NCBI RefSeq assembly: GCF_001083785.1
Contig: NZ_LAVL01000008.1
Coordinates: forward strand, 1-64,000
Direction of reading: 5' to 3'
From: Nonomuraea sp. SBT364
GTDB taxonomy: Bacteria > Actinomycetota > Actinomycetes > Streptosporangiales > Streptosporangiaceae
Length of the DNA: 64,000 bases
Shown here: positions 1-64,000 of the stretch, piece by piece
How positions within the stretch are numbered: position 1 is the first letter of the stretch
Layout of the letters: the number at the start of each line of letters is the position of its first letter
Translations under genes and position numbers: made by a program
The notes under the pieces: model-generated
Told to the model about the DNA's origin: nothing
Seen by the model: only the letters and a program-made list of their open reading frames with translations
Databases searched by the model: none

Positions 1-972
1 CGGCATCCCGCTGGCCGCCGGGGCGACGGCCTGCGGGGCCGGGGTGGGAGCCGGGCCGGGGGCGCGTGACAGCCCGACGCCCACCACGGCCGCGACCACC
101 GCCGTGACCGCGACCACCGGCACCGCCCAGCCCGGTGCCGTCCAGCCCGGCACCACCGCGGAGCCCCCCTTCCCCGCTCCGGCGGCGGCCGCTTTCCCCG
201 CCCCGGCGGCGGCCGTGCCGTGAGTGGTCCAGGTGGCCGCTTCCCAGGTGAGGGGGAACAGGGCGATCGGGAGCGCGGACCGCAGCGTGGCGTTGAGGTC
301 CAGCAGCTCGGTGTGCGCCCGGGTGCAGCCCGGGCAGGAGGCCAGGTGCGCGCGGAGCGTCCGGGGCAGGCGGCCGTTCTTCTTGCGGACGACCGTCGCC
401 AGCGGCTCGGCGTACTCGCGGCACTCGGGGGCGCCGGTGACGTGGGCGGCCAGGTACGCCTTGCGCAGTCCTTCGCGGGCGCGGAAGGCCAGCACACCCA
501 CGTTGCCGGGGGTGATGCCGAGGATCTTGGCGACCCGCTCCGGCTCCTCGTCCTCGATCAGCGTGTGCCACAGCACGGTCTGCCAGCGCGGCGGCAGCGA
601 ACGGTAGGCGCGGGTGACGAGGTCGTCCGGCGGCTCGGGCCCGGCCGCCGTCAGCTCGTCCTCGCGGAACTCGCCGGTGAGGACCAGCCGCTGGTCGGAG
701 CGCGCCCACTCCGCCGCGGTGTTGCGCGCCACCGCGTACAGGTACGGCCGCCACCCGCCGGTCGGGCCGGCCGCGCCGGTGCGGACCGTCCGCAGGGTGC
801 GCGCGAACGCCTCGCTGGCCAGGTCCTCGGCGGTGTGCGGGTCGCGGCACAGGCGGCGGGCGAAGGCCAGGACGGCCGCGTGGTGCCGCTCGTACAGCTC
901 GGAGACGGCACGGCTGTCCCCGGCCCTGACCTGGCGGGTCAGGGCCGCGTCCGCGCTTTCCGGTCCGTTCAC
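1..972 (-). CDS. ECF sigma factor fused to zinc-finger anti-sigma domain and membrane anchor (3' end cut by window edge)
   Basis: Reading from a GTG at 972, the frame stays open for all 324 codons to the window edge. Residues about 10-90 look like sigma region 2 (AED at 48-50, then a WRPYLYAVARNTAAEW stretch) and about 118-175 like region 4 with a helix-turn-helix (RVAKILGITPGNVGV). A ZAS-type zinc motif H209-x3-C213-x2-C216 follows, then an Ala/Gly linker and one predicted membrane segment near 283-301. Sigma and anti-sigma functions therefore seem joined in one polypeptide, a known but uncommon actinobacterial arrangement. The GTG lies directly after the TAA (973-975) of the upstream protease gene, so the two are probably co-transcribed. 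The extracytoplasmic sensor part, if any, lies outside the window. Confidence 0.85.
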   Translation of the reverse strand, partial: MNGPESADAALTRQVRAGDSRAVSELYERHHAAVLAFARRLCRDPHTAEDLASEAFARTLRTVRTGAAGPTGGWRPYLYAVARNTAAEWARSDQRLVLTGEFREDELTAAGPEPPDDLVTRAYRSLPPRWQTVLWHTLIEDEEPERVAKILGITPGNVGVLAFRAREGLRKAYLAAHVTGAPECREYAEPLATVVRKKNGRLPRTLRAHLASCPGCTRAHTELLDLNATLRSALPIALFPLTWEAATWTTHGTAAAGAGKAAAAGAGKGGSAVVPGWTAPGWAVPVVAVTAVVAAVVGVGLSRAPGPAPTPAPQAVAPAASGMP

Positions 973-2679
973 TTACCTAATTATGAATTTGAGTGATTTC
1001 TTGGGATATGCAGCCTTCGCGTGCACGTTGGCGTTCTTCGTGGGGGAGGCGACGAGGCGGGTGGCCCTCGTGGTCGCGCTCTTCAGCGTCACGGCGCCGC
1101 CCGGCTGGCGTTCGAGCAGCCAGCGCTGTCCCTTGCTCGCCTTCCCGCACGCGGCCAGGACGACCGAGCGCTTGCCACCGTTGACCCGGCCCAGCGCCAG
1201 GCAGCGGTCCCGGTGGCGCACCTGCACGGTCTTGCCGACGGGCACGACCCGCCACGTCGTCCCGCACGAGCCGAGCCGGACCCGGGTCCGGGTGGCGGTC
1301 AGGCAGGTGCCGTACGAGCTCTTGAAACGGACATTGCGGGCGGGCGCGGGAGGCTCGACCGGGTCGAGCGTCCCGACCGGGGTCCGGGCCCCGTCCGGCG
1401 ACGGCGTCCTGGTCGGCGACGGTGTCCCGGCCGGTTGCGGGGACGTGGCAGGCGTGGCCGCCGGAGCGCTCGTCGGGGCGCTCGTCGGGGCGGGGGAGGC
1501 GGCGGCCTTGACGCCCAGCAGCTCAGCCACGAACGCGGCCTTGCCCTCGCTCACCACCGGCGCGCCGTCCCGGTTGTCCTTGACGGCCAGCTTCCCGCCG
1601 GCGCGCGCGGCGAAGCCGGTCTGCTCCTGGCCCGCCTGCGGCAGCCACTGCTGTGACCGGTCCCGCTGCACACACGGGCGGGTCACCACTGTGCCGGCTC
1701 CTGTGCCGGGCGTCGTCAGGCAGTGGCCGGTCGCGGCGTTGCGGATCGTCAGGTAGCCGTCGGCGTCGATGCTCCGCTGCCACGTCTGCGCCGCGCTCGG
1801 CGCGCACGCGCGCTGCACGACCTGCGCCGCGCCGCCGTCCAGGCACCTGCCGCCGTCGACCACCCTGATGCGGAACTCCCAGGTGGGGCTCGGCCGGTCC
1901 TGGATCAGGTACGGGCTGAACGCGACGTTCCTGATCTTGTCCAGCGGCGGCTGCCGTACCGGCGTCGGCTCGAAGTAGCGGAAGTCGTCGATCCGGCACG
2001 AGTCGAGGTGGTAGTTGGAGGCCAGGTCGCTCGTGCATTCCTTCCTGCTGCCCATGTCGCGGCAGACCGGGTCGTTGCCGTTCGGGGCGCCTCCGTCGCA
2101 GTGCGAGAGGCCGAAGCTGTGGATGAGCTCGTGGGTGAGCCCGGCCTCGCTCCAGCACCAGCGCGGCAGGATGGCGTTGCCGGTGCTGAGCCCGGCGTTG
2201 GCGCCGCCGCCGGTGCACGAGTCGGTGATCTCGTTGTCCCGGACGAGATACAGCGGTTTGACCCGGTTGGTCTGCCACAGCTTGCGCACCAGAGCCGGCT
2301 GGGCGGCGAGGTTCTCGCCGAACGCCTTGCCCATCTCGGCCCGGTTGCGGCCCTTGGCGAACGGCAGCTTCGCCACGATCGGGCGGCAGTCGCCGTCCTG
2401 CGCGAACCGCAGCCGCCGCGAGACGCCGAACCGCCGCGCACTGGAGTCGATCGTCTGGTCGGTCTCCCAGATCGTGTTCAGCAGCGCGGCGCCGTCAGTG
2501 TCGTACGCGTCCTGTCCGGGCTGGTGGACGTAGATCGGCAGCACCCATCCCTTGTCCGGTGCGTCCGTTCCGTCGCAGGCGAACCGGGCCTGCGGCGCCG
2601 CCGCGGCGGCGGGCACGGGAATGGCCAGGGCGCCCGCCGCCATGGCCAGCAGCATCAGGATGGACCTGATCGCGTTCAT
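973..2679 (-). CDS. Secreted zinc metalloprotease with ricin-type lectin repeats
   Basis: Encodes 568 aa. The ATG at 2679 is preferred over an in-frame ATG five codons upstream because AAAGGAG precedes it at good spacing. A Sec signal peptide covers about residues 1-28. The metzincin-like zinc site HELIHSFGLSHCD is at about 183-195, with E184 as the expected catalytic base. Cysteine-rich repeats with QxW-like ends (AAQTWQRS, RSQQWLP, KGQRWLLE) at about 275-375 and 455-565 resemble ricin B beta-trefoil lectin domains, separated by a Pro/Ser/Thr-rich linker near 395-440. Such proteins are exported and probably cleave glycosylated or cell-wall targets; the substrate is unknown. The stop abuts the GTG of the downstream sigma/anti-sigma gene, suggesting a shared transcript. 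Confidence 0.85.
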   Translation of the reverse strand: MNAIRSILMLLAMAAGALAIPVPAAAAAPQARFACDGTDAPDKGWVLPIYVHQPGQDAYDTDGAALLNTIWETDQTIDSSARRFGVSRRLRFAQDGDCRPIVAKLPFAKGRNRAEMGKAFGENLAAQPALVRKLWQTNRVKPLYLVRDNEITDSCTGGGANAGLSTGNAILPRWCWSEAGLTHELIHSFGLSHCDGGAPNGNDPVCRDMGSRKECTSDLASNYHLDSCRIDDFRYFEPTPVRQPPLDKIRNVAFSPYLIQDRPSPTWEFRIRVVDGGRCLDGGAAQVVQRACAPSAAQTWQRSIDADGYLTIRNAATGHCLTTPGTGAGTVVTRPCVQRDRSQQWLPQAGQEQTGFAARAGGKLAVKDNRDGAPVVSEGKAAFVAELLGVKAAASPAPTSAPTSAPAATPATSPQPAGTPSPTRTPSPDGARTPVGTLDPVEPPAPARNVRFKSSYGTCLTATRTRVRLGSCGTTWRVVPVGKTVQVRHRDRCLALGRVNGGKRSVVLAACGKASKGQRWLLERQPGGAVTLKSATTRATRLVASPTKNANVHAKAAYPKKSLKFIIR

Positions 2680-2744
2680 CCGAACTCCTTTCACTCAACG
2701 AGGAAGGAGTCAGGCGGCCCGCCTGGATTACGCGACTTCGAGAA

Positions 2745-3341
2745 TTATTTCGCGCCGCGGACCTTGGCGTAGTGGCGGGCGGCCCGGGCCCGGTTGCCGC
2801 AGCCGCCCGAGCACCATTCGCGCCGTGGGGCGTCGCGGACGAAGTACAGCACGCAGCCGGGGCCCTGGCAGGCGCGCAGGTCGTGGCGCGCCGGCCCGGC
2901 GAACAGGGCGACGGCAGCCTGGGCCAGCGCGGAGAGCGCGGCCGCGACCGGGCGGCCGGCGGTGTTCACCGTCAGGTGCGGCTCGGGGCCGGTGCGCAGC
3001 TCGCGCCAGTGCGGGGCGCGGGCGGCGTGGCGGTTGAGCGTCGCGACCGTGTCCGGGGCGGGGTCGTGGCCGGCCACCGTGGCGGCCGCGAGGGCGCGGA
3101 TGACGTCCCGCAGCTCTCTGGCGTGGCGCAGATCGCCTTCGGTCACGTCCTGAAGGTCGGCGTCCGAGAGGGGGACGGTCAGTCTGGCGCGCAGGTCGCG
3201 CAGCCACGCGGCAAGGTGCTCGACGGTGTCCAGGCCGTCCTTGACCTGGCCGCGCACCGCGTAGGTCGTGTTGCCGAGCTCGATCGGCGGCAGCTCCCCG
3301 AGCTGGGGAGCGCCTCCACCGGTGAGGTGTGCCACATCCAC
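2745..3341 (-). CDS. ABATE-domain / CGNR zinc-finger transcriptional regulator
   Basis: Encodes 198 aa. The N-terminal two thirds match the ABATE (stress-induced regulator) fold, and the C-terminus has the CGNR zinc finger: C-x4-C (CQGPGC) and C-x3-C (CSGGC) followed by GNRARAARHYAKVR. These proteins are taken to be DNA-binding regulators, often next to detoxification genes. It is divergent from the VOC/PNPOx/ferredoxin operon at 3443, with three TTCTAACG copies in between, so it is the natural candidate regulator of that operon and of itself. The GTG at 3341 has no clear Shine-Dalgarno and lies 3 nt from the first TTCTAACG, so the start is only moderately certain. Confidence 0.8.
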   Translation of the reverse strand: MDVAHLTGGGAPQLGELPPIELGNTTYAVRGQVKDGLDTVEHLAAWLRDLRARLTVPLSDADLQDVTEGDLRHARELRDVIRALAAATVAGHDPAPDTVATLNRHAARAPHWRELRTGPEPHLTVNTAGRPVAAALSALAQAAVALFAGPARHDLRACQGPGCVLYFVRDAPRREWCSGGCGNRARAARHYAKVRGAK

Positions 3342-3343
3342 TC

Positions 3344-3424
3344 TTCTAACGCTACCCGCCGCTTGACACCGTAAGAACCCTCCGCCATATTTCTAACGGT
3401 TACCAGAGCTTCCAATCGTTAGAA
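3344..3424. promoter_or_regulatory. Triple TTCTAACG operator between CGNR regulator and VOC operon
   Basis: The 8-mer TTCTAACG occurs at 3344-3351 and 3391-3398, and its reverse complement CGTTAGAA at 3417-3424. The last two form an inverted pair over 34 bp. The whole divergent promoter region is covered. Binding by the CGNR protein is inferred from position. Confidence 0.6.
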
Positions 3425-3442
3425 TTGTCTCGGAGGACTCGT

Positions 3443-3895
3443 ATGAGCGCACCGGCCCTGCGGACCGGGCATGTCGGCCTGAACGTCACCGACCTGGCCC
3501 GCTCCACCGCCTTCTACCGGCAGGTCTTCGATTTCGAGGTCTTCGGCGAGCAGACGGACGGGGACCGCAGATACGCCTTCCTCGGGCGGGACGGCACCCT
3601 GGTGGTCACCCTGTGGCAGCAGAGCGGCGGCACGTTCGCCGTGGACCGGCCGGGGCTGCACCATCTGTCGTTCCAGGTGCCCGACATCGAGGCGGTCCGC
3701 CGCGCCGAGGCCACGCTGCGCGGCCTGGGCGTCCAGCCGCTGCACGACGGCGTCGTGCCGCACGGGGAGGGCGCCTCGTCCGGCGGCGTGTTCTTCACCG
3801 ACCCGGACGGCATCCGCCTGGAGATCTTCGCGCCGACCGGCGCCGACACCGCACCCGCGCCCACGCAGGGCGCTCCGACGTGCGGCTTCTTCTGA
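3443..3895 (+). CDS. VOC-family (glyoxalase/bleomycin resistance-like) protein
   Basis: Encodes 150 aa. ATG 3443 is chosen because GGAGG sits 6 nt upstream; a TTG 18 nt earlier lacks this. Two beta-alpha-beta-beta-beta modules are visible: one opening with GHVGLNVTDLARSTAFYRQ and the second with LHHLSFQVPDIEAV, ending in FFTDPDGIRLEIF. Likely metal-binding positions are H near residue 10, H near 73 and E near 127. The family includes lyases, dioxygenases and drug-binding proteins, so the reaction cannot be fixed. It is first gene of an operon with a PNPOx-like protein, ferredoxin and NTF2-like protein, under the putative CGNR operator, which suggests a xenobiotic or electrophile response. Confidence 0.85.
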   Translation: MSAPALRTGHVGLNVTDLARSTAFYRQVFDFEVFGEQTDGDRRYAFLGRDGTLVVTLWQQSGGTFAVDRPGLHHLSFQVPDIEAVRRAEATLRGLGVQPLHDGVVPHGEGASSGGVFFTDPDGIRLEIFAPTGADTAPAPTQGAPTCGFF

Positions 3896-3956
3896 CAGTC
3901 CGCATCCGGGTCCGGGCCGCGCAGTGCGGCCCGGCCGGTCACGAAAGGAAGCGACC

Positions 3957-4862
3957 GTGCTCCACCAGGGCGAACACGCGGTGCAGCGCAGGGCCGGTCT
4001 GACCACCGGCGGATGGGGATCGGCCGGAGTCGGCGCGGTCATCCCGCCGGTGGCCGCGGACTTCCTGCGCCTGCAGCGTCTTGCGGTGATCGCGGCCGCC
4101 GACGACACCGGCGCGGCCTGGGCCGGTCTGATCGCCGGTCCGCCCGGGTTCGTCACCGCCCCCGACGACCGCACCGTCGTCACCGACCGGCTGCCCGGCG
4201 CGGGCGATCCGCTCGCCGGCCTGTTCGAGGCCGAGCGGGACGTCGGCATGCTCGTGATCGAGCCGGCCGGGCGCAGGCGGATGCGGGTCAACGGCCGGGC
4301 CGTCAGGGACGGCGACCGGCTCGTGACGCACACCCAGCAGGTGTACGCCAACTGCCCGAAATACCTTCAGACCCGTACGTATGTCGACGAGCCGCCTCCG
4401 GCGGGCAGGACGGCGGCCGTCACCCACGAGCTGACCGCCGACCAGCAGCGGTGGATCACCGCGGCCGACACCTTCTTCGTCGGCACCTACGCGGCGGGAC
4501 AGGGCGCCGACGCGTCCCATCGCGGCGGCAACCCCGGGTTCGTCGCCGTCACCGGCGACCGGCGGCTCACCTGGCCCGACTACACGGGCAACTCCATGTT
4601 CATGACGCTGGGCAACCTCGCGCTCGAACCCCGCTGCGGTCTGCTCTTCCTCGACTGGGACAGTGGGAACACGCTGCAGCTGACCGGCCGCGCCCACGTC
4701 GACTGGGACCCCGGCCGGGCCGCCGCCGTGCCCGGCGCCCATCGGCTGGTCGACTTCGACGTCGAGCAGGCCGTACAGATCACCGGAGGGCTGCCGCAAC
4801 GCTGGTCGTTCGGCAAGTTCTCCCGCTTCAACCCGGCGCGGACCGTGGAGAGGAGACCGTGA
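3957..4862 (+). CDS. Pyridoxamine 5'-phosphate oxidase-like split-barrel flavoprotein
   Basis: Encodes 301 aa. GTG 3957 follows AAAGGAAG at good spacing. Residues about 35-110 and 165-275 both resemble halves of the PNPOx split-barrel (flavin- or F420-binding) fold, for example GNPGFVAVTGDRRLTWPDYTGNSMF and LEPRCGLLFLDWDSGNTLQLTGRAHV. Long proteins of this type often accept electrons from a ferredoxin. That fits here: the TGA (4860-4862) overlaps the ATG of the [3Fe-4S] ferredoxin by one base, so the two are translationally coupled. The substrate is unknown; reduction or oxidation of a small electrophile is a guess. Confidence 0.8.
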   Translation: MLHQGEHAVQRRAGLTTGGWGSAGVGAVIPPVAADFLRLQRLAVIAAADDTGAAWAGLIAGPPGFVTAPDDRTVVTDRLPGAGDPLAGLFEAERDVGMLVIEPAGRRRMRVNGRAVRDGDRLVTHTQQVYANCPKYLQTRTYVDEPPPAGRTAAVTHELTADQQRWITAADTFFVGTYAAGQGADASHRGGNPGFVAVTGDRRLTWPDYTGNSMFMTLGNLALEPRCGLLFLDWDSGNTLQLTGRAHVDWDPGRAAAVPGAHRLVDFDVEQAVQITGGLPQRWSFGKFSRFNPARTVERRP

Positions 4863-5053
4863 TGCGCGTCCACGTCGACATGGCCCTGTGCCAGACCCAC
4901 GCCCAATGCGTGTTCGCCGCCCCGGAGGTGTTCGGCCTCGACGATGACGACGAACTGGTGTACGAGGCGGCGCCCGGTGACGACGCCTGGCCCGCCGTCG
5001 AGGAGGCCGCCCGCGCCTGCCCCGTACAAGCGATCTTTCCCGACGCGGACTGA
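4862..5053 (+). CDS. [3Fe-4S] ferredoxin
   Basis: Encodes 63 aa. The cluster ligands fit the actinobacterial single-cluster pattern: C10-x2-H13-x2-C16, then RACP near residue 54. The second position of a four-Cys motif is His (CQTHAQC), typical of 3Fe-4S ferredoxins that serve P450s and other oxygenases. No P450 gene lies in the window. Because it overlaps the flavoprotein gene by one base, that protein is the likely redox partner. Confidence 0.88.
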   Translation: MRVHVDMALCQTHAQCVFAAPEVFGLDDDDELVYEAAPGDDAWPAVEEAARACPVQAIFPDAD

Positions 5054-5086
5054 CCCCGCGCCCGGCGCCCACATCGAGGAGCACAG

Positions 5087-5542
5087 ATGACCCGCCCGCC
5101 CGTCCCGCCCTTCACCGAAGAGAGCGCCCGAGCCAAGGTGCAGGCCGCCGAGGACGCCTGGAACACCCGCGACCCGCAGCGCGTGGCACTCGCCTACACG
5201 CCCGACTCGATCTGGCGCAACCGCGACGAGTTCGCCACCGGCAGGGACGAGATCGTCGCCTTCCTGACCCGCAAGTGGGACAGGGAGCTCGACTACGCGC
5301 TCCGCAAGGAACTCTGGGCCTTCACCGGTGACCGGATCGCCGTCCGCTTCCAGTACGAATGGCATGACGACGGCGGCCGGTGGTGGCGCAGCTACGGCAA
5401 CGAGCTCTGGGAGTTCGACGCGGACGGGCTGATGCGGCGGCGCGAGGCGAGCATCAACGACCTCCCGATCACCGAGGAGCAACGCCGGATCTTCGGCCCG
5501 CGCCGGGACGACGAACGGGGCGTGTCCTTCCCGCTCGCCTGA
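5087..5542 (+). CDS. NTF2-like protein (DUF1348 type)
   Basis: Encodes 151 aa with GAGGAG-like ribosome site before ATG 5087. The sequence is characteristic: [22 protein letters not shown] near 25-45, [13 protein letters not shown] and [18 protein letters not shown]. This is the SnoaL/NTF2 cone fold in its DUF1348 form. Members are small cytoplasmic proteins of unknown reaction. It ends the operon begun at 3443, 33 nt after the ferredoxin, so it probably acts in the same response. Confidence 0.85.
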
Positions 5543-5611
5543 ATTTCATGAAATAGCCCGCATTTCCGGCTGGTTGACCTCGTGAAGAGATCACGCGAGT
5601 CAGGAGATGGG

Positions 5612-5974
5612 ATGACATCACCGGGCGATCCGTTCAGCACAGGTGGCGACCAGGAACTCGGCCGGCTGCTGGACCGCTTCCAGCAGGACGTGGCCGCGAT
5701 CGAGGGGTTGAGCGGCAGGATGGCGGCGGTCAAGGGCCGGGGCGAGGCGGCGCAGGGCCGGGTGGTGGCCGAGGCGACCCAGACCGGGGCGCTCTGCGGG
5801 CTCACCATCGACCCGCGCGCCATGCGGCTCGGCTCCGCGGAGCTGGCGGCGGCGGTCCTCGAAGCGGCGGGGAATGCCGCGCGGGCCGCCGAACGGGAGG
5901 CGGGTGACCTGGTGGCCCCGTTCCTCGCCGGCACCGTGCTGGACGGCGAGGACGGCGGGACGCGGCGATCTTGA
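5612..5974 (+). CDS. YbaB/EbfC-like protein of WXG trio
   Basis: Encodes 120 aa from ATG 5612 with AGGAGA just upstream; a GTG at 5582 is a weaker choice. The pattern of a helical N-terminus (LGRLLDRFQQDVAAIEGLSGRM), a small beta sheet (GRVVAEATQTGALCGLTIDP) and a C-terminal helix (SAELAAAVLEAAGNAARAAERE) matches the YbaB/EbfC fold. Actinobacteria carry many such paralogues beside WXG100/ESX-type genes, as here, where they are probably accessory or chaperone-like rather than nucleoid proteins. It overlaps the next gene by 4 nt (TTGA). Confidence 0.7.
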   Translation: MTSPGDPFSTGGDQELGRLLDRFQQDVAAIEGLSGRMAAVKGRGEAAQGRVVAEATQTGALCGLTIDPRAMRLGSAELAAAVLEAAGNAARAAEREAGDLVAPFLAGTVLDGEDGGTRRS

Positions 5975-6876
5975 GGGTCAACCCCGGCCGCGCGAGCATC
6001 TACGGGTTCGGCGCCCTCGGCATCGCGGGCTTCGTCTTCAAGATGCTGGCCGTCGACTACCCGGAGGGTGACCCGGCCAAGGCCCGCCAGGCCGCCGCGG
6101 TGTGGGCCCGGCTGGCCGAGCGCGTCGAGCAGAGCCCGGACAAGACGTTCGCCGCCGCCGGGTCGGTGTGGCGGAAGAACAGCGGGGACGGGGTGGACGC
6201 CTTCAAGACGGCGGTCACCTCGGGCCTGTATCCGCAGCCGCCCAAGGCCGGCTACGCCGCCCAGCTCGCCCAGCGTTGCCGGCAGAACAGCCGGGCCTGC
6301 GCCGAATACGCCGAGGTGATCGAGACGGCGCGGCACACGTACTGGACGCTGGCCCTGGCCAACTTCGCGAGCTTCATCTTCATCACCACCTTCCCCTGGC
6401 AGGCCGGGACGGCGTACCAGATCACCCAGTTCCTGATGCGGCGGGCGCAGGCGGGGATGCTGGCCAAGCTGCTGGAGCACAGCGTCGCCAGGATCGTGCT
6501 GAGCAAGCTGACGGAGTACACGATCGGCAGCGTCTTCTTCGCGGCCGGGGACGTGAGCGTGGTCGCCGGCGTGAAGGCGCTGCGGGGGGACGACCCCGGA
6601 TCGCTCCAGGAGAACGCGACGCAGGCGCTCAAGGAGTTCGCCGCCTCCGTCGCCTTCTACGGCGCGTACGACGCCGCCGCGCCCCTGGCCGCCAAGATCA
6701 GCCAGAACGCCGACGTCCGGGCCTTCCTGAGCCGGCTGGCCGGAGGCTCGCTCGGCTACGGCCCCTCCTACGACGCCATGAACGGGCAGGAGGGCGCCGA
6801 GCTGATCCCGACGTGGAAGGAGACGCTGGGCCGGGCGCTCCTGTACTTCACGATGGCGCACAAACCCGCGGGCTGA
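5971..6876 (+). CDS. WXG100-like membrane protein
   Basis: Encodes 301 aa from a TTG at 5971 that overlaps the previous stop. Residues about 28-125 form a helical region resembling the WXG100-like N-terminus of CpnT-type proteins (DYPEGDPAKARQAAAVWARLA, then SVWRKNSGDGVDAF). Hydrophobic stretches near 123-145 and 180-200 and a helical C-terminus with NADVRAFLSRLAGGSLGYGPSYDAM follow. There is no recognisable nuclease, ADP-ribosyl or NADase toxin domain, and no immunity gene I can identify. It may be a secretion-associated scaffold or a toxin carrier lacking its toxin. The call rests on fold pattern only. Confidence 0.6.
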   Translation: MRVNPGRASIYGFGALGIAGFVFKMLAVDYPEGDPAKARQAAAVWARLAERVEQSPDKTFAAAGSVWRKNSGDGVDAFKTAVTSGLYPQPPKAGYAAQLAQRCRQNSRACAEYAEVIETARHTYWTLALANFASFIFITTFPWQAGTAYQITQFLMRRAQAGMLAKLLEHSVARIVLSKLTEYTIGSVFFAAGDVSVVAGVKALRGDDPGSLQENATQALKEFAASVAFYGAYDAAAPLAAKISQNADVRAFLSRLAGGSLGYGPSYDAMNGQEGAELIPTWKETLGRALLYFTMAHKPAG

Positions 6877-6885
6877 GAGGACGGC

Positions 6886-7245
6886 ATGGACATCCACAAG
6901 CATGTGATCCGATCGGCGGCGGAGGCGTTCGATCTTGAGCGGGAGGAGCTCGGGCGGTTCGTCGGCGAGGTGGCCGGGGAACTGGAGGCCATCGGCGCCT
7001 TCTGGGGCGACGACGACCTCGGCGTCACCTTCGTCAAGGGGGAGGGCGGCGGGTCCGGGTACGAGGCGGTCACCGGTCAGCTCATGGCGGGCGCCGACGT
7101 GCTCGTGAACGCGCACAGGGAGATCGCCGGGCGGCTGGGCCTCATGAAGGACAACGTCCAGGTGGGGGACTGGAACCTGGTCGCCGTCATCCTCTCGCGG
7201 CTGCCGCCCGCCGACCCGGACCGCCCCGTCTGGGGTACGCGCTGA
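6886..7245 (+). CDS. Small WXG100-like protein
   Basis: Encodes 119 aa, 9 nt after the preceding gene, with GAGAGGACGGC before the ATG. It is a mostly helical protein with a turn FWGDDDLGVTFVKG near residues 44-57, the usual place of the W-G turn in ESX substrates, and a second amphipathic helix. Together with the YbaB-like and membrane WXG-like genes it forms a compact operon. No EccC-type ATPase is nearby, so secretion would have to be provided elsewhere. Confidence 0.6.
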   Translation: MDIHKHVIRSAAEAFDLEREELGRFVGEVAGELEAIGAFWGDDDLGVTFVKGEGGGSGYEAVTGQLMAGADVLVNAHREIAGRLGLMKDNVQVGDWNLVAVILSRLPPADPDRPVWGTR

Positions 7246-7258
7246 ACCGGCCGCCGGG

Positions 7259-8200
7259 TCAGCGGAGCGGATAGCCGTACCGGAGCATGCCCGGGGCGGT
7301 GAAGGCGGTGACGATGCGGCGGCGGCCCGGTCGCATCGCCGTCCGCCATTCCTCGTCCGCCTTGAGAGGCACCACGCCCGTTCGGATGCGCATCGGGTTG
7401 CCCGCCACGCTGTGGTCGGCGGGTAAGTCGATCGTGCCGTCACCGAGGAACGGCGTCCCGGCCGACGGCAGCCCGGCGAACTCCAGGACCCTGGCCAGTT
7501 CGCGGTGCGGCCGGGCGACGAAGTCCTCGTACCGCATGAGCGTCCACGGGGTGCTGGTCAGGCGGAAGGACTCGATGGCGGCGTTGAAGGCCAGCCACTC
7601 GGCGGCGGTCTGCGCGGGGGAGTGGGTGGCCATCAGCCGCCCGCCCTTGTCGGCGCGCCGGACCTTGCGCGACCAGGAGTGGACGACGCCGTGCGGGCCG
7701 CGGACGAGCTGCACGATCCGCAGGTCGATGCCCGGCACCCGGCGCAGCAGCAGCGCCGAGGTGGGGAACTTGGAGGAGTCCACGATCACCGAGCTGCCGC
7801 TCACCTCGCTGATGCCCCGGTAGACCGTGGCCATGGTGTCGGCGTAGCGCTGGACGCGCCGGGCGAAGGGGCCGTCGGCGCCGGGCAGCACGTGACGCGG
7901 GACGTGCCTGATGCGCATGACCGAGTGGTGCAGCCCGGCCATCTCGGCGGCGTCCACGTTCTGCCAGCCGTCGAACGCCGCCCGGCCGACCTCCTGCCAG
8001 AACTCGCATGTGGCGAACCGCCGCCTGCACCCGCAGAGCTGGTTCTTGGTCACGCCCTGGGTCCACAGGTAGCGCAGTTCGCCCACGCACGACGCGCCCT
8101 CGGCCGCGCCCAGCGCGCGGGACACCAGCGTGCTGCCCGACCTGCCGTGACCACCGAGGAAAAGGATGCGGATGGGGCGTTCAGCGGCCAAGGGGGTCAT
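7259..8200 (-). CDS. PAPS-dependent sulfotransferase-like protein
   Basis: Encodes 313 aa. The 5'-phosphosulfate loop is clear near residue 18 (GGHGRSGSTLVSRAL), and the 3'-phosphate region near 140 reads VIVDSSKFPTSALLLRR then LRIVQLVRGPHGVVHSW. A cysteine-rich insert (CGCRRRFATCEFW) near 56-68 is seen in many actinobacterial relatives. It would transfer sulfate from PAPS to an unknown hydroxyl or amine acceptor. It is convergent with the WXG trio and divergent from the xylanase, with no obvious partner gene. Confidence 0.82.
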   Translation of the reverse strand: MTPLAAERPIRILFLGGHGRSGSTLVSRALGAAEGASCVGELRYLWTQGVTKNQLCGCRRRFATCEFWQEVGRAAFDGWQNVDAAEMAGLHHSVMRIRHVPRHVLPGADGPFARRVQRYADTMATVYRGISEVSGSSVIVDSSKFPTSALLLRRVPGIDLRIVQLVRGPHGVVHSWSRKVRRADKGGRLMATHSPAQTAAEWLAFNAAIESFRLTSTPWTLMRYEDFVARPHRELARVLEFAGLPSAGTPFLGDGTIDLPADHSVAGNPMRIRTGVVPLKADEEWRTAMRPGRRRIVTAFTAPGMLRYGYPLR

Positions 8201-8289
8201 AAGGCCATAAACCTAAGGGATCAGCCGCCGGTTCACGGGACATGTGCTCCGTTAAGTCGGAGCTCCAGCAGCACGTTTCGGATCACGTA

Positions 8290-8420
8290 CGAAACTTTCA
8301 TCTCGATGTATGGCCAGGTTGTGCTGGCGAGCGTGCTGCCGGGACTGCGCGGCCACTCCGGGTTCATTGACAAGTTGTCAAGACCGAGCCGATACTTTCG
8401 CTAATTCTCCGATAGTTTCA
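8290..8420 (+). promoter_or_regulatory. Xylanase operator: three CGAAA-type boxes
   Basis: Three 11-bp near-palindromes with consensus CGAwAnTTTCr are present: CGAAACTTTCA at 8290-8300, CGATACTTTCG at 8390-8400 and CGATAGTTTCA at 8410-8420. CGAAA boxes upstream of Streptomyces xylanase genes are known repressor sites. Their use here for xylan induction is inferred. Confidence 0.65.
8367..8396 (+). promoter_or_regulatory. Sigma-70-like promoter of xylanase gene
   Basis: A perfect TTGACA (8367-8372) is followed after 18 bp by GATACT (8391-8396). The -10 element lies inside the central CGAAA-type box, a layout that would let a bound repressor block polymerase directly. Confidence 0.6.
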
Positions 8421-8435
8421 AGGAGGAAGCGTCCC

Positions 8436-9422
8436 ATGACCGACGCCCCCGCACCCCCCAGAGGCCGCATCAGACGGTTCGTCACCCGCGCCTGCGTCGT
8501 GGCGGTGGCCGCGGCCACGGCGATGCTGCCCGGCATCGCCCACGCGGCCATCACGACGAATCAGACGGGCACCAACAACGGCTACTTCTATTCGTTCTGG
8601 ACCGACAGTTCCGGGACCGTCTCCATGGAACTCGGATCCGGCGGCAATTACAGCACCTCGTGGCGCAACACCGGCAACTTCGTCGCGGGCAAGGGCTGGA
8701 GCACCGGCGGACGCAGATCCGTGAACTACTCGGGCAGCTTCAATCCGTCAGGAAACGCGTACCTGACCCTCTACGGGTGGACGAGAAATCCGCTCGTGGA
8801 GTATTACATCGTCGACAACTGGGGCACCTACCGGCCCACCGGAACGTACAAGGGCACGGTCACCAGCGACGGCGGCACGTACGACATCTACCAGACGACG
8901 CGGTACAACGCCCCCTCGATCGAGGGCACCAGAACGTTCAACCAGTATTGGAGCGTCCGGCAGTCGAAGAAGACGGGCGGCACCATCACCTCCGGCAACC
9001 ACTTCGACGCCTGGGCCCGTTACGGCATGAACCTGGGCAGCCATGACTACATGATCCTGGCGACGGAGGGATACCAGAGCAGCGGCAACTCCAACATCAC
9101 CGTCGGCGGCTCCGGTGGCGGCGGCGGAGGCGGTGGCGGCGGTGGCGGCGGTGGTGGTGGCTGCTCCGCGACGCTGTCCGCCGGCCAGCAGTGGAGTGAC
9201 CGCTACAACCTCAACGTCTCGGTCAGCGGCTCCAGCAACTGGACCGTGACGATGAACGTGCCGTCCCCGGCGAAGGTGCTGTCCACCTGGAACATCAGCG
9301 CCACCTATCCCAGCGCCCAGGTGCTGACCGCCAGGCCGAACGGCAACGGCGACAACTGGGGCGTGACGATCCAGCACAACGGCAACTGGAACTGGCCGAC
9401 GGTCTCCTGCAGCGCGGGCTGA
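8436..9422 (+). CDS. Secreted GH11 endo-1,4-beta-xylanase with CBM2
   Basis: Encodes 328 aa from ATG 8436 behind AGGAGG. A twin-Arg-containing basic start and hydrophobic stretch end in AHAAI, a signal peptide of about 38 residues. The GH11 jelly-roll follows: [20 protein letters not shown] with nucleophile E122, and [11 protein letters not shown] with acid/base E211. A run of about 16 glycines joins it to a C-terminal carbohydrate-binding domain (about 241-328, starting [13 protein letters not shown] with conserved Trp residues), best matching CBM2. It should hydrolyse internal xylan bonds outside the cell while anchored to cellulose. A hairpin terminator follows the stop. Confidence 0.93.
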
Positions 9423-9434
9423 CCCTCCGGACCC

Positions 9435-9464
9435 GTGGCGCGGCGGCCCACGCCGCCGCGCCAC
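9435..9464. terminator. Bidirectional hairpin terminator
   Basis: A perfect 13-bp GC stem (9435-9447 with 9452-9464) closes a 4-nt loop, 13 nt after the xylanase stop and facing the convergent gene at 9489. There is no U-tract, as is usual in actinomycetes. Confidence 0.7.
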
Positions 9465-9488
9465 CTCCTTCCGCAACGGTCGTACGGG

Positions 9489-9803
9489 TCAGCCGCAGGT
9501 GTTCGCGCGTATCGACTCGACGGGCCAGCCGGTGATTCCCGTGTGCGAGGTCTGCCCGACCGGTACGCAGGGGCCGACGACGAGGATGGGCCCGGCGACG
9601 GGCGACGGATGCCGCTGGAGGACGACGACCTGGTGCTTGCCGGTGCCGGCGGAGCAGTGGCTGCTCGCCCACATCCCGGCGACGCTGTACTGGGTGGTGC
9701 ATCCCAGCGGCGCGGCGGCGGCCGGGGAGGCGAGGAGGACGGCGGGGCCGAAGGCCAGGGCTGCGGCGCCCGCCAGAGTGGCGGCACGACGACGAAGGCT
9801 CAT
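9489..9803 (-). CDS. Small secreted protein, function unknown
   Basis: Encodes 104 aa with an AGGAG ribosome site. A signal peptide (about residues 1-31, ending in ASPAAAA) is followed by a mature domain of about 73 aa with four cysteines (CTTQYSV, SSHCSAG, GPCVPVG, terminal TCG) that could form two disulfides. No family is recognised. Its promoter region carries a perfect 11-bp inverted repeat. Convergence with the xylanase and similar secretion hint at an extracellular role, but nothing firmer can be said. Confidence 0.7.
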   Translation of the reverse strand: MSLRRRAATLAGAAALAFGPAVLLASPAAAAPLGCTTQYSVAGMWASSHCSAGTGKHQVVVLQRHPSPVAGPILVVGPCVPVGQTSHTGITGWPVESIRANTCG

Positions 9804-9828
9804 ACGAGTCTCCTGGGGGGTGGGGTTT

Positions 9829-9851
9829 CTTTTAGGAAACTTTCCTAAAAG
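9829..9851. promoter_or_regulatory. Perfect inverted repeat upstream of small secreted gene
   Basis: Eleven-bp arms CTTTTAGGAAA and TTTCCTAAAAG flank a single C. The site is A/T-rich in a GC-rich region, lies about 25 nt upstream of the ATG at 9803 and just after the SARP gene stop, and looks like a dimeric repressor operator. Repressor unknown. Confidence 0.6.
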
Positions 9852-9856
9852 TGAGG

Positions 9857-12800
9857 CTAGATCGCCACCTGATCACCGTCAAGACCGCCCGCCTCCCGGG
9901 GTTCCGAACGCCCGCGCTCGAACGCGCCCGCGAAGCCCTCCTCGCCCAGCGCCCCGCGGGCGGCGGCGGTGATGCGGTCCACGTCGCCGCGTTCGGCCGG
10001 CGGCAGCGGCGCGCCGACCGACTCGCGCAGCGCGGTGGCCTCGCCCAGCAGCCGGGCCGCCTCGGCGGGCCGGCCGGCCAGCGCCTCTACCCCGGCCAGG
10101 CCCTCCAGCGCGAGCGCCACCGACCGCCTGTCGCCGGACTTGCGGGCCGCCGCCAGCCCGTCCAGATGCAGGGCCCGCGCGGCGGCCTCGTCGCCGCGCA
10201 ACTCCGCGACGAAGCCCAGTTCGGCGAGGATCAGCGACAGAGCGATGTCAGCGCGCAGCCGCCGGTCCCAGTCGAGCCACGTGCGCAGGTGCGCCTCCGC
10301 CGCGTCGAGCTTGCCCTGCCGCCTGGCGCTCAGGGCCAGGCCCAGCCCGGCGAACTCCTCCCCGATCGTGTAGCCCTGCTCGGCGGCCTGCCGCCTGGCG
10401 CGCTCGTGCAGCTCGTCGGCCTGGGCGTGGTCGCCGGTGAGCAGGGCGATCCGGCCGAGCGACGACAGCGCGTCGGACACGTCCGTCCACAGTTCGAGCT
10501 CCTCCGCCATGCGCAGCGCCTCACGATGCAGCCGGGCGGCGCTGTCGTACGCGCCGGCGATCTCGGCGTGCCAGCCGAGCGCGAACGCGCTGTGAAGCTG
10601 ACCCCAGCGGTCACCCAGCTCGGTGAACAGGGCCCTGCTCTGCTCGCCGTACGTCTTCAGCGCGGCCAGGTCGCTGCGGAGCAACGCCTGCCGGGCCTGG
10701 GTGCCCAGGGCGGCGGCCGTCCCCCACTGGTCGCCGATCGCCCGGAACAGCGTCAGCACCTCGTCGGCCGTGCACTGCTCGCCGATGCCGATCCGGGCGA
10801 AACGGTGGAACCACTCCGCCCGCGCCCGGCCGGTCAGCGCCTCCAGGTCGTGCGGCCGGGCGGGCTCGGGCTCCGGCTCCTGCGGCGGCTCGCCCATGCG
10901 CAGGGTGAAGGCGGCGTGCCAGAGGATCGCGGTGCCCGCGTCGTCGTCCGGGCCGCCGGCCGCGAGGGCGCGGGCGAGAGATCTGCGGCCCTCGCCGAGC
11001 CTGCCGCGCAGCACCCAGTACCAGGCCAGCGCGTTGGCCAGCCGCAGCGCACCGCCGTGCCGCACGGCGGAGTCGAGCGCGGCACGGAGGTTGGCGGTCT
11101 CGGCGTCGAGGCGGTGCAGCCATTCGCGCTGGGCCGGGCCGCGCAGGTGCCGGTCGGCGGTCACGGCCAGGCCGGTGTAGTAGTCGCGGTGCCGGGCCTC
11201 GATCTCCGCGAGTTCCCCGGCCTCGCGCAGCCGCTCCCCGCAGTAGTCGGCCACCGACGCGAGCAGCCGGTAGCGCAGCCCCCGCTCCCCGGCGGTGACG
11301 GCGACCAGCGAGCGATCCACCAGCCCGGACAGCAGGTCCAGCACGTCCAGGCCGTCCTGGCCGCACACCGCCTCGGCCGCCTGCAGCGTCCATCCGTCCG
11401 CGTGCACGGCCAGCCGGCGCAGAACCGCGCGCTCGTCCCCGGAGAGCAGCTCCCAGCTCCAGTCGATCATCGCCCGGAGCGTGCGCTGCCTGGCGGGGGC
11501 GTCGCTGTGCCCGGACCCCAGCACCCGGAACCGGTCAAGCGCCGGCGCCCCCGAGCCCTCCAGCGCGCCCAGCCGGGCGGCCAGCTCGTGGACGCCCAGC
11601 GTGCGCACCCGGGTGGCAGCCAGCTCCAGCGCCAGCGGGATGCCGTCGAGCAGCCGGCAGATGGCGACGACCGCCTCGGCGTTGCCGTCGTCGAGGGTGA
11701 AGCCGGGCAGCCCGGCGGCCGCGCGGGAGACGAACAGCTCGACCGCGCCCGGCTCCGCCAGCGGCGGCACATGCCAGAGGCGCTCCCCGGTCACCTCCAG
11801 CGGACGCTGCCCCGTGGCCAGCACGCGCAGGCCGGGCGCGGCCCGCAGCAGCGCGGCGGCCAGGTCGGCGGCCCCGGCGACCACGTGCTCGCAGTTGTCC
11901 AGGACGAGCAGCATGCGCTTGGCCCGCAGCGCCTCGGCCAGCTTGCCGGTCAGCGCCGTCGCGGCCTCGTCCCGGATGCCCAGCACGGCGGCGGCCAGCT
12001 CGGCCACCTCGTCCTGCCGGACCGCGCCCGCCAGCTCCACCAGCCACACGCCGTCCGGGTACGCCCCGGCCAGGTGGCGGGCCGCGTCCAGGGCGAGCCG
12101 GGTCTTGCCCACGCCGCCGGGACCGGTCAGCGTGACCAGGCGGGCGGCGCCGAGCAGCGCGGTCACCTCCTCCACCGCCTCAGACCTGCCGACCAGATCG
12201 GACAGCGGCGCGGGCAGGTTCGTGGGCGGCGCGGCGGGTGACGCGCCGAGCGAGGCGTCCTGTTCGAGGATCGCCTGGTGGAGCGCGGCCAGCTCGCGGC
12301 TCGGGTCCACGCCGAGCTCCTCGGCCAGGCGCTCGCGCAGGCTCCGGTAGCTGTCCAGCGCCTCGCTCTGGCGTCCCGCCCGGTAGAGGGCGCGCAGGTG
12401 GGCGGCGCGCAGCCGTTCGCGCAGCGGGTGACGGGCCACCAGGTCGCCCAGCTCGTCGGCCAGCAGGCCGTGCTCGCCCAGCTCCAGCCGGGCCTCGGCC
12501 TGCTCCTCCTGGGCGGTCAGCCGCAGCTCGGTCAGGCGGGTGATCTCCGGACGGGCCCACTCCTCGTCGGCGAAGTCGCTCAGCGCCGGGCCGCGCCACA
12601 GGGCCAGCGCGTCACCCAGCCGGGCCGCCCTGGCCTGCGGCGTGCCGTCCGTACGGGCCTGGGCGACGAGCGACTGGAACAGCCCGGTGTCGACGGCGCC
12701 CGGCTCGACGTCCAGCAGATAACCGGGCGCGCGGGACACCACCAGCGCCCGGGCGCCCGGCTCGGCGTCGTCCAGGGCGCGCCTGAGCTGGGACACGCGG

Positions 12801-12994
12801 GTCTGGAGCGCGCCCGCGGGATTGGCGGGCAGGCCCTCGCCCCACAGGTCGTCGATCAACCGGTCGGCGGGCACCACCCGCCCCGGGCTCGCCAGCAGCT
12901 CGGCCAGCAGCACGCGGACCTTGACCTCGGGGATCCTGACCGGCCTGCCGTCCGAAGCCCATACCGCCAGCGGGCCGAGCACCCCGAAACGCAT
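9857..12994 (-). CDS. AfsR/SARP-type regulator: OmpR-like DNA-binding, BTAD, NB-ARC, TPR
   Basis: Encodes 1045 aa, starting MRFGVLGPLAVW at ATG 12994. The OmpR-like winged helix covers about 1-95 (KVRVLLAELLASPGRVVPADRLIDDLWG) and the bacterial activator domain about 96-245 (AALHQAILEQD). The NB-ARC ATPase runs from about 265, with Walker A TGPGGVGKT and Walker B-like MLLVLDNCEHV. TPR-like helices fill about 690-1040. Such proteins activate secondary-metabolite or stress genes after nucleotide-dependent oligomerisation. It is divergent from a flavoprotein/MFS pair, with two 11-bp-phased heptamers in the shared promoter, so that pair is the likeliest target along with itself. Confidence 0.92.
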   Translation of the reverse strand: MRFGVLGPLAVWASDGRPVRIPEVKVRVLLAELLASPGRVVPADRLIDDLWGEGLPANPAGALQTRVSQLRRALDDAEPGARALVVSRAPGYLLDVEPGAVDTGLFQSLVAQARTDGTPQARAARLGDALALWRGPALSDFADEEWARPEITRLTELRLTAQEEQAEARLELGEHGLLADELGDLVARHPLRERLRAAHLRALYRAGRQSEALDSYRSLRERLAEELGVDPSRELAALHQAILEQDASLGASPAAPPTNLPAPLSDLVGRSEAVEEVTALLGAARLVTLTGPGGVGKTRLALDAARHLAGAYPDGVWLVELAGAVRQDEVAELAAAVLGIRDEAATALTGKLAEALRAKRMLLVLDNCEHVVAGAADLAAALLRAAPGLRVLATGQRPLEVTGERLWHVPPLAEPGAVELFVSRAAAGLPGFTLDDGNAEAVVAICRLLDGIPLALELAATRVRTLGVHELAARLGALEGSGAPALDRFRVLGSGHSDAPARQRTLRAMIDWSWELLSGDERAVLRRLAVHADGWTLQAAEAVCGQDGLDVLDLLSGLVDRSLVAVTAGERGLRYRLLASVADYCGERLREAGELAEIEARHRDYYTGLAVTADRHLRGPAQREWLHRLDAETANLRAALDSAVRHGGALRLANALAWYWVLRGRLGEGRRSLARALAAGGPDDDAGTAILWHAAFTLRMGEPPQEPEPEPARPHDLEALTGRARAEWFHRFARIGIGEQCTADEVLTLFRAIGDQWGTAAALGTQARQALLRSDLAALKTYGEQSRALFTELGDRWGQLHSAFALGWHAEIAGAYDSAARLHREALRMAEELELWTDVSDALSSLGRIALLTGDHAQADELHERARRQAAEQGYTIGEEFAGLGLALSARRQGKLDAAEAHLRTWLDWDRRLRADIALSLILAELGFVAELRGDEAAARALHLDGLAAARKSGDRRSVALALEGLAGVEALAGRPAEAARLLGEATALRESVGAPLPPAERGDVDRITAAARGALGEEGFAGAFERGRSEPREAGGLDGDQVAI

Positions 12995-13018
12995 GCGCCA
13001 CACAGTACCCGGAGGCGA

Positions 13019-13036
13019 TCCGAAGCCCGTCCGAAG
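13019..13036. promoter_or_regulatory. SARP-type direct heptamer repeat
   Basis: TCCGAAG occurs at 13019-13025 and 13030-13036, separated by 4 bp, giving an 11-bp helical phase. SARP/OmpR-type activators bind exactly such heptad repeats. It lies between the SARP start (12994) and the flavoprotein gene. Confidence 0.6.
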
Positions 13037-13089
13037 GTGACCTGGAGCGCCGCCGCGCACAGTGCTCCCAGACGAAAGGAGCCGACCCG

Positions 13090-13584
13090 ATAGAACGACT
13101 GCGGCTGGTGGTGCTCATCGGCGACGTACGCGCCGCGAACGCGGGCGACTGGCTGGCCGACCGGGCCTGCAGGCGGTGTGACGTGGAGATCGACCTCATC
13201 GATCTCGCCGCGGCGTGCCTGCCGGACGTGCGGCCGGACGTGCGGCCGGAGGTCGTGCCGACGCCGCCCGCCGTGCGCGACCTGGCGCCGTGGCTGGCCT
13301 CCGGTGACGGCTTCGTCGTGGTGGTCCCCGAACGCTCCCCGGGATCGCTGAGCAACGTCATCGCCTGGTACGGCCGCGAATGGCGGGGCAAGCCCGTGGC
13401 CTTCGCCGGCGGCGGCTGCGACCGGCTCGTCCGGCGGCTGCGCCCGGTCTTCGCCGACGCGCACACGGTGACCGTGCCGGGCGTCGCCCGCGTCCCCGCC
13501 GACGTGGACCGCATGCTCGACCAGCTCGTCTGGTGGGCCCGCCCGCTGCGCGAGACCCGCGTGACAACCCCCTATCCCCTCTGA
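13090..13584 (+). CDS. NADPH-dependent FMN reductase-like flavoprotein
   Basis: Encodes about 164 aa. The fold is flavodoxin-like: LRLVVLIGDVRAA (first strand and phosphate loop), then DGFVVVVPERSPGSLSNVIAWYGREWRGKPVAFAGGG. The phosphate loop usually reads GSxRxxR, so FMN binding may be weak. GAAAGGAG ends 8 nt before an in-frame ATA at 13090, where an ATG would be expected. The first conventional start is GTG 13108, which leaves the ribosome site 26 nt away. Either ATA is used as a start or the original ATG has mutated. It precedes an MFS exporter by 17 nt and is divergent from the SARP gene. Confidence 0.7.
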   Translation: MERLRLVVLIGDVRAANAGDWLADRACRRCDVEIDLIDLAAACLPDVRPDVRPEVVPTPPAVRDLAPWLASGDGFVVVVPERSPGSLSNVIAWYGREWRGKPVAFAGGGCDRLVRRLRPVFADAHTVTVPGVARVPADVDRMLDQLVWWARPLRETRVTTPYPL

Positions 13585-13601
13585 ACCAGAGAGAACCGAT
13601 C

Positions 13602-15164
13602 ATGTCTGTGCACGAATCGCCTCGCGCCGACGCCAGGGCCTGGCTCGGCCTGGCCGTCCTGCTCCTGCCCACGGCACTGCTGTTCCTGGCCATGACCGTG
13701 CTGTTCCTGGCCACCCCGCACATCGCCGCCGACCTGGGCCCGAGCAGCGGCCAGCTGTTGTGGATCAACGACATCTACGGCTTCATGATGGCCGGCCTGC
13801 TCGTCGCCATGGGAACACTCGGCGACCGCGTCGGACGGCGCAAGGTGCTGCTGTTCGGGGCGGTGGCCTTCGGGCTCGCCTCCGTGGCGGCGGCGTTCGC
13901 GCCCGGCGCCGAGCTGCTGATCGCGGCCAGGGCGGTGATGGGGATCGGCGCGGCGGCCGTGATGCCCTCCACGCTGTCGCTGATCAGCAACACCTTCCAG
14001 GACGCCAGGCAGCGCGGCACCGCCATCGGTCTGTGGGCCGCCTCCGTCTCGGTCGGCGTGGCCGTCGGCCCGCTGGTCGGCGGGTTGCTGCTGGAGTCGT
14101 TCTGGTGGGGCGCCGCCCTGCTGGCCGGCGTCCCCGTCATGGCCCTGGTGGTGGTCGCGGCGCCGCTGCTGGTGCCCGAGTACCGGGCGCCCCGGGCGGG
14201 ATCGGTGGACGTGCCCAGCGTCCTGCTGTCGATGGGCACGCTGCTGCCGTTCGTCTACGGGATCAAGGAACTGGCCAAGTCCGGCCCGACCGCTGTCGCC
14301 GTCGCGACCGTCGCCGCCGGTCTGGTGCTCGGCGCGGTGTTCGTCCGCAGGCAGCTCCGCCTCGACAACCCGCTGCTGGACGTGCGCCTGTTCGCCGACA
14401 AGGTCTTCAGCGGCGCGCTCGGCGTCTTCCTGCTCTCGGCGATCGCCCTGGGCGGCGTCTACCTCCTGTTCACCCAGTATCTGCAGCTCGTGGCCGGGCT
14501 GTCGCCGCTGGCGTCGGGCCTGTGGATCCTGCCCGCCGCGCTCATGCTCGTCGTGGTCTCGACCGTGTCACCCATGATCGCCCGCAGGGTGCGGCCCGCG
14601 TACGTGATCGCCGCCGGGGCGGTGCTGTCGGTGATCGGGTACGCGCTGATGACGCAGGTCGACGGCAGCGCCGGGCTGCCGCTGCTGATCGCCGGGTTCT
14701 ACGTGCTGTACCCGGGCATCGCCCCCACCATGGCGCTCACCACGAACCTGGTGATCGGCGCGGCTCCGCCCGAGAAGGCGGGCGCCGCGTCCGCGGTGAA
14801 CACGACGGCCAGCGACCTGGGCGTCTCCCTCGGCATCGCGCTGCTGGGCAGCATCGGCGCCGCGGTCTACCGCGCCCAGGCGCCGGCCGTCGACGGCCTG
14901 CCCCCGGCGCTCGCCGCCGAGGCCGCCGACACCCTGCCCGGCGCGCTCGCCGCCGCCGGACGACTGCCCGCCGACACGGCCCGGGCCCTGCTCGAACCGG
15001 CCCGCGACGCCTTCACCGGCGGGCTCAACGTCGCCGCCGCCGTCGCCGCGGTGCTGGTCGCGGGCGCGGTCCTGCTGTCGGTCACCCTGCTGCGCCGCGT
15101 GCCGCCCACCGGCGCCCCCGCCCCGGCGCGCGGCAAGCGGGAGGAGCCGGTGCCCGTGCCGTGA
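13602..15164 (+). CDS. MFS drug exporter, DHA2 (14-TM) type
   Basis: Encodes 520 aa from ATG 13602. Fourteen hydrophobic segments can be counted. Motif A of the family (MGTLGDRVGRRKVL, near residue 68-81) and motif C-like VGPLVGGLLLESFWWG (near 150-165) are present. It should use the proton gradient to expel a hydrophobic compound, in the manner of QacA/EmrB-family exporters. Co-transcription with the flavoprotein gene and the neighbouring SARP suggests export or self-resistance for a metabolite or drug. A strong hairpin follows the gene. Confidence 0.9.
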   Translation: MSVHESPRADARAWLGLAVLLLPTALLFLAMTVLFLATPHIAADLGPSSGQLLWINDIYGFMMAGLLVAMGTLGDRVGRRKVLLFGAVAFGLASVAAAFAPGAELLIAARAVMGIGAAAVMPSTLSLISNTFQDARQRGTAIGLWAASVSVGVAVGPLVGGLLLESFWWGAALLAGVPVMALVVVAAPLLVPEYRAPRAGSVDVPSVLLSMGTLLPFVYGIKELAKSGPTAVAVATVAAGLVLGAVFVRRQLRLDNPLLDVRLFADKVFSGALGVFLLSAIALGGVYLLFTQYLQLVAGLSPLASGLWILPAALMLVVVSTVSPMIARRVRPAYVIAAGAVLSVIGYALMTQVDGSAGLPLLIAGFYVLYPGIAPTMALTTNLVIGAAPPEKAGAASAVNTTASDLGVSLGIALLGSIGAAVYRAQAPAVDGLPPALAAEAADTLPGALAAAGRLPADTARALLEPARDAFTGGLNVAAAVAAVLVAGAVLLSVTLLRRVPPTGAPAPARGKREEPVPVP

Positions 15165-15179
15165 AGCCGGAGGCCCCGT

Positions 15180-15215
15180 GCCGTATGCCCTGGGCGCTGA
15201 CCCGGGGCATACGGC
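15180..15215 (+). terminator. Hairpin terminator after MFS gene
   Basis: An 11-bp stem (15180-15190 GCCGTATGCCC with 15205-15215) encloses a 14-nt loop that can pair further (GGG with CCC). It lies 16 nt past the MFS stop and has no U-tract. Confidence 0.65.
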
Positions 15216-15301
15216 TATGTGCGACATTTCCCATCTTGCTTCACGCGTCCGGCCGACCCGGCATGATCTAACTCGGCCGGACGACTGACGATGGGAGCGA
15301 T

Positions 15302-16837
15302 GTGAAAAGAAGATTCACCCTGCTGGCGACCGCCTTCGTCATGGTCGCAGCGGTTTTACCCGTCCAGGTGGCCGGTGCGACGGCCGTGGAGACGGCCCCG
15401 GCCATCGCCTGGGCGCCCTGTGAGGAGGAGCCGGCCGCCGAGTGCGGCACGCTGGCCGTCCCCGTCGACTGGTCCGAGCCGGACGGGCCCACCGTCGACC
15501 TCGCCCTGGCCAGGCGCAAGGCCACCGACCCCGCCGCCCGTATCGGCTCGCTGGTGATCAACCCGGGCGGACCGGGCGGGTCGGGCGTCGAGGCCGCCTA
15601 CGGCGCCCCCGGCTTCTTCACCCCCGAACTGCAGCGGCACTTCGACATCGTCGGCTTCGACCCCCGCGGCGTCGGCCGCAGCAACCCGGTGGTCTGCTCG
15701 GCGTCGGTCTACAACGAGATGCCGTACGCGGTCATGACCAGCCAGGCCGACTTCGACCGGTGGACCGCCTACAACGAGCGGCTGCGCGCCGACTGCCGGG
15801 CCCGCACCGGCCCGCTGTACGACCACGTCGACTCGGTCAGCGTCGCCCGTGACCTGGACGCCATCCGCGCCGCGCTCGGCGAGGAGAAGCTCACCTACTA
15901 CGGGATCTCGTACGGCACGCTGATCGGCCAGATGTACGCCGAGCTGTTCCCGGGCCGGATCCGGGCGCTGGCCCTGGACAGCAACATGGACCACAGCCTG
16001 CGCGTCAAGAGGTTCCTCGACACCGAGGCCGCCGCGGTCGAGGACGCCTTCGACCAGTTCGTCGGCTGGTGCGACCAGGAGCCGAGCTGCGTGCTGCACG
16101 GGCAGGACGTCCGCGCGATCTGGAAGGACCTGCTGGCCAAGGCCCGGCGCGGCGAGCTGTACTACCCGGGCGTCCCCGACCGCCCGATGACCGAGCTGCA
16201 GGTGCTGTGGCAGGGCGTGCTCGGCACCGAGGGCCCCGCCTGGCAGCTCCTGGCCGAGATGATCAACGCGCTGAACGGCGGCACGCCGCCCGAGTGGGTG
16301 CCCCCGCTGCCGGGCCGTCAGCCCGTGCAGGGCGAGCTCGCCCACCTGCCGACCACGATCCTCTGCCAGGACTACAACCTACGGGTGCGCGACTACCGCG
16401 AGTACGCCGCGCTGCTGCGCAGCTCCAACCGCCGGGCCCCCGACATGCGCTTCAACCCGATGCCGATCGAGGACCTGCCCGTCTGCCTCAACCACCCCGT
16501 CAACAACCCGCAGCATCGCCTTCGCTACAAGGGCAGCGCGCCGCTGCTGCTGGGCAACTCGCTGCACGACCCGTCCACCCCGTACAACTGGTCGGCCAAC
16601 GTCGCCAGGCAGCTTGGCCGCAAGGCGGTGCTGCTCACGTACGAGGGCTGGGGTCACCGCATCTACGGCAAGGACGAGTGCAGCACCGTTCCCATCGACA
16701 ACTACCTGATCTCCCTGGTCGTGCCCCCGCACGGCTTCCGCTGCCCCGTCGGCGGCCGGGTCGAGAACACGCTCAGGCGTCAGGCCGACCTGTGGCCCAC
16801 GGACGGCCTGCCCTGGTCGTCCGCCCCGATCCGCTGA
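15302..16837 (+). CDS. Secreted alpha/beta-hydrolase with TAP-like C-terminal domain (tripeptidyl aminopeptidase type)
   Basis: Encodes 511 aa from GTG 15302 with GGGAG upstream. A signal peptide spans about 1-29. The oxyanion region is INPGGPGGSG (87-96), the nucleophile elbow is GISYG with S203, and the TAP-like C-terminus carries the acid (LHDPSTPYNWS) and the catalytic histidine (GWGHRIYG). Streptomyces homologues remove N-terminal tripeptides from exported proteins. Six or more cysteines suggest an extracellular enzyme with disulfides. It stands alone on its transcript and ends at a shared terminator facing the next gene. Confidence 0.88.
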   Translation: MKRRFTLLATAFVMVAAVLPVQVAGATAVETAPAIAWAPCEEEPAAECGTLAVPVDWSEPDGPTVDLALARRKATDPAARIGSLVINPGGPGGSGVEAAYGAPGFFTPELQRHFDIVGFDPRGVGRSNPVVCSASVYNEMPYAVMTSQADFDRWTAYNERLRADCRARTGPLYDHVDSVSVARDLDAIRAALGEEKLTYYGISYGTLIGQMYAELFPGRIRALALDSNMDHSLRVKRFLDTEAAAVEDAFDQFVGWCDQEPSCVLHGQDVRAIWKDLLAKARRGELYYPGVPDRPMTELQVLWQGVLGTEGPAWQLLAEMINALNGGTPPEWVPPLPGRQPVQGELAHLPTTILCQDYNLRVRDYREYAALLRSSNRRAPDMRFNPMPIEDLPVCLNHPVNNPQHRLRYKGSAPLLLGNSLHDPSTPYNWSANVARQLGRKAVLLTYEGWGHRIYGKDECSTVPIDNYLISLVVPPHGFRCPVGGRVENTLRRQADLWPTDGLPWSSAPIR

Positions 16838-16842
16838 CCGGT

Positions 16843-16875
16843 GGCCGGGTCCGGGGGCTCACCCCGGGCCCGGCC
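16843..16875. terminator. Bidirectional hairpin terminator
   Basis: A 14-bp stem with one G-U pair (16843-16856 with 16862-16875) and a 5-nt loop fills the 39-nt gap between two convergent genes. Confidence 0.7.
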
Positions 16876-16876
16876 G

Positions 16877-17287
16877 TCAGTGCTCGGTCCGCCGGGCCTC
16901 GTACCAGGTCTCGCCCACCGGCTCGCCCGCCAGGTTCCAGCTCCAGGAGACCGCCGGAGTGATGCCGACGTAGAAACCCGGCCCCACCATCCCGGCCCGC
17001 TCGACCGGATCCCCGGCCCGGCCGTAGACACGGACGCCCCGCGCCACGAACGGCTGCAGGGACACCAGGTCGTCGACCACCAGCGCGACCAGCTCGTTCC
17101 CGGCGCTGACGTTGCGGAACTTGCGCGTCTCCAGCACCGACGGGCCCGAACCGCCGACCCAGAACCGCTCGCCGTCGAACTCGAACGCGACCGGGACCAC
17201 GTCGGGCTGCCCGTCCGCCGCCAGGGTCGCCAGGCGCGCGAGCGGCTGCGACCGCAGATAGGCGATCTCCTCATCCGTGAACGCCAT
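16877..17287 (-). CDS. PNPOx-like (PPOX class, probable F420-dependent) oxidoreductase
   Basis: Encodes 136 aa. ATG 17287 is preceded by GGGAGGAG at good spacing, better than the longer frame from 17329. The single split-barrel reads MAFTDEEIAYLRSQPLARLATLA, QPDVVPVAFEFDGERFWVGG, then SAGNELVALVVDDLV and a C-terminal WSWNLAGEP. Actinobacterial members usually bind F420 rather than FMN. Substrate unknown. It is monocistronic, convergent with the TAP-type peptidase. Confidence 0.85.
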   Translation of the reverse strand: MAFTDEEIAYLRSQPLARLATLAADGQPDVVPVAFEFDGERFWVGGSGPSVLETRKFRNVSAGNELVALVVDDLVSLQPFVARGVRVYGRAGDPVERAGMVGPGFYVGITPAVSWSWNLAGEPVGETWYEARRTEH

Positions 17288-17367
17288 GACGCTCCTCCCT
17301 ATGGCTCCATCCCTCCCACCGTCCCACAAGCCCTTGCCCAGCTCGATCAGGTGGGCGACACTGCAGC

Positions 17368-17866
17368 GTGGACTCCGAAGATCGACTCTGGCAGTCGGCC
17401 GACGACCTGATGGGACGCGTCTACACGGCGACGCGTGGCGGCACCCTCGACGCCGCCCCCGTCCTGGAGCTGGCCGCCGTGCTGCGGGAGCTCGGCAGGG
17501 TCGGTCCGGCCGCCCGGAAGCTCCTCGAACGCCCCGCCGCCGAGCTGTCCGCCGACGAGGTGACCCGGCTGGGCGCCGCCCTTCTCCGCGACGCGAACTT
17601 CGAGCCGACCTTCGCGGTCGACCCCACCCTGTGGACGACGCTGGAGCGCGCTCTGGCCATCGTGGAGCGGGATGTCCGGGCAGCGGGGATCACCGGGACG
17701 CTCAGGCTGATCAGGAACGACTGCAACGGCGGCGAACGTCGCCGAGGCGGCGCAGGAGACGATCATGGAGCTGGTGTGGAAGGTCTGGCCCGTCTGCGTG
17801 ACGCACGACCGCGGCGCGCACGTCGTCGCGCCGATCGGTGAACTCGCGGGATCACCGCACCGCTGA
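17368..17866 (+). pseudogene. Frameshifted hypothetical gene
   Basis: From GTG 17368 the frame codes a helical N-terminal part (DSEDRLWQSADDLMGRVYTA ... LRLIRND) to about 17720. Protein-like coding then continues in the next frame (ANVAEAAQETIMELVWKVWP, VCVTHDRGAHVVAPIGEL) to a TGA at 17864-17866. The change of frame near 17722-17730, and the abrupt junction from THDRGAH to VVAPIGEL, suggest a small indel plus loss of a middle segment. I do not know the intact family. Probably inactive. Confidence 0.55.
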
Positions 17867-17910
17867 ACCGGGGCCACGGGGCGGGTGCGGGCCGCGGGTC
17901 CCGCTGGTGG

Positions 17911-18840
17911 TCAGGACGGCGTCATGGCCGGCTCCGAACGCCGGACCGTCGCCCGGACGGGCTCCCGGTCGCCGGTCGCGGACCGTACGAGGACGCGGCC
18001 GTCGTGGACCTTCACGTCCCAGCGCGGCGCGTCGACCGTCGCCGGCCCGCGCTTCACCTTGCCGTCGGCCAGCCGGAAGACGCTGCCGTGCCAGGGGCAG
18101 CGGACGCAGTCGTCGCCGACGACGGCGCCCTCGTCCAGCGGGCCCCCAGCGTGGGTGCAGGTGGCCGAGAGCGCGTGCAGCACCCCGTCGGCCTGCACGA
18201 GCATCACGGGCACCCCGTCCGCAGTGACGCGGAGCGGCCGCCCGTCGCCGAGCGCGGACAGCGCCGCGACGTCGGTCCACTCGGTGATGGTCCCCTGGAA
18301 CGCGGTGTGGTTGACGCCGACGCCGTGCACGAGCGACAGCCGCCCGCCCAGGTACGAGCCGACCGCCGTCATGGCGAGCCCGGCACCGCTCAGGACCATC
18401 CCGGCCCGGCGCCGTCCCCGGCCGCGGGCCACCCAGGACGCCGCCTGCATGACGGTCGCCGTCACGTTGCACAGGGCGTGCACGAACCCGGCCCGCTGCG
18501 CCGGCCCGTAGGTGTCGGACCAGTCGGACGCCCCCGCCGCCGCCGTCGGCACCGTCGCGATCAGCCCGACGCCGACGAGACGGCGCGCCGACTCGGCCCC
18601 GGCCGGGCCCGCGGTCACGTCCAGGAACGAGGCGGTGGCCCAGGCGCCGATGGGCAGGTCCGTCAGCACGGGATGCAGTGAGTGCCCCAGCCAGGTGCCC
18701 GACAGCGCGTTCTTGATCGCGGTGGGACGGGTGGCCCGCGCCACCCAGCCCGAGACCTTGTGACAGGCGCCGTCGAGCGCACTCCAGTCCTCGACCTTTT
18801 TGCTCATGCACGAGTGCCTGCCCCGGGACCGCAGGGTCAT
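17911..18840 (-). CDS. Membrane Rieske [2Fe-2S] protein with DUF2231-like N-terminus
   Basis: Encodes 309 aa. ATG 18840 has GGAGG 7 nt upstream; ATG 18807 is an alternative. Residues about 40-185 hold about four membrane segments with HP (LGHSLHPVLTDLPIGAW) and HxxxN-like histidines, as in DUF2231 proteins that may bind heme or quinone. The C-terminal Rieske domain has both ligand boxes: CTHAGGPL and CVRCPWHGSVF. It is likely a small membrane electron carrier. Its start codon overlaps the start of a decayed kinase gene on the other strand. Confidence 0.85.
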   Translation of the reverse strand: MTLRSRGRHSCMSKKVEDWSALDGACHKVSGWVARATRPTAIKNALSGTWLGHSLHPVLTDLPIGAWATASFLDVTAGPAGAESARRLVGVGLIATVPTAAAGASDWSDTYGPAQRAGFVHALCNVTATVMQAASWVARGRGRRRAGMVLSGAGLAMTAVGSYLGGRLSLVHGVGVNHTAFQGTITEWTDVAALSALGDGRPLRVTADGVPVMLVQADGVLHALSATCTHAGGPLDEGAVVGDDCVRCPWHGSVFRLADGKVKRGPATVDAPRWDVKVHDGRVLVRSATGDREPVRATVRRSEPAMTPS

Positions 18841-19520
18841 GCCTGGCCTCCGTCCGGGAAGCGCCGGGCGTGCTGCTTGACCGCCCCGGCGGTGGCGGCA
18901 TGGGCACCGTGTGGCGCGCGACCGACCGGCTCCTGGGGCGCACCGTCGCCGTGAAGGAGATGCACGTGCGTGCCACGGGCGAGCAGGCGGCCCGGGTCCG
19001 CCGGGAGGCGCACACCATCGCCCGTCTGCCGCACCCGAACGTCGTCGACGTGCACGACCTCGTGTCCCAGGACGCGCGGCGGCGGCCGAGACGTTGCGGC
19101 GGCTCACCACGGCGCCGCAGACCGCGTACGTGCGTCCGGCCAGGCGCCGCCCGGTCGGCCTGACGGCGGTCGCGGCCGCTCTCCTGCTCGCCGCCGTCGT
19201 CACCGCGGGCACGCTGATGAACCGCCCGGAGGGCGGCGCCGGTTCCCCCGAGGCGGCCCGCCGCGGCAGAGCCCGCAGGGGCGTGGGACGACCTGCCGGG
19301 GTTCCGTGACGGGATCGACGCGACCCTGCGCGTTCCGGGCTCCCGCGACGAGTACGACGTCTTCGGCGGCCTGCCCGACGGCGGCATGGACGCCGTCATA
19401 CGGACGCCGGACGACCCGGCGCGATACCGGGTGTTCGCCGGCGACCAGTACATGAAGATCCGCGTCACCGACGTGGCCTACGACGACACGGTGCTCGAAG
19501 GGCCCGCGCCGCTCCGCTGA
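18839..19520 (+). pseudogene. Decayed Ser/Thr protein kinase (PknB-like) gene
   Basis: Three pieces in different frames line up as one former gene. The kinase N-lobe is at about 18870-19070 (GGMGTVWRATDRLLGRTVAVKE, then HPNVVDVHDLV). A juxtamembrane and membrane segment follows at about 19080-19225 (TLRRLTTAPQTAYVRP, LTAVAAALLLAAVVTAGTL). An extracellular tail runs at about 19280-19520 (DDLPGFRDGIDATLRVPGS ... DQYMKIRVTDVAYDDTVLEG) to TGA 19518-19520. The catalytic loop, DFG and C-lobe are missing, so no kinase can be made. Confidence 0.75.
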
Positions 19521-19526
19521 CCGGGG

Positions 19527-21026
19527 CTACGAGGCGGGGGTGATGCGCAGGAAGCCCACCGCGTTCTTGCGCAGGGAGACCACGCGCTTGAACACCTCGG
19601 GCCGGTCCATGCTGAAGACCGCGTCGCGGGTGAACTCGGTGGTCCCGTCGTAGGTGTGGTTGTTGGTGGTCGCGTCCACCAGCCAGATCTCCACGCGGAT
19701 CCGGTCGCCGAAGACGCCCTCGGGGATGTTGCGGATCTCCAGCTTGGTCTGGTGGTTCTTGGTGCCGGTCTCCGCCTGGTAGTTCCAGTACATCACCGTG
19801 AGCGCGTGCGAATCGGCGTGCGCGACCGCGCCGAGCCCCCGGCCGCCGGTCCTGGAGGCGTCGGGGGTGATCGTGGTGCCCAGCCGCTCGCCGTCGTCGT
19901 GGCGGTCCTTCAGCATGCCCTGCATGACGACGATGTGACCGAACGGCAGGCGGACCCCGTTCTTCCCTGGCTGGAACATGTCCTTGCGCAGGTTCTCGCC
20001 GTGGTGGATGACCCAGTGGAAGGGCCGGTTCATGCCGCTCTCGATGTAGTAGCGGCCCAGGGCGGCGACGCCGCACGCCTGGACCAGCTGGTCGTGCGCG
20101 AGGTCGGCCGCCGCGGAGCGACCGCCGGTCTCCCCGGCTTCCGCGCCGGGGTAGACGCCGTACTCCGTGACGTAGGGCGGCAGGTTCTGGTTCAGGCCCG
20201 CGTCGCGCAGCAGGGTCCGGATCGTCGTGCGCTGGTCGATCGCCTGGCGGGGGTTGTCCCGGTTCATGCTGTAGAGCTGGACGGAGAGGAAGTCCAGCCG
20301 CTTCCTCGCGTCGGTGTCGGCCCGGTAGAGCTTGAGGAACCCGGCGAGCCACGCCACCGGCAGGTTCGACGTCGCCGGGCCGCCGTACGTCAGCGGCACG
20401 CTCGGCTTCAGCCGGTCGTTGACCGCCGCCACGGCCCGGTAGCCGGCCGCGTAGAAGGCGTAGAACTCCCGTGGCGTCAGCGCCGCCCCGGCCGGGGTGC
20501 CGCCCACCTTGCCCAGGTCCGGCTCGATCCACGGCATGACGCAGTCGATCTGCGGATAGCGCGCCTTGTGGTCCAGGAGGGTGTCGAGCATGATCTTCTC
20601 CCAGAGCTCCGGGGTCTTCTCCATGCTCGTGGACGAGGTGAAGTTCAGCAGCAGCCGGTTGGCGTACGAGGCCGCCTGGTCGAGGTAGGGGTAGTTCCTG
20701 GTGAAGTCGTACTTGCCGGTGGCCTGGTCGCGGTAATACTCCACCCTGACGGTCACCCGGGCCCACCGGACGTTGAAGTCGTCACGGAGCTGTTCGATCG
20801 TCCGGTCCGGCAGCAGGCCCTTGGAGAAGTACCAGTGCGGGTGCGTGTGGTTGACGTACCACCCGGGATTGAAGAACGTGCCCAGGCGCTTGGCGGCGTC
20901 GACGACGACGGTCGAGTCGTAGGCCGCCGCCGACGCGGGCCGCGCCAGGGCGGGCGCCATTCCCGCCGCCACCGAACCGCCCAGCACGACCAGTGCCCGC
21001 CTGCGTTCCATACCGCCGTCGCTCAT
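19527..21026 (-). CDS. Tat-exported glycoside hydrolase-like (clan A) protein
   Basis: Encodes 499 aa from ATG 21026 (ATG 21011 also possible). ERRRALVVLGGSVAAGM is a twin-arginine-type signal. A TIM-barrel pattern follows, with W-I-E168-P near residue 168 as likely acid/base and V-T-E288-Y-G near 288 as likely nucleophile, the spacing expected of GH5/GH39-like enzymes. A beta-rich C-terminal domain (about 400-499) resembles the accessory sandwich of GH39-type proteins. Substrate unknown. It is divergent from the NRPS-MFS gene across an inverted repeat. Confidence 0.7.
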   Translation of the reverse strand: MSDGGMERRRALVVLGGSVAAGMAPALARPASAAAYDSTVVVDAAKRLGTFFNPGWYVNHTHPHWYFSKGLLPDRTIEQLRDDFNVRWARVTVRVEYYRDQATGKYDFTRNYPYLDQAASYANRLLLNFTSSTSMEKTPELWEKIMLDTLLDHKARYPQIDCVMPWIEPDLGKVGGTPAGAALTPREFYAFYAAGYRAVAAVNDRLKPSVPLTYGGPATSNLPVAWLAGFLKLYRADTDARKRLDFLSVQLYSMNRDNPRQAIDQRTTIRTLLRDAGLNQNLPPYVTEYGVYPGAEAGETGGRSAAADLAHDQLVQACGVAALGRYYIESGMNRPFHWVIHHGENLRKDMFQPGKNGVRLPFGHIVVMQGMLKDRHDDGERLGTTITPDASRTGGRGLGAVAHADSHALTVMYWNYQAETGTKNHQTKLEIRNIPEGVFGDRIRVEIWLVDATTNNHTYDGTTEFTRDAVFSMDRPEVFKRVVSLRKNAVGFLRITPAS

Positions 21027-21160
21027 GGCCGGTGACCGTAATGGCCGGCGGTATAAGCCGGGTATGCCGGCCTGCGGTCGTCGTCCATATGTGACCGGAA
21101 CCCCGGTGTACAGGCACTTGCGCGCGCAAAGCGGAGGTGTAAGACTGGCGGCCCGCCTTA

Positions 21161-21181
21161 ATTGGAAAGATTCTTTCCAAT
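21161..21181. promoter_or_regulatory. Inverted repeat between glycosidase and NRPS-MFS genes
   Basis: Nine-bp perfect arms ATTGGAAAG and CTTTCCAAT flank ATT, 40 nt upstream of the NRPS start. The core resembles the TAGGAAA/TTTCCTA repeat at 9829, so related regulators may bind both. Inference from position and symmetry only. Confidence 0.6.
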
Positions 21182-21220
21182 CACGGGTCAACCCCTGTCG
21201 TGTGTCCTGGAGGTAGGCCC

Positions 21221-24200
21221 ATGACTACCGATCACGTGGTCGCGGGCCGCTCCCGTGTGCTGTCGTCCGGCCAGGAGCGGCTGTGGTTCCTCAACCAGCT
21301 CGATCCGGGCAACGCCTCCTACAACATGTTCGTCACCGAGCGCCTGCGCGGGCCGCTCGACCCGGTCGCGCTCGAACGCGCGCTCGTCGCGGTCGCGGCC
21401 AGGCACGAGGTGCTGCGCACCCGCTACGCCGACGAGGACGGCGGGCCCGTCGCCGTCGTCGACCCGCGTCCGCGCGTCACGCTGGCCCGGATCGACCTCG
21501 ACGGCCCCGATGCCGAGTCGCGCGCCGCGCGACTGGTGACCGAGTGGACCGGGCGGCCGTTCGACCTGGTGGAGGACCAGCCGCTGCGCGCCTGCCTGAT
21601 CCGCCTCGGCCCGGACGAGCACGTGTTCGTCGTCGTGCTGCACCACATCGCCGCCGACGGCTGGTCGCTGGGCATCCTGCTGCGCGAACTCACCCTCTGC
21701 TACAACGGCGAGCCCGGCCCTGCCCCGCCGGCCCTGCAGTACGCCGACTACGCGCGCGAGCAGCGGGAGGAGGACATCCGGCCGCCCGAGGCCCTGGTGA
21801 GCCGCCTCGCGGGGGCGCCGGCCCTGGAATTGCCCACCGACCGGCCGCGTCCGCTGGTCAGGACCACGGCGGGCGACCGCGTGGTCCTCACGCTGCCCGC
21901 TGGGCTGAGCGACCGGATCGGCCTGCTGGCCAGGCGGGAGCGGTGCACGCTGTTCATGACCCTGCTGGCCGCCTTCCAGGCGCAGTTGTCGCGCTACACT
22001 GGCCGGCAGGACGTGTGCGTGGGCACCCCGGTCTCCACCCGCGACAGCGAGGAACTGGAGCCGCTGATCGGCTTCTTCCTCAATACGCTGGTGATGCGGA
22101 CCGACCTTTCCGGCGACCCCACGTTCCGCGAGCTCATGCACCGGGTGCGCGGCGTCGCGATGGAGTCGCTCATGGCCTCCGACGTGCCCTTCGACCGGCT
22201 GGTCGAGGCACTGGACCTGCGCCGCGACCTGAGCCGCACGCCGCTGTTCCAGGCCGAGTTCGTGATGGGCGCCGAGACGGCCGGCGAGCTCGCCCTCGAC
22301 GGCGTGACGGCCGAGCCCTACGACCCGGGGACCGCGCGGGCCAAGTTCGACCTGGCGCTGGAGGCCGTCGCGGGGACAGAGGGGCTGCGGCTCTTCCTCG
22401 TCTACAGCACCGACCTGTTCGACCGCGCCACCGCCGAACGCTTCTGCGGCCACTTCGCCAACGTGCTGCGCCAGGTGGCCGACGACCCCGGCGTACGGCT
22501 GTCGGAGCTCGAACTCGCCGGGCCGGAGGAACGCGCCCTGCTCGACGCGTGGAGCAGGGCCGAGCCGGTGCCGCCGCGGGCGCGCACGCTGCACGGGATG
22601 GTGGCGGAGACCGCCGCCGCGCGGCCGGCGGACGCGGCCGTCGTCCAGGGCGGCCGCACGCTGACGTACGCCGAGCTCGACGGCCGGGCCAACCGGCTCG
22701 CCGGGCTGCTCCGGGACGCCGGCGTGGGGATCGGGGACCGGGTGGCGATCTGCCTGGAGCAGTCGCCGGACCTGGCCGTGGCCGTGCTCGGCGTGCTCAA
22801 GGCGGGTGCCGCGTACGTGCCCGTCGATCCCGAGCAGCCCGCCGAACGACTGGCGTACCTGCTGTCGGACTCGGGCGCGGCGGCGCTGGTGTCGGACGGG
22901 CCGGTGGCCGGCTTCGGCGGCCCGCTGCTCGGGGTCCCGCAGGAGAGCGCCGGGCCGGTCGGACCGGTGGCCGGGCCGGACGACCTGGCGTACGTGATCT
23001 ACACCTCCGGGTCGACCGGGCGGCCGAAGGGCGTGGCCGTCCAGCATCGGCAGGTCCTCAACTACCTGTCCGACGTGCGCGAACGCTTCGGCGTCGGGCA
23101 CGGGGCCAGGTTCGGGCTGCTGCAGTCGCTCTCGTTCGACTTCGGGATCACGGTCTTCTACCTGGCGCTCATGACCGGCGGGACGCTGGAGCTGTACCCG
23201 TCGCGGATCTCCGGCGCCGAGTTCGCCGGCCACGGGCTCGACTACCTGAAGATGACGCCGTCCCACTTCGGCGCGCTGGCCGCCGAGGTGCCGCCGGAAC
23301 AGCTGCTGCCCAGCCGTACGATGATCTTCGGCGGTGAGGGGTCGAGCTGGGAGCAGACCAGGGAGCTGGCGGCGCTGGGCTGGTGCGAGATCGTCAACCA
23401 CTACGGCCCGACCGAGACCACCGTCGGCGTCACCACCTACACCGTCAGGCCCGACGACGAGATCCGAGGCCCGGTCACGCCGATCGGCCGTCCGCTGGGC
23501 CACGCCCGTGTCCACGTGCTCGACGCCGCCCTGCGCCCGGTGCCGATCGGCGTGCCCGGCGAGCTGTGCGTGGGCGGTGACCGGCTGGCCCGCGAATACC
23601 TCGGCCGGCCGGACCTGACCGCCGAGAAGTTCGTGACCGTCCGGGGCGAGCGCCTGTACCGCACCGGCGACCTGGCCCGCTGGCTGCCCAGCGGCGACCT
23701 GGAGTTCCTCGGCCGCCGCGACCTCCAGGTGAAGATCCGCGGCTACCGGGTGGAGCTGGGCGAGATCGACGAGGCGCTGCGCAAGCTGCCCGGCGTGGCG
23801 CACGCGGTGGCCGACGCCCGTGGCGCGCCCGGATCGCTGGAGCTGGTCGCGTACCTGGTGGCCGGCGGCGAGCGCGTCCCGGTCGGCGAGCTGCGGCGCG
23901 CGCTCGCGACCGCGCTGCCCGAGTACATGGTCCCGACCCGCTACGTCTGGCTGGACCGGTTGCCGCTGAAGTCCCACGGCAAGGTCGACCGGGCCGCGCT
24001 GCCCGAGCCGGAGGCCGGGCGCCCCGAGCGGGACGTGGCCTACGAGCCGCCCGCCGGGCCGGTGGAGGAGGCGATCGCGGCCGCCGTGGCCGAGGTGCTC
24101 GGCGTGCCGAGGGTCGGCGCGCTCGACGACTTCTTCGACCTGGGCGGGCACTCGCTGCTGGCCACCCGGGTCGTCGCCAGGCTCCGCCGCGACCTGCCCG

Positions 24201-26485
24201 AGGAGTGCGCGCCGGTCAGCGTGATGGACCTGTTCCAGCATCCCACCGTGCGGAGGCTGGCCGCCGTGGCGGGCGCGCCGTCCGCCCGGCGCGGGCTGCT
24301 GTACCTGCTCACCCCGCCGGGGCCGGCCACGCGCACGCTCGTCTGCGTCCCGTACGGCGGGGGCAGCGCGGTCGTCTACCAGCCGCTCGCCGACGCCCTG
24401 CCCGAGGACACGGCGCTGTACTCGGTGGCGGTGCCCGGCCACGACCTGGGCCTGGCGGAGGAGCCCCGGCCGCTGGCGCAGGTGGCGGCCGAGTGCGCGG
24501 CGGAGATCATGGAAAAGGTCGGCGGCCCGCTGTCGCTGTACGGGCACTGCGGGGTCGGCGGTGCGCTGACCGTGGCGATCGCCCGTCTGCTGGAGGAGGC
24601 CGGCCGCCAGGTGGAGATCGTCTACCTGGGCGGGATCTTCCCCTTCGCCCGGCCGACACGCGGGCTGCTGGGCCTGTGGGCCAGGGCCACCGGCGGCGAC
24701 CGGTGGCGCAGCGACCGGGGCCAGCTCAACTGGCTGACCTCGATGGGCGCCGACCTGGGCGACCTCGACGAGGAGCAGCGGGCGTTCATCGTGCGCAACA
24801 TGCGGCACGACGCCCGGCAGGCCGAGGAGTACTTCACCGGGCTGCTGGAGGCCGACGCGCCGCCGCTGCGCGCGCCGATCGTGTCGATCGTGGGCGAGCA
24901 GGACCCGACCACGGAGTACTACGAGGAGCGCTACCGCGAGTGGCACTTCATGACCGGGCGCACGACGCTGGCGGTGATCAACGAAGCCGGTCACTATTTC
25001 TTGAAATATCGTGCGGACGAGCTGGCCGCGATCCTGTCACGTGACCCACTCACCCCCGGCGACAGCGGTCCGGGCTGGAGCGTCGACGCCGTCTCCGACC
25101 GCTCCCCCGGGGCCCCCGACGCCCCCGGGGCCCCGGAGTCCCCGGAAGTGCCCGCCGGGCCCGAGCCGAGCGTGAGCCGGTTCCTGGCCGTGGCGCTCGG
25201 CCAGATGGTGACGATCACCGGCGCGACGATCACCGAGTTCGCCATCCCCATCTGGATCTACCTCAGCACCGGGCGGCTGGCGCAGATGGCGCTGATGACC
25301 GTGCTCGCCGTGATCCCGGGCGTGCTGGCCGCGCCGCTGGTCGGCGCCATCGTCGACCGGTCGAGCAGGCGCGCGGTGATGCTCGCGAGCAGCCTGGCCG
25401 GGCTGGGCATCCAGTCGGCCGCGGCGGCCCTGCTGTTCACCGGCGGGCTCGACACCTGGACCCTGTACCCGCTGCTCACGATGCTCTCCGTGGCGCTGGC
25501 CTTCCAGCGGGTCGCGTACTCCTCGGCGATCCCGCAGCTCGTGCCCAAGCGCTACCTCGGGCACGCCAACGGCGTCGCGCAGATGACGGCGGGCGTGGCC
25601 CAGTTCGTCGCCCCGCTCGCCGCCGTCGGGCTGATGTCGGTGATCGGCCTGGGCGGCATCCTGATCGCCGACATCGCCGGATACCTGGTGGCCGCGATCG
25701 TGCTGACGTTCGCGCGCTTCCCCGCCACGCTCGCCCACCAGCGCAGGGAGAGCGTCGGCGCGGAGATCAGGGCCGGCTTCCGGCTGTCGATCGGCAACCG
25801 GGACTTCCGGGCGATGGTCGCGTTCTTCGCACTGCTGGCGATCGTGCTGTCCCCGGTCTTCATGCTCTACTCGCCGCTCGTGCTCTCCTTCGCCGGGCTG
25901 CCCGAGGTCGGCGTGGTGGCGCTGTGCGGCGGCGCGGGCGCGGCCGCCGGCGGCCTGTGGATGAGCCTGTGGGGCGGCCCGCGCCGCAGACGCATGATCG
26001 GCATGCTGCTGCTCACCCTGGTGATCGCGGTCTCGTGCGTGGTCGTCGGCCTGACCCGGTCGCTCGTGCTCATCGGCATCGGCGCGTTCGGCGTGTCGCT
26101 GGGGCTCGCCCTGGTCAACGGCGTGTACGCGACCATCATCCAGGTCAAGGTGCCCCAGCGCTACCACGGCAGGGTGTTCGCGCTCAACCAGATGGTGGCC
26201 TGGTCCACGATCCCGCTCGGCGTGGGCGTGCTGACGCCGATCGCGGAACGGGCGCTCGAACCGCTCATGCTCCCCGGCGGCGCGCTGGCGGGCACCGTCG
26301 GCGCGGTGCTCGGCACCGGCCCCGGGCGCGGCGTCGCGCTGATCTACGTGATCTTCGGGCTGTTCATCGCGCTGCTGGTGGCCGGTGCGCTCAGGACCAG
26401 GGTGCTGTCCCGCTTCGACGACCACGTCCCCGACGCCACCCCCGACGACCTCGTCGGCGTGGCCCGGCTCAAGCAAGGGGACTGA
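21221..26485 (+). CDS. Single-module NRPS fused to MFS exporter (C-A-T-TE-MFS)
   Basis: Encodes 1754 aa from ATG 21221, 6 nt after GGAGGT. Order: condensation domain about 10-430 with HHIAADG at 141-147; adenylation domain about 455-950 with YTSGSTGRPKG near 594 and YGPTETT; carrier domain with phosphopantetheine Ser978 in LGGHSLL; GrsT-like alpha/beta-hydrolase about 1030-1275 with elbow GHCGVGG, so the nucleophile is Cys1110 instead of Ser; a Pro-rich linker; and a 12-TM-like MFS from about 1317. By alignment with PheA I read the specificity code as D-F-T-K-I-G-H-V-G-K, close to known Asp codes (DLTKVGHIGK). It could make, release and export a small acyl-aminoacyl or dipeptide product. No MbtH or tailoring gene is adjacent; a terminator follows. 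Confidence 0.92.
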   Translation: MTTDHVVAGRSRVLSSGQERLWFLNQLDPGNASYNMFVTERLRGPLDPVALERALVAVAARHEVLRTRYADEDGGPVAVVDPRPRVTLARIDLDGPDAESRAARLVTEWTGRPFDLVEDQPLRACLIRLGPDEHVFVVVLHHIAADGWSLGILLRELTLCYNGEPGPAPPALQYADYAREQREEDIRPPEALVSRLAGAPALELPTDRPRPLVRTTAGDRVVLTLPAGLSDRIGLLARRERCTLFMTLLAAFQAQLSRYTGRQDVCVGTPVSTRDSEELEPLIGFFLNTLVMRTDLSGDPTFRELMHRVRGVAMESLMASDVPFDRLVEALDLRRDLSRTPLFQAEFVMGAETAGELALDGVTAEPYDPGTARAKFDLALEAVAGTEGLRLFLVYSTDLFDRATAERFCGHFANVLRQVADDPGVRLSELELAGPEERALLDAWSRAEPVPPRARTLHGMVAETAAARPADAAVVQGGRTLTYAELDGRANRLAGLLRDAGVGIGDRVAICLEQSPDLAVAVLGVLKAGAAYVPVDPEQPAERLAYLLSDSGAAALVSDGPVAGFGGPLLGVPQESAGPVGPVAGPDDLAYVIYTSGSTGRPKGVAVQHRQVLNYLSDVRERFGVGHGARFGLLQSLSFDFGITVFYLALMTGGTLELYPSRISGAEFAGHGLDYLKMTPSHFGALAAEVPPEQLLPSRTMIFGGEGSSWEQTRELAALGWCEIVNHYGPTETTVGVTTYTVRPDDEIRGPVTPIGRPLGHARVHVLDAALRPVPIGVPGELCVGGDRLAREYLGRPDLTAEKFVTVRGERLYRTGDLARWLPSGDLEFLGRRDLQVKIRGYRVELGEIDEALRKLPGVAHAVADARGAPGSLELVAYLVAGGERVPVGELRRALATALPEYMVPTRYVWLDRLPLKSHGKVDRAALPEPEAGRPERDVAYEPPAGPVEEAIAAAVAEVLGVPRVGALDDFFDLGGHSLLATRVVARLRRDLPEECAPVSVMDLFQHPTVRRLAAVAGAPSARRGLLYLLTPPGPATRTLVCVPYGGGSAVVYQPLADALPEDTALYSVAVPGHDLGLAEEPRPLAQVAAECAAEIMEKVGGPLSLYGHCGVGGALTVAIARLLEEAGRQVEIVYLGGIFPFARPTRGLLGLWARATGGDRWRSDRGQLNWLTSMGADLGDLDEEQRAFIVRNMRHDARQAEEYFTGLLEADAPPLRAPIVSIVGEQDPTTEYYEERYREWHFMTGRTTLAVINEAGHYFLKYRADELAAILSRDPLTPGDSGPGWSVDAVSDRSPGAPDAPGAPESPEVPAGPEPSVSRFLAVALGQMVTITGATITEFAIPIWIYLSTGRLAQMALMTVLAVIPGVLAAPLVGAIVDRSSRRAVMLASSLAGLGIQSAAAALLFTGGLDTWTLYPLLTMLSVALAFQRVAYSSAIPQLVPKRYLGHANGVAQMTAGVAQFVAPLAAVGLMSVIGLGGILIADIAGYLVAAIVLTFARFPATLAHQRRESVGAEIRAGFRLSIGNRDFRAMVAFFALLAIVLSPVFMLYSPLVLSFAGLPEVGVVALCGGAGAAAGGLWMSLWGGPRRRRMIGMLLLTLVIAVSCVVVGLTRSLVLIGIGAFGVSLGLALVNGVYATIIQVKVPQRYHGRVFALNQMVAWSTIPLGVGVLTPIAERALEPLMLPGGALAGTVGAVLGTGPGRGVALIYVIFGLFIALLVAGALRTRVLSRFDDHVPDATPDDLVGVARLKQGD

Positions 26486-26514
26486 CCGGGCGCCCTTCGC
26501 GGACGCCCGGTCAG
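26482..26514. terminator. Bidirectional hairpin terminator
   Basis: An 11-bp perfect stem (26482-26492 with 26504-26514) and an 11-nt loop lie between the convergent NRPS-MFS and ABC genes. The NRPS stop codon is inside the left arm. Confidence 0.7.
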
Positions 26515-26520
26515 GGATCG

Positions 26521-27912
26521 CTACTGGACGTTGGTGTTGTACTTCTGGATGGCGGCCTGCAGGCCGGTGGCCGCGTTCTGCATCGCCTGGTCGGCCGACG
26601 TCTTGGCGTCCTGTCCGGCGCCGGCCGGCACGGCCTGCTCCAGCCCGACCTCAGCCGCCTTCCTGGCCTCCGGCATGATGCCGAGCAGGCAGCCCGACGT
26701 GGCCGGCGACGGGCTCTGCGCGCGCAGCTGCGTCACCGCGACCTGGAAGTTCGGGTTGTCGTTGGACTTGGCCTGCGGGTTGACGGGCACGTACCCGGTG
26801 GCCGCGTGCCACTTCGCCTGCTGCTCGGGCGTGTTGGCGAACTTGACGAACTCCCAGGCGGCCCGCTTCTCCGCGTCGGTGTGCCCGACCGCGTTGATCC
26901 ACAGGGAGGCGCCGCCGATGATCGTGCCGCCGCTGGAGGTGGCCGACGGCTTCGGGAACGGCGCGGTCTTCAGCTCGAACTTGCCCTTCGCCGCCTCGGT
27001 GTATCCGCCGAGGGCCGAGGTCGACTCCAGGTGCAGGGCGATGGTCCCGGTCTTGAACGCGTTCTGGGCCTGGTCGGTCGGCCGGCCGGTGTTGGTGGCG
27101 TAGCCCTCCTTCACCAGGTCGCCCAGCCACTGGGCGAACTTCGGCCCGGCGCCGGAACCGAAGTTGACCTTGGTCGCCAGGCCGTTCCTGCCGTTGCCGT
27201 TGTCGCAGTACTCGGCGTTGTCCTGGGCGGTGAGCTGCTCGACGAACCAGCCGTACAGTGCGGCGTTGAAGCCGTACTGCTTGACCGTCCCGCCTTCCTT
27301 GACGGTCAGTTTCTCGGCCCACTCGCCGATCTCGTCGAGGGTCGCCGGCGGCTTGTCCGGGTCCAGGCCGGCCTTCTTCACGGCGTCCGCGTTCATGTAG
27401 AGCAGCGGCGCGGAAGAGTTGAACGGCATCGACCAGAGCTTGTCCTTAATCGTGTAGTAGCTGGCGATGTTGGGCTCGATGTTCGCGTTCTGGTCGAACT
27501 TGTCCGCCTCGATGAACTTGTACATCGGGACGACCTGCTTGGCGTCGTACATGAACCGCGAGCCGATGTCGTAGATCTGGACCAGCGGCGGCGTGCTCTC
27601 CTGCTGGACGGCCTGCTTGTAGGCGACGACCATCTGGTCGTAGTCGCCCTTGAAGACCGGCTTCACGGTGATCTTGTCGTTCACCTTCTTGAAGTCGTCC
27701 ACCATGGCCTTGATGGCCAGCTCGTTCTTCTCCTTCATCGAGTGCCAGAACTCGATCTCGATCGGCTCGGTGATCGCGTCCGCGCCGGGCGCCGTGGCGG
27801 CCTCGCCGCCCTCGCCGGAGCCGCTGCCGCCTCCGCAGCCCGTCAGGGCGAGGGACAGCGCGGCCGTGACAGCCAGCCCGCCGCGCATCCGCCTGGATCG
27901 GGATTGTGTCAT
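26521..27912 (-). CDS. ABC importer solute-binding lipoprotein (UgpB-like)
   Basis: Encodes 463 aa. The signal peptide ends in lipobox LTGC (Cys26), so it is membrane-anchored outside the cell. EIEFWHSM near residue 53 and the later YMNADAVKKAGLDPDKPPATLDE and TGYVPVNPQA are typical of carbohydrate family-1 (CUT1) binding proteins, most like UgpB for sn-glycerol-3-phosphate diesters. The ligand cannot be fixed; a sugar or sugar ester is safest. It is the last gene of a three-gene importer operon. No ATPase is present, as usual where a shared MsiK-type ATPase serves many CUT1 systems. Confidence 0.9.
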   Translation of the reverse strand: MTQSRSRRMRGGLAVTAALSLALTGCGGGSGSGEGGEAATAPGADAITEPIEIEFWHSMKEKNELAIKAMVDDFKKVNDKITVKPVFKGDYDQMVVAYKQAVQQESTPPLVQIYDIGSRFMYDAKQVVPMYKFIEADKFDQNANIEPNIASYYTIKDKLWSMPFNSSAPLLYMNADAVKKAGLDPDKPPATLDEIGEWAEKLTVKEGGTVKQYGFNAALYGWFVEQLTAQDNAEYCDNGNGRNGLATKVNFGSGAGPKFAQWLGDLVKEGYATNTGRPTDQAQNAFKTGTIALHLESTSALGGYTEAAKGKFELKTAPFPKPSATSSGGTIIGGASLWINAVGHTDAEKRAAWEFVKFANTPEQQAKWHAATGYVPVNPQAKSNDNPNFQVAVTQLRAQSPSPATSGCLLGIMPEARKAAEVGLEQAVPAGAGQDAKTSADQAMQNAATGLQAAIQKYNTNVQ

Positions 27913-27934
27913 CAGGGGAACTCCGTTTCTTTGA

Positions 27935-28783
27935 TCACTTCACCGCGCCCGCGGTGAGGCCGCGGATGATGAAGCGCTGCCCGAAGATCACGAGCGCGAG
28001 TGTGGGAAGCAGCGCGAGGGTGACGCCGGCCAGGATCAGCGTGGGACTGGACGACTCGGCGTCGTTCAGCATGGACACGCCGATCTGCAGGGTCTTGTAC
28101 TTGTCGTCGTTGCCGAGGATCAGCGGCCAGAAGTACTGGTTCCACGTGGTCATGAACACGTACACGCCGACCGCCGCGATGGCCGGCTTCGACAGGGGGA
28201 GCAGGATCCGCCACAGGAACCGCAGATGGCCGCATCCGTCCATCACCGCGGCGTCGCGCACTTCGAGCGGGAACTGCAGGAACGACTGCCGGAGCAGGAA
28301 GGTGCCGAAGGCGTGGGCCAGGAACGGCAGGGTCAGCCCGAGATAGGTGAGCGGCCCCTTGGTCAGCCCCAGGTCCGAGATCAGCAGGTAGTTGGGCAGG
28401 ATGATCGCTTCCCACGGCACCATGAGCGTCACCATGAACAGCGCGAACATCGCCGTCTTGGCCCACATGCGCAGGAACGCGAACGCGTAGGCGGCCAGCA
28501 CGCTCGACAGGAGCTGGCAGATGGTGACGATGCCCGTCTGGATCGCCGAGTTGAGATATTGCCTGGCCAGCGGGATCGTGTCGAGCGCCGAGGAGTAGTT
28601 GCCGAGGTCGATCGCCGTCGGGACGAGCTTCGGCGGATAGCTCGACAGGTCGCCCGGCGTCATGATGCCGCCCACGAACGCGTAGTAGAGCGGGAAGACC
28701 ACCGGGAGCGCGCACACGACGAGCACGAGATACACAACGATCTTGCTCGTGACCGAACCCGTGACGGAAGAGGAAGTGCTCAT
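27935..28783 (-). CDS. CUT1 ABC importer permease (UgpE-like)
   Basis: Encodes 282 aa from ATG 28783. Six membrane segments are visible, and the EAA loop that contacts the ATPase reads EVRDAAVMDGCGHLRFLWRILLPLSKP near residue 185. Its ATG overlaps the stop of the other permease (ATGA), so the two membrane subunits are translationally coupled and presumably form the heterodimeric channel. Confidence 0.92.
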   Translation of the reverse strand: MSTSSSVTGSVTSKIVVYLVLVVCALPVVFPLYYAFVGGIMTPGDLSSYPPKLVPTAIDLGNYSSALDTIPLARQYLNSAIQTGIVTICQLLSSVLAAYAFAFLRMWAKTAMFALFMVTLMVPWEAIILPNYLLISDLGLTKGPLTYLGLTLPFLAHAFGTFLLRQSFLQFPLEVRDAAVMDGCGHLRFLWRILLPLSKPAIAAVGVYVFMTTWNQYFWPLILGNDDKYKTLQIGVSMLNDAESSSPTLILAGVTLALLPTLALVIFGQRFIIRGLTAGAVK

Positions 28784-29685
28784 CGGTAGTGGACTTTCCT
28801 TTCCAGCACGCCGAACTGGATGCCCGTGCACGCCAGCACGATCACCAGGAGCACGATGGCCGCGGCGCTGGCCGTGCCGAAGTCGGACGACCCGTAGCTG
28901 AACGCCTTCTCGTAGATCCAATAGACCAGCGTGGACGTGGCGCCGTCGGGGCCGCCCTTGGTGAGGATGTGGATCTGGCCGAAGCTCTGCAGCGCGTGGA
29001 TCGTGGAGATCACGATGAGGAAGAAGAGCTGCGGCGACAGCATCGGGATGGTGATCCGGCCGTGCAGCCGCCACCCCGTCGCGCCGTCGAGCCTGGCCGC
29101 CTCCAGCACCTCCGTGGGGATCGCGCCGATTCCCGCCGAGAGCACGAGGACGTTGTAGCCGAGCGTCATCCAGATCGTGGTGATCGAGATCGAGATCAGG
29201 GCCAGGTCCGGCTCGGTGAGCCAGCCGATCCGGTCGACGCCGAGATAGCTGAGGGCGCCGTTGGCCATGCCCACGGCCGGGTTGTAGATGAGCGCGAAGA
29301 TCACCGACGCGGTCGCCACCGAGAAGGCGAACGGGAGCGCGAACACCGTACGGAACATCCGCTGCCCGCTGATCCGCGACTCCAGCAGCAGGACGACGAC
29401 GAGCGCGCCGGCGATCGCCGGGACCACCGTGAACAGGACGAACAGCGCGGTCGTGCCCAGTGCCTTGAAGAAGCCCGGGTCGGAGAACATGGCCGCGAAG
29501 TTGTCCAGCCCGACGAACTTGTTGGCCCGGCCGATGATGTCGGTCCCCATCGTGGACAGGTAGAACGTCCTGCCCAGCGGATAGAAGACGAAGATCATGA
29601 AAATGATCAGCGAGGGTGCCAGGAAGAGCAGCGACAGCCGACGCTCGCCCGTAGGTCCCCGTTCCCTGGTAGCGCGAGCTTCCAT
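28780..29685 (-). CDS. CUT1 ABC importer permease (UgpA-like)
   Basis: Encodes 301 aa, starting MEARATRERG. Six membrane segments follow, with N-terminal FLAPSLIIFMIFVFYPLGRTFYLS and the EAA loop EVLEAARLDGATGWRLHGRITIPML near residue 190. It is first gene of the importer operon (permease, permease, binding protein). It pairs with the downstream permease; the energising ATPase must come from another locus. Confidence 0.92.
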   Translation of the reverse strand: MEARATRERGPTGERRLSLLFLAPSLIIFMIFVFYPLGRTFYLSTMGTDIIGRANKFVGLDNFAAMFSDPGFFKALGTTALFVLFTVVPAIAGALVVVLLLESRISGQRMFRTVFALPFAFSVATASVIFALIYNPAVGMANGALSYLGVDRIGWLTEPDLALISISITTIWMTLGYNVLVLSAGIGAIPTEVLEAARLDGATGWRLHGRITIPMLSPQLFFLIVISTIHALQSFGQIHILTKGGPDGATSTLVYWIYEKAFSYGSSDFGTASAAAIVLLVIVLACTGIQFGVLERKVHYR

Positions 29686-29864
29686 CGTGGTGCGGTCCTG
29701 CTTTCGTTAACCGTTCGTTCACACTCGTGCCTGCCGGATTCTGCCTACTGGAGTCAGGTTTCGGTAGACCTGCAGATAGGGCGTCCGCTGAACGTTCACG
29801 GAACGTTATTCATGGAGGCGGAGTCGCGCGGTGAGCCGGGTGCGTTCGCGGGCAGGGGGCGACC
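29686..29864. other. Divergent promoter region, ABC importer versus TspO operon
   Basis: The 179-nt gap serves both operons. It contains GTTAAC in CGTTAACCG (29706-29714) and two direct AACGTT copies near 29792-29806 (GAACGTTCACGGAACGTT). These could be LacI-type half sites for the sugar importer, but no symmetric operator is convincing. No gene is seen in it. Confidence 0.35.
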
Positions 29865-30341
29865 ATGGACAAGAAGCTGCTGCTGAGGACGGCTCTCGGG
29901 GTCACCGCCGCCGCCGTCGCCGGAACGCTCGGCACCGACGCCCGCTCCGCGTGGTACCGGCGGCTCCGCAAACCGCCGTGGCAGCCGCCGCCCCAGGCGT
30001 TCCCGCTGGTCTGGACCCCGCTGTACGCGCTCATCACCTACGCGGGCGCGCGGGCGCTGAGCCGGGGGGACCAGGACGAGCGCCAGGGTCTTCAGCGTGC
30101 CCTGACCGTCAATCTGCTGCTCAACGCCGCCTGGCCGGCGCTGTTCTTCCGGAGTCGGGCGCCGCGCCTGGCGCTGGCCGAGATCGTCGCGCTCAACGCG
30201 TCCAACGCGATGCTCGTCAGGCGGGCCTGGGCGGCCGACCAGCGGGCCGGGCTGCTGCTCCTGCCGTACGCGGGATGGACGGCGTTCGCCACCGCGCTGA
30301 ACGCCGCCATCACCCGCCGCAACCACGGCTCCCGGCGCTGA
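29865..30341 (+). CDS. tspO: TspO/MBR family membrane protein
   Basis: Encodes 158 aa. All family signatures are visible: W30-Y-x2-L-x-KPPWQPP (30-42), FPLVWTPLY near 46-54, NLLLNAAW (83-90) and LLPYAGWTAFATALN (132-146), within five membrane helices. TspO binds porphyrins and other tetrapyrroles and takes part in tetrapyrrole homeostasis and light or stress responses. It lies 13 nt before a SpoIIE phosphatase gene, which itself overlaps a B12-binding photoreceptor-like gene. A tetrapyrrole or light role for the whole operon is therefore plausible. Confidence 0.9.
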   Translation: MDKKLLLRTALGVTAAAVAGTLGTDARSAWYRRLRKPPWQPPPQAFPLVWTPLYALITYAGARALSRGDQDERQGLQRALTVNLLLNAAWPALFFRSRAPRLALAEIVALNASNAMLVRRAWAADQRAGLLLLPYAGWTAFATALNAAITRRNHGSRR

Positions 30342-30354
30342 CCTGGGGCGGGCC

Positions 30355-31923
30355 ATGAACCGGATGGTGTGGGAGGACGCACCGTACCCCATGTGGGCGC
30401 TCGGCACGGCAGGCGTCGTCCAGCAGGCGAACCGGGCGGCCCGGTCGCTGCTCCCCGGCGCGGTCCCGGGCGCCCACCTGCCGGAAGTGGCCCCCGCGTG
30501 GCTGGCGCGGGCGCGCCCGGCGTGCGGGCGGGAGGCGCCCTCCGGGCCGATCGGCGACCGGGTGTACCAGGCGCACGCCGTCCACGCCGACGGCGACCGC
30601 GTCATCTGGTGGCTGGTCGACGTCACCGGCTGCCGGCAGGACGCCGACGCCCTCCGGGCCGAACGGGAGTGGGTCACGTTCCTGGCCGACGCCTCCGACC
30701 AACTCCTGTCGTCCCTGAACCTCGACCGGTGCATGGAGGTGACCGCGCGCCTGGCCGTGCGGTGCCTGGCCGACGCCGCGCTGGTCGTGATGCCGGTGCC
30801 CGGTCACAGGTACGTGGCCGCGTACTGCGGCCCGGAAGGCGAGGCGGCGTGCGGGACCGAGACCGTCGACCCGCGTACGGTGCCGGAGCTCGCCGAGGTG
30901 CTGCGGGGCTTCCCGCCGTCGCCGGTCCGCTGGATCGACCCGGCCTCGGTCCCGGAGTGGATGATCCGCGAAGGAACCGGCGAGGTGGGGTCCGTGGCGC
31001 TGGTCGGCCTGCCCGGGCACGGCCTGCCCGCGGGGGCGCTGGTGCTGTTGCGCCGTTCCCGGCGGGCCGGGCTGACGGACCGGGAGCGGGTGTTCGTGCG
31101 GCTGTTCGCGGTGTGGGCGGGTGCGGCGATCTCGGCCGCCCGCATCTACACCGAGCAGGCGGTCATCACCGAGACCTTGATGGCCGAGCTGCTTCCGCCC
31201 GCGCCCCCGCGCCTGGACGGCGTGGAGCTGGCGGCGCTCTACCGGCCCGCCGGTCCCGGCGAGCAGGTCGGCGGGGACTTCTACGACGTCTACCCCGTCG
31301 CCGGCTCGGGACGCGAGTCGTTGGTGGTGCTCGGCGACGTGTCGGGCAAGGGGCTGGAGGCCGCGGTCCTCACCGGGAGGATCCGCAACACCCTCCGGGC
31401 CCTGCTGCCGCTGGCCGACGATCACCAGCGCGTGCTGGAGTCGCTGAACGGCGTGCTCGTCGCCGACAGTGACGCAACCCGCTTCGTGACCCTGGTGCTG
31501 GCCTCGTTCGAGCGCCGCGGCGCCCGGGTGGCGCTGCGGGTCACCGCCGCCGGGCACCCGTCCCCGATGGTCGTGCGCAACGACGGCCGGGTCGAGGACG
31601 TCGGGGCCGACGGGACGCTGATCGGGATGCTGGAGGACGTCACCAGTGTCACCGGTGCCGTCATGCTCGATCCGGGCGAGACCTGCCTGCTCTACAGCGA
31701 CGGCATCATCGAGGCCAGGGGCGGCCCGCTCGGTGACGAGTTCTTCGGCGAGGACCGGCTGCGGGAGCAGCTCCGGCAGTGTGCCGGCATGCCTCCGGAG
31801 GCGCTGACGGAGCGCGTCCAGATGCTCGCCTCCGAGTGGGTCGGCGACGGCGAGCACGACGACATGGCGGTCGTCGCCATCACCGCCGGCCCGGCGCAGG
31901 GGGAGGACGGGTGCCATGAGTGA
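30355..31923 (+). CDS. PAS-GAF-SpoIIE (PPM-type) serine phosphatase
   Basis: Encodes 522 aa. Residues about 1-100 look PAS-like (PYPMWALGTAGVVQQANRAA, then WWLVDVTGCRQDADALRAE). A GAF-like sensor covers about 105-265, and the SpoIIE phosphatase core about 290-515 with metal-binding aspartates in GEQVGGDFYDV, LGDVSGKGLEAA, LYSDGIIEAR and EHDDMAVV. Such enzymes usually dephosphorylate STAS anti-sigma-factor antagonists and thereby release a sigma factor. No kinase or STAS partner is adjacent. It overlaps the cobalamin-binding gene by 8 nt, so that protein is the most likely input or partner. Confidence 0.9.
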   Translation: MNRMVWEDAPYPMWALGTAGVVQQANRAARSLLPGAVPGAHLPEVAPAWLARARPACGREAPSGPIGDRVYQAHAVHADGDRVIWWLVDVTGCRQDADALRAEREWVTFLADASDQLLSSLNLDRCMEVTARLAVRCLADAALVVMPVPGHRYVAAYCGPEGEAACGTETVDPRTVPELAEVLRGFPPSPVRWIDPASVPEWMIREGTGEVGSVALVGLPGHGLPAGALVLLRRSRRAGLTDRERVFVRLFAVWAGAAISAARIYTEQAVITETLMAELLPPAPPRLDGVELAALYRPAGPGEQVGGDFYDVYPVAGSGRESLVVLGDVSGKGLEAAVLTGRIRNTLRALLPLADDHQRVLESLNGVLVADSDATRFVTLVLASFERRGARVALRVTAAGHPSPMVVRNDGRVEDVGADGTLIGMLEDVTSVTGAVMLDPGETCLLYSDGIIEARGGPLGDEFFGEDRLREQLRQCAGMPPEALTERVQMLASEWVGDGEHDDMAVVAITAGPAQGEDGCHE

Positions 31924-32941
31924 GGCCATCGAGGAGTACGTGGAAAGGCTGTGGACGGCGGCGACCGGCGGCGACGAGTACGCCGCGGCCGAAGCGGCGC
32001 TGGCCGCGCTCGACGACGGCGTCCCCATGGAGACCCTGCTGCTGGACGTCGTCGCCGCCGTGCAGTCCCGCGTGGGCCGCGAATGGGCGGCCGACCGCCT
32101 CTCGGTCGCCCAGGAGCACACCGCGACCGCCATCAACGAGCGGGTGGTCGCCGCCCTGGTCCACCATCCGTCGCAGCGGGAGCGGCCGGCGCCGGGCAGG
32201 GGACAGGTCGAGGTGGCGTGCATCGACGGCGAGTGGCACGCGTTCCCCGCGCGGCTGCTGGCCGAGGTGCTGCGGGTGCGTGGCTGGCGCGTCGACTACC
32301 TGGGCGCGCAGGTGCCCGCGCCGTACCTGGTCGCGCACCTGCACCGGAACAACCCGGACGTGGTGGCGCTGTCCAGTTCGCTGGCGATCCGGCTGCCCGC
32401 CGCGCACTCGACGATCACCGCGTGCCAGGCGGCGGGCCTGCCGGTGCTGGCCGGTGGCGCCGCCTTCGGCCCGGACGGCCGCTACGCCCGGCTGCTGGGG
32501 GCCGACGCCTGGGCGCCCGACGCCCGCTCAGCCGCCGATCTCCTGGCCGCCGGGCCGCTGCCGCGTCGGCCGGCGCAGGACGAGGCGAACCTGGGCGGCC
32601 ACGAGTACGCCCACGTGACCCAGGCCGCGCCGAACCTGGTGAGAGCCGTCCTGGACCGCTTGCAGGCCCGTCCGGAGCAGCGGCTCGGGCCCACCGCGGA
32701 GAACGTCGCCCACATCGTCGACTATCTCCGGGCCGCCCTGTACGTGCACGATCCCGAGCTCTTCTCGTCCTTCGTCTCCTGGATGGCGGACGTGTCCACG
32801 GCGCGCGGATTCCCGGCGGGTGTCCTGCTCTCCGCTCTGGAGGCGCTGGCCGACGGTCTCGGCGGCCTTCCACACGCCCTCGCCATGGTGGCCCGGGCGC
32901 GCTCCGAGCTGAACCGCCCGGAAACCGGCAGCGCCGCCTAA
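31916..32941 (+). CDS. Cobalamin-binding photoreceptor-like protein without DNA-binding domain
   Basis: Encodes 341 aa from ATG 31916, overlapping the phosphatase stop. The helical capping domain (about 1-85) has W57-x9-E67-H68, the motif that shields adenosylcobalamin in CarH/LitR photoreceptors. A Rossmann-like B12 domain (about 96-215) follows with E106-W-H108 (H108 as likely lower cobalt ligand; canonical DxHxxG is degenerate), ALSSSLAI and LAGGAAF. Instead of the N-terminal MerR helix-turn-helix of CarH there is a C-terminal extension (about 220-341) of helices. It could transmit light or B12 status to the upstream phosphatase. Confidence 0.85.
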   Translation: MSEAIEEYVERLWTAATGGDEYAAAEAALAALDDGVPMETLLLDVVAAVQSRVGREWAADRLSVAQEHTATAINERVVAALVHHPSQRERPAPGRGQVEVACIDGEWHAFPARLLAEVLRVRGWRVDYLGAQVPAPYLVAHLHRNNPDVVALSSSLAIRLPAAHSTITACQAAGLPVLAGGAAFGPDGRYARLLGADAWAPDARSAADLLAAGPLPRRPAQDEANLGGHEYAHVTQAAPNLVRAVLDRLQARPEQRLGPTAENVAHIVDYLRAALYVHDPELFSSFVSWMADVSTARGFPAGVLLSALEALADGLGGLPHALAMVARARSELNRPETGSAA

Positions 32942-33124
32942 CGCGCTCTTTCTCGACAATTGCGGACTGTGTATATCGAATACCTGCATCTGCTCCTTTC
33001 TTGATGGGTTGCGTTTCATCGGCAATACCGGTGATCGACGCTCGGGTACCGCCTTTCGCCAGAACATTGTGTTCGCGGCGACGTGCCCGCAGGGTGGCCG
33101 GGAGCGTGGGAGCGGGAGGCGTGA
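32942..33124. other. Relatively A/T-rich intergenic stretch
   Basis: This 183-nt stretch is lower in GC than its flanks (for example GTGTATATCGAATACC near 32970). It contains no gene I can support. It may hold the old promoter of the LysR-type pseudogene that follows. No terminator hairpin was recognised after the B12-protein gene. Confidence 0.3.
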
Positions 33125-33890
33125 ATGGAACTGAGGCATGTTCGCTCTTTCGTGGCGGTAGCCGAGGAAGCGGGTTCACCCGGGCGGGCATCCGGCTCAC
33201 GCCCGCCGGCGAGGTGTTCGACGACCGCGTCAAGGCCGTGCTGAGCGCGGTCGAGGAGGCCGCCAGGGCGGCGAGGGCGCACTCCGGGTCGGCATCTCGC
33301 TGCCGCTCCCCGACGAGCTGCACTTCGCCGTGCTCAGCGCCTTCACCTCGGCCTATCCGAAGGCGCGGACGAGCTGGCGGCAGGTGTTCATGCCCGTCGG
33401 CTCCGAGCGGCTGACCCTCGAACCGCTCAGGGCGGTGCCCAGGGCGCTCGCCGTGCCGATCGGCCATCCGTTCCGGGACGCCGCGAGCGTGCGTTGCACC
33501 GACGTGCTCGACCAGCCGCTCGTGCCGGTGGCTCCCGCCGTCCCCGGCAGGGGCGCCCGCTGGGTGGCACCCCCGACGAGCTGCTGATGGCCGTACGGCT
33601 GAACCGGGCCACCGACGGCTGCGCCGACGATCAGGTGCCCGAGGGGCAGCGCGACGGGCTCCGCGGCCTCGCCGACGCCTGCGGCTCGCCCGAGCCTCGG
33701 TTCGTGAGCTCCGCGGACGAGCTCGACGTGGTGCTTCGCGAGCCGGTGATCCCCGATGACGGCCCGGCCGACCCCGTGGACGTGCCCGCCGAGCGGAAGC
33801 CCCAGCCCAAGGAGCACGAGTTCATGGCCGCCCTGCTCACCGGCGGGTCCGCCTCGTCGCCAAGGTCCGGGGGCCGCCGCTCCCGGACTG
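33125..33890 (+). pseudogene. Decayed LysR-family regulator and adjoining remnant
   Basis: ATG 33125 begins MELRHVRSFVAVAEEAGS, a LysR N-terminus behind a GGGAGG-like ribosome site, but most of the helix-turn-helix is missing. The frame then changes to IRLTPAGEVFDDRVKAVLSAVEEA (from about 33190) and again to GISLPLPDELHFAVLSAFTSAYPK (from about 33295), which is the effector-binding domain, ending near 33587. A further coding-like stretch (33580-33845, ending HEFMAALLTGG) is in yet another frame and may belong to the same or another lost gene. Not functional. Confidence 0.7.
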
Positions 33891-34077
33891 ATCGTCCGGT
33901 CGCGCCTCCACGACGCGGATCCGTCGACCGGCGGCGGGCCCGCGAGTAATATCCGCGTCAGGGGTAGGGTCATCCGGCCTCCACCAGATTTCTCACGACG
34001 GCACGGTGAGCCATCTTCTGTGAAACGACCGCGGCGCGCGTGCACGGCCGCGTTCCCCCGGCGTACGGGCCCCCGCC

Positions 34078-35010
34078 ATGAGCGCCTTCCGGCGCTGGGC
34101 CGGCCGGGCGGCGGCAGGCTGGAGGCGGGCGAGGAGCAGGCACGGCTGGCTGGACCACACGGTGCGCGCCCTGGTCCGCTACGACCAGGCCGACGCCGGC
34201 CGGCTGTCGGCCGCCCTCACCTACTACGCCTTCTTCGCCACTTTCGCCCTGGCGCTGCTGGGGTTCGCCATCCTCAGCCGCTTCCTGGACTATCCGGCGG
34301 CGCTGGCCGAGGTGCAGCTCTACCTGAGCGACACCTTCCCGCGCCTGGACGTGCAGGCACTTCGCAGCGCGGGAGGAACGGCCGGGCTGGTGGCCTGCGT
34401 GGCGCTGCCGCTGACGGGCTTGTTCTGGATGGACACGCTGCGCTCGGCCACCAGGGCGATCTGGCGGCTCGACCAGTACCCGGGCAACTTCTTCCTGCGC
34501 CAGATCATCGACCTGGGCGTGGTGGCCGGGCTTGGGGTGCTGCTCTCCCTGTCGCTCTCCGTCGTCATCGCCGCCGATCGGGTGCTGACCTGGATCGTGG
34601 TGAACACCGTGGGCATGGAGGCCGCCCCCGCCCGGTGGGTGCTGTCGGTGGCGGCGTTCGTGCTGGGGATCGGCGTCAACACGTTGCTGGCCATGGCGCT
34701 GCTGACCGCGCCACCACGGCTGCGTCTGCCGATGCGCCGGGTGATCGGGCCGGCGCTCGTCATCACGATCGGCCTGGAGATCCTCAAGACCCTCGGCCAG
34801 GCCGTGCTCAACCTCACCGCCGCCAACCCCGCCTACCAGGTCGTGGCGGGAGCCGTGGCGATGCTGCTCTTCCTCAAGGTGCTCAACCAGCTCATCCTGT
34901 TCGCCACCGCGCTGGTGGCCACCAGCACCACCGGAGACGTCACCGACCTGGCGGCCCGGCCGGGTCCGCGTGACCTCGAAGCCACGGGCGTCCGCGTGGG
35001 CGCTGACTGA
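34078..35010 (+). CDS. YihY/BrkB family inner-membrane protein
   Basis: Encodes 310 aa. Six membrane segments are visible, with the family's early signature GRLSAALTYYAFFATFALALLGFA near residue 40 and a hydrophobic C-terminal pair. Members were once called ribonuclease BN in error; they are membrane proteins of unknown or transport-related role. The Nudix ATG follows directly after the TGA, so the two genes are likely translated from one mRNA. No clear Shine-Dalgarno precedes ATG 34078. Confidence 0.85.
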   Translation: MSAFRRWAGRAAAGWRRARSRHGWLDHTVRALVRYDQADAGRLSAALTYYAFFATFALALLGFAILSRFLDYPAALAEVQLYLSDTFPRLDVQALRSAGGTAGLVACVALPLTGLFWMDTLRSATRAIWRLDQYPGNFFLRQIIDLGVVAGLGVLLSLSLSVVIAADRVLTWIVVNTVGMEAAPARWVLSVAAFVLGIGVNTLLAMALLTAPPRLRLPMRRVIGPALVITIGLEILKTLGQAVLNLTAANPAYQVVAGAVAMLLFLKVLNQLILFATALVATSTTGDVTDLAARPGPRDLEATGVRVGAD

Positions 35011-35496
35011 ATGCCGCCGGGGATGGGCGACGTGCTCGCCGCTGACGAGGCCGGGAACCTGCTGACCGCGTTCCACCCGGTCGCCGAGGAGACCCGCTTC
35101 GACGACGGGCCCCTGCCGCTGGCGCTGGTGGCGGTGTGGCGGGACGAGCGGCTGCTGCTGGTTCTCAACCGCGTGCGCCGATGCTGGGAACTGCCCGGCG
35201 GCATGATCGACCCGGGCGAGACACCGCGCCGGGCGGCCGTGCGCGAACTGCGGGAGGAGACCGGGCTGGCCGTCGCGGACCTGCTGTTCGCCGGGTACGC
35301 GCGCTTCGTGCTCGGGCCCGGGCGGCGCGTCGAGTACGCGGCCCTCTACACCGCGCGCGCCACCTCGCAGCCGGACTTCACTCCCGGCGAGGAGATCAGC
35401 GCGATCTGCTGGTGGGACGGGGTCCAGCCCCTCGCGGACCGGGTCCAGCCGCTGGACGCCTGCCTGGGCGAACTGACCAGGGCCCGCCGGCTCTGA
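35011..35496 (+). CDS. Nudix hydrolase
   Basis: Encodes 161 aa. A complete Nudix box is present near residues 67-89: G-x5-E-x7-REL-x-EE-x-GL (GMIDPGETPRRAAVRELREE, then TGL). The start abuts the YihY stop; an in-frame ATG at 35023 is an alternative. It hydrolyses a nucleoside diphosphate linked to another moiety, with unknown substrate. An aromatic-rich ICWWDG near the end is usual for MutT/ADP-ribose-type members. Confidence 0.88.
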   Translation: MPPGMGDVLAADEAGNLLTAFHPVAEETRFDDGPLPLALVAVWRDERLLLVLNRVRRCWELPGGMIDPGETPRRAAVRELREETGLAVADLLFAGYARFVLGPGRRVEYAALYTARATSQPDFTPGEEISAICWWDGVQPLADRVQPLDACLGELTRARRL

Positions 35497-35523
35497 ACGA
35501 CGGTGCAGCTGCCGGCCGCGCCG

Positions 35524-36696
35524 CTACCAGGAGGCGGGCAGGTCGATCGCGGTGGCGGCGCGGTGGATCGGCTCGACGACCTTGGCCATGATCCGGTCCT
35601 TGCCCGGCAGCAGGTTCACCAGGCGCAGCATCACCATCGACATGCGGACCTGGAACGGGCTCGACAGGACCATCCGCTTGATGTTGCCGGTGCCCAGAGC
35701 CTGGTTGGCCGCGACGAAGGGCCGCATGCGCGCCTCGTAGGCGGGGAAGGCGGTGGCGTGGTCGCCCGCGGCCCGCTTGAGCTCGCCCGCCAGCACGTAC
35801 GCGCCGACCAGCGCCAGGCTGGTGCCCTGCCCCGAGGCGGGGGAGGCGCAGTAGGCCGCGTCGCCGACCAGCGCGACCCGGCCGGCGTGCCAGCTGTCCA
35901 TGCGCACCTGGCTGAGGGAGTCGCAGTAGAAGTCGGGCGCCTCGGCCATGGCCTCCAGCAGGCGCGGCACCTCCCAGCCTGACCCTCGGTAGGCGTCGGC
36001 CAGCGCCCGTTGCTGCCCGGCCCGGTCGCGTGCCGTGCTGCCGGCCGCCCACAGGAACATGGCCTTCGCGCCGGTGTCCTGCCGGGTGCTGTAGAGCAGG
36101 GCGGTGCGGCCGGGGCCGACGTAGGTGAGCTCCTCGCGGTCGAGCCCGAGGTGGTTGGGCACGCTGAAGATCGAGACGTTGTAGCCCAGGTCGTGGACGA
36201 AGCGCTCCTCGGGGCCGAAGGCCAGCGCGCGGGTGTTGGAGTGCAGCCCGTCGGCGCCGACGATGAGGTCGAAGTGGCGAACCAGCCCGCTGTCGAAGGT
36301 CACCCGGGTGCCGTCGATGGAGGCGATCGAGTCGCCGAAGACGTGCTCGACGCCGCCGGTCGCCTCGTGGAGGAGGCGTGCGAGGTCGCCGCGGTGCAGC
36401 TCGGCGTCCTGGTGGACGCGCCCGCCGAAGCTGTCGCCGTCCATGCCGGCCACCTGGCGACCCCCGCCGTCCACCACGGAGCCGGTGCGCACGTCGGTGC
36501 GCAGCGTGCGGATCTTCTCAAGCAGCCCCATCCGCTCGACGACCTCCAGGGCCGCGCCCCGGATGTCGACCTTGTAGCCGCCTTCGCGTACCTCGGTGGC
36601 GCGCTCGACGACGGTGACGGTGAAGCCGTGCTCACGAAGCCAGTAGGCCAGGGTCGTGCCCGCGATGCTCGCGCCGGAGATGAGGATACTCGTCAT
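35524..36696 (-). CDS. FAD-dependent monooxygenase (PHBH/UbiH type)
   Basis: Encodes 390 aa starting MTSILISGASIAG (ATG 36696; ATG 36714 also in frame). The dinucleotide fold GxSxAGxxLA is near residues 8-18, the DG-type motif is LIVGADGLHS near 145-154, and the GD motif is RVALVGDAAYCASPASGQG near 277-295. A class A flavin monooxygenase is clear; the aromatic or drug substrate is not. It is divergent from a TetR gene at 36757, whose product is its likely repressor, and a substrate-induced detoxification role is inferred. Confidence 0.9.
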   Translation of the reverse strand: MTSILISGASIAGTTLAYWLREHGFTVTVVERATEVREGGYKVDIRGAALEVVERMGLLEKIRTLRTDVRTGSVVDGGGRQVAGMDGDSFGGRVHQDAELHRGDLARLLHEATGGVEHVFGDSIASIDGTRVTFDSGLVRHFDLIVGADGLHSNTRALAFGPEERFVHDLGYNVSIFSVPNHLGLDREELTYVGPGRTALLYSTRQDTGAKAMFLWAAGSTARDRAGQQRALADAYRGSGWEVPRLLEAMAEAPDFYCDSLSQVRMDSWHAGRVALVGDAAYCASPASGQGTSLALVGAYVLAGELKRAAGDHATAFPAYEARMRPFVAANQALGTGNIKRMVLSSPFQVRMSMVMLRLVNLLPGKDRIMAKVVEPIHRAATAIDLPASW

Positions 36697-36756
36697 GTCC
36701 CGAATGGTACGCATGTGTTAGACATATGTGCAAGACGACTGTGTAAGATTGGCCGC

Positions 36757-37302
36757 ATGGGCAATCGTGAAGATCTTCTGCATGGGGCCAAGCGCTGCCT
36801 CTACGAGAAGGGCTACTTCCGCACGACCGCGCGCGACATCGCGACGGCGGCCGGGGTGAGCCTGGCCGCGATCGGCTACCACTACGGCACCAAGGACGCT
36901 CTGCTGAACGAGGCGCTGGTGGAGGCGATGCAGGAGTGGGCGCAAGACCTCGGCCGGACGCTGGCCGAGCCGGGGGACTTCGAGGCGACGTGGGCGCGGG
37001 TCATCGAGTCCTTCGTCAGGGCCAGGCCGCTGTGGGCCATCCAGTTCGAGCTGGTCGCGCACATGGCGCGCACCCCTGAGCTGCGCGAGTCGTTCGCGGA
37101 GGCCGGGCGGGAGGCCAGGCTCGGGCTGGCGGAGCTGTTCGGCTCCGACTCCGAGAGGGTGGGAGCCGTCGTCCAGACCCTGGTGGGCGGCCTGGCGGCG
37201 CAGTGGCTCGTGGACCCCGAGGGCAGCCCGACCCCGGCGGACCTCCTGGCGGGCCTGCGCATCCTGGTGGCGCCGCCCCCGGACGCGGCCGTGGGCCCGT
37301 GA
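36757..37302 (+). CDS. TetR family regulator
   Basis: Encodes 181 aa starting MGNREDLLHGAKRCLYEKGY. The helix-turn-helix is TTARDIATAAGVSLAAIGYHYGTKDALL (residues about 24-51). The C-terminal ligand domain is helical with LWAIQFELVAHM. It is divergent from the FAD monooxygenase; the 60-nt gap contains ACATATGT (36722-36729), a perfect 8-bp palindrome, and GTGTTAGA/GTGTAAGA near-repeats that could be the operator. Confidence 0.88.
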   Translation: MGNREDLLHGAKRCLYEKGYFRTTARDIATAAGVSLAAIGYHYGTKDALLNEALVEAMQEWAQDLGRTLAEPGDFEATWARVIESFVRARPLWAIQFELVAHMARTPELRESFAEAGREARLGLAELFGSDSERVGAVVQTLVGGLAAQWLVDPEGSPTPADLLAGLRILVAPPPDAAVGP

Positions 37303-37375
37303 CCTCACATTCCACCTGGCCGCTTCGTCGTACCTGTGAGGAGCCAAGATTCCACGCAAGGAAGGCTGGGAAGCG

Positions 37376-37816
37376 ATGTCCGTGCGACGCGAGGTGGCCG
37401 AGGCCGAGATCCGGCAGCAGCTCGGCAAGGTCGTCGAAGGGATCCGGGCCAAGGATCTCGAAGGTCTGAAGCGGCTTTACGCGACCGACGTGGTGTCCTT
37501 CGACATCGATCCGCCGCTGCAGCATGTGGGGGTCGAGGCGAAACTGAAGAACTGGACGAACGCGTTCACGTTCTTCGAGGACCTGGCCTATGAGGTTCGC
37601 GACCTGACGATCACCGCGGGCGACGACGTGGCGTTCGGGCACTGCTTCGGCCGGCTCAGCGGCACGCTGAAGAACGGCACGGCGACGAGCGGCATGTGGG
37701 TCCGGGCCACCTTCTGCTTCCGGAAGGTCGACGGCGACTGGCTGATCGCGCACGACCAGGCCTCCGTGCCGCTCGACATGTCCAGCGGCAAGGGAGTGAC
37801 CGACCTCCAGCCCTGA
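37376..37816 (+). CDS. SnoaL/NTF2-like protein (YybH type)
   Basis: Encodes 146 aa. The cone-fold pattern is clear: IRQQLGKVVEGIRAKDLEGL, RLYATDVVSFDIDPPLQHVG, then GDDVAFGHCFGRLSGTLKNG and a final KVDGDWLIAHDQASVPLD. Such proteins are often bound to a small ligand or act as ketosteroid-isomerase-like enzymes; no catalytic assignment is possible. It lies after the TetR gene but 73 nt away, probably with its own promoter. Confidence 0.82.
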   Translation: MSVRREVAEAEIRQQLGKVVEGIRAKDLEGLKRLYATDVVSFDIDPPLQHVGVEAKLKNWTNAFTFFEDLAYEVRDLTITAGDDVAFGHCFGRLSGTLKNGTATSGMWVRATFCFRKVDGDWLIAHDQASVPLDMSSGKGVTDLQP

Positions 37817-37911
37817 CGCGGCCCGCCGATCTGTCAATACCTCTCGCGTCTTGTCGTCGGTGGACCTGGTGCGGACGCGGTCCGCCGGGCCGGGGCGGCA
37901 TCGTCGCAGGC

Positions 37912-38712
37912 ATGAGAGTTTCCGGACTACAGGTGGCCGCGACGGCCGTGTCGCTGCTGACCCTCGGCGTGGCCGTGGCCACGTCGGGGCTGCCCGCGCC
38001 GTCCTACACGGCCGGCTTCGCCCCGCATGCGGTGACGGCCGCCGCCGCGCTGGTGGGGGCGATCTTCGCGCTGTTCCCGAAGGCGGCGCCGCTCGGGTGG
38101 CCGGCCGCCGTGCTGCTGCTCTGGTCGGCCGGGGGGCTGGTGCTGGACGCGTTCCGGGCGTTCTTCGCGGTCACCGGCATCCCCGCGGGCGACTTCGCGC
38201 GGGTCGACTGGCCGGGGATGGCTGGCCGGGCGCTCGCGCTGGCGGCCACGGCTCTCGTGGGCGCGCTCCTGCTGCGGCGTGCCCGGGTGCCCCGCGGGCC
38301 GTGGCTCGGATATACCGCCTTCGCGCTGGGATTCGTCTATCCGGCCGCCAAGCTCTACTGGTCGTTCGGCGGCGCGTTCCTGCGCCCGGCGGTGTACGAG
38401 GAGGGATTCCCGTACGGTGAGTTGATCATGCTGGCCGTCGGGGCGGCCGGGTCGCTGGCCCTGGTGCAGAGGTGGGGGCGCCGGCTGCCGCGCGGGCTGG
38501 TGGTGGCCGGTGGTTGGACGGGAGCCGCCATGTTGGCCACTATGGGGAGTATGTCCGTATTTGGCACGCTTGCGCAGCTCCTGGGGGTGACTGACGGCCC
38601 GGTTCCGCTCGGTGACGTCCCGGCGGTCATCACGGTCTCCGTGGTCTACGGGAGCTGGCTGCTGTTCGGGCTCGCCGTGGGTGGGGCCACGCTGGCCTTC
38701 CAGCGGAGATGA
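37912..38712 (+). CDS. Membrane protein of two-component operon
   Basis: Encodes 266 aa with about seven to eight hydrophobic helices (for example AVTAAAALVGAIFALFP and LGYTAFALGFVYPAAKLYW). No family is recognised. Its stop overlaps the ATG of the histidine kinase (ATGA at 38709-38712), so it is made together with the kinase and may be a co-sensor or the system's output at the membrane. Start ATG 37912 begins MRVSGLQVAATAVSLL. Confidence 0.75.
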   Translation: MRVSGLQVAATAVSLLTLGVAVATSGLPAPSYTAGFAPHAVTAAAALVGAIFALFPKAAPLGWPAAVLLLWSAGGLVLDAFRAFFAVTGIPAGDFARVDWPGMAGRALALAATALVGALLLRRARVPRGPWLGYTAFALGFVYPAAKLYWSFGGAFLRPAVYEEGFPYGELIMLAVGAAGSLALVQRWGRRLPRGLVVAGGWTGAAMLATMGSMSVFGTLAQLLGVTDGPVPLGDVPAVITVSVVYGSWLLFGLAVGGATLAFQRR

Positions 38713-39863
38713 GCCAGGCCCGCAGGTTCGACGTGGCCGTCGCGTTCGTGCTCGGACTGCCCGTGTTCCTGCTGTCCGCCGTCGTGGCCGTGCTGTCGGT
38801 GCCGGGCTCGCGGGCGATCATCCTGGTGGCGGCGTGCCTGGTGGCGCACGTGGCGTTCGCCTTCCGCCGGGAGCTCTGGGCGTTCGCCGTGATCGCCGGG
38901 GCGATGGCCGTCCAGGCGGCGGTCACCGGGCTCTTCATGGTGCTGCCGACGGTGGCGCTCTTCCCGCTCGTGCTGTATTCCCGCACCGCGTACGGAAGGC
39001 CGTACCCGCCGCTGGTCGTGGGGGCGGCCGGGGCGGCGCTGGCGGCGGCCAGGTTCGCCACCGACGGGAGCGTCGCCGCCGCCAGCCTCGGGCCGGGCCC
39101 GTGGATGCTGCTCGGCCTGCTGCTGGCCGTCGTGGTGGCGGCGTGGGGGCTCGGCCTGCACCGCAGGAGCCAGCTCGGCTACGTCGAACTGCTCAAGGAG
39201 CAGGCCAGGATGTCGGCCGCGCAGGCCACACTGGCGGAGCGGGCCAGGATCGCCCGCGAGATGCACGACGTCGTGGCGCACGCGCTGGCCGTCATCGTCG
39301 CCCAGGCCAGAGCGGGACGGGTGGTCCCGGAACGCGCCCCCGAGGTGCTGGCCACCGTGGAGGAGACCGGGCGGCAGGCGCTCACCGAGATGCGCGGCCT
39401 GGTCGGTGTCCTGCGCGCCGAACCGGCCGCGCTGCGGCCGCAGCCCGGCCTCGGCGACCTGCCCGGCCTGCTCGAACGTACGCGCGCGGCCGGGCTGGAG
39501 GTCACCATGGCCACCTCCGGCCAGGCCCGGCGGATCGGCCCGGGAGCGGAACTGGCGCTCTACCGGGTGGTCCAGGAGGCGCTGACCAACACGCTCAAGC
39601 ACGGCGGCGGCGCGGCGAGCTCGACGGTGGAGCTGTCGTGGGGCTCCGGCGCGCTGGAGGTGACAGTCACGGACGACGGCCGGGCGCCCGCGCGAGCCCC
39701 GGACGCGGCCCCGGGGCACGGGCTGGCCGGGATGCGCGAGAGGATGTCGGCCGTCGGCGGCACCGTGTCCGCCCGGGTCGCGGGGGAGCGGGGTTTCGTG
39801 GTGACGGTCCGGCTGCCGTACCGGGAGGGCACACTGGAGGGCACACTGGAGGGCACACCGTGA
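38709..39863 (+). CDS. Sensor histidine kinase, NarL/DesK (HisKA_3) type
   Basis: Encodes 384 aa. Four to five membrane helices fill about 8-150 without a large extracellular domain. The dimerisation/phosphoacceptor box is IAREMHDVVAH with H186, and the ATPase has the N box ALYRVVQEALTNTLKHG and G boxes DDGRAPA and GHGLAGMRERM. The final codons lie in a 12-bp tandem repeat (EGTL, EGTL, EGTP). The stop overlaps the GTG of the response regulator. Confidence 0.92.
   Translation: MSQARRFDVAVAFVLGLPVFLLSAVVAVLSVPGSRAIILVAACLVAHVAFAFRRELWAFAVIAGAMAVQAAVTGLFMVLPTVALFPLVLYSRTAYGRPYPPLVVGAAGAALAAARFATDGSVAAASLGPGPWMLLGLLLAVVVAAWGLGLHRRSQLGYVELLKEQARMSAAQATLAERARIAREMHDVVAHALAVIVAQARAGRVVPERAPEVLATVEETGRQALTEMRGLVGVLRAEPAALRPQPGLGDLPGLLERTRAAGLEVTMATSGQARRIGPGAELALYRVVQEALTNTLKHGGGAASSTVELSWGSGALEVTVTDDGRAPARAPDAAPGHGLAGMRERMSAVGGTVSARVAGERGFVVTVRLPYREGTLEGTLEGTP
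39824..39859 (+). repeat. Three tandem 12-bp units carrying Shine-Dalgarno sites
   Basis: GGAGGGCACACT is repeated at 39824-39835 and 39836-39847, and as GGAGGGCACACC at 39848-39859. The units encode the last EGT(L/P) residues of the kinase. The third unit places GGAGGG 6 nt before the regulator's GTG at 39860. Confidence 0.9.
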
Positions 39864-40513
39864 CGATCAGGGTGTTCGTGGTCGACGACCAGGATCTAGT
39901 ACGCACCGGTACGAGCATGGTCATCGACGCGCAGGACGACATGGAGGTCGTCGGTGAGGCGCGCGACGGAGTCGACGCCCTGGCGGGGCTGGCTCGCGTC
40001 ACCGCCGACGTCGTGCTCATGGACGTGCGGATGCCGCGCCTCGACGGGGTCGAGGCCACCCGCCGCCTGCTGGCCGGCGGCGGGCCGAAGGTCATCGTGC
40101 TGACCACGTTCGACCTGGACGAGTACGCGTTCGCCGCGCTCCGGGCCGGCGCCTCGGGGTTCCTGCTCAAGGACGCGCCGGCCGACGAACTCGTGGCCGC
40201 GGTGCGGACCGTGCACGCGGGCGACGCGGTCATCGCCCCGTCGACGACCCGGCGGCTGCTCGACCACGTCGCCCCCACCCTGCCGCGCCCCGCGAACCCG
40301 GCCGTCGAGCTCACCGAGCGCGAGCGGGAGGTCCTGCGGCACATCGCGCTGGGCGAGACGAACGCCGAGATCGCCGGTGCCCTGTACATGGCTGAGGGGA
40401 CGGTCAAGACCCACGTCGGCCGCATCCTGGCCAAGCTGCGGCTCCGCGACCGCGTCCAGGCGGTCATCTGGGCGTACGAGCACGGCTACGCCAGGGCGGC
40501 GGACGGGCGCTGA
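39860..40513 (+). CDS. Response regulator, NarL/FixJ type
   Basis: Encodes 217 aa from GTG 39860, overlapping the kinase TGA. The receiver (about 1-120) has DD at 9-10, phospho-acceptor D55 in VVLMDVRMP and Lys in LLKDAP. The LuxR-type helix-turn-helix is at about 150-205 (LTEREREVLRHIALGETNAE, then GTVKTHVGRILAKL). It is the cognate partner of the kinase; the membrane gene at the head of the operon and the operon itself are plausible targets. Confidence 0.93.
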   Translation: MTIRVFVVDDQDLVRTGTSMVIDAQDDMEVVGEARDGVDALAGLARVTADVVLMDVRMPRLDGVEATRRLLAGGGPKVIVLTTFDLDEYAFAALRAGASGFLLKDAPADELVAAVRTVHAGDAVIAPSTTRRLLDHVAPTLPRPANPAVELTEREREVLRHIALGETNAEIAGALYMAEGTVKTHVGRILAKLRLRDRVQAVIWAYEHGYARAADGR

Positions 40514-40519
40514 CCCTCG

Positions 40520-41356
40520 TCACGGCGCGGCGGCGAGCTGCCCGCGGAGTTGGTCGGCATAGGCGCGGGGGTGGGTGGTGTTGCCGTTGTGGCCGCCGGG
40601 GAACTCGACGGGCTCCGTGCCCAGCAGCCCGGCCAGCTCCTGGGCGCAGCGGTAGTCGAAGACGGTTCGCGGTGTGGTGCGGCCTACGGCGGGCACGATC
40701 CGCGTCGGGGTGCCCGCCAGTTCGGTGACCGGCAGGTCGTCGTCGATGACGGCGGTGAAGTCGTGCTCGATGAAGAAGCCGAAGTTGGCGATCCTGGACG
40801 GGGTCATGGGCTGCGGGGTCAGGCCGGGTTCGGCCTGGGAGCCGGCCGGGTCGATGCCCAGCACCCCGGCGATGGCCTTGAGCGCCGGTGCCAGCCCCTC
40901 ACGGCGATACAGCCGCTGGATCTCGGCCAGCTCCGCCTCGTGGTGCGCGCGTCCGGCCGCCGGCAGCAGGCGGGGCGCGACCGGCTCGTGGGCGACGAGG
41001 ACGCCGAGCTGCCCCGGGTGCCGGACGGCCACGTGCAGGCCGATGACCGCGCCCAGGCTGCAGCCGAGCATCAGGGCGGGCTCGTCGGTGAGCGCGGCGA
41101 GCAGGCGGTGGACGTCGTCGCCGTGCTCGGCCATCCGCACGCCGCGAGCGGGGTCGTCCAGCGTGCTGCGGGACAGGCCGCGCCGGTCGTAGGTGACGAC
41201 GGTGTAGTCGTCGGTGAGCCGGCCGACCAGGTCGGCGCTGCGCCCGGCGTCGCCCTCGCCGCTCTGGGAGATCAGCAGCACGGGGCCACGGCCGCGTACT
41301 TCGTAGTGGAGGGTGGCGCCGGGAACGGCCAGCCGGCCTGTCGTCGTGGTGGTCAT
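40520..41356 (-). CDS. Alpha/beta-hydrolase under MarR control
   Basis: Encodes 278 aa from ATG 41356. The oxyanion region is GPVLLISQSGEG, the nucleophile elbow GCSLG carries Ser near residue 100, and the catalytic His is probably in FPGGHNGN near 258. Similar proteins are esterases or haloperoxidase-like hydrolases. It is divergent from a MarR-type regulator at 41405, with a 7-bp inverted repeat between them. It is convergent with the response regulator, only 6 nt away. Confidence 0.88.
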   Translation of the reverse strand: MTTTTTGRLAVPGATLHYEVRGRGPVLLISQSGEGDAGRSADLVGRLTDDYTVVTYDRRGLSRSTLDDPARGVRMAEHGDDVHRLLAALTDEPALMLGCSLGAVIGLHVAVRHPGQLGVLVAHEPVAPRLLPAAGRAHHEAELAEIQRLYRREGLAPALKAIAGVLGIDPAGSQAEPGLTPQPMTPSRIANFGFFIEHDFTAVIDDDLPVTELAGTPTRIVPAVGRTTPRTVFDYRCAQELAGLLGTEPVEFPGGHNGNTTHPRAYADQLRGQLAAAP

Positions 41357-41383
41357 GGGCACGACCATAATCCATCAATTCTG

Positions 41384-41403
41384 ATACATCAAATGAGATG
41401 TAT
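41384..41403. promoter_or_regulatory. MarR-type operator
   Basis: Perfect 7-bp arms ATACATC and GATGTAT are separated by AAATGA. The site ends 1 nt before ATG 41405 of the MarR gene and 27 nt from the hydrolase start, which fits an autorepressor of a divergent pair. Confidence 0.65.
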
Positions 41404-41404
41404 T

Positions 41405-41866
41405 ATGAGCCACATGAATGGAATCGACCTGTTCCTGCTCGGGCGCACGCTGATGAAAATCGGCGAGGACACGCTGCCCACCGAGGGGCTGGGGGAGCAG
41501 CCGGGCAGTGTCCGCACGGTGCTGATCGTGGTCAGCGACGTGCGCGAGCACCCGGACAGCGCGATCAGCGAGATCGTGACGCGTACCGGCCTGCCGCAGA
41601 GCGCCGTGTCGGCGGCGGTGGCCCGGCTCCGCGAGGCCGGCGCCGTCAGCACCGAACCGGACGCGCGCGACCGCCGCCGCCTCCGCGTCCGGCCCGCCCC
41701 GGAGATCTCCGGCCGGGTCGAACAGGTCCGCTCGGCCTCGATCGACGCCGCCCTGGCCAAGGCCCTCGGCACCGGCGACCCGCACCGCGTCGCCGAGGTC
41801 GTCTCACTCCTGGAGGAACTGGGGAGGCACCTGTCCCCTCAGGCCGTCACCCGCCTGCGCGACTGA
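41405..41866 (+). CDS. MarR family regulator
   Basis: Encodes 153 aa from ATG 41405 (ATG 41414 also possible, which would leave more room after the operator). The winged helix reads SAISEIVTRTGLPQSAVSAAVARLREAGAVSTEPDARDRRRLRV (about 52-98). Flanking helices form the dimer interface. It is divergent from the hydrolase gene and probably represses both promoters through the 41384-41403 repeat until an inducer binds. Confidence 0.85.
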   Translation: MSHMNGIDLFLLGRTLMKIGEDTLPTEGLGEQPGSVRTVLIVVSDVREHPDSAISEIVTRTGLPQSAVSAAVARLREAGAVSTEPDARDRRRLRVRPAPEISGRVEQVRSASIDAALAKALGTGDPHRVAEVVSLLEELGRHLSPQAVTRLRD

Positions 41867-41895
41867 TCGGGCCCACCAGCCGGTGATGCAGGGTC

Positions 41896-42090
41896 TTGCG
41901 CTGCCCGACCGGCATGGTCGACGTCTGGGAGGCCGTCTCACCCGGGATCGTCGAGCAGCTCACCGCGCGTACCTCTCTGCGGCGCGCGGTCACGCCCGGG
42001 GAGATCGCCGAGACCGCCGCGTGGCTGCTCAGCGAGCGTTCCTCCTACGTGACCGGGGTGGTGCTGCGGGTGGACGGCGGCCTCGGCTGA
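41896..42090 (+). pseudogene. C-terminal remnant of a short-chain dehydrogenase (SDR)
   Basis: About 65 codons match only the last quarter of an SDR: VTPGEIAETAAWLLSERSSYVTGVVLRVDGGLG, the conserved C-terminal SDR ending, preceded by a PG-type loop (AVSPGIVEQLTART). The nucleotide-binding GxxxGxG and the YxxxK catalytic motif are absent, and the upstream DNA is the MarR gene. It is an inert fragment. It is the only content of the 240-nt gap. Confidence 0.75.
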
Positions 42091-42106
42091 GCCCGGCGAA
42101 CGGCCG

Positions 42107-43012
42107 TCAGCGCTCACCCGCGGCCTGCGAGGCGACGCGCCGGATGGCCTGGACGGCCACATCGGGCTGGTCGACGTAGATGTAGTGCCCGCTCTTCTCG
42201 GCCGTGCTCAGCTTGCTGCTGCCGGACACCGCCAGCCACTTGCGCTGGCCGGCGGTCCACGCCTGCTCCAGGCGCGGCCCGTACGTGGGGACGGCGGCCA
42301 GGTACGGCTGCCCGTGCTTGATCACCTCGACCGGGATGTCCCCGGCGGAACGCACCTTCCCGTCGGTGATGACGAGCTTCTCCGGGTTCTCGCCCCGGAA
42401 GATCGCGACGTTCTGGGCGAGCAGCTCGGCCGCCGGGCCCGTGGCCGACTTGGGGATCGTCTTCGTGATGTCCTCGACCATCGTGGGCGGCGTGGCGTCC
42501 ATCAGGACCAGCCCCTTGACCCTGTCCTGATGGGCGGGGGCGTACCTGGCGGCGATCAGGCCGCCCAGCGAGTGACCGGCCAGGACGACCGGGTTGTCAC
42601 CGGCGACCCGGTCGAGCACCCCGGTCAGGATCTTCCCGGTGCTGGAGAAGCTCTGCGGGCCCTCCGGCTGGTCACTCGCGCCCGAGCCGAGCCGGTCGTA
42701 GGAGCAGACCCGGTTCTTCTCGCCCAGCGTCTTCTGCAGGGCGGCCAGCTTGTCCAGCCCGTCACCCGCGCCGTGCAGCAGGACGACGACCGGCTCGCCT
42801 TCCGCCACGTCCCCCGAACAGGACACGTTCACCGACCGGCCCGCGACCTCGATCTTCTGGGGTCCGGAGATCGGGGCGGCCTCGGCCTTCCGCGTGGCGG
42901 GGGCGAGCGGGTCCCAGTTGTCCATCGAGTCGCTGTCGCAGCCGGCGAGGCCCGCGCCGGCCACGGTGATGCACAGTGCGGCCACGACGGTTGCCTTGAG
43001 CCTGCGGGGCAA
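42107..43012 (-). CDS. Alpha/beta-hydrolase lipoprotein
   Basis: Encodes 301 aa. I choose TTG 43012 (PRRLKATVVAALC) because GGAGGA lies just upstream, although spacing is short; the longer frame from 43051 lacks a site. The signal peptide ends in lipobox LAGC, so it should be anchored outside. The core has VVLLHGAGDG (oxyanion), AGHSLGG (nucleophile) and SGHYIYVDQP (histidine). It is an exported esterase or peptidase of unknown substrate. It is divergent from a two-component pair. Confidence 0.85.
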   Translation of the reverse strand: MPRRLKATVVAALCITVAGAGLAGCDSDSMDNWDPLAPATRKAEAAPISGPQKIEVAGRSVNVSCSGDVAEGEPVVVLLHGAGDGLDKLAALQKTLGEKNRVCSYDRLGSGASDQPEGPQSFSSTGKILTGVLDRVAGDNPVVLAGHSLGGLIAARYAPAHQDRVKGLVLMDATPPTMVEDITKTIPKSATGPAAELLAQNVAIFRGENPEKLVITDGKVRSAGDIPVEVIKHGQPYLAAVPTYGPRLEQAWTAGQRKWLAVSGSSKLSTAEKSGHYIYVDQPDVAVQAIRRVASQAAGER

Positions 43013-43161
43013 GAGGTCCTCCAGTGAGAGATTCGACGCCGGGTCGGCCACGCGGCGTGGCCATGCCGAAACGCTAGGGAATCGGCGGTTCCGGAATCAT
43101 CACCGCACGGAGGACAATCGGCTGTAGCTCGCACGGGGGACACGACCGCTAAGATCGCCCG

Positions 43162-44316
43162 ATGAGCGATCTCCGCCGGGTCCAGGACCTGTGGCGGCGG
43201 TGCGACGTCACGGTACGTGATCTTCCGTTAGCGCTGCTGCTGACCGTCGCCTCGCTCCTGCCGGCGTTCCAGGGCAACGGGACCGAGATGGGCGGCCTGC
43301 CGACCCGGCCCTACGACGTGCTGGCCGTCGCTGTGGTGGCCCTCGAATGCCTCCCCCTCGCCGTACGCCGGCGGTGGCCGGCCCTCTGCCTCGTCCTGGT
43401 GTCGCTCGGCTTCGCCCTCGACCAGTTCTTCGCGTATCACGCGCTGGCGGGCACCGCCCTGCCGATCGCGCTCATCAGCGCCGGTGCCCACCTGGAACGC
43501 CGCCGGCGCCTCACCGCGATCCTCATGTCCGCCGCGTACCTGCCGTTCCTCTTCGTGCTCGACCGGCTCGGCTCGAACGAGGTGCCGGCCGACCTCGCGG
43601 TGTTCTACCTCGCGCTGGTGCTCGCCTGGGGCATCGGGGCCTGGCTGCGCTCCACCCGGGCCGCCGAGGCCGAACGCCGCCGCCACGTCGCCGAGGCCAC
43701 CCGCGCCGCCGAACGCACCCGCATCGCCCGCGAGTTGCACGACGTCGTCACCCATCACGTGACGGCGATGGTCGTGCAGGCCGAGGCGGCACGCTACCTG
43801 ACGGCCTCGCCCGATCGCCTCGACGCGACCTTGAGCGCGGTCACCGACACCGGCCGGCGAGCCATCGGCGACCTGCGGCACCTGCTCGACCTGCTCAAGG
43901 CCGACCACGACAGCGACGCCACGACCCCGTCCGCCGGCGACCTGCGCACGCTCGTGGAGCAGACGCGCCGCACCGGGCAGCCACTGGAGTTCACCGAGGA
44001 GGGCGAGCCCGCGGAGCCGGTGGGCAGCGCCGAGTTCGTGGCCTACCGGGTCGTGCAGGAAGCCCTGACGAATGCCCTCAAGTACGCCCATGGCAGTCGC
44101 ACCGAGGTCCGTGTGCGCCATGGCGACAAGGAGATCAGCGTGGCGGTCAGCACCGATGGTTCCGGCTCGCGGACCCGCTCCGCCGGTGGGAGCGGGCGGG
44201 GCCTGGCCGGGCTCCGCGAGCGGGTCGACGCCCTGGGCGGTGAGTTCAGCGCCGACCCGCAGGCGGACGGCGGCTTCGTGGTACGGGCCCGCATCCCCGC
44301 GGGGAGCCCGTCATGA
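43162..44316 (+). CDS. Sensor histidine kinase, NarL/DesK type
   Basis: Encodes 384 aa. Four to five membrane segments occupy about 20-160. The phosphoacceptor box is IARELHDVVTHHV with H193, and the ATPase has VAYRVVQEALTNALKYA and GRGLAGLRERV. There is no periplasmic domain, so the stimulus is likely membrane-borne. Its stop overlaps the regulator start (ATGA). It resembles the kinase at 38709 in layout, which suggests a paralogous system. Confidence 0.92.
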   Translation: MSDLRRVQDLWRRCDVTVRDLPLALLLTVASLLPAFQGNGTEMGGLPTRPYDVLAVAVVALECLPLAVRRRWPALCLVLVSLGFALDQFFAYHALAGTALPIALISAGAHLERRRRLTAILMSAAYLPFLFVLDRLGSNEVPADLAVFYLALVLAWGIGAWLRSTRAAEAERRRHVAEATRAAERTRIARELHDVVTHHVTAMVVQAEAARYLTASPDRLDATLSAVTDTGRRAIGDLRHLLDLLKADHDSDATTPSAGDLRTLVEQTRRTGQPLEFTEEGEPAEPVGSAEFVAYRVVQEALTNALKYAHGSRTEVRVRHGDKEISVAVSTDGSGSRTRSAGGSGRGLAGLRERVDALGGEFSADPQADGGFVVRARIPAGSPS

Positions 44317-44972
44317 GCGCCCCGGTCAGAGTCCTGGTCTGCGACGATCAGGCGCTGATCCGCACCGGATTCTCCACGATCATCGACGCGCAGCCCGACC
44401 TGGAGGTGGTGGGGGAGTGCGGCGACGGCCGCGCCGCGGTCGAGCTCGCCCGTGAACTGCGCCCCGACCTCGTCGTGATGGACGTGCGGATGCCGGTGCT
44501 CGACGGCATCGAGGCGACCCGCCTGCTGGCCGGCGCCGGGGTCGCGGATCCCGTCAAGGTGCTCGTGGTGACGACGTTCAACCTCGACGAGTACGTGTAC
44601 GAGGCGCTGCGCGCCGGGGCGAGCGGGTTCCTGCTCAAGGACGCCCCGCCGGCGCAGCTGCTGCACGGCATCCGCACCGTCGCCACCGGCGCCGCGCTGC
44701 TGGCCCCCGAGGTGACGCGGCGACTCGTCGGCAGGTACGCGGCGCGCATCCGGCCCGCCGACGACACGCCGGCCGACCCCGCGCTGACCCCCCGCGAGCT
44801 GGAGGTGCTGCGCCTCCTCGCCGACGGCCGGTCCAACAGCGAGATCGCCGCGACGCTGGTGATCAGCCAGGAGACCGTGAAGACGTACGTGTCGCGCATC
44901 CTCACCAAGCTCGACCTGCGTGACCGCGTGCAGGCGGTGGTCTACGCCTACCGCCGCGGCCTGGTGACCTGA
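44313..44972 (+). CDS. Response regulator, NarL/FixJ type
   Basis: Encodes 219 aa. The receiver has DD at 11-12, D57 in LVVMDVRMP and LLKDAPP. The LuxR helix-turn-helix is LTPRELEVLRLLADGRSNSEIAATLVISQETVKTYVSRIL near 155-200. It is coupled by ATGA overlap to the kinase. Targets are unknown; the divergent hydrolase lipoprotein is the closest candidate. Confidence 0.93.
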   Translation: MSAPVRVLVCDDQALIRTGFSTIIDAQPDLEVVGECGDGRAAVELARELRPDLVVMDVRMPVLDGIEATRLLAGAGVADPVKVLVVTTFNLDEYVYEALRAGASGFLLKDAPPAQLLHGIRTVATGAALLAPEVTRRLVGRYAARIRPADDTPADPALTPRELEVLRLLADGRSNSEIAATLVISQETVKTYVSRILTKLDLRDRVQAVVYAYRRGLVT

Positions 44973-44991
44973 CACGCGCCGCTCTCGATGG

Positions 44992-46158
44992 TCAGCCGGC
45001 CGGGGGCAGGATGCTTCCCGCACCGAACTGCCGGCGCAGGACGGGCGCGAACGCGTGGCGGGTGATGACCCGGTTGGCCACGTTCTGGGCGGTCAGACCG
45101 GCCCGGGTGGCGGGCAGCAGCATCCGGGCGAACAGGAGCGCATTGCGCTGGCGGCGCCGCACTTCGGGACGCATCCGCGCCTGGTAGCGGGCGAACGCCC
45201 GCTCGTGCCCGGGCTCCGCCGCCAGCGCTTCGGCCAGCGTGTACGCCCCGGCCATCGCCATGGACACGCCCTGAGCCGACACCATGGTCATGCAGCCGCA
45301 GGCGTCTCCGACCAGGGCCACCCGGCCGCGATGCCAGGCGGGCATCACGACCTGGGACATCGCGTCCATGAAGATGGACTCCCCGGCGGGGGCGTCGGCC
45401 AGCAGCGACGGGGTGAGCCAGCCCGCGCCGTCGAACAACGTCCGCAGCAGTCCCGGGCGCCGGTCGCGCGGGACGCTCGCGCCACGCGGCGAGCGGAACA
45501 GCAGCAGGGTGACCAGCCGGCCGGGCTCGCCGCCGGGGTAGACGACGACCTGGCGCCCGGGCTCGGTGTAGTGGGCTCGCACGCGGCCCCAGCCGTAGCG
45601 GTCGGTCACCGGGTAGGAGGCCAGGTGGCAGCCGAGATGGCGGACGAACCGCGGCTCCGGGCCGAACACGAGCTCCCGCGTCCGCGAATGGACGCCGTCG
45701 GCCCCCACGAGCAGATCGAAGCGTTCGCTGCCACCGCCGGTGAAGCCGACCTCCACAGCCGCGCCGGTGTCGCGGACCTCGGCGATGCTGTCCGCGAAGC
45801 GGAGCTCCACCTGGCCGGCGACGGCGTCGAGCAGGGCGCCCTCCAGCGTGGTGTGCATCAGCGGCAGGTGTGGCCCCTGGATGACCCGCTCCAGCAGCGC
45901 CGCCGTCAGCCGGGCCGCGGGGCGGCCGGAGGCGTCGACGAACTCGACCGAGTCGATCGGCAGCCGGTGCGGCGTCAGCCGGTCGAGGAGACCCATGCGG
46001 GAGGCCACGTCGTGGCCGGTGCCGAAGAAGTCGACCCCGTAACCGCCCAGGCGGCCGTGCGGCGCGCGTTCCACCACCACCGGCTCGATGCCGCGGCGCC
46101 GCAGCCAGTACGCCAGCGTGAGCCCCGCGATGCCGGCGCCGCTGATGAGGACCCTCAC
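44992..46158 (-). CDS. FAD-dependent monooxygenase (PHBH/UbiH type)
   Basis: Encodes 388 aa from GTG 46158, which overlaps the TGA of the TetR gene (GTGA). The dinucleotide motif is ISGAGIAGLTLAYWL, the DG motif LLVGADGVHSRT near 150, and the GD motif RVALVGDACGCMTMVSAQG near 275-293. The stretch YGVDFFGTGHDVASRMGLLD is typical of actinobacterial drug- or polyketide-modifying members. It forms one transcript with its TetR regulator, which binds upstream. Confidence 0.9.
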   Translation of the reverse strand: MRVLISGAGIAGLTLAYWLRRRGIEPVVVERAPHGRLGGYGVDFFGTGHDVASRMGLLDRLTPHRLPIDSVEFVDASGRPAARLTAALLERVIQGPHLPLMHTTLEGALLDAVAGQVELRFADSIAEVRDTGAAVEVGFTGGGSERFDLLVGADGVHSRTRELVFGPEPRFVRHLGCHLASYPVTDRYGWGRVRAHYTEPGRQVVVYPGGEPGRLVTLLLFRSPRGASVPRDRRPGLLRTLFDGAGWLTPSLLADAPAGESIFMDAMSQVVMPAWHRGRVALVGDACGCMTMVSAQGVSMAMAGAYTLAEALAAEPGHERAFARYQARMRPEVRRRQRNALLFARMLLPATRAGLTAQNVANRVITRHAFAPVLRRQFGAGSILPPAG

Positions 46159-46751
46159 GTCCCCTCCCCCGGCAGGAGACGCTCCGTCACGGCCAGGGCC
46201 TCGTCCACGGGCAGCTCGCCATCGATCATGTGGTGCAGCATCAGCCCGTCGATCGCGGCGACGATCAACGTGGCGATCCCGATCGACTCGGCCGGCGACC
46301 AGCCGGGGTGCAGCAGGCCGAGGCGGTCGGCGATCTGCCGCCGGGCCCGGCGGAGCTCGTCGCGCAGCACGGCCCCCAGGGCTGGGTCGCGGGTCGCTCC
46401 GGTGATCAGCTCCGCGGCCAGCCGGGACGCCGGCTCGTCTCCGGGGGTGCGCGGCAGCAGGGTCCGGACGGTGGCCAGCGCGGCCCGTTCGTCGCCGGCG
46501 CCGAGCAGCTGCTCGACCAGCGGGTTGACGAGCTGATCGGTGGCCCGCCGGAAGATCGCCGCGTGCAGGCCGGGCAGGCCGCCGAAGTGGTAGTGGATCA
46601 GGCCGGGATTGGTGCCTGCGCGCTCGGCCACGGCCCGCGCGGTGACGCCGGGCCACCCTTGCTCGCTCAGGAGAGCGATGCCGGCCTCCATCAGCTGGTC
46701 GCGGCGCCGGTCACCGCGAGGCGAATTTGGTCGCTCGGCCAAGTTGGTCAT
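46155..46751 (-). CDS. TetR family regulator
   Basis: Encodes 198 aa starting MTNLAERPNSPRGDRRRDQL. The helix-turn-helix is VTARAVAERAGTNPGLIHYHFGGLPGLH (about 35-62), and the C-terminus is helical with GELPVDEALAV. It is the first gene of an operon with the FAD monooxygenase. A perfect 7-bp inverted repeat lies across its own start codon, so autorepression is likely. Confidence 0.9.
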   Translation of the reverse strand: MTNLAERPNSPRGDRRRDQLMEAGIALLSEQGWPGVTARAVAERAGTNPGLIHYHFGGLPGLHAAIFRRATDQLVNPLVEQLLGAGDERAALATVRTLLPRTPGDEPASRLAAELITGATRDPALGAVLRDELRRARRQIADRLGLLHPGWSPAESIGIATLIVAAIDGLMLHHMIDGELPVDEALAVTERLLPGEGT

Positions 46752-46762
46752 ACGGCCAACTT
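46741..46762. promoter_or_regulatory. TetR-type operator overlapping regulator start
   Basis: Perfect 7-bp arms AAGTTGG (46741-46747) and CCAACTT (46756-46762) flank 8 bp. The ATG of the TetR gene (46749-46751) is inside the site, so binding would block both transcription and access to the start. Confidence 0.65.
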
Positions 46763-46830
46763 AGCACCCGCCCTGCCATGCCTCGACACAGTGGGAATTC
46801 CGGCCCGGCGATGGGGCATAGTGATGGGCC

Positions 46831-48198
46831 ATGGCGAGAAAGCTCGGCCTCGTGCTCGTGTCGCTGGCGCTCACCGGCTGCTCCGCCTCCGGCCCGGCCG
46901 CCTCCCCTCCCGCCACGTCACCGCCCGTACCGTCGGCGTCCGTCACGTCGCCGCCCGCCACGCCAGCGCCTGTGCCGTCCGACGTGCCTCCGCCGGTCGC
47001 GGTCACCCCGGCCGTTTCGCCGCCCTCGCCGCCTCGGTGCGACGGTGAGGCGGAGCCCGGCGATCTGAACGGCGACGGGTATGCCGACCTCGCCTTCATC
47101 TGGAGGGGTGAGAAGGGCGAGCCGCTGGAGCGGAGTCAGCTCGTGGTGGTGCACGGATCGGCGCGCGGGCCCGACCCGTCCACGGCGCACGTCGCCGGTG
47201 CGGGCAGCATGTCCGGCGAGGTGGTCCCGCAGCTCGCGGATCTCGACGGCGACGGTTGCGCCGACGTCGTCATTCCGGACGGCACGCTGTCGATCTTCTG
47301 GAGCGGCCGGGGCCGGGCGACCGTTCTGCCGTACGGTCACAACTCCGGCGTGGCCGACCTCGACGGGGACGACGCGATCGACATCCTGACGGTCAGGTCG
47401 CCCGACGACGGGAGCACGGCCGGCTCCCGGCTCGTTCTCCTGCACGGTCCCTTCACCAGGTCCGGCGAACCGGCCCGCGAGACGAGCCGGCCGCTTCCCG
47501 AAGGCGAATGGCCCGGCCGGATGGTCACCGATCGGCACGGGTCCGGCGCCGTGCTGTACGGGCCCGACGACGGTGAGCAGGCGCCCGCCTGGCTCCTGAC
47601 CGGCGACGAGTTCCGTGAAGTGGGCAGGGGGAGCTCGGCCGTGTTCGGCGACTTCGACGGCGACGGACGCCGCGACGTGGCGATCGGCGACAGCGGGGCG
47701 CGCAACAACGAGCCCGGCTACGAGACGGAGGCCCCGTCGGTCGAGAGCATCACCCGCGTCTTCTACGGCCGTGACCGCGAACCGCAGGTGCTCACCGGTG
47801 TCCGGGGCAGCCTGGCCGCCGGTGACCTGAACGGCGACGGCCTGGACGACCTCGTCTCCGGCGAGGTCGTCGGCAAGACCGCCCGGATCACCGGCAAGGC
47901 GGAGATCCTCACCGGCTCCCCCGAGGGCCTGCGCCGCCCCGGCGTGTTCGCCACCCACCAGGGACCCGACCGGACTCCCGCCGGCAAGCGCCTCAAGGAG
48001 TGGCAGCGCGGCGCCGTGCAGACCTGGTCGATCGCCGACCACGACGGCGACGGCAAGGACGAGCTGCTCCGCGTCTGGCGCGGCGGCCTCGACCTCGCCC
48101 GCTTCTGGCGGCTCGACGCCGAGGGCGTGACCCGGCAGGTCTTCGACCTGGAAGCCATGGCCGGCCGGGGCAGTCAGGGCCCGGCGAGCCGGTGGTAG
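46831..48198 (+). CDS. FG-GAP/VCBS repeat lipoprotein
   Basis: Encodes 455 aa. Lipobox LTGC with Cys17 is followed by a Pro/Ser/Thr-rich linker of about 50 residues. At least five calcium-binding-like repeats follow (LNGDGYADLAF, LDGDGCADVVI, LDGDDAIDILT, FDGDGRRDVAI, LNGDGLDDLVS, HDGDGKDELLR), as in integrin-type beta-propellers. It is an outward-facing, membrane-anchored binding protein of unknown ligand. Its 3' end overlaps the flavin reductase gene tail to tail by 25 nt. Confidence 0.88.
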   Translation: MARKLGLVLVSLALTGCSASGPAASPPATSPPVPSASVTSPPATPAPVPSDVPPPVAVTPAVSPPSPPRCDGEAEPGDLNGDGYADLAFIWRGEKGEPLERSQLVVVHGSARGPDPSTAHVAGAGSMSGEVVPQLADLDGDGCADVVIPDGTLSIFWSGRGRATVLPYGHNSGVADLDGDDAIDILTVRSPDDGSTAGSRLVLLHGPFTRSGEPARETSRPLPEGEWPGRMVTDRHGSGAVLYGPDDGEQAPAWLLTGDEFREVGRGSSAVFGDFDGDGRRDVAIGDSGARNNEPGYETEAPSVESITRVFYGRDREPQVLTGVRGSLAAGDLNGDGLDDLVSGEVVGKTARITGKAEILTGSPEGLRRPGVFATHQGPDRTPAGKRLKEWQRGAVQTWSIADHDGDGKDELLRVWRGGLDLARFWRLDAEGVTRQVFDLEAMAGRGSQGPASRW

Positions 48199-48659
48199 GC
48201 GCGTCCGGCGTACACCAGCGGTTCCCCGGTGGCGCGCAGGTGGTGCACCTCCTCGACGCTGCCGAGGAAGAGCGTGTGGTCGGCGGCGGGCACGGTCCCG
48301 GTGACCGTGCAGTCCATCGCGGCCAGCGCGCCGGCCAGGACCGCGTTGCCGGAACGGGGGGAGGGCGACCATCCCACGCCGGTGAACTCGCTCTCCCCGA
48401 CGGGACGCTCCCCGGCGAAGTGCGCCGCCAGGGTGCTCTGGCCGGTGGCGAGCAGGTTGGCGGTGAAGCTCCGGTTCTCCATGATGAGCTGGTGGGTACG
48501 GCTGCGCCGGCTCAGGGACACCAGGAGCGTCGGCGGTTCCAGCGACACGGACAGGAGGCTGCTGATCGTGACGCCGTGCGGTCCCGTGGCGGACCGGGTG
48601 GTGACGACGGCGACGCCGGTGGGCCACTGCCGCATCACGGCCCGCATCCGGGTGCTCAC
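48174..48659 (-). CDS. Flavin reductase-like split-barrel protein
   Basis: Encodes 161 aa from GTG 48659, which overlaps the LLM oxidoreductase stop (GTGA). MRQWPTGVAVVTTRSATGPHGVTISSLLSVSLEPPTLLVSL is the characteristic N-terminus of the HpaC/FRP-like flavin reductases. ENRSFTANLLATGQ and CTVTGTVPAADHTLFLGSV follow. It should supply reduced FMN to the upstream luciferase-like enzyme. Together they would make a two-component monooxygenase. Confidence 0.9.
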   Translation of the reverse strand: MSTRMRAVMRQWPTGVAVVTTRSATGPHGVTISSLLSVSLEPPTLLVSLSRRSRTHQLIMENRSFTANLLATGQSTLAAHFAGERPVGESEFTGVGWSPSPRSGNAVLAGALAAMDCTVTGTVPAADHTLFLGSVEEVHHLRATGEPLVYAGRAYHRLAGP

Positions 48660-49621
48660 CACGCGGCTGCCTGGGGCGCGGCGGTCCCCAGGGCCGGGAA
48701 GTGGGGCAGCACCTCCTCGCCGAGCTGGGCGATGACCTCGCCGGCGGGCCGCCTGCCGTGCTGCACCCCCAGGGCGCCGTGGTTGACGCCGGCGTCCTGC
48801 CAGCGTCCGAGAAGTTCCAGCAGGCCCTGGGTCCCGGTACGCAGGACGAAGCCGCCGCGCAGCGGGGTGGGCGGGTGCAGCGGATCTTCGGCCAGGTCGA
48901 TCCATTCGTTGGTGGCCACCGGCTTGAACGCGCCCGAGGGGATCAGGCCGCGCCAGGCCGCCGCCTTCTTGCCCAGCGCGATCGGGCCGTCAGCCGTCGC
49001 GGTGGCGCCCGGGTAGATCAGCCACCCGTCGGCGTGCTCGGCGATCCACTCCAGAGGCTGCTGGGACGAGCCCGTCACCAGCAGCGGGATGTGCCCGTGC
49101 ACCGGTTTGGGAAGCAGCTCCACGCCGGACGCGGAGGGCCGGAGCAGGTCGCGGAAGGAGTCCACCGCGTCCCTGTATCGCCGGCCGCGGCCGTCGAAGT
49201 CGACACCGTAGGCGGGGAACTCGCTGGGCCGGTCGCCGGACGCGGCCCCGAGCACCAGGCGGCCTCCGGAGAGATGATCGATGGAGGCGGCCTGTTTGGC
49301 CAGGTCGATGGGATGCCGCAGGCTGAAGATCACGCTGCCCGTGGCCAGGGTGATCCGCGAGGTGTGCGCGGCCAGCCAGGTCAGCGCGGACCAGGGGTCG
49401 TACACCTGCCCGACGTCCCCGAAACTCGTGTCCGCCAGCGGGATGTCCCTGACCCATACGGCGGCGAAGCCCGCCCGTTCGGCCTCCTGGACCAGCGCGC
49501 TCTGCCCGCGCAACGCCGCCATGTCGCCGGTATAGGGCCACAACGGCAGGAACAGCCCGACCGTCAGCCGGCCGTGCGCGAACATGCGGTCGAAGCCGAC
49601 GTGGGCAGTTCGGTCACTCAT
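48656..49621 (-). CDS. Luciferase-like (LLM class) flavin-dependent oxidoreductase
   Basis: Encodes 321 aa from ATG 49621 (MSDRTAHVGFDRMFAHGRLT). TIM-barrel landmarks include AERAGFAAVWVRDIPL, TLATGSVIFSLRHPIDLAKQAASIDHLSGGRLVLGA and PLLVTGSSQQPLEWIAEHADGW. The GTGA overlap with a flavin reductase indicates a reduced-FMN-using monooxygenase; an F420-dependent role is the alternative. It is divergent from a TetR gene across a 22-bp perfect inverted repeat, so expression is probably induced by its substrate. Confidence 0.9.
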   Translation of the reverse strand: MSDRTAHVGFDRMFAHGRLTVGLFLPLWPYTGDMAALRGQSALVQEAERAGFAAVWVRDIPLADTSFGDVGQVYDPWSALTWLAAHTSRITLATGSVIFSLRHPIDLAKQAASIDHLSGGRLVLGAASGDRPSEFPAYGVDFDGRGRRYRDAVDSFRDLLRPSASGVELLPKPVHGHIPLLVTGSSQQPLEWIAEHADGWLIYPGATATADGPIALGKKAAAWRGLIPSGAFKPVATNEWIDLAEDPLHPPTPLRGGFVLRTGTQGLLELLGRWQDAGVNHGALGVQHGRRPAGEVIAQLGEEVLPHFPALGTAAPQAAAW

Positions 49622-49632
49622 GACGACCCTCT

Positions 49633-49688
49633 CTGGTTGGAACGTTCGATCCAGAGCATAGCCCGACTGGATCGAACGTTCCAACCAG
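49633..49688. promoter_or_regulatory. Large perfect inverted repeat, TetR double operator
   Basis: Two 22-bp arms (49633-49654 and 49667-49688) are perfect reverse complements around a 12-bp spacer. Each arm contains GGAACGTTCGATCC, itself nearly symmetric (TGGA-N8-TCCA) with the 8-bp palindrome GAACGTTC. This suggests two regulator dimers bound 34 bp apart, shared by the LLM and TetR genes. Confidence 0.8.
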
Positions 49689-49701
49689 GTAGGGTGAAGT
49701 C

Positions 49702-50289
49702 ATGGACTCCCGGGACACGCGCACGCGGATCGTGCGGGCCGCCGCCGAGCTGTTGCAGCGGCAGGGCTACGAGGGCGCCTCCGTCAAGCCCATCGCGAAG
49801 GCGGCCGGCGCCTCGGTCAGCTCGGTGTACCACTTCTTCCCCGGCGGCAAGCAGGAGCTCGCGGTCGAGGCCCTGCGCCACGGCGCCGCCGAGTACGCCG
49901 ACCTGCTGAGCGAGGGCATGGCCGCCAGCCCCGATCCGGCCGAAGGCGTCGCCGCCTGCGCCCACCTGATGGTGGCCTCGCTGAAGACCTCGTCCTGGGT
50001 CGACGGCTGCCCGGTGGCCGTCACGGCACTGGAGACCGTGGGGCGCGTGCCCGGTATCCAGCAGGCGGCCGAGGAAGCCCTCGCGCAGTGGCAGCGGCTC
50101 GTCAGCACCGCGATCCAGCGCTCGGGAGTCCCCGCGGACACGGCGGACGAGCTGGCCAGCACCATCATCAGCACCCTGGAGGGCGCCGAGCTGCTCAGCC
50201 GGGTCCGGCAGGACGACCTGCCGCTCCGGCGCGCGGCCACCCACCTGTCCCAGCTCGTCCGCTTCGCCGTCGCCGAGCACGTCCCCTGA
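49702..50289 (+). CDS. TetR family regulator (LmrA/YxaF type)
   Basis: Encodes 195 aa starting MDSRDTRTRIVRAAAELLQRQGYEG. The helix-turn-helix is ASVKPIAKAAGASVSSVYHFFPGGKQEL (about 27-54), with the FPGGK turn typical of the LmrA/YxaF group. The C-terminal domain has WVDGCPVAVTALE. It starts 13 nt after the double operator and is divergent from the LLM/flavin reductase operon, so it is very likely their repressor. Confidence 0.92.
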   Translation: MDSRDTRTRIVRAAAELLQRQGYEGASVKPIAKAAGASVSSVYHFFPGGKQELAVEALRHGAAEYADLLSEGMAASPDPAEGVAACAHLMVASLKTSSWVDGCPVAVTALETVGRVPGIQQAAEEALAQWQRLVSTAIQRSGVPADTADELASTIISTLEGAELLSRVRQDDLPLRRAATHLSQLVRFAVAEHVP

Positions 50290-50354
50290 ACGGGGGAGCC
50301 GATTCACCCGGGTAGGGGAGCTCCGGCCACCGATTCGGTAGAAGCATCGAACAG

Positions 50355-50918
50355 GTGAAGGCGCAGACGACAAGTCAGACGGTGATCGCCAAGGGCACCG
50401 AGAGGCCCGTTCCACTCTGGGCGGAGAGGTTCGCCCACCTCGTTCCGCTGATCGCTCTGCCGGTGTGCCTGTGGCGGCTCCCCATCGGATTCGGATTCAT
50501 GATGGGGACGGGCCTCCCGCCCATGGATCTGCCGCTGTGGTTGTCCCTCTCCTATGTCGGCGTGCTCAGCGTGCTATCCGAATTGTTCGCGCTGGCATGC
50601 TTCGCCCTGGTGCGCCCGTGGGGTGAGGTCGTACCCGGATGGGTGCCGGTGTTCGGCGGCAGGCGTGTTCCGCCGTACCTGGTGATCGCGCCCGCCGCTG
50701 TCGGCGGTCTTGTCATCACCGGGGTGCTGGTCACCTGGGTCCTCACCACGTTCGAGATCGCCGGATTCGGGCGCGACCGGTTCGACAATCTGTGGTGGGA
50801 GATCCTGGCGGTGTCGACCAGCGGACTCTTCACCCTGTGCGGCCCCATGGTGCTGGCCCTGACCTACGCCTACCACCGGCGCCGCGCTGCTGACGCCGGT
50901 CGCCGTGGCGCTCCGTGA
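50355..50918 (+). CDS. Four-TM membrane protein, function unknown
   Basis: Encodes 187 aa from GTG 50355, with weak ribosome site. Four hydrophobic helices are visible (LVPLIALPVCLW, LWLSLSYVGVLSVLSELFALACFALV, YLVIAPAAVGGLVITGVLVTWVLTTF, ILAVSTSGLFTLCGPMVLALTYAY). No family is recognised. It follows the TetR gene but with 65 nt between, and could be a separate transcript. Confidence 0.7.
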   Translation: MKAQTTSQTVIAKGTERPVPLWAERFAHLVPLIALPVCLWRLPIGFGFMMGTGLPPMDLPLWLSLSYVGVLSVLSELFALACFALVRPWGEVVPGWVPVFGGRRVPPYLVIAPAAVGGLVITGVLVTWVLTTFEIAGFGRDRFDNLWWEILAVSTSGLFTLCGPMVLALTYAYHRRRAADAGRRGAP

Positions 50919-50965
50919 ACGCCAGCGTCGGCCGGCTGATCAGGTTCGTCATGCCGTAAGGCCGG

Positions 50966-51607
50966 TCAGCATCCCTCGATCGAGCAGGCCGGGGCCGGGG
51001 CAGGGTGGTCGGCCTGCCCGGCCTCGGCCCTGTCGATGGCCTCGCTCAGGGCGTCCGGCCGGGGCATGCCCTCGATCCTGTGATCCTCGACGAGGATCGT
51101 GGGTACGGCGGTGACGCGGTGCGCGGCGGCCTCGGCCAGCGCCTCCCGGTGGGCCCGCGCGTACCGGCCGCTCTCCAGCGCGGCGCGGTACGCGGCGGCG
51201 GGCAGGCCGAGCTCGCCGGCCAGCCCGTGCAGCACGTCGAGGTCGCCGATGTCGAGCCCGTCCTGGAAGAAGGCCCGCAGCATGCGGTCGTTGTAGGCGT
51301 CGGCCAGGTCGTGCTCCTTGGCGAACTGGTAGCCCTCGAAGGCCAGACGCGTGTACGGCTGCGGCGAGACGTCCGGCAGCCGGAGGTCCACGCCCATGCG
51401 CGCGGCCATCGGGTACACCACCCGCGACCAGATGCCGCGCAGGTAGTCGCCTTCCGGGCGCAGCGTCGGGGCGGGCTCGGGCCGCAGCTCGAACGGCATC
51501 CACTCGACCTCGACGTCACGGCCGGCGGTGGCCTCGGCGAGCGGCTGCTTGGCCAGCAGGCAGAACGGGCAGACGTAGTCGGACCAGACCTTGATGCGTA
51601 CAGTCAT
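50966..51607 (-). CDS. DsbA/FrnE-like oxidoreductase
   Basis: Encodes 213 aa from ATG 51607 behind AGAGGAA. The thioredoxin-fold active site C13-P-F-C16 is at the N-terminus (SDYVCPFCLLAKQPL), the long helical insert spans about 60-150, and the cis-Pro loop is AVPTILVEDH. No signal peptide is present, so it acts in the cytoplasm like FrnE and could reduce or isomerise a thiol or act on an antibiotic. Two extra cysteines end the protein (CSIEGC). It is the last gene of the SMR operon. Confidence 0.9.
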   Translation of the reverse strand: MTVRIKVWSDYVCPFCLLAKQPLAEATAGRDVEVEWMPFELRPEPAPTLRPEGDYLRGIWSRVVYPMAARMGVDLRLPDVSPQPYTRLAFEGYQFAKEHDLADAYNDRMLRAFFQDGLDIGDLDVLHGLAGELGLPAAAYRAALESGRYARAHREALAEAAAHRVTAVPTILVEDHRIEGMPRPDALSEAIDRAEAGQADHPAPAPACSIEGC

Positions 51608-51619
51608 GACGAGTTCCTC

Positions 51620-52096
51620 TCAGCGGCGGGCGAGCCAGGCGCGGAACGGCTCCTGCGCGCCTTCGACGGGCAGGTGCAGGGGGGACAGCCGCCACTGCTC
51701 GACGGGGACGGCGAACAGGTCGTAGGCGGAGGCGTAGTCGAAGCCGGCGGCCGAGGCGGCGTGCCGGTCGGCGGCGAAGACGATCCGGCCGACGCCGGAC
51801 CACAGGGCGGTCACGTAGCAGAGCGGGCAGGGCTCTCCCGAGGCGAGCAGCGTGGCGCCGGCGACGGCGTGGGGCCCGTGCGCGCGGGCCGCCTCGCGCA
51901 GGGCGACGATCTCGGCGTGGGCGGTCGGGTCGCGGTGTGCCCTGACCCGGTTGACGCCCGAGCCGAGCACGGTCCCCGTGTCGTCCACGACGAGCCCGGC
52001 GAACGGGATGCCGCCGGCGTGTACCTCGGCGGTGGCCAGGGCGACGGTCCGGGTCAGGAGGTCGGCGAGCCAGGCGGGCTCGGTGGTGTTCCGCAT
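51620..52096 (-). CDS. Cytidine/guanine deaminase-like zinc enzyme
   Basis: Encodes 158 aa. Zinc motifs are THAEIVALREAA (His-Ala-Glu, with catalytic Glu) near residue 59 and EPCPLCYVTALWSGV (P-C-x2-C) near 90. The layout and length fit nucleoside deaminases such as guanine deaminase or TadA-like proteins. In an operon with two small multidrug transporters, a guanidine- or guanine-related role is worth considering, but the substrate is not shown by the sequence. It begins 6 nt before the SMR stop region. Confidence 0.87.
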   Translation of the reverse strand: MRNTTEPAWLADLLTRTVALATAEVHAGGIPFAGLVVDDTGTVLGSGVNRVRAHRDPTAHAEIVALREAARAHGPHAVAGATLLASGEPCPLCYVTALWSGVGRIVFAADRHAASAAGFDYASAYDLFAVPVEQWRLSPLHLPVEGAQEPFRAWLARR

Positions 52097-52102
52097 CGTG
52101 GA

Positions 52103-52423
52103 TCAGATCCCGGCGGCGATCTTGAGGAGGGCGACCCCGCCGATGATCGCGGCGAACGAGCCGAGCTTGGCAGGAGTGATCTTCTCCTTGTAGACGAGGG
52201 CGCCGAGGATGACGGTGCCGATGGAGCCCACGCCGGTCCAGATGGTGTAGCCGACGCCGACGTCCAGCGTCTTGAGCGCCAGGCTCAGGGTGAAGATGCC
52301 GCCGGCGGCCGACAACAGTGTGAAGACCGACGGCCAGAGCCTGGTGAAGCCCTTGGTGGCGTTGGTGCCGAGGGCGAAGCCGATCTCGAAGACGATCGCG
52401 ATGGAGAGGTAGATCCAGGCCAT
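52103..52423 (-). CDS. SMR family transporter subunit
   Basis: Encodes 106 aa with four membrane helices. E13 in AIVFEIGFAL is the proton/cation-binding Glu of EmrE-like proteins. GFTRLWPS and GYTIWTGVGSIGTVILG are family signatures. With the similar gene at 52453 it likely forms a heterodimeric pair, as in YkkCD or EbrAB. Substrates may be quaternary cations or guanidinium; the sequence mixes EmrE- and SugE/Gdx-like traits. Confidence 0.93.
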   Translation of the reverse strand: MAWIYLSIAIVFEIGFALGTNATKGFTRLWPSVFTLLSAAGGIFTLSLALKTLDVGVGYTIWTGVGSIGTVILGALVYKEKITPAKLGSFAAIIGGVALLKIAAGI

Positions 52424-52452
52424 GATGACGTTCCTTCGGGTAGTGGTGGTGG

Positions 52453-52797
52453 TCAGGCGGCGGACGGCGTGCCCGCGGACGCGCGGTCGGAGAGCTTGAG
52501 CCCGAGCACGCCGCCGATGATCAGGACGAAGGCCAGCGCCTTCCAGAGGTTGATCTCCTCACCGAAGATCAGCGTGCCGAGCACGACCGTGCCGACAGAT
52601 CCGATGCCGGTCCAGATGGTGTAGCCGACGCCGACGTCCAGCGTCTTGAGCGCGAGGCTCAGGAAGAAGATCCCGGTGGCCGCCGCGCCCGCCGTGAGCA
52701 ACGACGGCCACAGCTGGGTGAAGCCCTCGGTGGCGTTGGTGGCCAGAGCGAAGATCACTTCGAACACGGCTGCGATGAGCAGGTAGATCCAGGCCAT
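52453..52797 (-). CDS. SMR family transporter subunit
   Basis: Encodes 114 aa with four membrane helices and the conserved E13 (AAVFEVIFAL). It is closely related to the adjacent SMR gene (shared FLSLALKTLDVGVGYTIWTG-like core) but has a longer C-terminal tail. It is first gene of an operon of four (SMR, SMR, deaminase, DsbA-like), facing a MarR gene across two palindromic boxes. Confidence 0.93.
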   Translation of the reverse strand: MAWIYLLIAAVFEVIFALATNATEGFTQLWPSLLTAGAAATGIFFLSLALKTLDVGVGYTIWTGIGSVGTVVLGTLIFGEEINLWKALAFVLIIGGVLGLKLSDRASAGTPSAA

Positions 52798-52810
52798 CAG
52801 GCGCTCCTAT

Positions 52811-52859
52811 TTGTATGTACGTGCAAGTAGTGATGGAAGGATGTTGCATGTACATGTAT
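52811..52859. promoter_or_regulatory. Two MarR-type boxes centred on GTAC
   Basis: TTGTATGTACGTGCAA (52811-52826) and TTGCATGTACATGTAT (52844-52859) share TTGyATGTAC and are each imperfectly symmetric. Their centres are 33 bp apart, about three helical turns. They span the SMR-operon/MarR divergent promoters. Confidence 0.7.
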
Positions 52860-52896
52860 GCTTCTGTCAAGCCGGTCTCAAGGACGAAGAGGTTCC

Positions 52897-53364
52897 ATGG
52901 CTCCCACCGCACCCGCCCCGCCCGCGTCCGACCTCGCCGCCGCCTGGCAGCAGGTTCTCCTGCTGCACGCCCACGTCGAGAACAAACTCGCCGCCGCGCT
53001 GCAACGAAAGCACGGCATCGGCCTGTCGGAGTTCCGCGCCCTCGGCCACCTCGCCGCCTCCCCCACCGGCGAGTTGCGCATGCAGGAACTGGCCGACAAG
53101 GTCGGGCTCAACCAGAGCTCGGTCACCCGCCTGGTGGCACGGCTGAACGCCGCCGACTTCGCCTACCGCGATCTGTGCCCCGACGACAAGCGCGGCGTCT
53201 ACACCGTCATCACCGAGACGGGCCGGACCAGGCACGCCGAGGCGAGCCGGAGCTACGACGAGACGCTGGCGGCCGCCCTGGAGGAAGCGGGACGGGCCGA
53301 CCCCCAACTCGCCACGGCCCTCGCGATGCTGGTCACCGGACGCCGGACGGCCGAACATGGATAA
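52897..53364 (+). CDS. MarR family regulator
   Basis: Encodes 155 aa from ATG 52897 (GAAGAGG upstream). The winged helix reads LSEFRALGHLAASPTGELRMQELADKVGLNQSSVTRLVARLNAADFAYRDLCPDDKRGVY (about 41-100), with the DDKRG wing characteristic of the family. It is divergent from the paired-SMR operon and probably represses it and itself through the GTAC boxes. Confidence 0.92.
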   Translation: MAPTAPAPPASDLAAAWQQVLLLHAHVENKLAAALQRKHGIGLSEFRALGHLAASPTGELRMQELADKVGLNQSSVTRLVARLNAADFAYRDLCPDDKRGVYTVITETGRTRHAEASRSYDETLAAALEEAGRADPQLATALAMLVTGRRTAEHG

Positions 53365-53525
53365 CTCACAAGAATTCCATGAACGGCGCACTGCACGGCA
53401 ATCATGAGGTGGCGCCATACTCCCGAGGCGGAACCCGGAAAGGAGCCGGGGTTCACCGAGCCGACCGCCGCGTTGCGCCTGGCACGGCTCGTCGTCGTCC
53501 GCTCGCCCCGCGAGCCGTCATCAGA

Positions 53526-54005
53526 GTGCGACGCACCACGGGCCTGACAGCGCTGCGGACCCATTCCGGTGAGCACGGGCCTGAGCACGGCCTGAGCCCG
53601 GCCGGGCCGCCGTACGTGCGCTATCACACCTCCGGCGAGACCGACTCGGACGTCGAGATCGGCGTTCCCGTGCAGGGCGCGGCCGAAGACGGCGGAGAGG
53701 TCGCCGCCGGCGAACTTCCGGGCGGGCCTGCCGCCGCCTACTGGCATGCCGGCGCACATGACCGGCTGGGCGACGCGTACAGCCGGCTCCGGGCGGCGGT
53801 CCCGGACCAGCCTCTCGGCCACAGCCTGGCCAGTACCGCGGGCGAGGCGTTCACCTCCGGGCTCAGTGTCATCGCGGCGGTGTGCGCGGTAGCGTTCGCC
53901 GGGACAGCGGTGCTCTCGCCGGCGGCCCTGCGGCACATCAAGCCGTTCGGGACCCCCGCCACCCCGGAGAAGGGAGAAGAACCGGGACATGACCTCCACC
54001 AGTGA
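53526..54005 (+). pseudogene. Chimeric remnant: GyrI-like fragment joined to MFS C-terminus
   Basis: An open frame of 159 codons (GTG 53526) has two unrelated halves. The first (PPYVRYHTSGETDSDVEIGVPV, AAGELPGGPAAAYWHAGAHDRLGDAYSRL) is a GyrI-like/AraC effector-binding domain. From about codon 95 it switches to the last helix and tail of an MFS exporter (AGEAFTSGLSVIAAVCAVAFAGTAVLSP, RHIKPFGTPATPEKG). A deletion joining two genes in frame explains this. It overlaps the next gene by 17 nt. The preceding stretch 53365-53525 holds only degenerate coding-like sequence. Confidence 0.65.
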
Positions 54006-54693
54006 CGCATTCACCGAGCGGCTGATGGCCTTGCCCGTGCCGGAGACGCGCGCGTACCGCTCCTCCGGGCCCGGCGTCGTGCTGGGCATCCGCATGCGGG
54101 ACGTCTTCGCGCTGGCCAAGGAGTTCATCGACCTGGAGCCGAGCGAGATCGTCAAGCTGCTCGGCAGCGACGTGCACGAGATCAGGGTGGGCGCGTGCAG
54201 CGTCATGGACAAGCAGGCCCGCCGCAAGCGCACCCCGGACGCGCACCGCGCGCGGTTGTACGACCTCTACCTCGGCCACCACGACCGCATCAACACCTGG
54301 GACCTGGTGGACCTGGCCGCGCCGTACGTCGTGGGAGGCCACCTGTTCGGCCGGTCCCGCGCCGTGCTCTACGAGCTGGCCCGCTCGGCCCACTGGTGGG
54401 AACGGCGCACCGCCATCGTCGCGACCTCCTACTTCATCCGGCAGGACGATCTCGCCGACACCTTCGGCATCGCCGACGTCCTGGTGGATGATCCGGCCGA
54501 CCTGGTGCAGAAGGCCTATGGCGGCTGGATCCGTGAGGCGGGCAAGCGGGATCGGGCGCTGTTGCTGGCCTTCCTGGATCGGCACGCCGCCACCATGCCC
54601 CGCACCGCCCTGCGCTACGCCGTCGAACATCTCGACGGCGGTCTCAGGGCGCACTACATGGGCCTGGCGAGACACGCTCCCGAAAGCGACTGA
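53989..54693 (+). CDS. AlkD-like DNA alkylation repair HEAT protein
   Basis: Encodes 234 aa behind GGGAG. HEAT-like helical repeats are clear: RVGACSVMDKQARRK, INTWDLVDLAAPYVVGGHL and WERRTAIVATSYFIRQDD. The NTWDLVD-x6-VG stretch is the conserved DNA-contacting part of AlkD-type glycosylases that remove 3- or 7-alkylpurines. Its start lies inside the tail of the chimeric remnant, so it may rely on that gene's ancestral promoter. Confidence 0.88.
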   Translation: MTSTSDAFTERLMALPVPETRAYRSSGPGVVLGIRMRDVFALAKEFIDLEPSEIVKLLGSDVHEIRVGACSVMDKQARRKRTPDAHRARLYDLYLGHHDRINTWDLVDLAAPYVVGGHLFGRSRAVLYELARSAHWWERRTAIVATSYFIRQDDLADTFGIADVLVDDPADLVQKAYGGWIREAGKRDRALLLAFLDRHAATMPRTALRYAVEHLDGGLRAHYMGLARHAPESD

Positions 54694-54804
54694 AGTAACG
54701 GGCACGGCTCAGGTGCCGGGACGAGGCCGGTAGTTCCGAGGAACTAGGCAGGTCAGTGCCGTCGGCCGATGTGGCGGAGGCGGCCCGGATCCTACGCTCG
54801 GGCC

Positions 54805-56148
54805 GTGATCAACCGTCTGACCTCGGTCCTGCTCGCCCTCGTGGCCGTGCTCGCCTGGGCGTCCCCCGCGGCCGCGCACGGCCTGGACGCCGAGGCCGAT
54901 GTGCGTTTCGCGCAGACGATCGGCGGCATGGAGCTCACCGTCGTGGTGCGGGCGAGCATCCGGGTGCCGGCTCCGCTGCAGGTGGACGTGGTCGCGCACG
55001 ACCCGGGGAAGGGCGGGCCGGTCGAGCTGGCCGTCCGGTCCGTCGAGGACGGCGGCTCGTCCACCGCCTCGGTGCGGATCGAGGCCGGGCGGCCCGGCAT
55101 GTACCCGGCCGTCCTGCGCGCCGGGCAGGTGGGACCGCACGAGCTGGAGGTGCGGGCGGGCGGTGAACGGTCGGTGCTGCCGTTCAACCTGCTGGTGCCG
55201 CGCACGCCGCGGTGGGAGGTCGTCGTGTACGCGGCCTTCGCGTGCGGGGCGGTGGCGCTGCTCGGCGCACTGGCGAGTGCGGCGCTCCGGCGCAGGGGCA
55301 CGGCGGCCGGGTTCGCGGGGACGTTCGCGGTGGCGATCGTCGTGGCGTTCACCACCGGAGCGCTCTCGCCCTGGATCGCGCCGGAGGAGGCGCCGGCTCC
55401 CGAGACGCTCACCCGGCCGAACGCGCAGCCGCTGGTGGAGGTGTCTCCGGAGCGACCCCCCATCCGGTCGGACTACCGGCTGCGGGTGACGTTGTTCGAC
55501 GGCTCCACCGGGGCCCCGGCGGACGACCTGGTCGAGCACCACGCCGCACTGGCGCACCTCGTGGTGACCGGCGACGACGGCCGCTTCTTCCGGCACGTGC
55601 ACCCGATCAGGACCGCGCCGGGCGTGTACGAGGTGCGGCTGCGCGCGGAGCGGCCGGGGCGGCACCTCGTGTATGTCGAGTTCGAACGCACCGGTGCGGG
55701 CGGCCAACTCGTATCGGGCGCGTTCACCGTGCCCGGCCCGGACGAGCGTGATCCGGGGGAGAGCCCGGTGACCGTCACCACCGGTGCCGTGCCGGTGATC
55801 GAGCCCGCGCGACCCGTCGCCGGACGGCCCGTCCGCCTCACGCTCGACACCGGCGCCACCGCCCTGCGGCCCTGGCTCGGCATGGCCGGCCATCTGATCC
55901 TGCGCAGCCGGGACGGCGGCTACCTGGGCCACGTCCACGAGGCCCGTTCCATGGCCGATGCCACCGCCGACGCCACCGCCGCCCGGGCGCCGGACGAGTC
56001 GGTCGCCCGTTACGGGCCACGGCTGGAGTTCGTCTTCAGCTTCCCCCGGCCGGGCCGCTATCTGGTCTGGATCCAGTACGCCCAGGACTACCGGATCGTC
56101 ACCGTGCCTCACGTCGTCGAGGTCGCCGAGGAAGGGAGCGGCCGATGA
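54805..56148 (+). CDS. Exported membrane protein with two copper-resistance-like beta domains
   Basis: Encodes 447 aa from GTG 54805. The signal peptide ends AAAHG, leaving His at the mature N-terminus, a feature of CopC/YcnI-type proteins. A beta domain (about 25-130), two membrane helices (about 142-195) and two further extracytoplasmic beta domains with histidine-rich turns (FFRHVHPI, YLGHVHEA) follow. Those histidines suggest metal binding, probably copper, as inference. It is first gene of a six-gene operon, coupled by ATGA to the FixH/YtkA-like gene. Confidence 0.65.
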   Translation: MINRLTSVLLALVAVLAWASPAAAHGLDAEADVRFAQTIGGMELTVVVRASIRVPAPLQVDVVAHDPGKGGPVELAVRSVEDGGSSTASVRIEAGRPGMYPAVLRAGQVGPHELEVRAGGERSVLPFNLLVPRTPRWEVVVYAAFACGAVALLGALASAALRRRGTAAGFAGTFAVAIVVAFTTGALSPWIAPEEAPAPETLTRPNAQPLVEVSPERPPIRSDYRLRVTLFDGSTGAPADDLVEHHAALAHLVVTGDDGRFFRHVHPIRTAPGVYEVRLRAERPGRHLVYVEFERTGAGGQLVSGAFTVPGPDERDPGESPVTVTTGAVPVIEPARPVAGRPVRLTLDTGATALRPWLGMAGHLILRSRDGGYLGHVHEARSMADATADATAARAPDESVARYGPRLEFVFSFPRPGRYLVWIQYAQDYRIVTVPHVVEVAEEGSGR

Positions 56149-56534
56149 GGCGCCGCTGGTACATCGTCCCGCCTGTGCTGCTGATCGTGGCCGGGATCGT
56201 CTGGCTCGTCCGAGGGGGTCCCGCTCCCGCCCCGGCCGAGCTGCGTGGCCGGGGTCCCCACCACGCCGTCGTGGTGCGCCTCGAACCCCGTACCGGCCCC
56301 CTCGAAGCGCGTGTCGAGCTCCGACCGGCTTCCCCGGCGAAGGTCTCGATCTTCGCGGTCATGCCGCACATGGGGCACACCACACCCGAGATCCCCGCCC
56401 GGCCCGACGGGCCCGGGCGCTATGTGGCCGGCGGCGAGCTGTTCACCATGACGGGCCCATGGGAGATCGGCATCCGCGTCCAGGGCGCCTCGGGCACCGA
56501 GGTCATCAAAGTCAACGCATTAGTCGCAGAGTAG
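56145..56534 (+). CDS. FixH/YtkA-like membrane-anchored protein
   Basis: Encodes 129 aa. A single N-terminal membrane anchor (about 6-23) precedes a beta-sandwich with MPHMGHTTPEIPARPDGPGRY and TGPWEIGIRV, the signature of YtkA/FixH-like domains. Met/His clusters (MPHMGH) could bind copper. Its ATG overlaps the stop of the preceding gene. FixH proteins act in cation or copper handling for oxidases, so a related role is plausible here. Confidence 0.75.
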   Translation: MRRRWYIVPPVLLIVAGIVWLVRGGPAPAPAELRGRGPHHAVVVRLEPRTGPLEARVELRPASPAKVSIFAVMPHMGHTTPEIPARPDGPGRYVAGGELFTMTGPWEIGIRVQGASGTEVIKVNALVAE

Positions 56535-56545
56535 GAGAAACTCCC

Positions 56546-57634
56546 ATGTCATCCGAACTTCCGCACATACCCCGCCGGGAGGTCACCGGCGCCTGGGTCC
56601 TGCTCCTCGGCTACGCCACGCTGCTGACCGGCATGGTCTGGGACGGGCAGTGGCACGGCGACGTCGGCCCCGACGACTTCTGGACCGCCCCCCACCTGCT
56701 CCTCTACGCCGGCACCGGCATCATCGGGATCACCTGCCTGACCGTGGTGCTGCTGTCCACCTGGGCGCGCGGCGCCGCCACCAGTACGCCCTCCGTGACG
56801 GTGTGGCGTACGTTCCGGGCGCCGTGGCCGTTCCTGGTGGGCGGGCTGGGCGCTTCGGGCAACCTCCTGTACGCGGGCTCCGACCTGTGGTGGCACGAGG
56901 TCTACGGCTTCGACATCGCCGCCGGGGCCACCCCGTCGCATTTCGGGCTCGGGCTGTCCATCCAGGTCGAGATCTTCGCCATGATCATGGCGTTCGCCGT
57001 GCTGAGGCGTACCCGGGCCGAGCGATGGGGCCTGGCCCTGGCCATCGGCCTGGCCACCCTCGGCTCGACGTCGGCCTTCGGCATGGTGTCCGAGATGATC
57101 TTCGAATGGCTGCCCGGGGTGGCGCCGCGCGTCCTGGGCCTGGGCGCGGCGGCGGCGCTCATCCTGAGCCTGGTCATCGGCCTCACCCGTTCCTGGCACT
57201 GGCCCGCCGCGACAGGACTGACGTTCGTGCTCGTCCAAGGCGGGCTCTCACTGTTCGCCCCGGCCGCCACCCGATGGTACGCCGAGGCGATCGGCCAGCC
57301 GATGCGCGACTACGCCGCCAACATGCCACAGGCGCTGATCGGGTTCCCGGTCACCTATCCGCTCGTCGCGCTGCTGGCCGGGGGCATGACGGCGTGGGCG
57401 GTCCGGCGCGCGGTGAACCCGGTGCGGATCGCGGTGGCGGCCGGCGCGCTGGCCGGACTCAACACGGCGCTCTTCTACGGCGTGCTCGGCATCCTGGAGA
57501 TGAACCTGGTGGTCACGCTGGTCGCGGCGACCGCCCTGGGCGCGGGGACGGGATGGCTGGGCTGGCAGTGCGCCGTCATGCTGCGCCGATTCAGCGAGCG
57601 CGGCCTCTCCGTCCCGCGGGCGGTGACGGCATGA
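56546..57634 (+). CDS. Multi-pass membrane protein, function unknown
   Basis: Encodes 362 aa behind AGGAG. Nine or so hydrophobic helices are visible. Early histidines (WDGQWHGDVGPDDFWTAPHLLLY, DLWWHEVYGFDIAAGATPSHF) sit at membrane borders in a way seen in heme or metal membrane proteins. No family is recognised. It lies 11 nt after the FixH-like gene and overlaps the next by 4 nt, and is probably part of the same membrane complex. Confidence 0.7.
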   Translation: MSSELPHIPRREVTGAWVLLLGYATLLTGMVWDGQWHGDVGPDDFWTAPHLLLYAGTGIIGITCLTVVLLSTWARGAATSTPSVTVWRTFRAPWPFLVGGLGASGNLLYAGSDLWWHEVYGFDIAAGATPSHFGLGLSIQVEIFAMIMAFAVLRRTRAERWGLALAIGLATLGSTSAFGMVSEMIFEWLPGVAPRVLGLGAAAALILSLVIGLTRSWHWPAATGLTFVLVQGGLSLFAPAATRWYAEAIGQPMRDYAANMPQALIGFPVTYPLVALLAGGMTAWAVRRAVNPVRIAVAAGALAGLNTALFYGVLGILEMNLVVTLVAATALGAGTGWLGWQCAVMLRRFSERGLSVPRAVTA

Positions 57635-58209
57635 GGCGCGTCCTGATGGCCCTGGCGGCGGCCCTGGCCGTGCTGACCGTCGCGGTACCGGCCGCCGCCG
57701 CCCCGCTCCCCGGCGAGATCGTGCACACCGAGACCGTCTCCATGAGCGACGGGGCACCGATCACCGTAGGGTTCACGGAGTGGCCGGTCCGCGCTCTGCA
57801 GTCCCTCGACTTCACCTTCGAGCCGGCGGGCGGCATCGACGGGCGCACCGGCCTGGTCACGACCGTGTCGCCCAGCGGCGACCGCAAGGGGCTGAAGGGC
57901 ATCGTCCTGCAGCGCCGTGGCGATGCCATCGTGTTGCCGAGGCATCCCCGCGCGAAGCAGGTCTGGGGCCTGGACGTCGTCTCACTGCCGGAGGAGGGCA
58001 CATGGCGGTTCGAGTTCGCCGTGGAGAGAGCGGGCGTGACCTCGACGGGCGTCCTTCCGGTCCAGGCGATCGTCCAGCCGGGGCCGCCGCTCGGGGTGAG
58101 CTGGACGATCGCGCTGCTGCCGTGGGCACCGGTGGCGGTGCTGGTGGCGGGCGGCTGGGTGCGCACGAGGACGATCCGGCGCGGCGCGAGACCAAGCTGG
58201 AGTGGCTGA
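57631..58209 (+). CDS. Exported beta-domain protein with C-terminal membrane anchor
   Basis: Encodes 192 aa from ATG 57631 overlapping the previous TGA. A signal peptide (about 1-24), a beta-rich domain (about 30-145) and one membrane helix (about 152-172) with a short basic tail are visible. The N-terminal half (GEIVHTETVSMSDGAPITVGFTEWPVRALQ) is not a family I can name. It ends just where the sensor kinase begins and could be its extracytoplasmic sensor partner. Confidence 0.75.
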   Translation: MRRVLMALAAALAVLTVAVPAAAAPLPGEIVHTETVSMSDGAPITVGFTEWPVRALQSLDFTFEPAGGIDGRTGLVTTVSPSGDRKGLKGIVLQRRGDAIVLPRHPRAKQVWGLDVVSLPEEGTWRFEFAVERAGVTSTGVLPVQAIVQPGPPLGVSWTIALLPWAPVAVLVAGGWVRTRTIRRGARPSWSG

Positions 58210-59300
58210 GCGACGGCCTGCCCGCCCTGCTGCCGCCGCTGGCCGCCTGGCTGCTCGTGCCCGGTGCCGAGCCGCATGCGCAACTGGCGCTGGCCGGCGC
58301 GCAGTCGGCGGCGCTGATGTGGTCGCGCCGCTTCCCGCTCTCCGCGCTCGGGGTGAGCGTCGCCCTGGAGCTGACGCTGATCCTGGTCAAGATGCCCGTC
58401 CTGGTGGCGCCCCTGGTCGCCGCGTCCCGTCTCGGGGCGTGGGGCCGGGGCGGCCACCGGGTGCTCGGCATCGCGGCGGTGCTGGCGCTGCTGGGCATCG
58501 GGCTGCCGGTCACGCTGGTGTCACTCGGTGACCCACTGCGGGTGGTGGCCGTGTACGTGGTCGCGGCGGTGCTCGTCGTCGGGTTCTGGGTCATGGGACG
58601 GATGGACGGGCGCCGCCGTGACCGCATCCTCGAACTCCAGGCCCGCTCGCGGCGGCTGGAGGCCGAACGTGAGCTGGCCGGGCGACGCGCGGCGGAGCGC
58701 GAGCGCACCCTGCTGGCCAGGGAACTGCACGACATCCTCAACCACTCGGTCACCACCATGGTGGTCGACGCGGAGGCCGGCGCCGACACCCGTGACGACA
58801 TGGAGGAGACGCTGCGGCGGGTCGCCCGCACCGGCCGGGAGTCCCTGGCCGAGCTGCGGCGGCTGCTCGGCGTGCTCAGGCAGGCGCCGCCCGGCCACGA
58901 TCCGCTCGCCCCTCCTCCGCGGCTCGAACAGCTCGACGCCCTGGTGGCGGCCATCCCGCCGGGCGGGCCCCGGGCGACGCTGGCCCGCTCGGGCGACGTA
59001 CGCCAGGTCGACACCAGCATCGAGCTGGCCGCCTACCGCGTCGTCCAGGAGGCGCTGACCAATGTCACCAAGCACGCCGGGCCCGTGGACGTACGGGTGT
59101 CGCTCGACTACACCGCCACCCGCCTGAGGGTCACGGTCGCCAACGCCGTCCCCGCCGAGGCCCCCGCGGGCGGGCCGAGCGGGGTGGGGCTGATCGGCAT
59201 GCGCGAACGCGTCGGGCTCCTCGGCGGCACCGTCGAGGTGAGCGCGGGGCGCGAGACGTTCGAGGTGTGCGCGACGCTGCCGCTGCGGGAGGTGTCGTGA
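58206..59300 (+). CDS. Sensor histidine kinase, NarL/DesK type (start uncertain)
   Basis: About 364 aa. Five or so membrane segments are followed by the phosphoacceptor box LARELHDILNHSV (H175 if counted from 58206) and the ATPase AAYRVVQEALTNVTKHA and GVGLIGMRERV. No ATG, GTG or TTG fits near the expected start. The only position giving the usual 4-nt coupling is a CTG at 58206 overlapping the previous TGA, with GGAG at 58199-58202. GTG 58122 or GTG 58257 are alternatives. Third such kinase in the window. Confidence 0.85.
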   Translation: MSDGLPALLPPLAAWLLVPGAEPHAQLALAGAQSAALMWSRRFPLSALGVSVALELTLILVKMPVLVAPLVAASRLGAWGRGGHRVLGIAAVLALLGIGLPVTLVSLGDPLRVVAVYVVAAVLVVGFWVMGRMDGRRRDRILELQARSRRLEAERELAGRRAAERERTLLARELHDILNHSVTTMVVDAEAGADTRDDMEETLRRVARTGRESLAELRRLLGVLRQAPPGHDPLAPPPRLEQLDALVAAIPPGGPRATLARSGDVRQVDTSIELAAYRVVQEALTNVTKHAGPVDVRVSLDYTATRLRVTVANAVPAEAPAGGPSGVGLIGMRERVGLLGGTVEVSAGRETFEVCATLPLREVS

Positions 59301-59956
59301 CCGCCATCCGCGTCCTGGTCTGCGACGACGAACAGCTGCTTCGCGAGGCGCTGGTCCGCCTGGTCGGGGCGGCGGACGACCTGACGGTGGTGGCCGGCGT
59401 GGGTGACGGCGCCGCCGCCCTGGCCGCCGTCGCGGAGCACCGGCCGGACGTGGTGCTGATGGACATCCGGCTGCCCGGCATGGACGGCATCGAAGCCACC
59501 CGCCGCATCGCCGGCGGGCACAGCCGGGTGCTCATCCTCACGACGTACGACCTGGACAGCTACGTCTACGCCGGGTTGCAGGCCGGAGCCAGCGGCTTCC
59601 TGCTCAAGGACGCGCCGGGCGAGCGCATCCGCGACGGCATCAGGATCGTCGCCGCCGGCCAGTCGGTGCTGGCGCCTGAGGCGACGACCCGGATGATCGA
59701 GGCGTTGCAGCCCGCGCTGCCCACCGACGCCGACAGAGCCCTGCTGGCGGCGGCCGACCGGCTCACCGATCGCGAACGGCAGGTGTGCGAGCTGATCGCC
59801 GAGGGGTTGTCCAACGACGAGATCGCCCGCCGGCTCGTCATCAGCCGCTACACCGTGAAGGTGCACGTGTCGAGCATCCTGACCAAGCTGGGCCTGCCGG
59901 ACCGGGTGCACGTGCTGCTGTCGTGGACCCGGCTGCGCGGCCTGCGCCTGCCGTAG
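59297..59956 (+). CDS. Response regulator, NarL/FixJ type
   Basis: Encodes 219 aa from GTG 59297, overlapping the kinase TGA. The receiver has DDE at 10-12, D56 in VVLMDIRLP and LLKDAPG. The LuxR helix-turn-helix is LTDRERQVCELIAEGLSNDEIARRLVISRYTVKVHVSSIL near 155-200. It ends the six-gene operon. It probably controls that operon in response to the exported or metal-binding components. Confidence 0.93.
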   Translation: MTAIRVLVCDDEQLLREALVRLVGAADDLTVVAGVGDGAAALAAVAEHRPDVVLMDIRLPGMDGIEATRRIAGGHSRVLILTTYDLDSYVYAGLQAGASGFLLKDAPGERIRDGIRIVAAGQSVLAPEATTRMIEALQPALPTDADRALLAAADRLTDRERQVCELIAEGLSNDEIARRLVISRYTVKVHVSSILTKLGLPDRVHVLLSWTRLRGLRLP

Positions 59957-60261
59957 GCGGCCGGCCCGTCCGGGCCCCCGGAGGCCGCCGGTCGTCGCGA
60001 TCCTCGTGCCGCCCCGGGTTCGGCGGCAGCGGCCACCGCGATCCGCAGGAAGCGGCTCTGCGCCCAGAACCAGCCGGGCCGGTGCACGGCACGCAGCCTC
60101 GCGCGGAACCCGAAACGGCTGCGCGCCAGGAGTTCCACCTGTTCACCGTCCGGCGATACCCAGCTGCCCGGTGGCGGCGACGCGATTGCCCAGCGTGATT
60201 GGCGTCCAAGGTAGACGCGCCCGTAGCCGCCGTTCGGGTCGTGCGGTGAATCATCTGGGCC
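59957..60261 (-). other. Possible 5'-truncated gene remnant
   Basis: The 330-nt gap between the response regulator and the sulfotransferase has an open minus frame without a good start (stop at 60262-60264, open to 59848). It reads protein-like: PNGGYGRVYLGRQSRWAIAS, WVSPDGEQVELLARSRFGF, then HRPGWFWAQSRFLRIAVAA. The aromatic-rich composition differs from a random GC-rich frame. I do not recognise the family; it may be a decayed gene end. Low confidence. Confidence 0.3.
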
Positions 60262-60286
60262 TCACGGGATCGGATCCGCTGCAAGG

Positions 60287-61213
60287 ATGACGGCCGTGCG
60301 CCGGTACGAGACGAGTATGTACGACAGCACCCGCTGGGGCGGCTTCGAGCTCCGCCCCGGCGACATCATCATCAGCACCCCGCCCAAGTGCGGGACGACG
60401 TGGACGCAGATGATCTGCGCCCTGCTCGTACTGCAGGAACCGGAGCTCCCGCTCCCGTTGGACGTGCTCTCGCCGTGGATCGACATGGTGACTCGCGCCC
60501 GCACAGACGTGTTCGCGGACCTGGAAGCCCAGACGCACCGCCGGTTCATCAAGACCCACACGCCGCTCGACGGGATACCCAACGATCCGACAGTCACGTA
60601 CATCTGCGTCGGGCGGGACCCGCGCGACGTGGGGCTGTCGATCGACCGCCATATCGACAACACCGACATCGGCGCGTTCCTCAACCAACGCGAACGGGCG
60701 GCCGCGATCGACGGCATCGAGCTCGGACCATTGCGGCCACTGCGGCCGCGCCCCGACGGCGAGCGGGACCGCTTCTGGCAGTGGGTCGACGACGAGACGC
60801 CATCGACGCAGGTCGGGTCGTCGCTGCGGCGCACTGTAGAGCACCTGCAGACGTTCCGGGACGCCGCCGACGATCTCGACATCGTGTACTTGCACTACGA
60901 CGACCTGAAGGCCGACCTGGAGGAGCGGATGCGGCAGCTGGCCGCGCGCCTCGGCATCGACGTCGACGAGCACCGATGGCCCCGCCTGGTCCAGGCGGCG
61001 ACGTTCGAGTCGATGCGCAGCAGGGCCGACACGACCGTCCCCGCCGGCGGTCCGGAGCACTGGATCGATCCCGCCGCGTTCTTCAGCCGCGGCACGAGCG
61101 GCCAGTGGCGCGACCTCCTCGACGACGCCGACCTCGCCCGGTATGCCGCGCGCGTGCGGGCGCTCGCGTCCGACGATCTCGTCGAGTGGCTGCATCGCGA
61201 GCCGATCGACTGA
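60287..61213 (+). CDS. Sulfotransferase (cytosolic/Sulfotransfer_1 type)
   Basis: Encodes 308 aa. The PAPS loop is STPPKCGTTWTQM (near residue 28-40), and the 3'-phosphate site is VGRDPRDVGLSIDRH near 105. The later DLDIVYLHYDDLKADLEERM and the C-terminal HWIDPAAFFSRGTSGQWRD with RG are the usual substrate and PAPS-binding end. It transfers sulfate to a small hydroxylated acceptor, unknown here. It is unlike the sulfotransferase at 7259 and has no adjacent PAPS-synthesis genes. Confidence 0.92.
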   Translation: MTAVRRYETSMYDSTRWGGFELRPGDIIISTPPKCGTTWTQMICALLVLQEPELPLPLDVLSPWIDMVTRARTDVFADLEAQTHRRFIKTHTPLDGIPNDPTVTYICVGRDPRDVGLSIDRHIDNTDIGAFLNQRERAAAIDGIELGPLRPLRPRPDGERDRFWQWVDDETPSTQVGSSLRRTVEHLQTFRDAADDLDIVYLHYDDLKADLEERMRQLAARLGIDVDEHRWPRLVQAATFESMRSRADTTVPAGGPEHWIDPAAFFSRGTSGQWRDLLDDADLARYAARVRALASDDLVEWLHREPID

Positions 61214-61395
61214 GATCCCCGTCCGGCGGCGACCGCCACGAGAACCGCCACCGACAGCGCGGCTCCCAGGTACGCGGCCCCGCGTAACGCGGATCCCTCC
61301 ACCACGATCGTTCCGCTCATCCTGGCATCGTCACATGCCGGCTCCTGAGCATTCAGGGAGATGCCCGCCTCGGCCGATCACGATCGACTGTAGTC

Positions 61396-62388
61396 ATGAC
61401 AGGCAGAATCGTGATGGCGGCGATGCTGGTGGTCGCCGCGTTCGTCGTCGCGCCCCAGGCAGCGGCGGCGCGATCGGCATGCACCTGGCGGATGCAGGCG
61501 CTCCAGGCCCCCACCGGCGCGACGCAGCACCAGGTCGCCGCCACCGATCACAACGGCGGATACTCCGGCAGCGCCTACTTCCCCGACACCGGCTGGCGGA
61601 TCATCTACTGGAAGGACGGCCGGGTCATCGACTACGGATCGTCCGGCCACGGCACCGACCGGGTCGTGGACCAGAACAGCAGCGGGACCATCGCCGGAAC
61701 GTCCGTGACGGGCCTCTGGGGAGCGTCCGCGATCTCCTTCCGCATCCGCGACGGCCGGCGGGAGAGACTGACCCCGCTGCCCGGCGCGGAGCTGAACAGC
61801 AGGGCCATCGGGATCACCGAGAGCGGCGACGTCTACGGCTCCGCCGTGGTCTGGGAGGGCACGACCAGCGTCGGCGTGGTGGTGCGCTGGCCGTACGACC
61901 GGCCCGGCGTCGTCGAGCGGGTGCCGGGCCTGCCCGAGGGCATGAAGGTGATCGACGTGGACCACGACGGCACCTTGCTGGTGGGGACCGAAGCCACCTA
62001 TCCGTGGCCGCACCTGTGGCGCGACGGCCGGCTCACCCGCCTGCCGGAGGCGCCTGACATGCAGTTCGGGTACGCCCGGGCCATCGCCGACGGCCTGGTG
62101 GCCGGATCGATCCGGCTGGGCTCCGACCCGAACCGGCCGGCGTACTGGGACCGGAACGGACAGCCGCACGTGCTGTCGCAGAGCTCGCAGGCCGATCACA
62201 TCAACAGGAACGGGCTCGTCGTCAGCTCCCTGACGTCCACGCCGTACCGGGTCTGGCGGTTCGGAACGCTGGTGGGCGAGCTCACCGGTGCCGCCTCCGT
62301 CACGACGATCGGAGACGACGACACCATCGGCGGTACGACGCGCGGCCAGAACAGTTTGCCGGCCGCGGCCGTCTGGCGCTGCACCTGA
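61396..62388 (+). CDS. Secreted HAF-repeat-like protein
   Basis: Encodes 330 aa. A signal peptide of about 26 residues (MAAMLVVAAFVVAPQAAAA) precedes repeated beta units with W and G-D-V patterns (AYFPDTGWRIIYWKDGRV, SGTIAGTSVTG, SGDVYGSAVVWEG, DGTLLVGTEATYPWPHLW), as in extracellular HAF/beta-propeller-like proteins. Cysteines near both ends (ACTW, WRCT) may close the propeller. Ligand unknown. It is monocistronic. Confidence 0.75.
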   Translation: MTGRIVMAAMLVVAAFVVAPQAAAARSACTWRMQALQAPTGATQHQVAATDHNGGYSGSAYFPDTGWRIIYWKDGRVIDYGSSGHGTDRVVDQNSSGTIAGTSVTGLWGASAISFRIRDGRRERLTPLPGAELNSRAIGITESGDVYGSAVVWEGTTSVGVVVRWPYDRPGVVERVPGLPEGMKVIDVDHDGTLLVGTEATYPWPHLWRDGRLTRLPEAPDMQFGYARAIADGLVAGSIRLGSDPNRPAYWDRNGQPHVLSQSSQADHINRNGLVVSSLTSTPYRVWRFGTLVGELTGAASVTTIGDDDTIGGTTRGQNSLPAAAVWRCT

Positions 62389-62424
62389 GTTCTCCGTCCT
62401 CCTCGATCTCGCACGTGTGGCGGA

Positions 62425-63132
62425 TCACGAAAGGTCGGCCGGACCCGGCTGAACACCTGCCGAGGCCGAGGCGTCGAGGCCGGCCATGATGTCCGGAACC
62501 TCGGTTCGCGAAGTGTAGTCAGGGTGGACGTCGATCCATCGAAGGACGTGAGCGCCGTCGACGATGGCGACCGTGGGCATCGGCACCGTCACCGTGCCAT
62601 CGGCATTGGCGGCGGCCACGTCGATGCCCAGCCCGGCCAGTGATGCCAGGGCGTCCGGCGTCGGCCGCGTAAGGATGCCGAGACAGGCGGCCAACCGGTT
62701 TCCCACGTCGGAAAGGACCGGAAACGTCAGCTCGTTCTTCTGCCGCATGGCCAGCGAACCCCGGGAGGTCTGGGGGCTGATGCCCAGTAGTTCCACGCCC
62801 CGGCCGGCCAGTTGCGGCAGCAGCCGCTCCTGGTACGTCCGCAGCGCCAGGTTGCAGTACGGTCCCCACACGCCCCGGTAGAACACCAGCACGGTCGTCC
62901 GGCTGCCCGTGATCGCATACAGCGACGTCGCCTGGCCGCCGACCTCGACGAGGGGCAGGTCGGGCACGACGAATCCCGGCCTGGCGAGCCCGGCGGGAAT
63001 CCCCTCGGCTCGCAGGGCGGCCTGTTCGGCGGTGAACGGGCTGAGCGCGCCGGCGGGTGCCTGGCTCGTCATGGTCGCCGTCAGTTCTCGCGCCTGCTCG
63101 GCTATCGACGTGTCATGTGTGTGGATGGTCAT
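62425..63132 (-). CDS. Peroxiredoxin-like (AhpC/TSA) protein lacking the peroxidatic Cys
   Basis: Encodes 235 aa; ATG 63132 follows GAGGG. The thioredoxin fold is clear (TTVLVFYRGVWGPYC, GVELLGISPQTSRGS, FPVLSDVGNRLAACLGI). The active-site W-C-P-x-C of such proteins reads W89-G90-P91-Y92-C93 here, so the first, peroxidatic Cys is Gly. Peroxidase activity is therefore doubtful. A helical N-terminal extension of about 50 residues is usual in this subgroup. It may be a decoy, a redox sensor using C93, or a decaying gene. Confidence 0.85.
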   Translation of the reverse strand: MTIHTHDTSIAEQARELTATMTSQAPAGALSPFTAEQAALRAEGIPAGLARPGFVVPDLPLVEVGGQATSLYAITGSRTTVLVFYRGVWGPYCNLALRTYQERLLPQLAGRGVELLGISPQTSRGSLAMRQKNELTFPVLSDVGNRLAACLGILTRPTPDALASLAGLGIDVAAANADGTVTVPMPTVAIVDGAHVLRWIDVHPDYTSRTEVPDIMAGLDASASAGVQPGPADLS

Positions 63133-63290
63133 AGGAGCCCTCATGAACGAGTGAGTCCCGCGTGGCCGGCGGGACACGCGGTTGTACGGGTGGACGGCGT
63201 ACATGGCGTACATGGCGTAGGAACTGGGGCGGGCGGGCATCCCGGCCGGCCGGCGAAGACACCCGCCCGGCGGCTTTCAGGTAGGTGGCG

Positions 63291-64000
63291 TCAGGCGAGA
63301 CCCAGCCGGGGGCGCACCCACTCGGCCAGTTTCCTGATCGCCTCGTCGGCGGCCGGGGCGCGACCGGCGCCCATGTGCCAGGTGTGCTGCTGCCCTTCGA
63401 AGATCTCCACCTCGACTTCCACGCCCGCCTTCTCGGCGAGCGCGGCGAGCCTGTAGCTGTCGTCGAGGATCATCTCGGTGCTGCTGGCCTGGATGTACAG
63501 CGGGGGCAGGCCGGCCAGGTCGGCGTAGAGAGCGTTGATGGCCGGGTCCTTGGGGTCGCCGTGCTCGCCCAGCAGAATCTGCACCAGGAATGCCAGGTTC
63601 ATCGGGGTCTCGCCGCCGAACAGGACGTCCGTCATCCGGTTGGCCGTGCGGGTCTCGCCGCCGTTCTCGAGGTCGAACCAGGGTGACAGCGGCATGACGG
63701 CCGCCGCGACCGGCATGCCGCTGTCGCGGGCGTGCAGCATGGTCTGCACGCTGAGCATGCCGCCTGCCGAGTCGCCGGTGACGGCGACGTGCTCGGCCTT
63801 GACACCCTGATCGAGCAGCCAACTGTAGGCCGCGCCGGCGTCGTCGATCTGGGCGGGGTGCTGGTGCTCGGGCGTCAGGCGGTAGTCGACGATGAGGGCT
63901 CTGGCCCCGACGGCCTTGGCGAGATGCGCGAACATCTTGCGATGGGTGTACATCGAACCGCCGATGAACCCACCTCCGTGCAGGCACAGAAGCACCCGAT
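63291..64000 (-). CDS. HSL/acetyl esterase family alpha/beta-hydrolase (5' part cut by window edge)
   Basis: At least 236 codons run in from the right edge. The HSL oxyanion motif LHGGGFIGGS, nucleophile elbow GDSAGG, the Asp region (SSTEMILDDSYR) and the His in QQHTWHMG complete the triad. It hydrolyses short-chain esters of unknown compounds. The true start lies beyond 64000. Confidence 0.9.
   Translation of the reverse strand, partial: RVLLCLHGGGFIGGSMYTHRKMFAHLAKAVGARALIVDYRLTPEHQHPAQIDDAGAAYSWLLDQGVKAEHVAVTGDSAGGMLSVQTMLHARDSGMPVAAAVMPLSPWFDLENGGETRTANRMTDVLFGGETPMNLAFLVQILLGEHGDPKDPAINALYADLAGLPPLYIQASSTEMILDDSYRLAALAEKAGVEVEVEIFEGQQHTWHMGAGRAPAADEAIRKLAEWVRPRLGLA

Follow-up and report, generated by a model that had tools for sequence, protein, structure and literature searches.

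A phosphatase-photocobilin gene pair conserved in actinobacteria as a candidate light input to STAS partner switching

The stand-alone photocobilin SasPcob from Saccharothrix syringae has been crystallised (PDB 8J2W and 8J2X) and its photoglobin domain binds biliverdin beside the corrin ring (PMC10979010). In the dark, photocobilin bound to adenosylcobalamin (AdoCbl) is dimeric; on illumination the Co-C bond is broken and, in the case of SasPcob, a monomer results (PMC10979010). Light-state photocobilins altered a cyclase in trans, with evidence for a protein contact, and for a stand-alone photocobilin the change of an enzyme in trans was accompanied by a light-dependent change in oligomer state; the effect of SasPcob on the test enzyme reversed its sign with biliverdin occupancy (PMC10979010). 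In AbDPcob, a photocobilin-diguanylate cyclase fusion (sensor PDB 8J2Y), the sensor controls the enzyme to which it is fused. The authors of that study described the function of stand-alone photocobilins as "less clear" and, from an interaction-network and neighbourhood analysis, named STAS, SpoIIE and PP2C-like proteins as potential partners of SasPcob in Saccharothrix (PMC10979010). The idea of a phosphatase/STAS partner is already published as a prediction. In the literature searched, outside which one relevant photoglobin paper lies, we found no experimental paper on a phosphatase-photocobilin pairing. To the published prediction we add a strict pairing with a single phosphatase family, the joint presence or absence of the two genes, the place of the STAS gene and the exclusion of TspO.

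We analysed a window of 64,000 nucleotides from Nonomuraea sp. SBT364 (contig NZ_LAVL01000008.1), in which three genes, all on the forward strand, encode a TspO protein, a PAS-GAF-SpoIIE phosphatase and a B12 protein. As claimed in a preliminary description of this DNA, the genes are tightly packed: the ORF coordinates give a gap of 13 nt between TspO and the phosphatase and an overlap of 8 nt between the phosphatase and the B12 protein. The features of the locus are the following.

29865..30341, forward strand: TspO/MBR membrane protein, 158 aa, a neighbour specific to this strain and not a conserved part (Pfam PF03073, E 3.4e-40)
30355..31923, forward strand: PAS-GAF-SpoIIE/RsbU-type PPM phosphatase, 522 aa (Pfam PF07228, E 1.4e-40)
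31916..32941, forward strand: stand-alone photocobilin, 341 aa (phmmer match to SasPcob 8j2x/8j2w, E 3e-77, residues 10-320)
32084..32119, forward strand: adenosyl-capping motif WAADRLSVAQEH, codons W57 to H68 (W/E/H conservation in aligned photocobilins)
32228..32239, forward strand: codons G105-E-W-H108, His108 being the predicted lower axial cobalt ligand (alignment to SasPcob His108)
32666..32704, forward strand: codons 251-263, a shortened bilin-pocket loop in which Asn263 replaces SasPcob Asp270 (alignment; dip in AF2 confidence)

Just 3' of the B12 protein, positions 33123-33600 of the window look like a LysR-type regulator gene that has been shortened and has decayed (MELRHVRSFVAVAEEA..., with a jump).

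Only B12 domains were called by Pfam in the third protein (B12-binding, E 7e-17; B12-binding_2, E 3e-12). Its top match among solved structures is SasPcob, and AbPcob also matches (E 5e-39), both being far ahead of CarH. An AF2 model was built on the window sequence and 40 relatives (pLDDT 91.9); when it was searched with Foldseek, 8j2w and 8j2x came first over the whole chain, with a TM of 0.87-0.90 and 47% identity. The domain plan comprises a four-helix cap and a Rossmann B12 domain (about residues 1-215), followed by a globin-like domain (about 229-333) packed on the B12 domain, which is indicated both by the 8j2w homology through residue 320 and by the whole-chain match of the model. We therefore assign the C-terminal third of the protein to a photoglobin domain, which the preliminary description had overlooked. 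Judged by its sequence, the protein is a full-length homologue of crystallised SasPcob, with the same length, domains and fold.

The third protein had been described as a CarH-like B12 photosensor lacking a DNA-binding domain. The latter statement holds, since no N-terminal domain precedes the helical cap in Pfam or in the AF2 model, and the B12 domain and the W-x9-EH cap are indeed common to this protein and to CarH from Thermus thermophilus. However, the MerR DNA-binding domain of CarH has no counterpart in the window protein, and CarH in turn lacks the photoglobin domain found here; membership of the CarH family is thus ruled out, and what we have is a photocobilin, which combines B12 and photoglobin domains, instead of a CarH module that has lost its DNA-binding part. 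The window protein shares its sensor core with AbDPcob (33% identity), whose enzyme is a fused cyclase; at our locus, the enzyme is a phosphatase and a protein of its own, joined to the sensor by translational coupling. Related B12 domains also occur in the corrinoid proteins of methyltransferases and in methionine synthase, which raises the idea of a corrinoid carrier for methyl transfer, outside signalling. We rejected this explanation as extremely improbable: the best hits of the protein, which run along its entire chain and take in the globin domain, are photocobilins, the neighbours examined contain no methyltransferase gene, and the W and EH residues are conserved.

The W57-x9-E67-H68 motif noted earlier is present, as is E106-W107-H108 (E/DxH motif), and the published light signature GxxW, GxxH, GxxxP (PMC11796333) is found as G54/W57, G105/H108 and G130/P134. 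In the alignment, Trp61, Glu71, His72, His108 and Trp296 of SasPcob are retained as W57, E67, H68, H108 and W289. Among 153 aligned photocobilins, the W, E and H of the cap are kept in 152, 153 and 152 sequences, respectively, and the lower-ligand histidine (His108) in 151. With such a pocket, AdoCbl sensing by the protein is very likely. Another explanation is that it senses cobalamin availability, AdoCbl binding and not photolysis setting the activity of the phosphatase. Binding and photolysis are inseparable by sequence, and AdoCbl binding alone lowered the activity of the fused photocobilin-cyclase (PMC10979010); however, the adenosyl-capping and cross-dimer residues, through which photolysis becomes informative, hardly vary across the 153 sequences, and both photocobilins tested in that study respond to light. 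We consider cobalamin sensing of this kind unlikely.

The bilin pocket is less well kept. Two biliverdin contacts of SasPcob are altered, Asp270 being replaced by Asn263 and His137 by Tyr137, while the third, Trp296, is conserved (W289). In addition, the pocket loop near residue 251 lacks about 7 residues relative to SasPcob, and the confidence of the AF2 model drops to 74 at residues 251-260. Of the 153 aligned photocobilins, 130 retain Asp270, compared with 151-153 for the B12 residues. AbPcob, which is also without the aspartate, binds biliverdin weakly (PMC10979010). Biliverdin sensing by the photocobilin of Nonomuraea sp. SBT364 thus looks doubtful from the alignment; the altered contact residues and the short pocket loop suggest that it may work mainly as a B12 sensor for green light. 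A heme oxygenase, a source of biliverdin, is encoded elsewhere in the genome. We also observed that four photocobilin-bearing genomes (G009, G016, G031 and G040) have no Pfam heme oxygenase match.

The second gene had been described as encoding a PAS-GAF-SpoIIE phosphatase. Its SpoIIE part was found by Pfam (PF07228), with the catalytic motifs GGDFYD (306-311), GDVSGKG (327-333), DG (449-450) and DD (502-503), and the metal-binding residues D308, D328, D449, D502 and D503 are invariant among 38 relatives. Among solved structures, the AF2 model (pLDDT 88.5) comes nearest in fold to the RsbU domain of Rv1364c, followed closely by RssB, SiaA and SpoIIE, every one a PPM phosphatase; the PPM fold with its metal-binding aspartates is therefore present. 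PAS and GAF domains were not called by Pfam in the window sequence, but Pfam calls GAF in 17 of the 38 relatives and, in the model, two alpha/beta domains precede the phosphatase domain, with fold matches that include phytochrome PAS-GAF cores. The enzyme shares its phosphatase fold and catalytic motifs with the RsbU/SpoIIE phosphatases and with the RsbU-RsbW protein Rv1364c (PDB 3KE6). Unlike Rv1364c, it has no fused anti-sigma kinase, and its likely input is the separate photocobilin beside the PAS-GAF region. Upstream of the phosphatase genes, we did not find any enrichment of SigB/SigF-type or HrdB-type promoters that might have pointed to the sigma factor involved.

We then compared the gene neighbourhoods of photocobilins. 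The 80 closest photocobilin loci in GTDB genomes, hereafter the near set, come from Nonomuraea, Streptomyces, Actinomadura, Amycolatopsis, Mycobacterium, Saccharothrix, Pseudonocardia and others. The phosphatase gene is directly upstream of the photocobilin gene in all 80, with an overlap of exactly 4 nt in about half of them. Since these loci were chosen by similarity, a class-wide spread of 297 genomes was added. A photocobilin is present in 66 of these genomes and the phosphatase lies directly upstream in 44 of the 55 class loci examined; the 11 loci without it mostly carry more distant photocobilins. Within the genus, 29 of 55 Nonomuraea species hold both a photocobilin and the phosphatase orthologue, each phosphatase being placed beside a photocobilin by its coordinates, and the other 26 species have neither. 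The window genome (9.98 Mb) contains 26 SpoIIE-domain matches among an estimated nine thousand or so genes, which puts chance adjacency well under 1%. The phosphatase and the photocobilin are a conserved two-gene unit in many actinobacteria.

Some loci depart from the simple pair. Tandem photocobilin genes, possibly forming a heterodimer, lie between the phosphatase and STAS in L198 and L200 (G168 and G042). A second, more divergent photocobilin without an adjacent phosphatase is present in some genomes of the genus (L048, L049 and L051; G002, G004 and G024). In L019 and L051 (G022 and G024), the photocobilin matches come in two segments, which may reflect inserts or frame disruptions.

Just upstream of the phosphatase gene, about 21 loci, mostly from Streptomyces, carry a conserved hairpin element of ~45 nt (L084:6278-6336, L134:6269-6327, L137:6242-6300 and about 18 more; alignment A6). 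Its 9-bp stem is unbroken in 21 of 21 sequences and one pair shows a compensatory A-U/G-C change; in the eight loci compared with Rfam, no family reached threshold. The element was found in 2 of 10 genomes searched, once in each, at the photocobilin operon, and it was not found in the window genome. In several Streptomyces loci, a MarR-type palindrome, TTGCC-N4-GGCAA, lies 5' of the hairpin (L134:6241-6275 and similar), and a MarR-like gene often follows STAS (cluster 4, e.g. L134:9522-10025), suggesting that the photocobilin operon encodes its own regulator.

A small STAS gene lies directly downstream of the photocobilin in 55 of 80 near loci and in 22 of 55 class loci, often with a 4-nt overlap. 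All 36 aligned downstream copies match Pfam STAS and STAS_2, and the phosphorylatable serine of the DSxGL motif is kept in 35 of them. Of the 80 near loci, 32 have RsbW-like ATPase genes no more than 4 kb away. With a STAS protein carrying a phosphorylatable serine encoded directly downstream, the full operon of the relatives reads as phosphatase, sensor and probable substrate; from this linkage, a STAS antagonist is the likely substrate of the phosphatase. In contrast, we found no STAS or anti-sigma kinase gene among the neighbours examined beside the window pair, and an adjacent STAS gene is missing from most Nonomuraea species, including Nonomuraea sp. SBT364, where its absence distinguishes the locus from that of SasPcob. 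Partner switching through STAS, as initially proposed, is thus sustained by the next gene in most close relatives and not by an adjacent gene in the window. STAS domains match at 25 places across the window genome, and a search of it with the profile of the relatives' STAS gave 14 matches (best E 1e-20), with no clear single counterpart.

The STAS gene often follows the photocobilin gene directly and overlaps it slightly, which could also mean that the photocobilin targets STAS or a stressosome-like assembly and not the phosphatase, the phosphatase and photocobilin genes being linked only through a common STAS; moreover, photoglobins are remotely related to the RsbR globin (PMC10151467). However, the link to the phosphatase (80/80) is stronger than the link to STAS (55/80) and, in Nonomuraea, the phosphatase-photocobilin pair usually persists without STAS, and we hold a direct action on STAS to be quite unlikely.

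TspO had been proposed to be part of a light or tetrapyrrole input. Pfam TspO_MBR (PF03073) covers residues 15-149 of the first protein as a full-length domain, and this is the sole TspO match of the window genome. One could imagine that the operon senses tetrapyrrole status, TspO handling or degrading porphyrin or biliverdin and feeding or reporting to the photocobilin, with the phosphatase as relay. The position of this single TspO gene, immediately upstream on the same strand, and the presence of a heme oxygenase elsewhere in the genome are in line with such a role. But none of the 55 class loci has TspO near the photocobilin, and only 1 of 80 near loci has it within 4 kb, about 3 kb off and on the opposite strand. 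In the genus, TspO is found in 22 species and photocobilin in 29, and the two are linked in 1 of 55, Nonomuraea sp. SBT364 only; the closest TspO relatives (77% identical) belong to two species without photocobilin. In four relatives, the surroundings of TspO showed nothing consistent with the window flanks, neither shared ancestral flanks nor a common TspO context. The replacement of the SasPcob bilin contacts, described above, also argues against tetrapyrrole sensing, which we find highly improbable. Both genus-wide and class-wide synteny rule out TspO as a component of the module: of the proposed TspO-phosphatase-B12 synteny, the phosphatase-B12 part is not limited to this strain, while TspO joins it only in Nonomuraea sp. 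SBT364, which sets this locus apart from that of SasPcob. TspO may be co-transcribed with the pair in this strain, but as a neighbour it falls outside the conserved system.

Taking the phosphatase and the photocobilin as the unit, we propose that they probably form a two-protein light switch acting on STAS partner switching. In the dark, the photocobilin dimer would keep AdoCbl under W57, E67 and H68, with His108 as lower ligand. Light would break the Co-C bond and loosen the dimer, green light acting through B12 absorption and red light possibly through bound biliverdin; for the window protein, we infer this cofactor binding and photochemistry from its likeness to SasPcob. The altered photocobilin would then touch the translationally coupled phosphatase directly, most likely via the PAS-GAF region and the linker helix, and this contact would make the phosphatase faster or slower in dephosphorylating a STAS anti-sigma antagonist, which in Nonomuraea sp. 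SBT364 must be encoded elsewhere in the genome. Once dephosphorylated, the antagonist would capture an RsbW-type anti-sigma kinase and a sigma factor would be freed. Since the sign of the SasPcob effect depends on biliverdin occupancy, the direction of control is not predictable. On a wider scale, it seems to us possible rather than probable that phosphatase, photocobilin and STAS constitute a widespread, dedicated actinobacterial pathway from light to sigma factors, with partner switching in trans, of which Nonomuraea sp. SBT364 would be a variant without biliverdin sensing and without a linked STAS, and with TspO at the head of the operon.

The strict pairing with the phosphatase and the neighbouring STAS in most close relatives name a likely physiological partner and substrate for stand-alone photocobilins. 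A light-to-stress-response pathway in non-photosynthetic soil bacteria thereby becomes directly testable, and the pair, with or without STAS, may offer a compact two- or three-gene optogenetic module.

Follow-up and report, generated by a model that had tools for sequence, protein, structure and literature searches.

Regulators of the LmrA/YxaF type, a subfamily of the TetR proteins, are released from DNA by a small ligand; in Bacillus subtilis, flavonoids have this effect. According to the available portion of the report on QdoR (YxaF), this protein represses its own gene, and two operators lie at the qdoI promoter [PMC8481877]. The accessible text on CprB describes a 22-bp site that is bound by a dimer of dimers [PMC4150764]. 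A literature search for divergent genes encoding a TetR protein, a luciferase-like monooxygenase (LLM), and a flavin reductase, together with an inverted repeat, found no report, and when the operator strings themselves were searched for in the literature, the only match was an unrelated paper on a Salmonella assay. In the part of an article from the imine reductase context that was available, the one mention of TetR that refers to a gene concerns a plasmid repressor [PMC6120462].

The locus considered here lies in a window of 64,000 nucleotides (the whole stretch of DNA that was analysed) from Nonomuraea sp. SBT364. On the plus strand, positions 49702..50289 encode an LmrA/YxaF-like TetR-family regulator of 195 amino acids, with a TetR_N helix-turn-helix (PF00440, 48 bits, cut-off 24) and the PF21993 C-terminal domain (104 bits, cut-off 27); the solved structure nearest to it by sequence is YxaF (1sgm, E 3.7e-24). 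Divergent from it, on the minus strand, are the gene for a 321-aa LLM of the TIGR03571 family (48656..49621; 359 bits, cut-off 303.9) and a flavin reductase gene (48174..48659; PF01613, 156 bits), whose start overlaps the LLM stop. A sequence-only reading of this DNA had named the divergent genes as LLM and TetR, and both identities are right. The LLM and flavin reductase genes are likely to form one operon for a two-component monooxygenase, with the reductase presumed to be the source of reduced flavin for the LLM. Convergent with the reductase gene is a plus-strand gene for an FG-GAP repeat protein (46831-48198; PF01839, PF13517), and the 3' ends of the two overlap. On the other side of tetR, the minus strand (52103-52797) carries two adjoining genes for small multidrug resistance proteins of 106 and 114 aa (PF00893), which look like a paired-SMR efflux unit; next to them is a deaminase-like gene (51620-52096; PF00383), and the gene for a MarR regulator (52858-53364) lies opposite.

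Between the divergent genes lie two arms, CTGGTTGGAACGTTCGATCCAG (49633-49654) and CTGGATCGAACGTTCCAACCAG (49667-49688), which are separated by a 12-bp spacer and are complementary at 22/22 positions. Among the perfect inverted repeats of the window whose loop does not exceed 40, this one is the longest (the runner-up has 13 bp). The longest arms in 60 first-order Markov surrogates averaged 12.1 and did not exceed 15. The earlier description of perfect 22-bp arms around 12 bp is thus confirmed. With two mismatches allowed, the arms reach 29 nt (49626-49654 and 49667-49695). Each arm also matches its own reverse complement at 18/22 positions, the near-symmetry that had been noted before; consequently, the arms agree at 18/22 as direct copies too, and their "inverted" status hangs on four positions only. 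The right description is thus one near-palindrome, present in two copies that face opposite ways. Inside each 22-mer is a 16-bp core, TNGANCGNNCGNTCNA (49638..49653 and 49668..49683, assigned to neither strand), which is matched at 10/10 specified positions in both; the separation of 34 bp given previously is correct for the 22-mers, while the centres of the cores are separated by 30 bp.

Very probably, judging from the protein family and from comparison with relatives, the repeat represents two opposed operator copies of the adjacent LmrA/YxaF-like TetR, such that one occupied region would shut both divergent promoters. Operator 1 (arm 1, 22 bp, 49633..49654, minus strand) faces the LLM gene and would cover the point where transcription of the LLM operon presumably begins. 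Operator 2 (arm 2, 22 bp, 49667..49688, plus strand) would lie over the presumed LLM -35 and immediately upstream of the -10 presumed for tetR. When ligand is absent, TetR dimers would block the LLM-flavin reductase operon as well as their own leaderless gene; binding of a small molecule, which may be a monooxygenase substrate, would free the dimers from the operators. In this scheme, we infer the promoters, the binding, the repression, and the ligand, and TetR might instead activate one of the two promoters. What has been computed is the presence of two operator copies, their conservation, their linkage with the recognition helix, and the lack of a convincing other site in the genome.

Conservation was followed through 132 loci among the matches listed: 35 from the genome itself (the window TetR and five paralogs) and from relatives, for which 118 genomes were searched; 12 from 394 genomes of the class; 80 from a contig scan (which holds at least that number); and five from 392 genomes of the genus to which G460 belongs. 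Each locus was classed by comparing its divergent gene with the window LLM and with the imine reductase (IRED) of a paralog. This gave 98 IRED-linked loci (PF21761/PF03446, imine reductase/reductive aminase), 16 LLM-linked loci, and 18 others, or 93, 15, and 18, respectively, after six near-duplicates were dropped; loci in two genomes of the same genus (G033 and G046) are near-identical to those of N. endophytica and N. solani. An operator matrix was then built from IRED-linked sites, with the LLM-linked loci kept out of its building, and was used at a threshold of 4 bits; 396 shuffled upstream regions gave at most 3.7 bits. A pair of sites is found upstream of TetR in 98/98 IRED-linked loci, a count that holds partly by construction because the matrix comes from those loci. 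The copies are direct in 95, and the remaining three, which depend on weak second sites, show two opposed orders. Among the LLM-linked loci, 12 of the 16 have matrix pairs (ten inverted as in the window, two direct), and the four with fewer than two matrix matches show two sites each by eye (inverted pairs in L142 and L143, direct ones in L058 and L059). The 18 other loci yield four direct pairs and one inverted pair, with 13 lacking a pair. The sites of the relatives have the core TNGANCGNNCGNTCNA in common, and conserved near-palindromic sites lie between the regulator and its divergent target. Two LLM-linked loci of Saccharopolyspora (L065 and L073) have three direct operator copies, and these precede the tetR match by ~60-130 bp.

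A tree of 66 TetRs, made by a quick method and containing 15/15 of the non-redundant LLM-linked, 35/93 of the IRED-linked, and 16/18 of the other proteins, places the window TetR in a branch of eight LLM-linked TetRs (SH-aLRT 99) from its own genus, Actinomadura, and Streptomyces. The IRED-linked rows and nine of the "other" rows share one branch, also with a support of 99. On this tree, LLM versus IRED changes once, and operator orientation changes twice. Within the eight-member clade (closest pair left out), mean pairwise identity is 0.94 for arm 1 and 0.95 for arm 2, versus 0.29 in the 20 bp to the left of arm 1, 0.31 in the inner spacer beside arm 2, and 0.34 and 0.38 to the right. The sole other conserved block is six bases beside arm 1 (0.81 pairwise), the position of the presumed minus-strand -10 hexamer, which reads TATAGT or TATGCT in seven of the eight members and TATGGT in L061. 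The earlier proposal of a double TetR operator is thus supported: the arms alone are conserved in distant relatives, almost every close relative of this TetR has two copies upstream, and changes in helix and operator are linked. Four of the eight members have perfectly matching arms, whereas those of L140 differ by three mismatches. In L141 the two arms have undergone an identical substitution, and L055 shows one such shared change; either selection or repeat-templated correction could lie behind this. To the left of operator 1, L061 carries an extra partial copy, CTGGTTGGAACT, which looks like a duplication of the outer half.

The conserved hexamer supplies the presumed -10 of the LLM operon (TATGCT, 49655..49660, minus strand), and a candidate -35, TTGGAA (49679-49684, minus strand), can be read 18 bp from it. 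The presumed tetR -10, TAGGGT (49690..49695, plus strand), which has a layout that recurs in relatives, is only 6 nt before the ATG at 49702, and consequently the tetR mRNA is probably leaderless; the candidate tetR -35 is weak. A minus-strand TANNNT is present between the sites in 93/93 IRED-linked loci and in 11/12 LLM-linked pairs, compared with 16% and 24% of shuffled spacers. A TANNNT that immediately follows operator 2 (offset 0-3) and precedes an in-frame start codon by 6-8 nt is found in 49/93 IRED-linked and 9/12 LLM-linked loci; in the other 44 and 3, respectively, this layout is not at that place. Because a sigma-70 consensus scan of the locus reports no promoter, it is from conservation that we infer both the LLM and the tetR promoters.

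The repeat might also act through its structure, as a DNA cruciform or an mRNA hairpin, both of which had been suggested earlier, or as a terminator. The repeat strand does fold strongly (-30.9 kcal/mol, z -9.35, with 0/200 shuffles as good), but any perfect inverted repeat must fold in this way. Furthermore, the sites of 95 of the 98 IRED-linked relatives are kept in direct orientation, in which no such pairing can form, and the presumed start sites leave neither transcript with both arms. A search for an intrinsic terminator (a GC-rich hairpin with a T-run) found none in 49500-49800, and no Rfam family matches within the window. Given the direct copies, the missing T-run, and transcripts that would not hold both arms, a role as cruciform, hairpin or terminator is extremely improbable.

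Another suggestion was that dimers on the two arms bind cooperatively or loop the DNA. If so, the arms would be one unit, with symmetry and spacing selected for contact between TetR dimers. In keeping with this, nine of the ten inverted LLM-linked 22-mer pairs are spaced by 33-36 bp (33 in one, 34 in four, 35 in two, 36 in two) and the tenth by 41, which makes a local interaction possible at those loci; the near-identity of the arms, with no mismatches in half of the clade and the shared changes in L141 and L055, points the same way. However, in 90 non-redundant direct pairs, the spacing ranges from 35 to 49 bp and peaks twice, at 41 and at 47, about half a turn apart, and there is no helical phase (Rayleigh R of 0.08, 0.14, and 0.05 for periods of 10.5, 10.0, and 11.0 bp, with relatedness uncorrected). 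In addition, the Pseudonocardiaceae LLM-linked loci have direct copies, three of them in two of these loci, and the geometry of the -10 and -35 alone may fix the narrow spacing. Since the direct-copy relatives vary so widely and without phase, looping or phase-dependent cooperation is unsupported, and contact between the arms as a selected feature is unlikely.

A different question is how each operator would be filled. In QacR- or CprB-like fashion, each 22-bp arm may take two overlapping dimers on opposite faces, with dyads offset by ~4 bp about the GAACGTTC centre, and the region would then hold four dimers. Several observations fit this idea: the dyad centres of the 16-bp core and the 22-mer differ; positions 18-22, outside the core, are also conserved in operator 1 of the IRED-linked loci (A21 in 94%, G22 in 96%); several LLM-linked loci, including the present one, have core-like matches at 8/10 positions 4 bp beside the main core; and a site of the same length is filled in this way by CprB. 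On the other hand, the second dyad is imperfect, promoter elements overlap the positions beside operator 2, and any stoichiometry per site in the LmrA/YxaF-like subfamily is putative. Four dimers thus seem a plausible arrangement, a little less probable than even, and one that is compatible with the double-operator explanation.

The assignment of the sites to this TetR was considered against the whole genome. A scan, proposed earlier as a way to define the regulon, gave no convincing further site, and consequently control looks local. In the 10-Mb genome, TNGAACGTTCNA occurs at four places, namely the two arms and two coding frames (L009 and L012). With up to three mismatches, the 22-mer is found at the two arms, at one site of the IRED-linked paralog, and on contigs C155 (in a coding frame) and C142. 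The motif TRGANCGNNCGNTCYA has nine genomic places versus 14 for the reversed control, indicating that single cores are not above chance. The genome does encode TetR paralogs with related operators, the closest of which (C263) is 50% identical, and one might therefore suppose that a regulator other than the adjacent TetR uses the sites. However, the sites adjoin this TetR in every clade member, the TetR helix differs where the sites differ, and the paralog's own sites have the form TAAA/TAGA...TCTA, all of which makes another regulator very unlikely. Elsewhere in the genome (C353:31384-31399; L152, ~1480-1540), an operator-like core of TAGA...TCTA type, TAGACCGAACGTTCTA, lies just upstream of a 133-aa frame and is possibly the site of another YxaF-like paralog.

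The adjacent TetR and its two operators also vary together. Residues 38-40, presumably the base-contacting start of TetR helix 3, are SPS or SVS in 8/8 clade members, whereas they are TLG (92) or TFG (1) in the 93 IRED-linked proteins and T-x-G in the seven other LLM-linked ones. Operator positions 3/16 are G-C in 16/16 clade sites; among 186 IRED-linked sites they are A-T in 159, G-T in 25, A-C in 1, and T-T in 1, and G3-C16 is never seen. Thus, S-P/V-S goes with TGGA..TCCA and T-L-G with TAGA..TCTA. Two A-L-S TetRs (L020 and L068) group together as a separate pair within the IRED-side branch, and each has G3-C16 at one of its two sites. Consequently, Ser40 and C16 coincide on two separate branches, wholly in one and half in the other, and the association of helix and operator stands on just these two branches, with one of two sites changed in the second; C16 without Ser40 occurs at one IRED-linked site. 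A compensatory change at positions 3/16 had been considered as proof of the core dyad, but this argument is weakened because 25 of the 186 IRED-linked sites are G3-T16.

Taken together, these results lead to a further hypothesis, which is put forward tentatively and is rather more doubtful than not. In this model, one branch switched its operator letters (from TAGA...TCTA to TGGA...TCCA), residues 38-40 (from T-L-G to S-P/V-S), operator orientation (direct versus inverted), and target (imine reductase versus LLM oxygenase), while the frame of two operators and two promoters was kept; the second branch, with A-L-S, would have made part of the switch independently, and each arm would hold a dimer of dimers. 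If true, these branches would document, letter by letter, how a repressor changes its specificity in nature, and they offer a useful lead on such a switch in this TetR subfamily. The region itself is a real, well-conserved control region that is ordinary in kind, and the general picture of how TetR switches function is unchanged. The locus provides a defined candidate operator and a testable protein-DNA code for actinomycete regulators that lie beside imine reductases and flavin-dependent oxygenases. These enzymes are of biocatalytic interest, and their regulators are thus candidates for ready-made sensors.

Among known systems, B. subtilis LmrA/YxaF (QdoR) belongs to the same TetR subfamily by PF21993 and includes the structure nearest to the window protein. 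As far as the available portion of the QdoR report goes, the two share the use of two operators and, as a model, autorepression; this likeness concerns the protein and the operator count. The same portion indicates that QdoR has two operators for one promoter, one at qdoR, and a quercetin dioxygenase as target, whereas the present locus has two copies that separate divergent genes, with an LLM-flavin reductase operon as presumed target. The QacR and CprB operators are alike in length (22 bp for CprB) and in their quasi-overlapping dyads; however, the window TetR scores 57 bits against the ScbR family model, far under the cut-off of 150, and a like stoichiometry here is putative. The IRED-linked YxaF-like systems of actinomycetes are similar in that the TetR is ~50% identical, two operators flank a divergent -10, and tetR is often leaderless, but they differ in having direct sites, a TAGA...TCTA core, a spacing of 35-49, a T-L-G helix, and a divergent gene of the PF21761 type.
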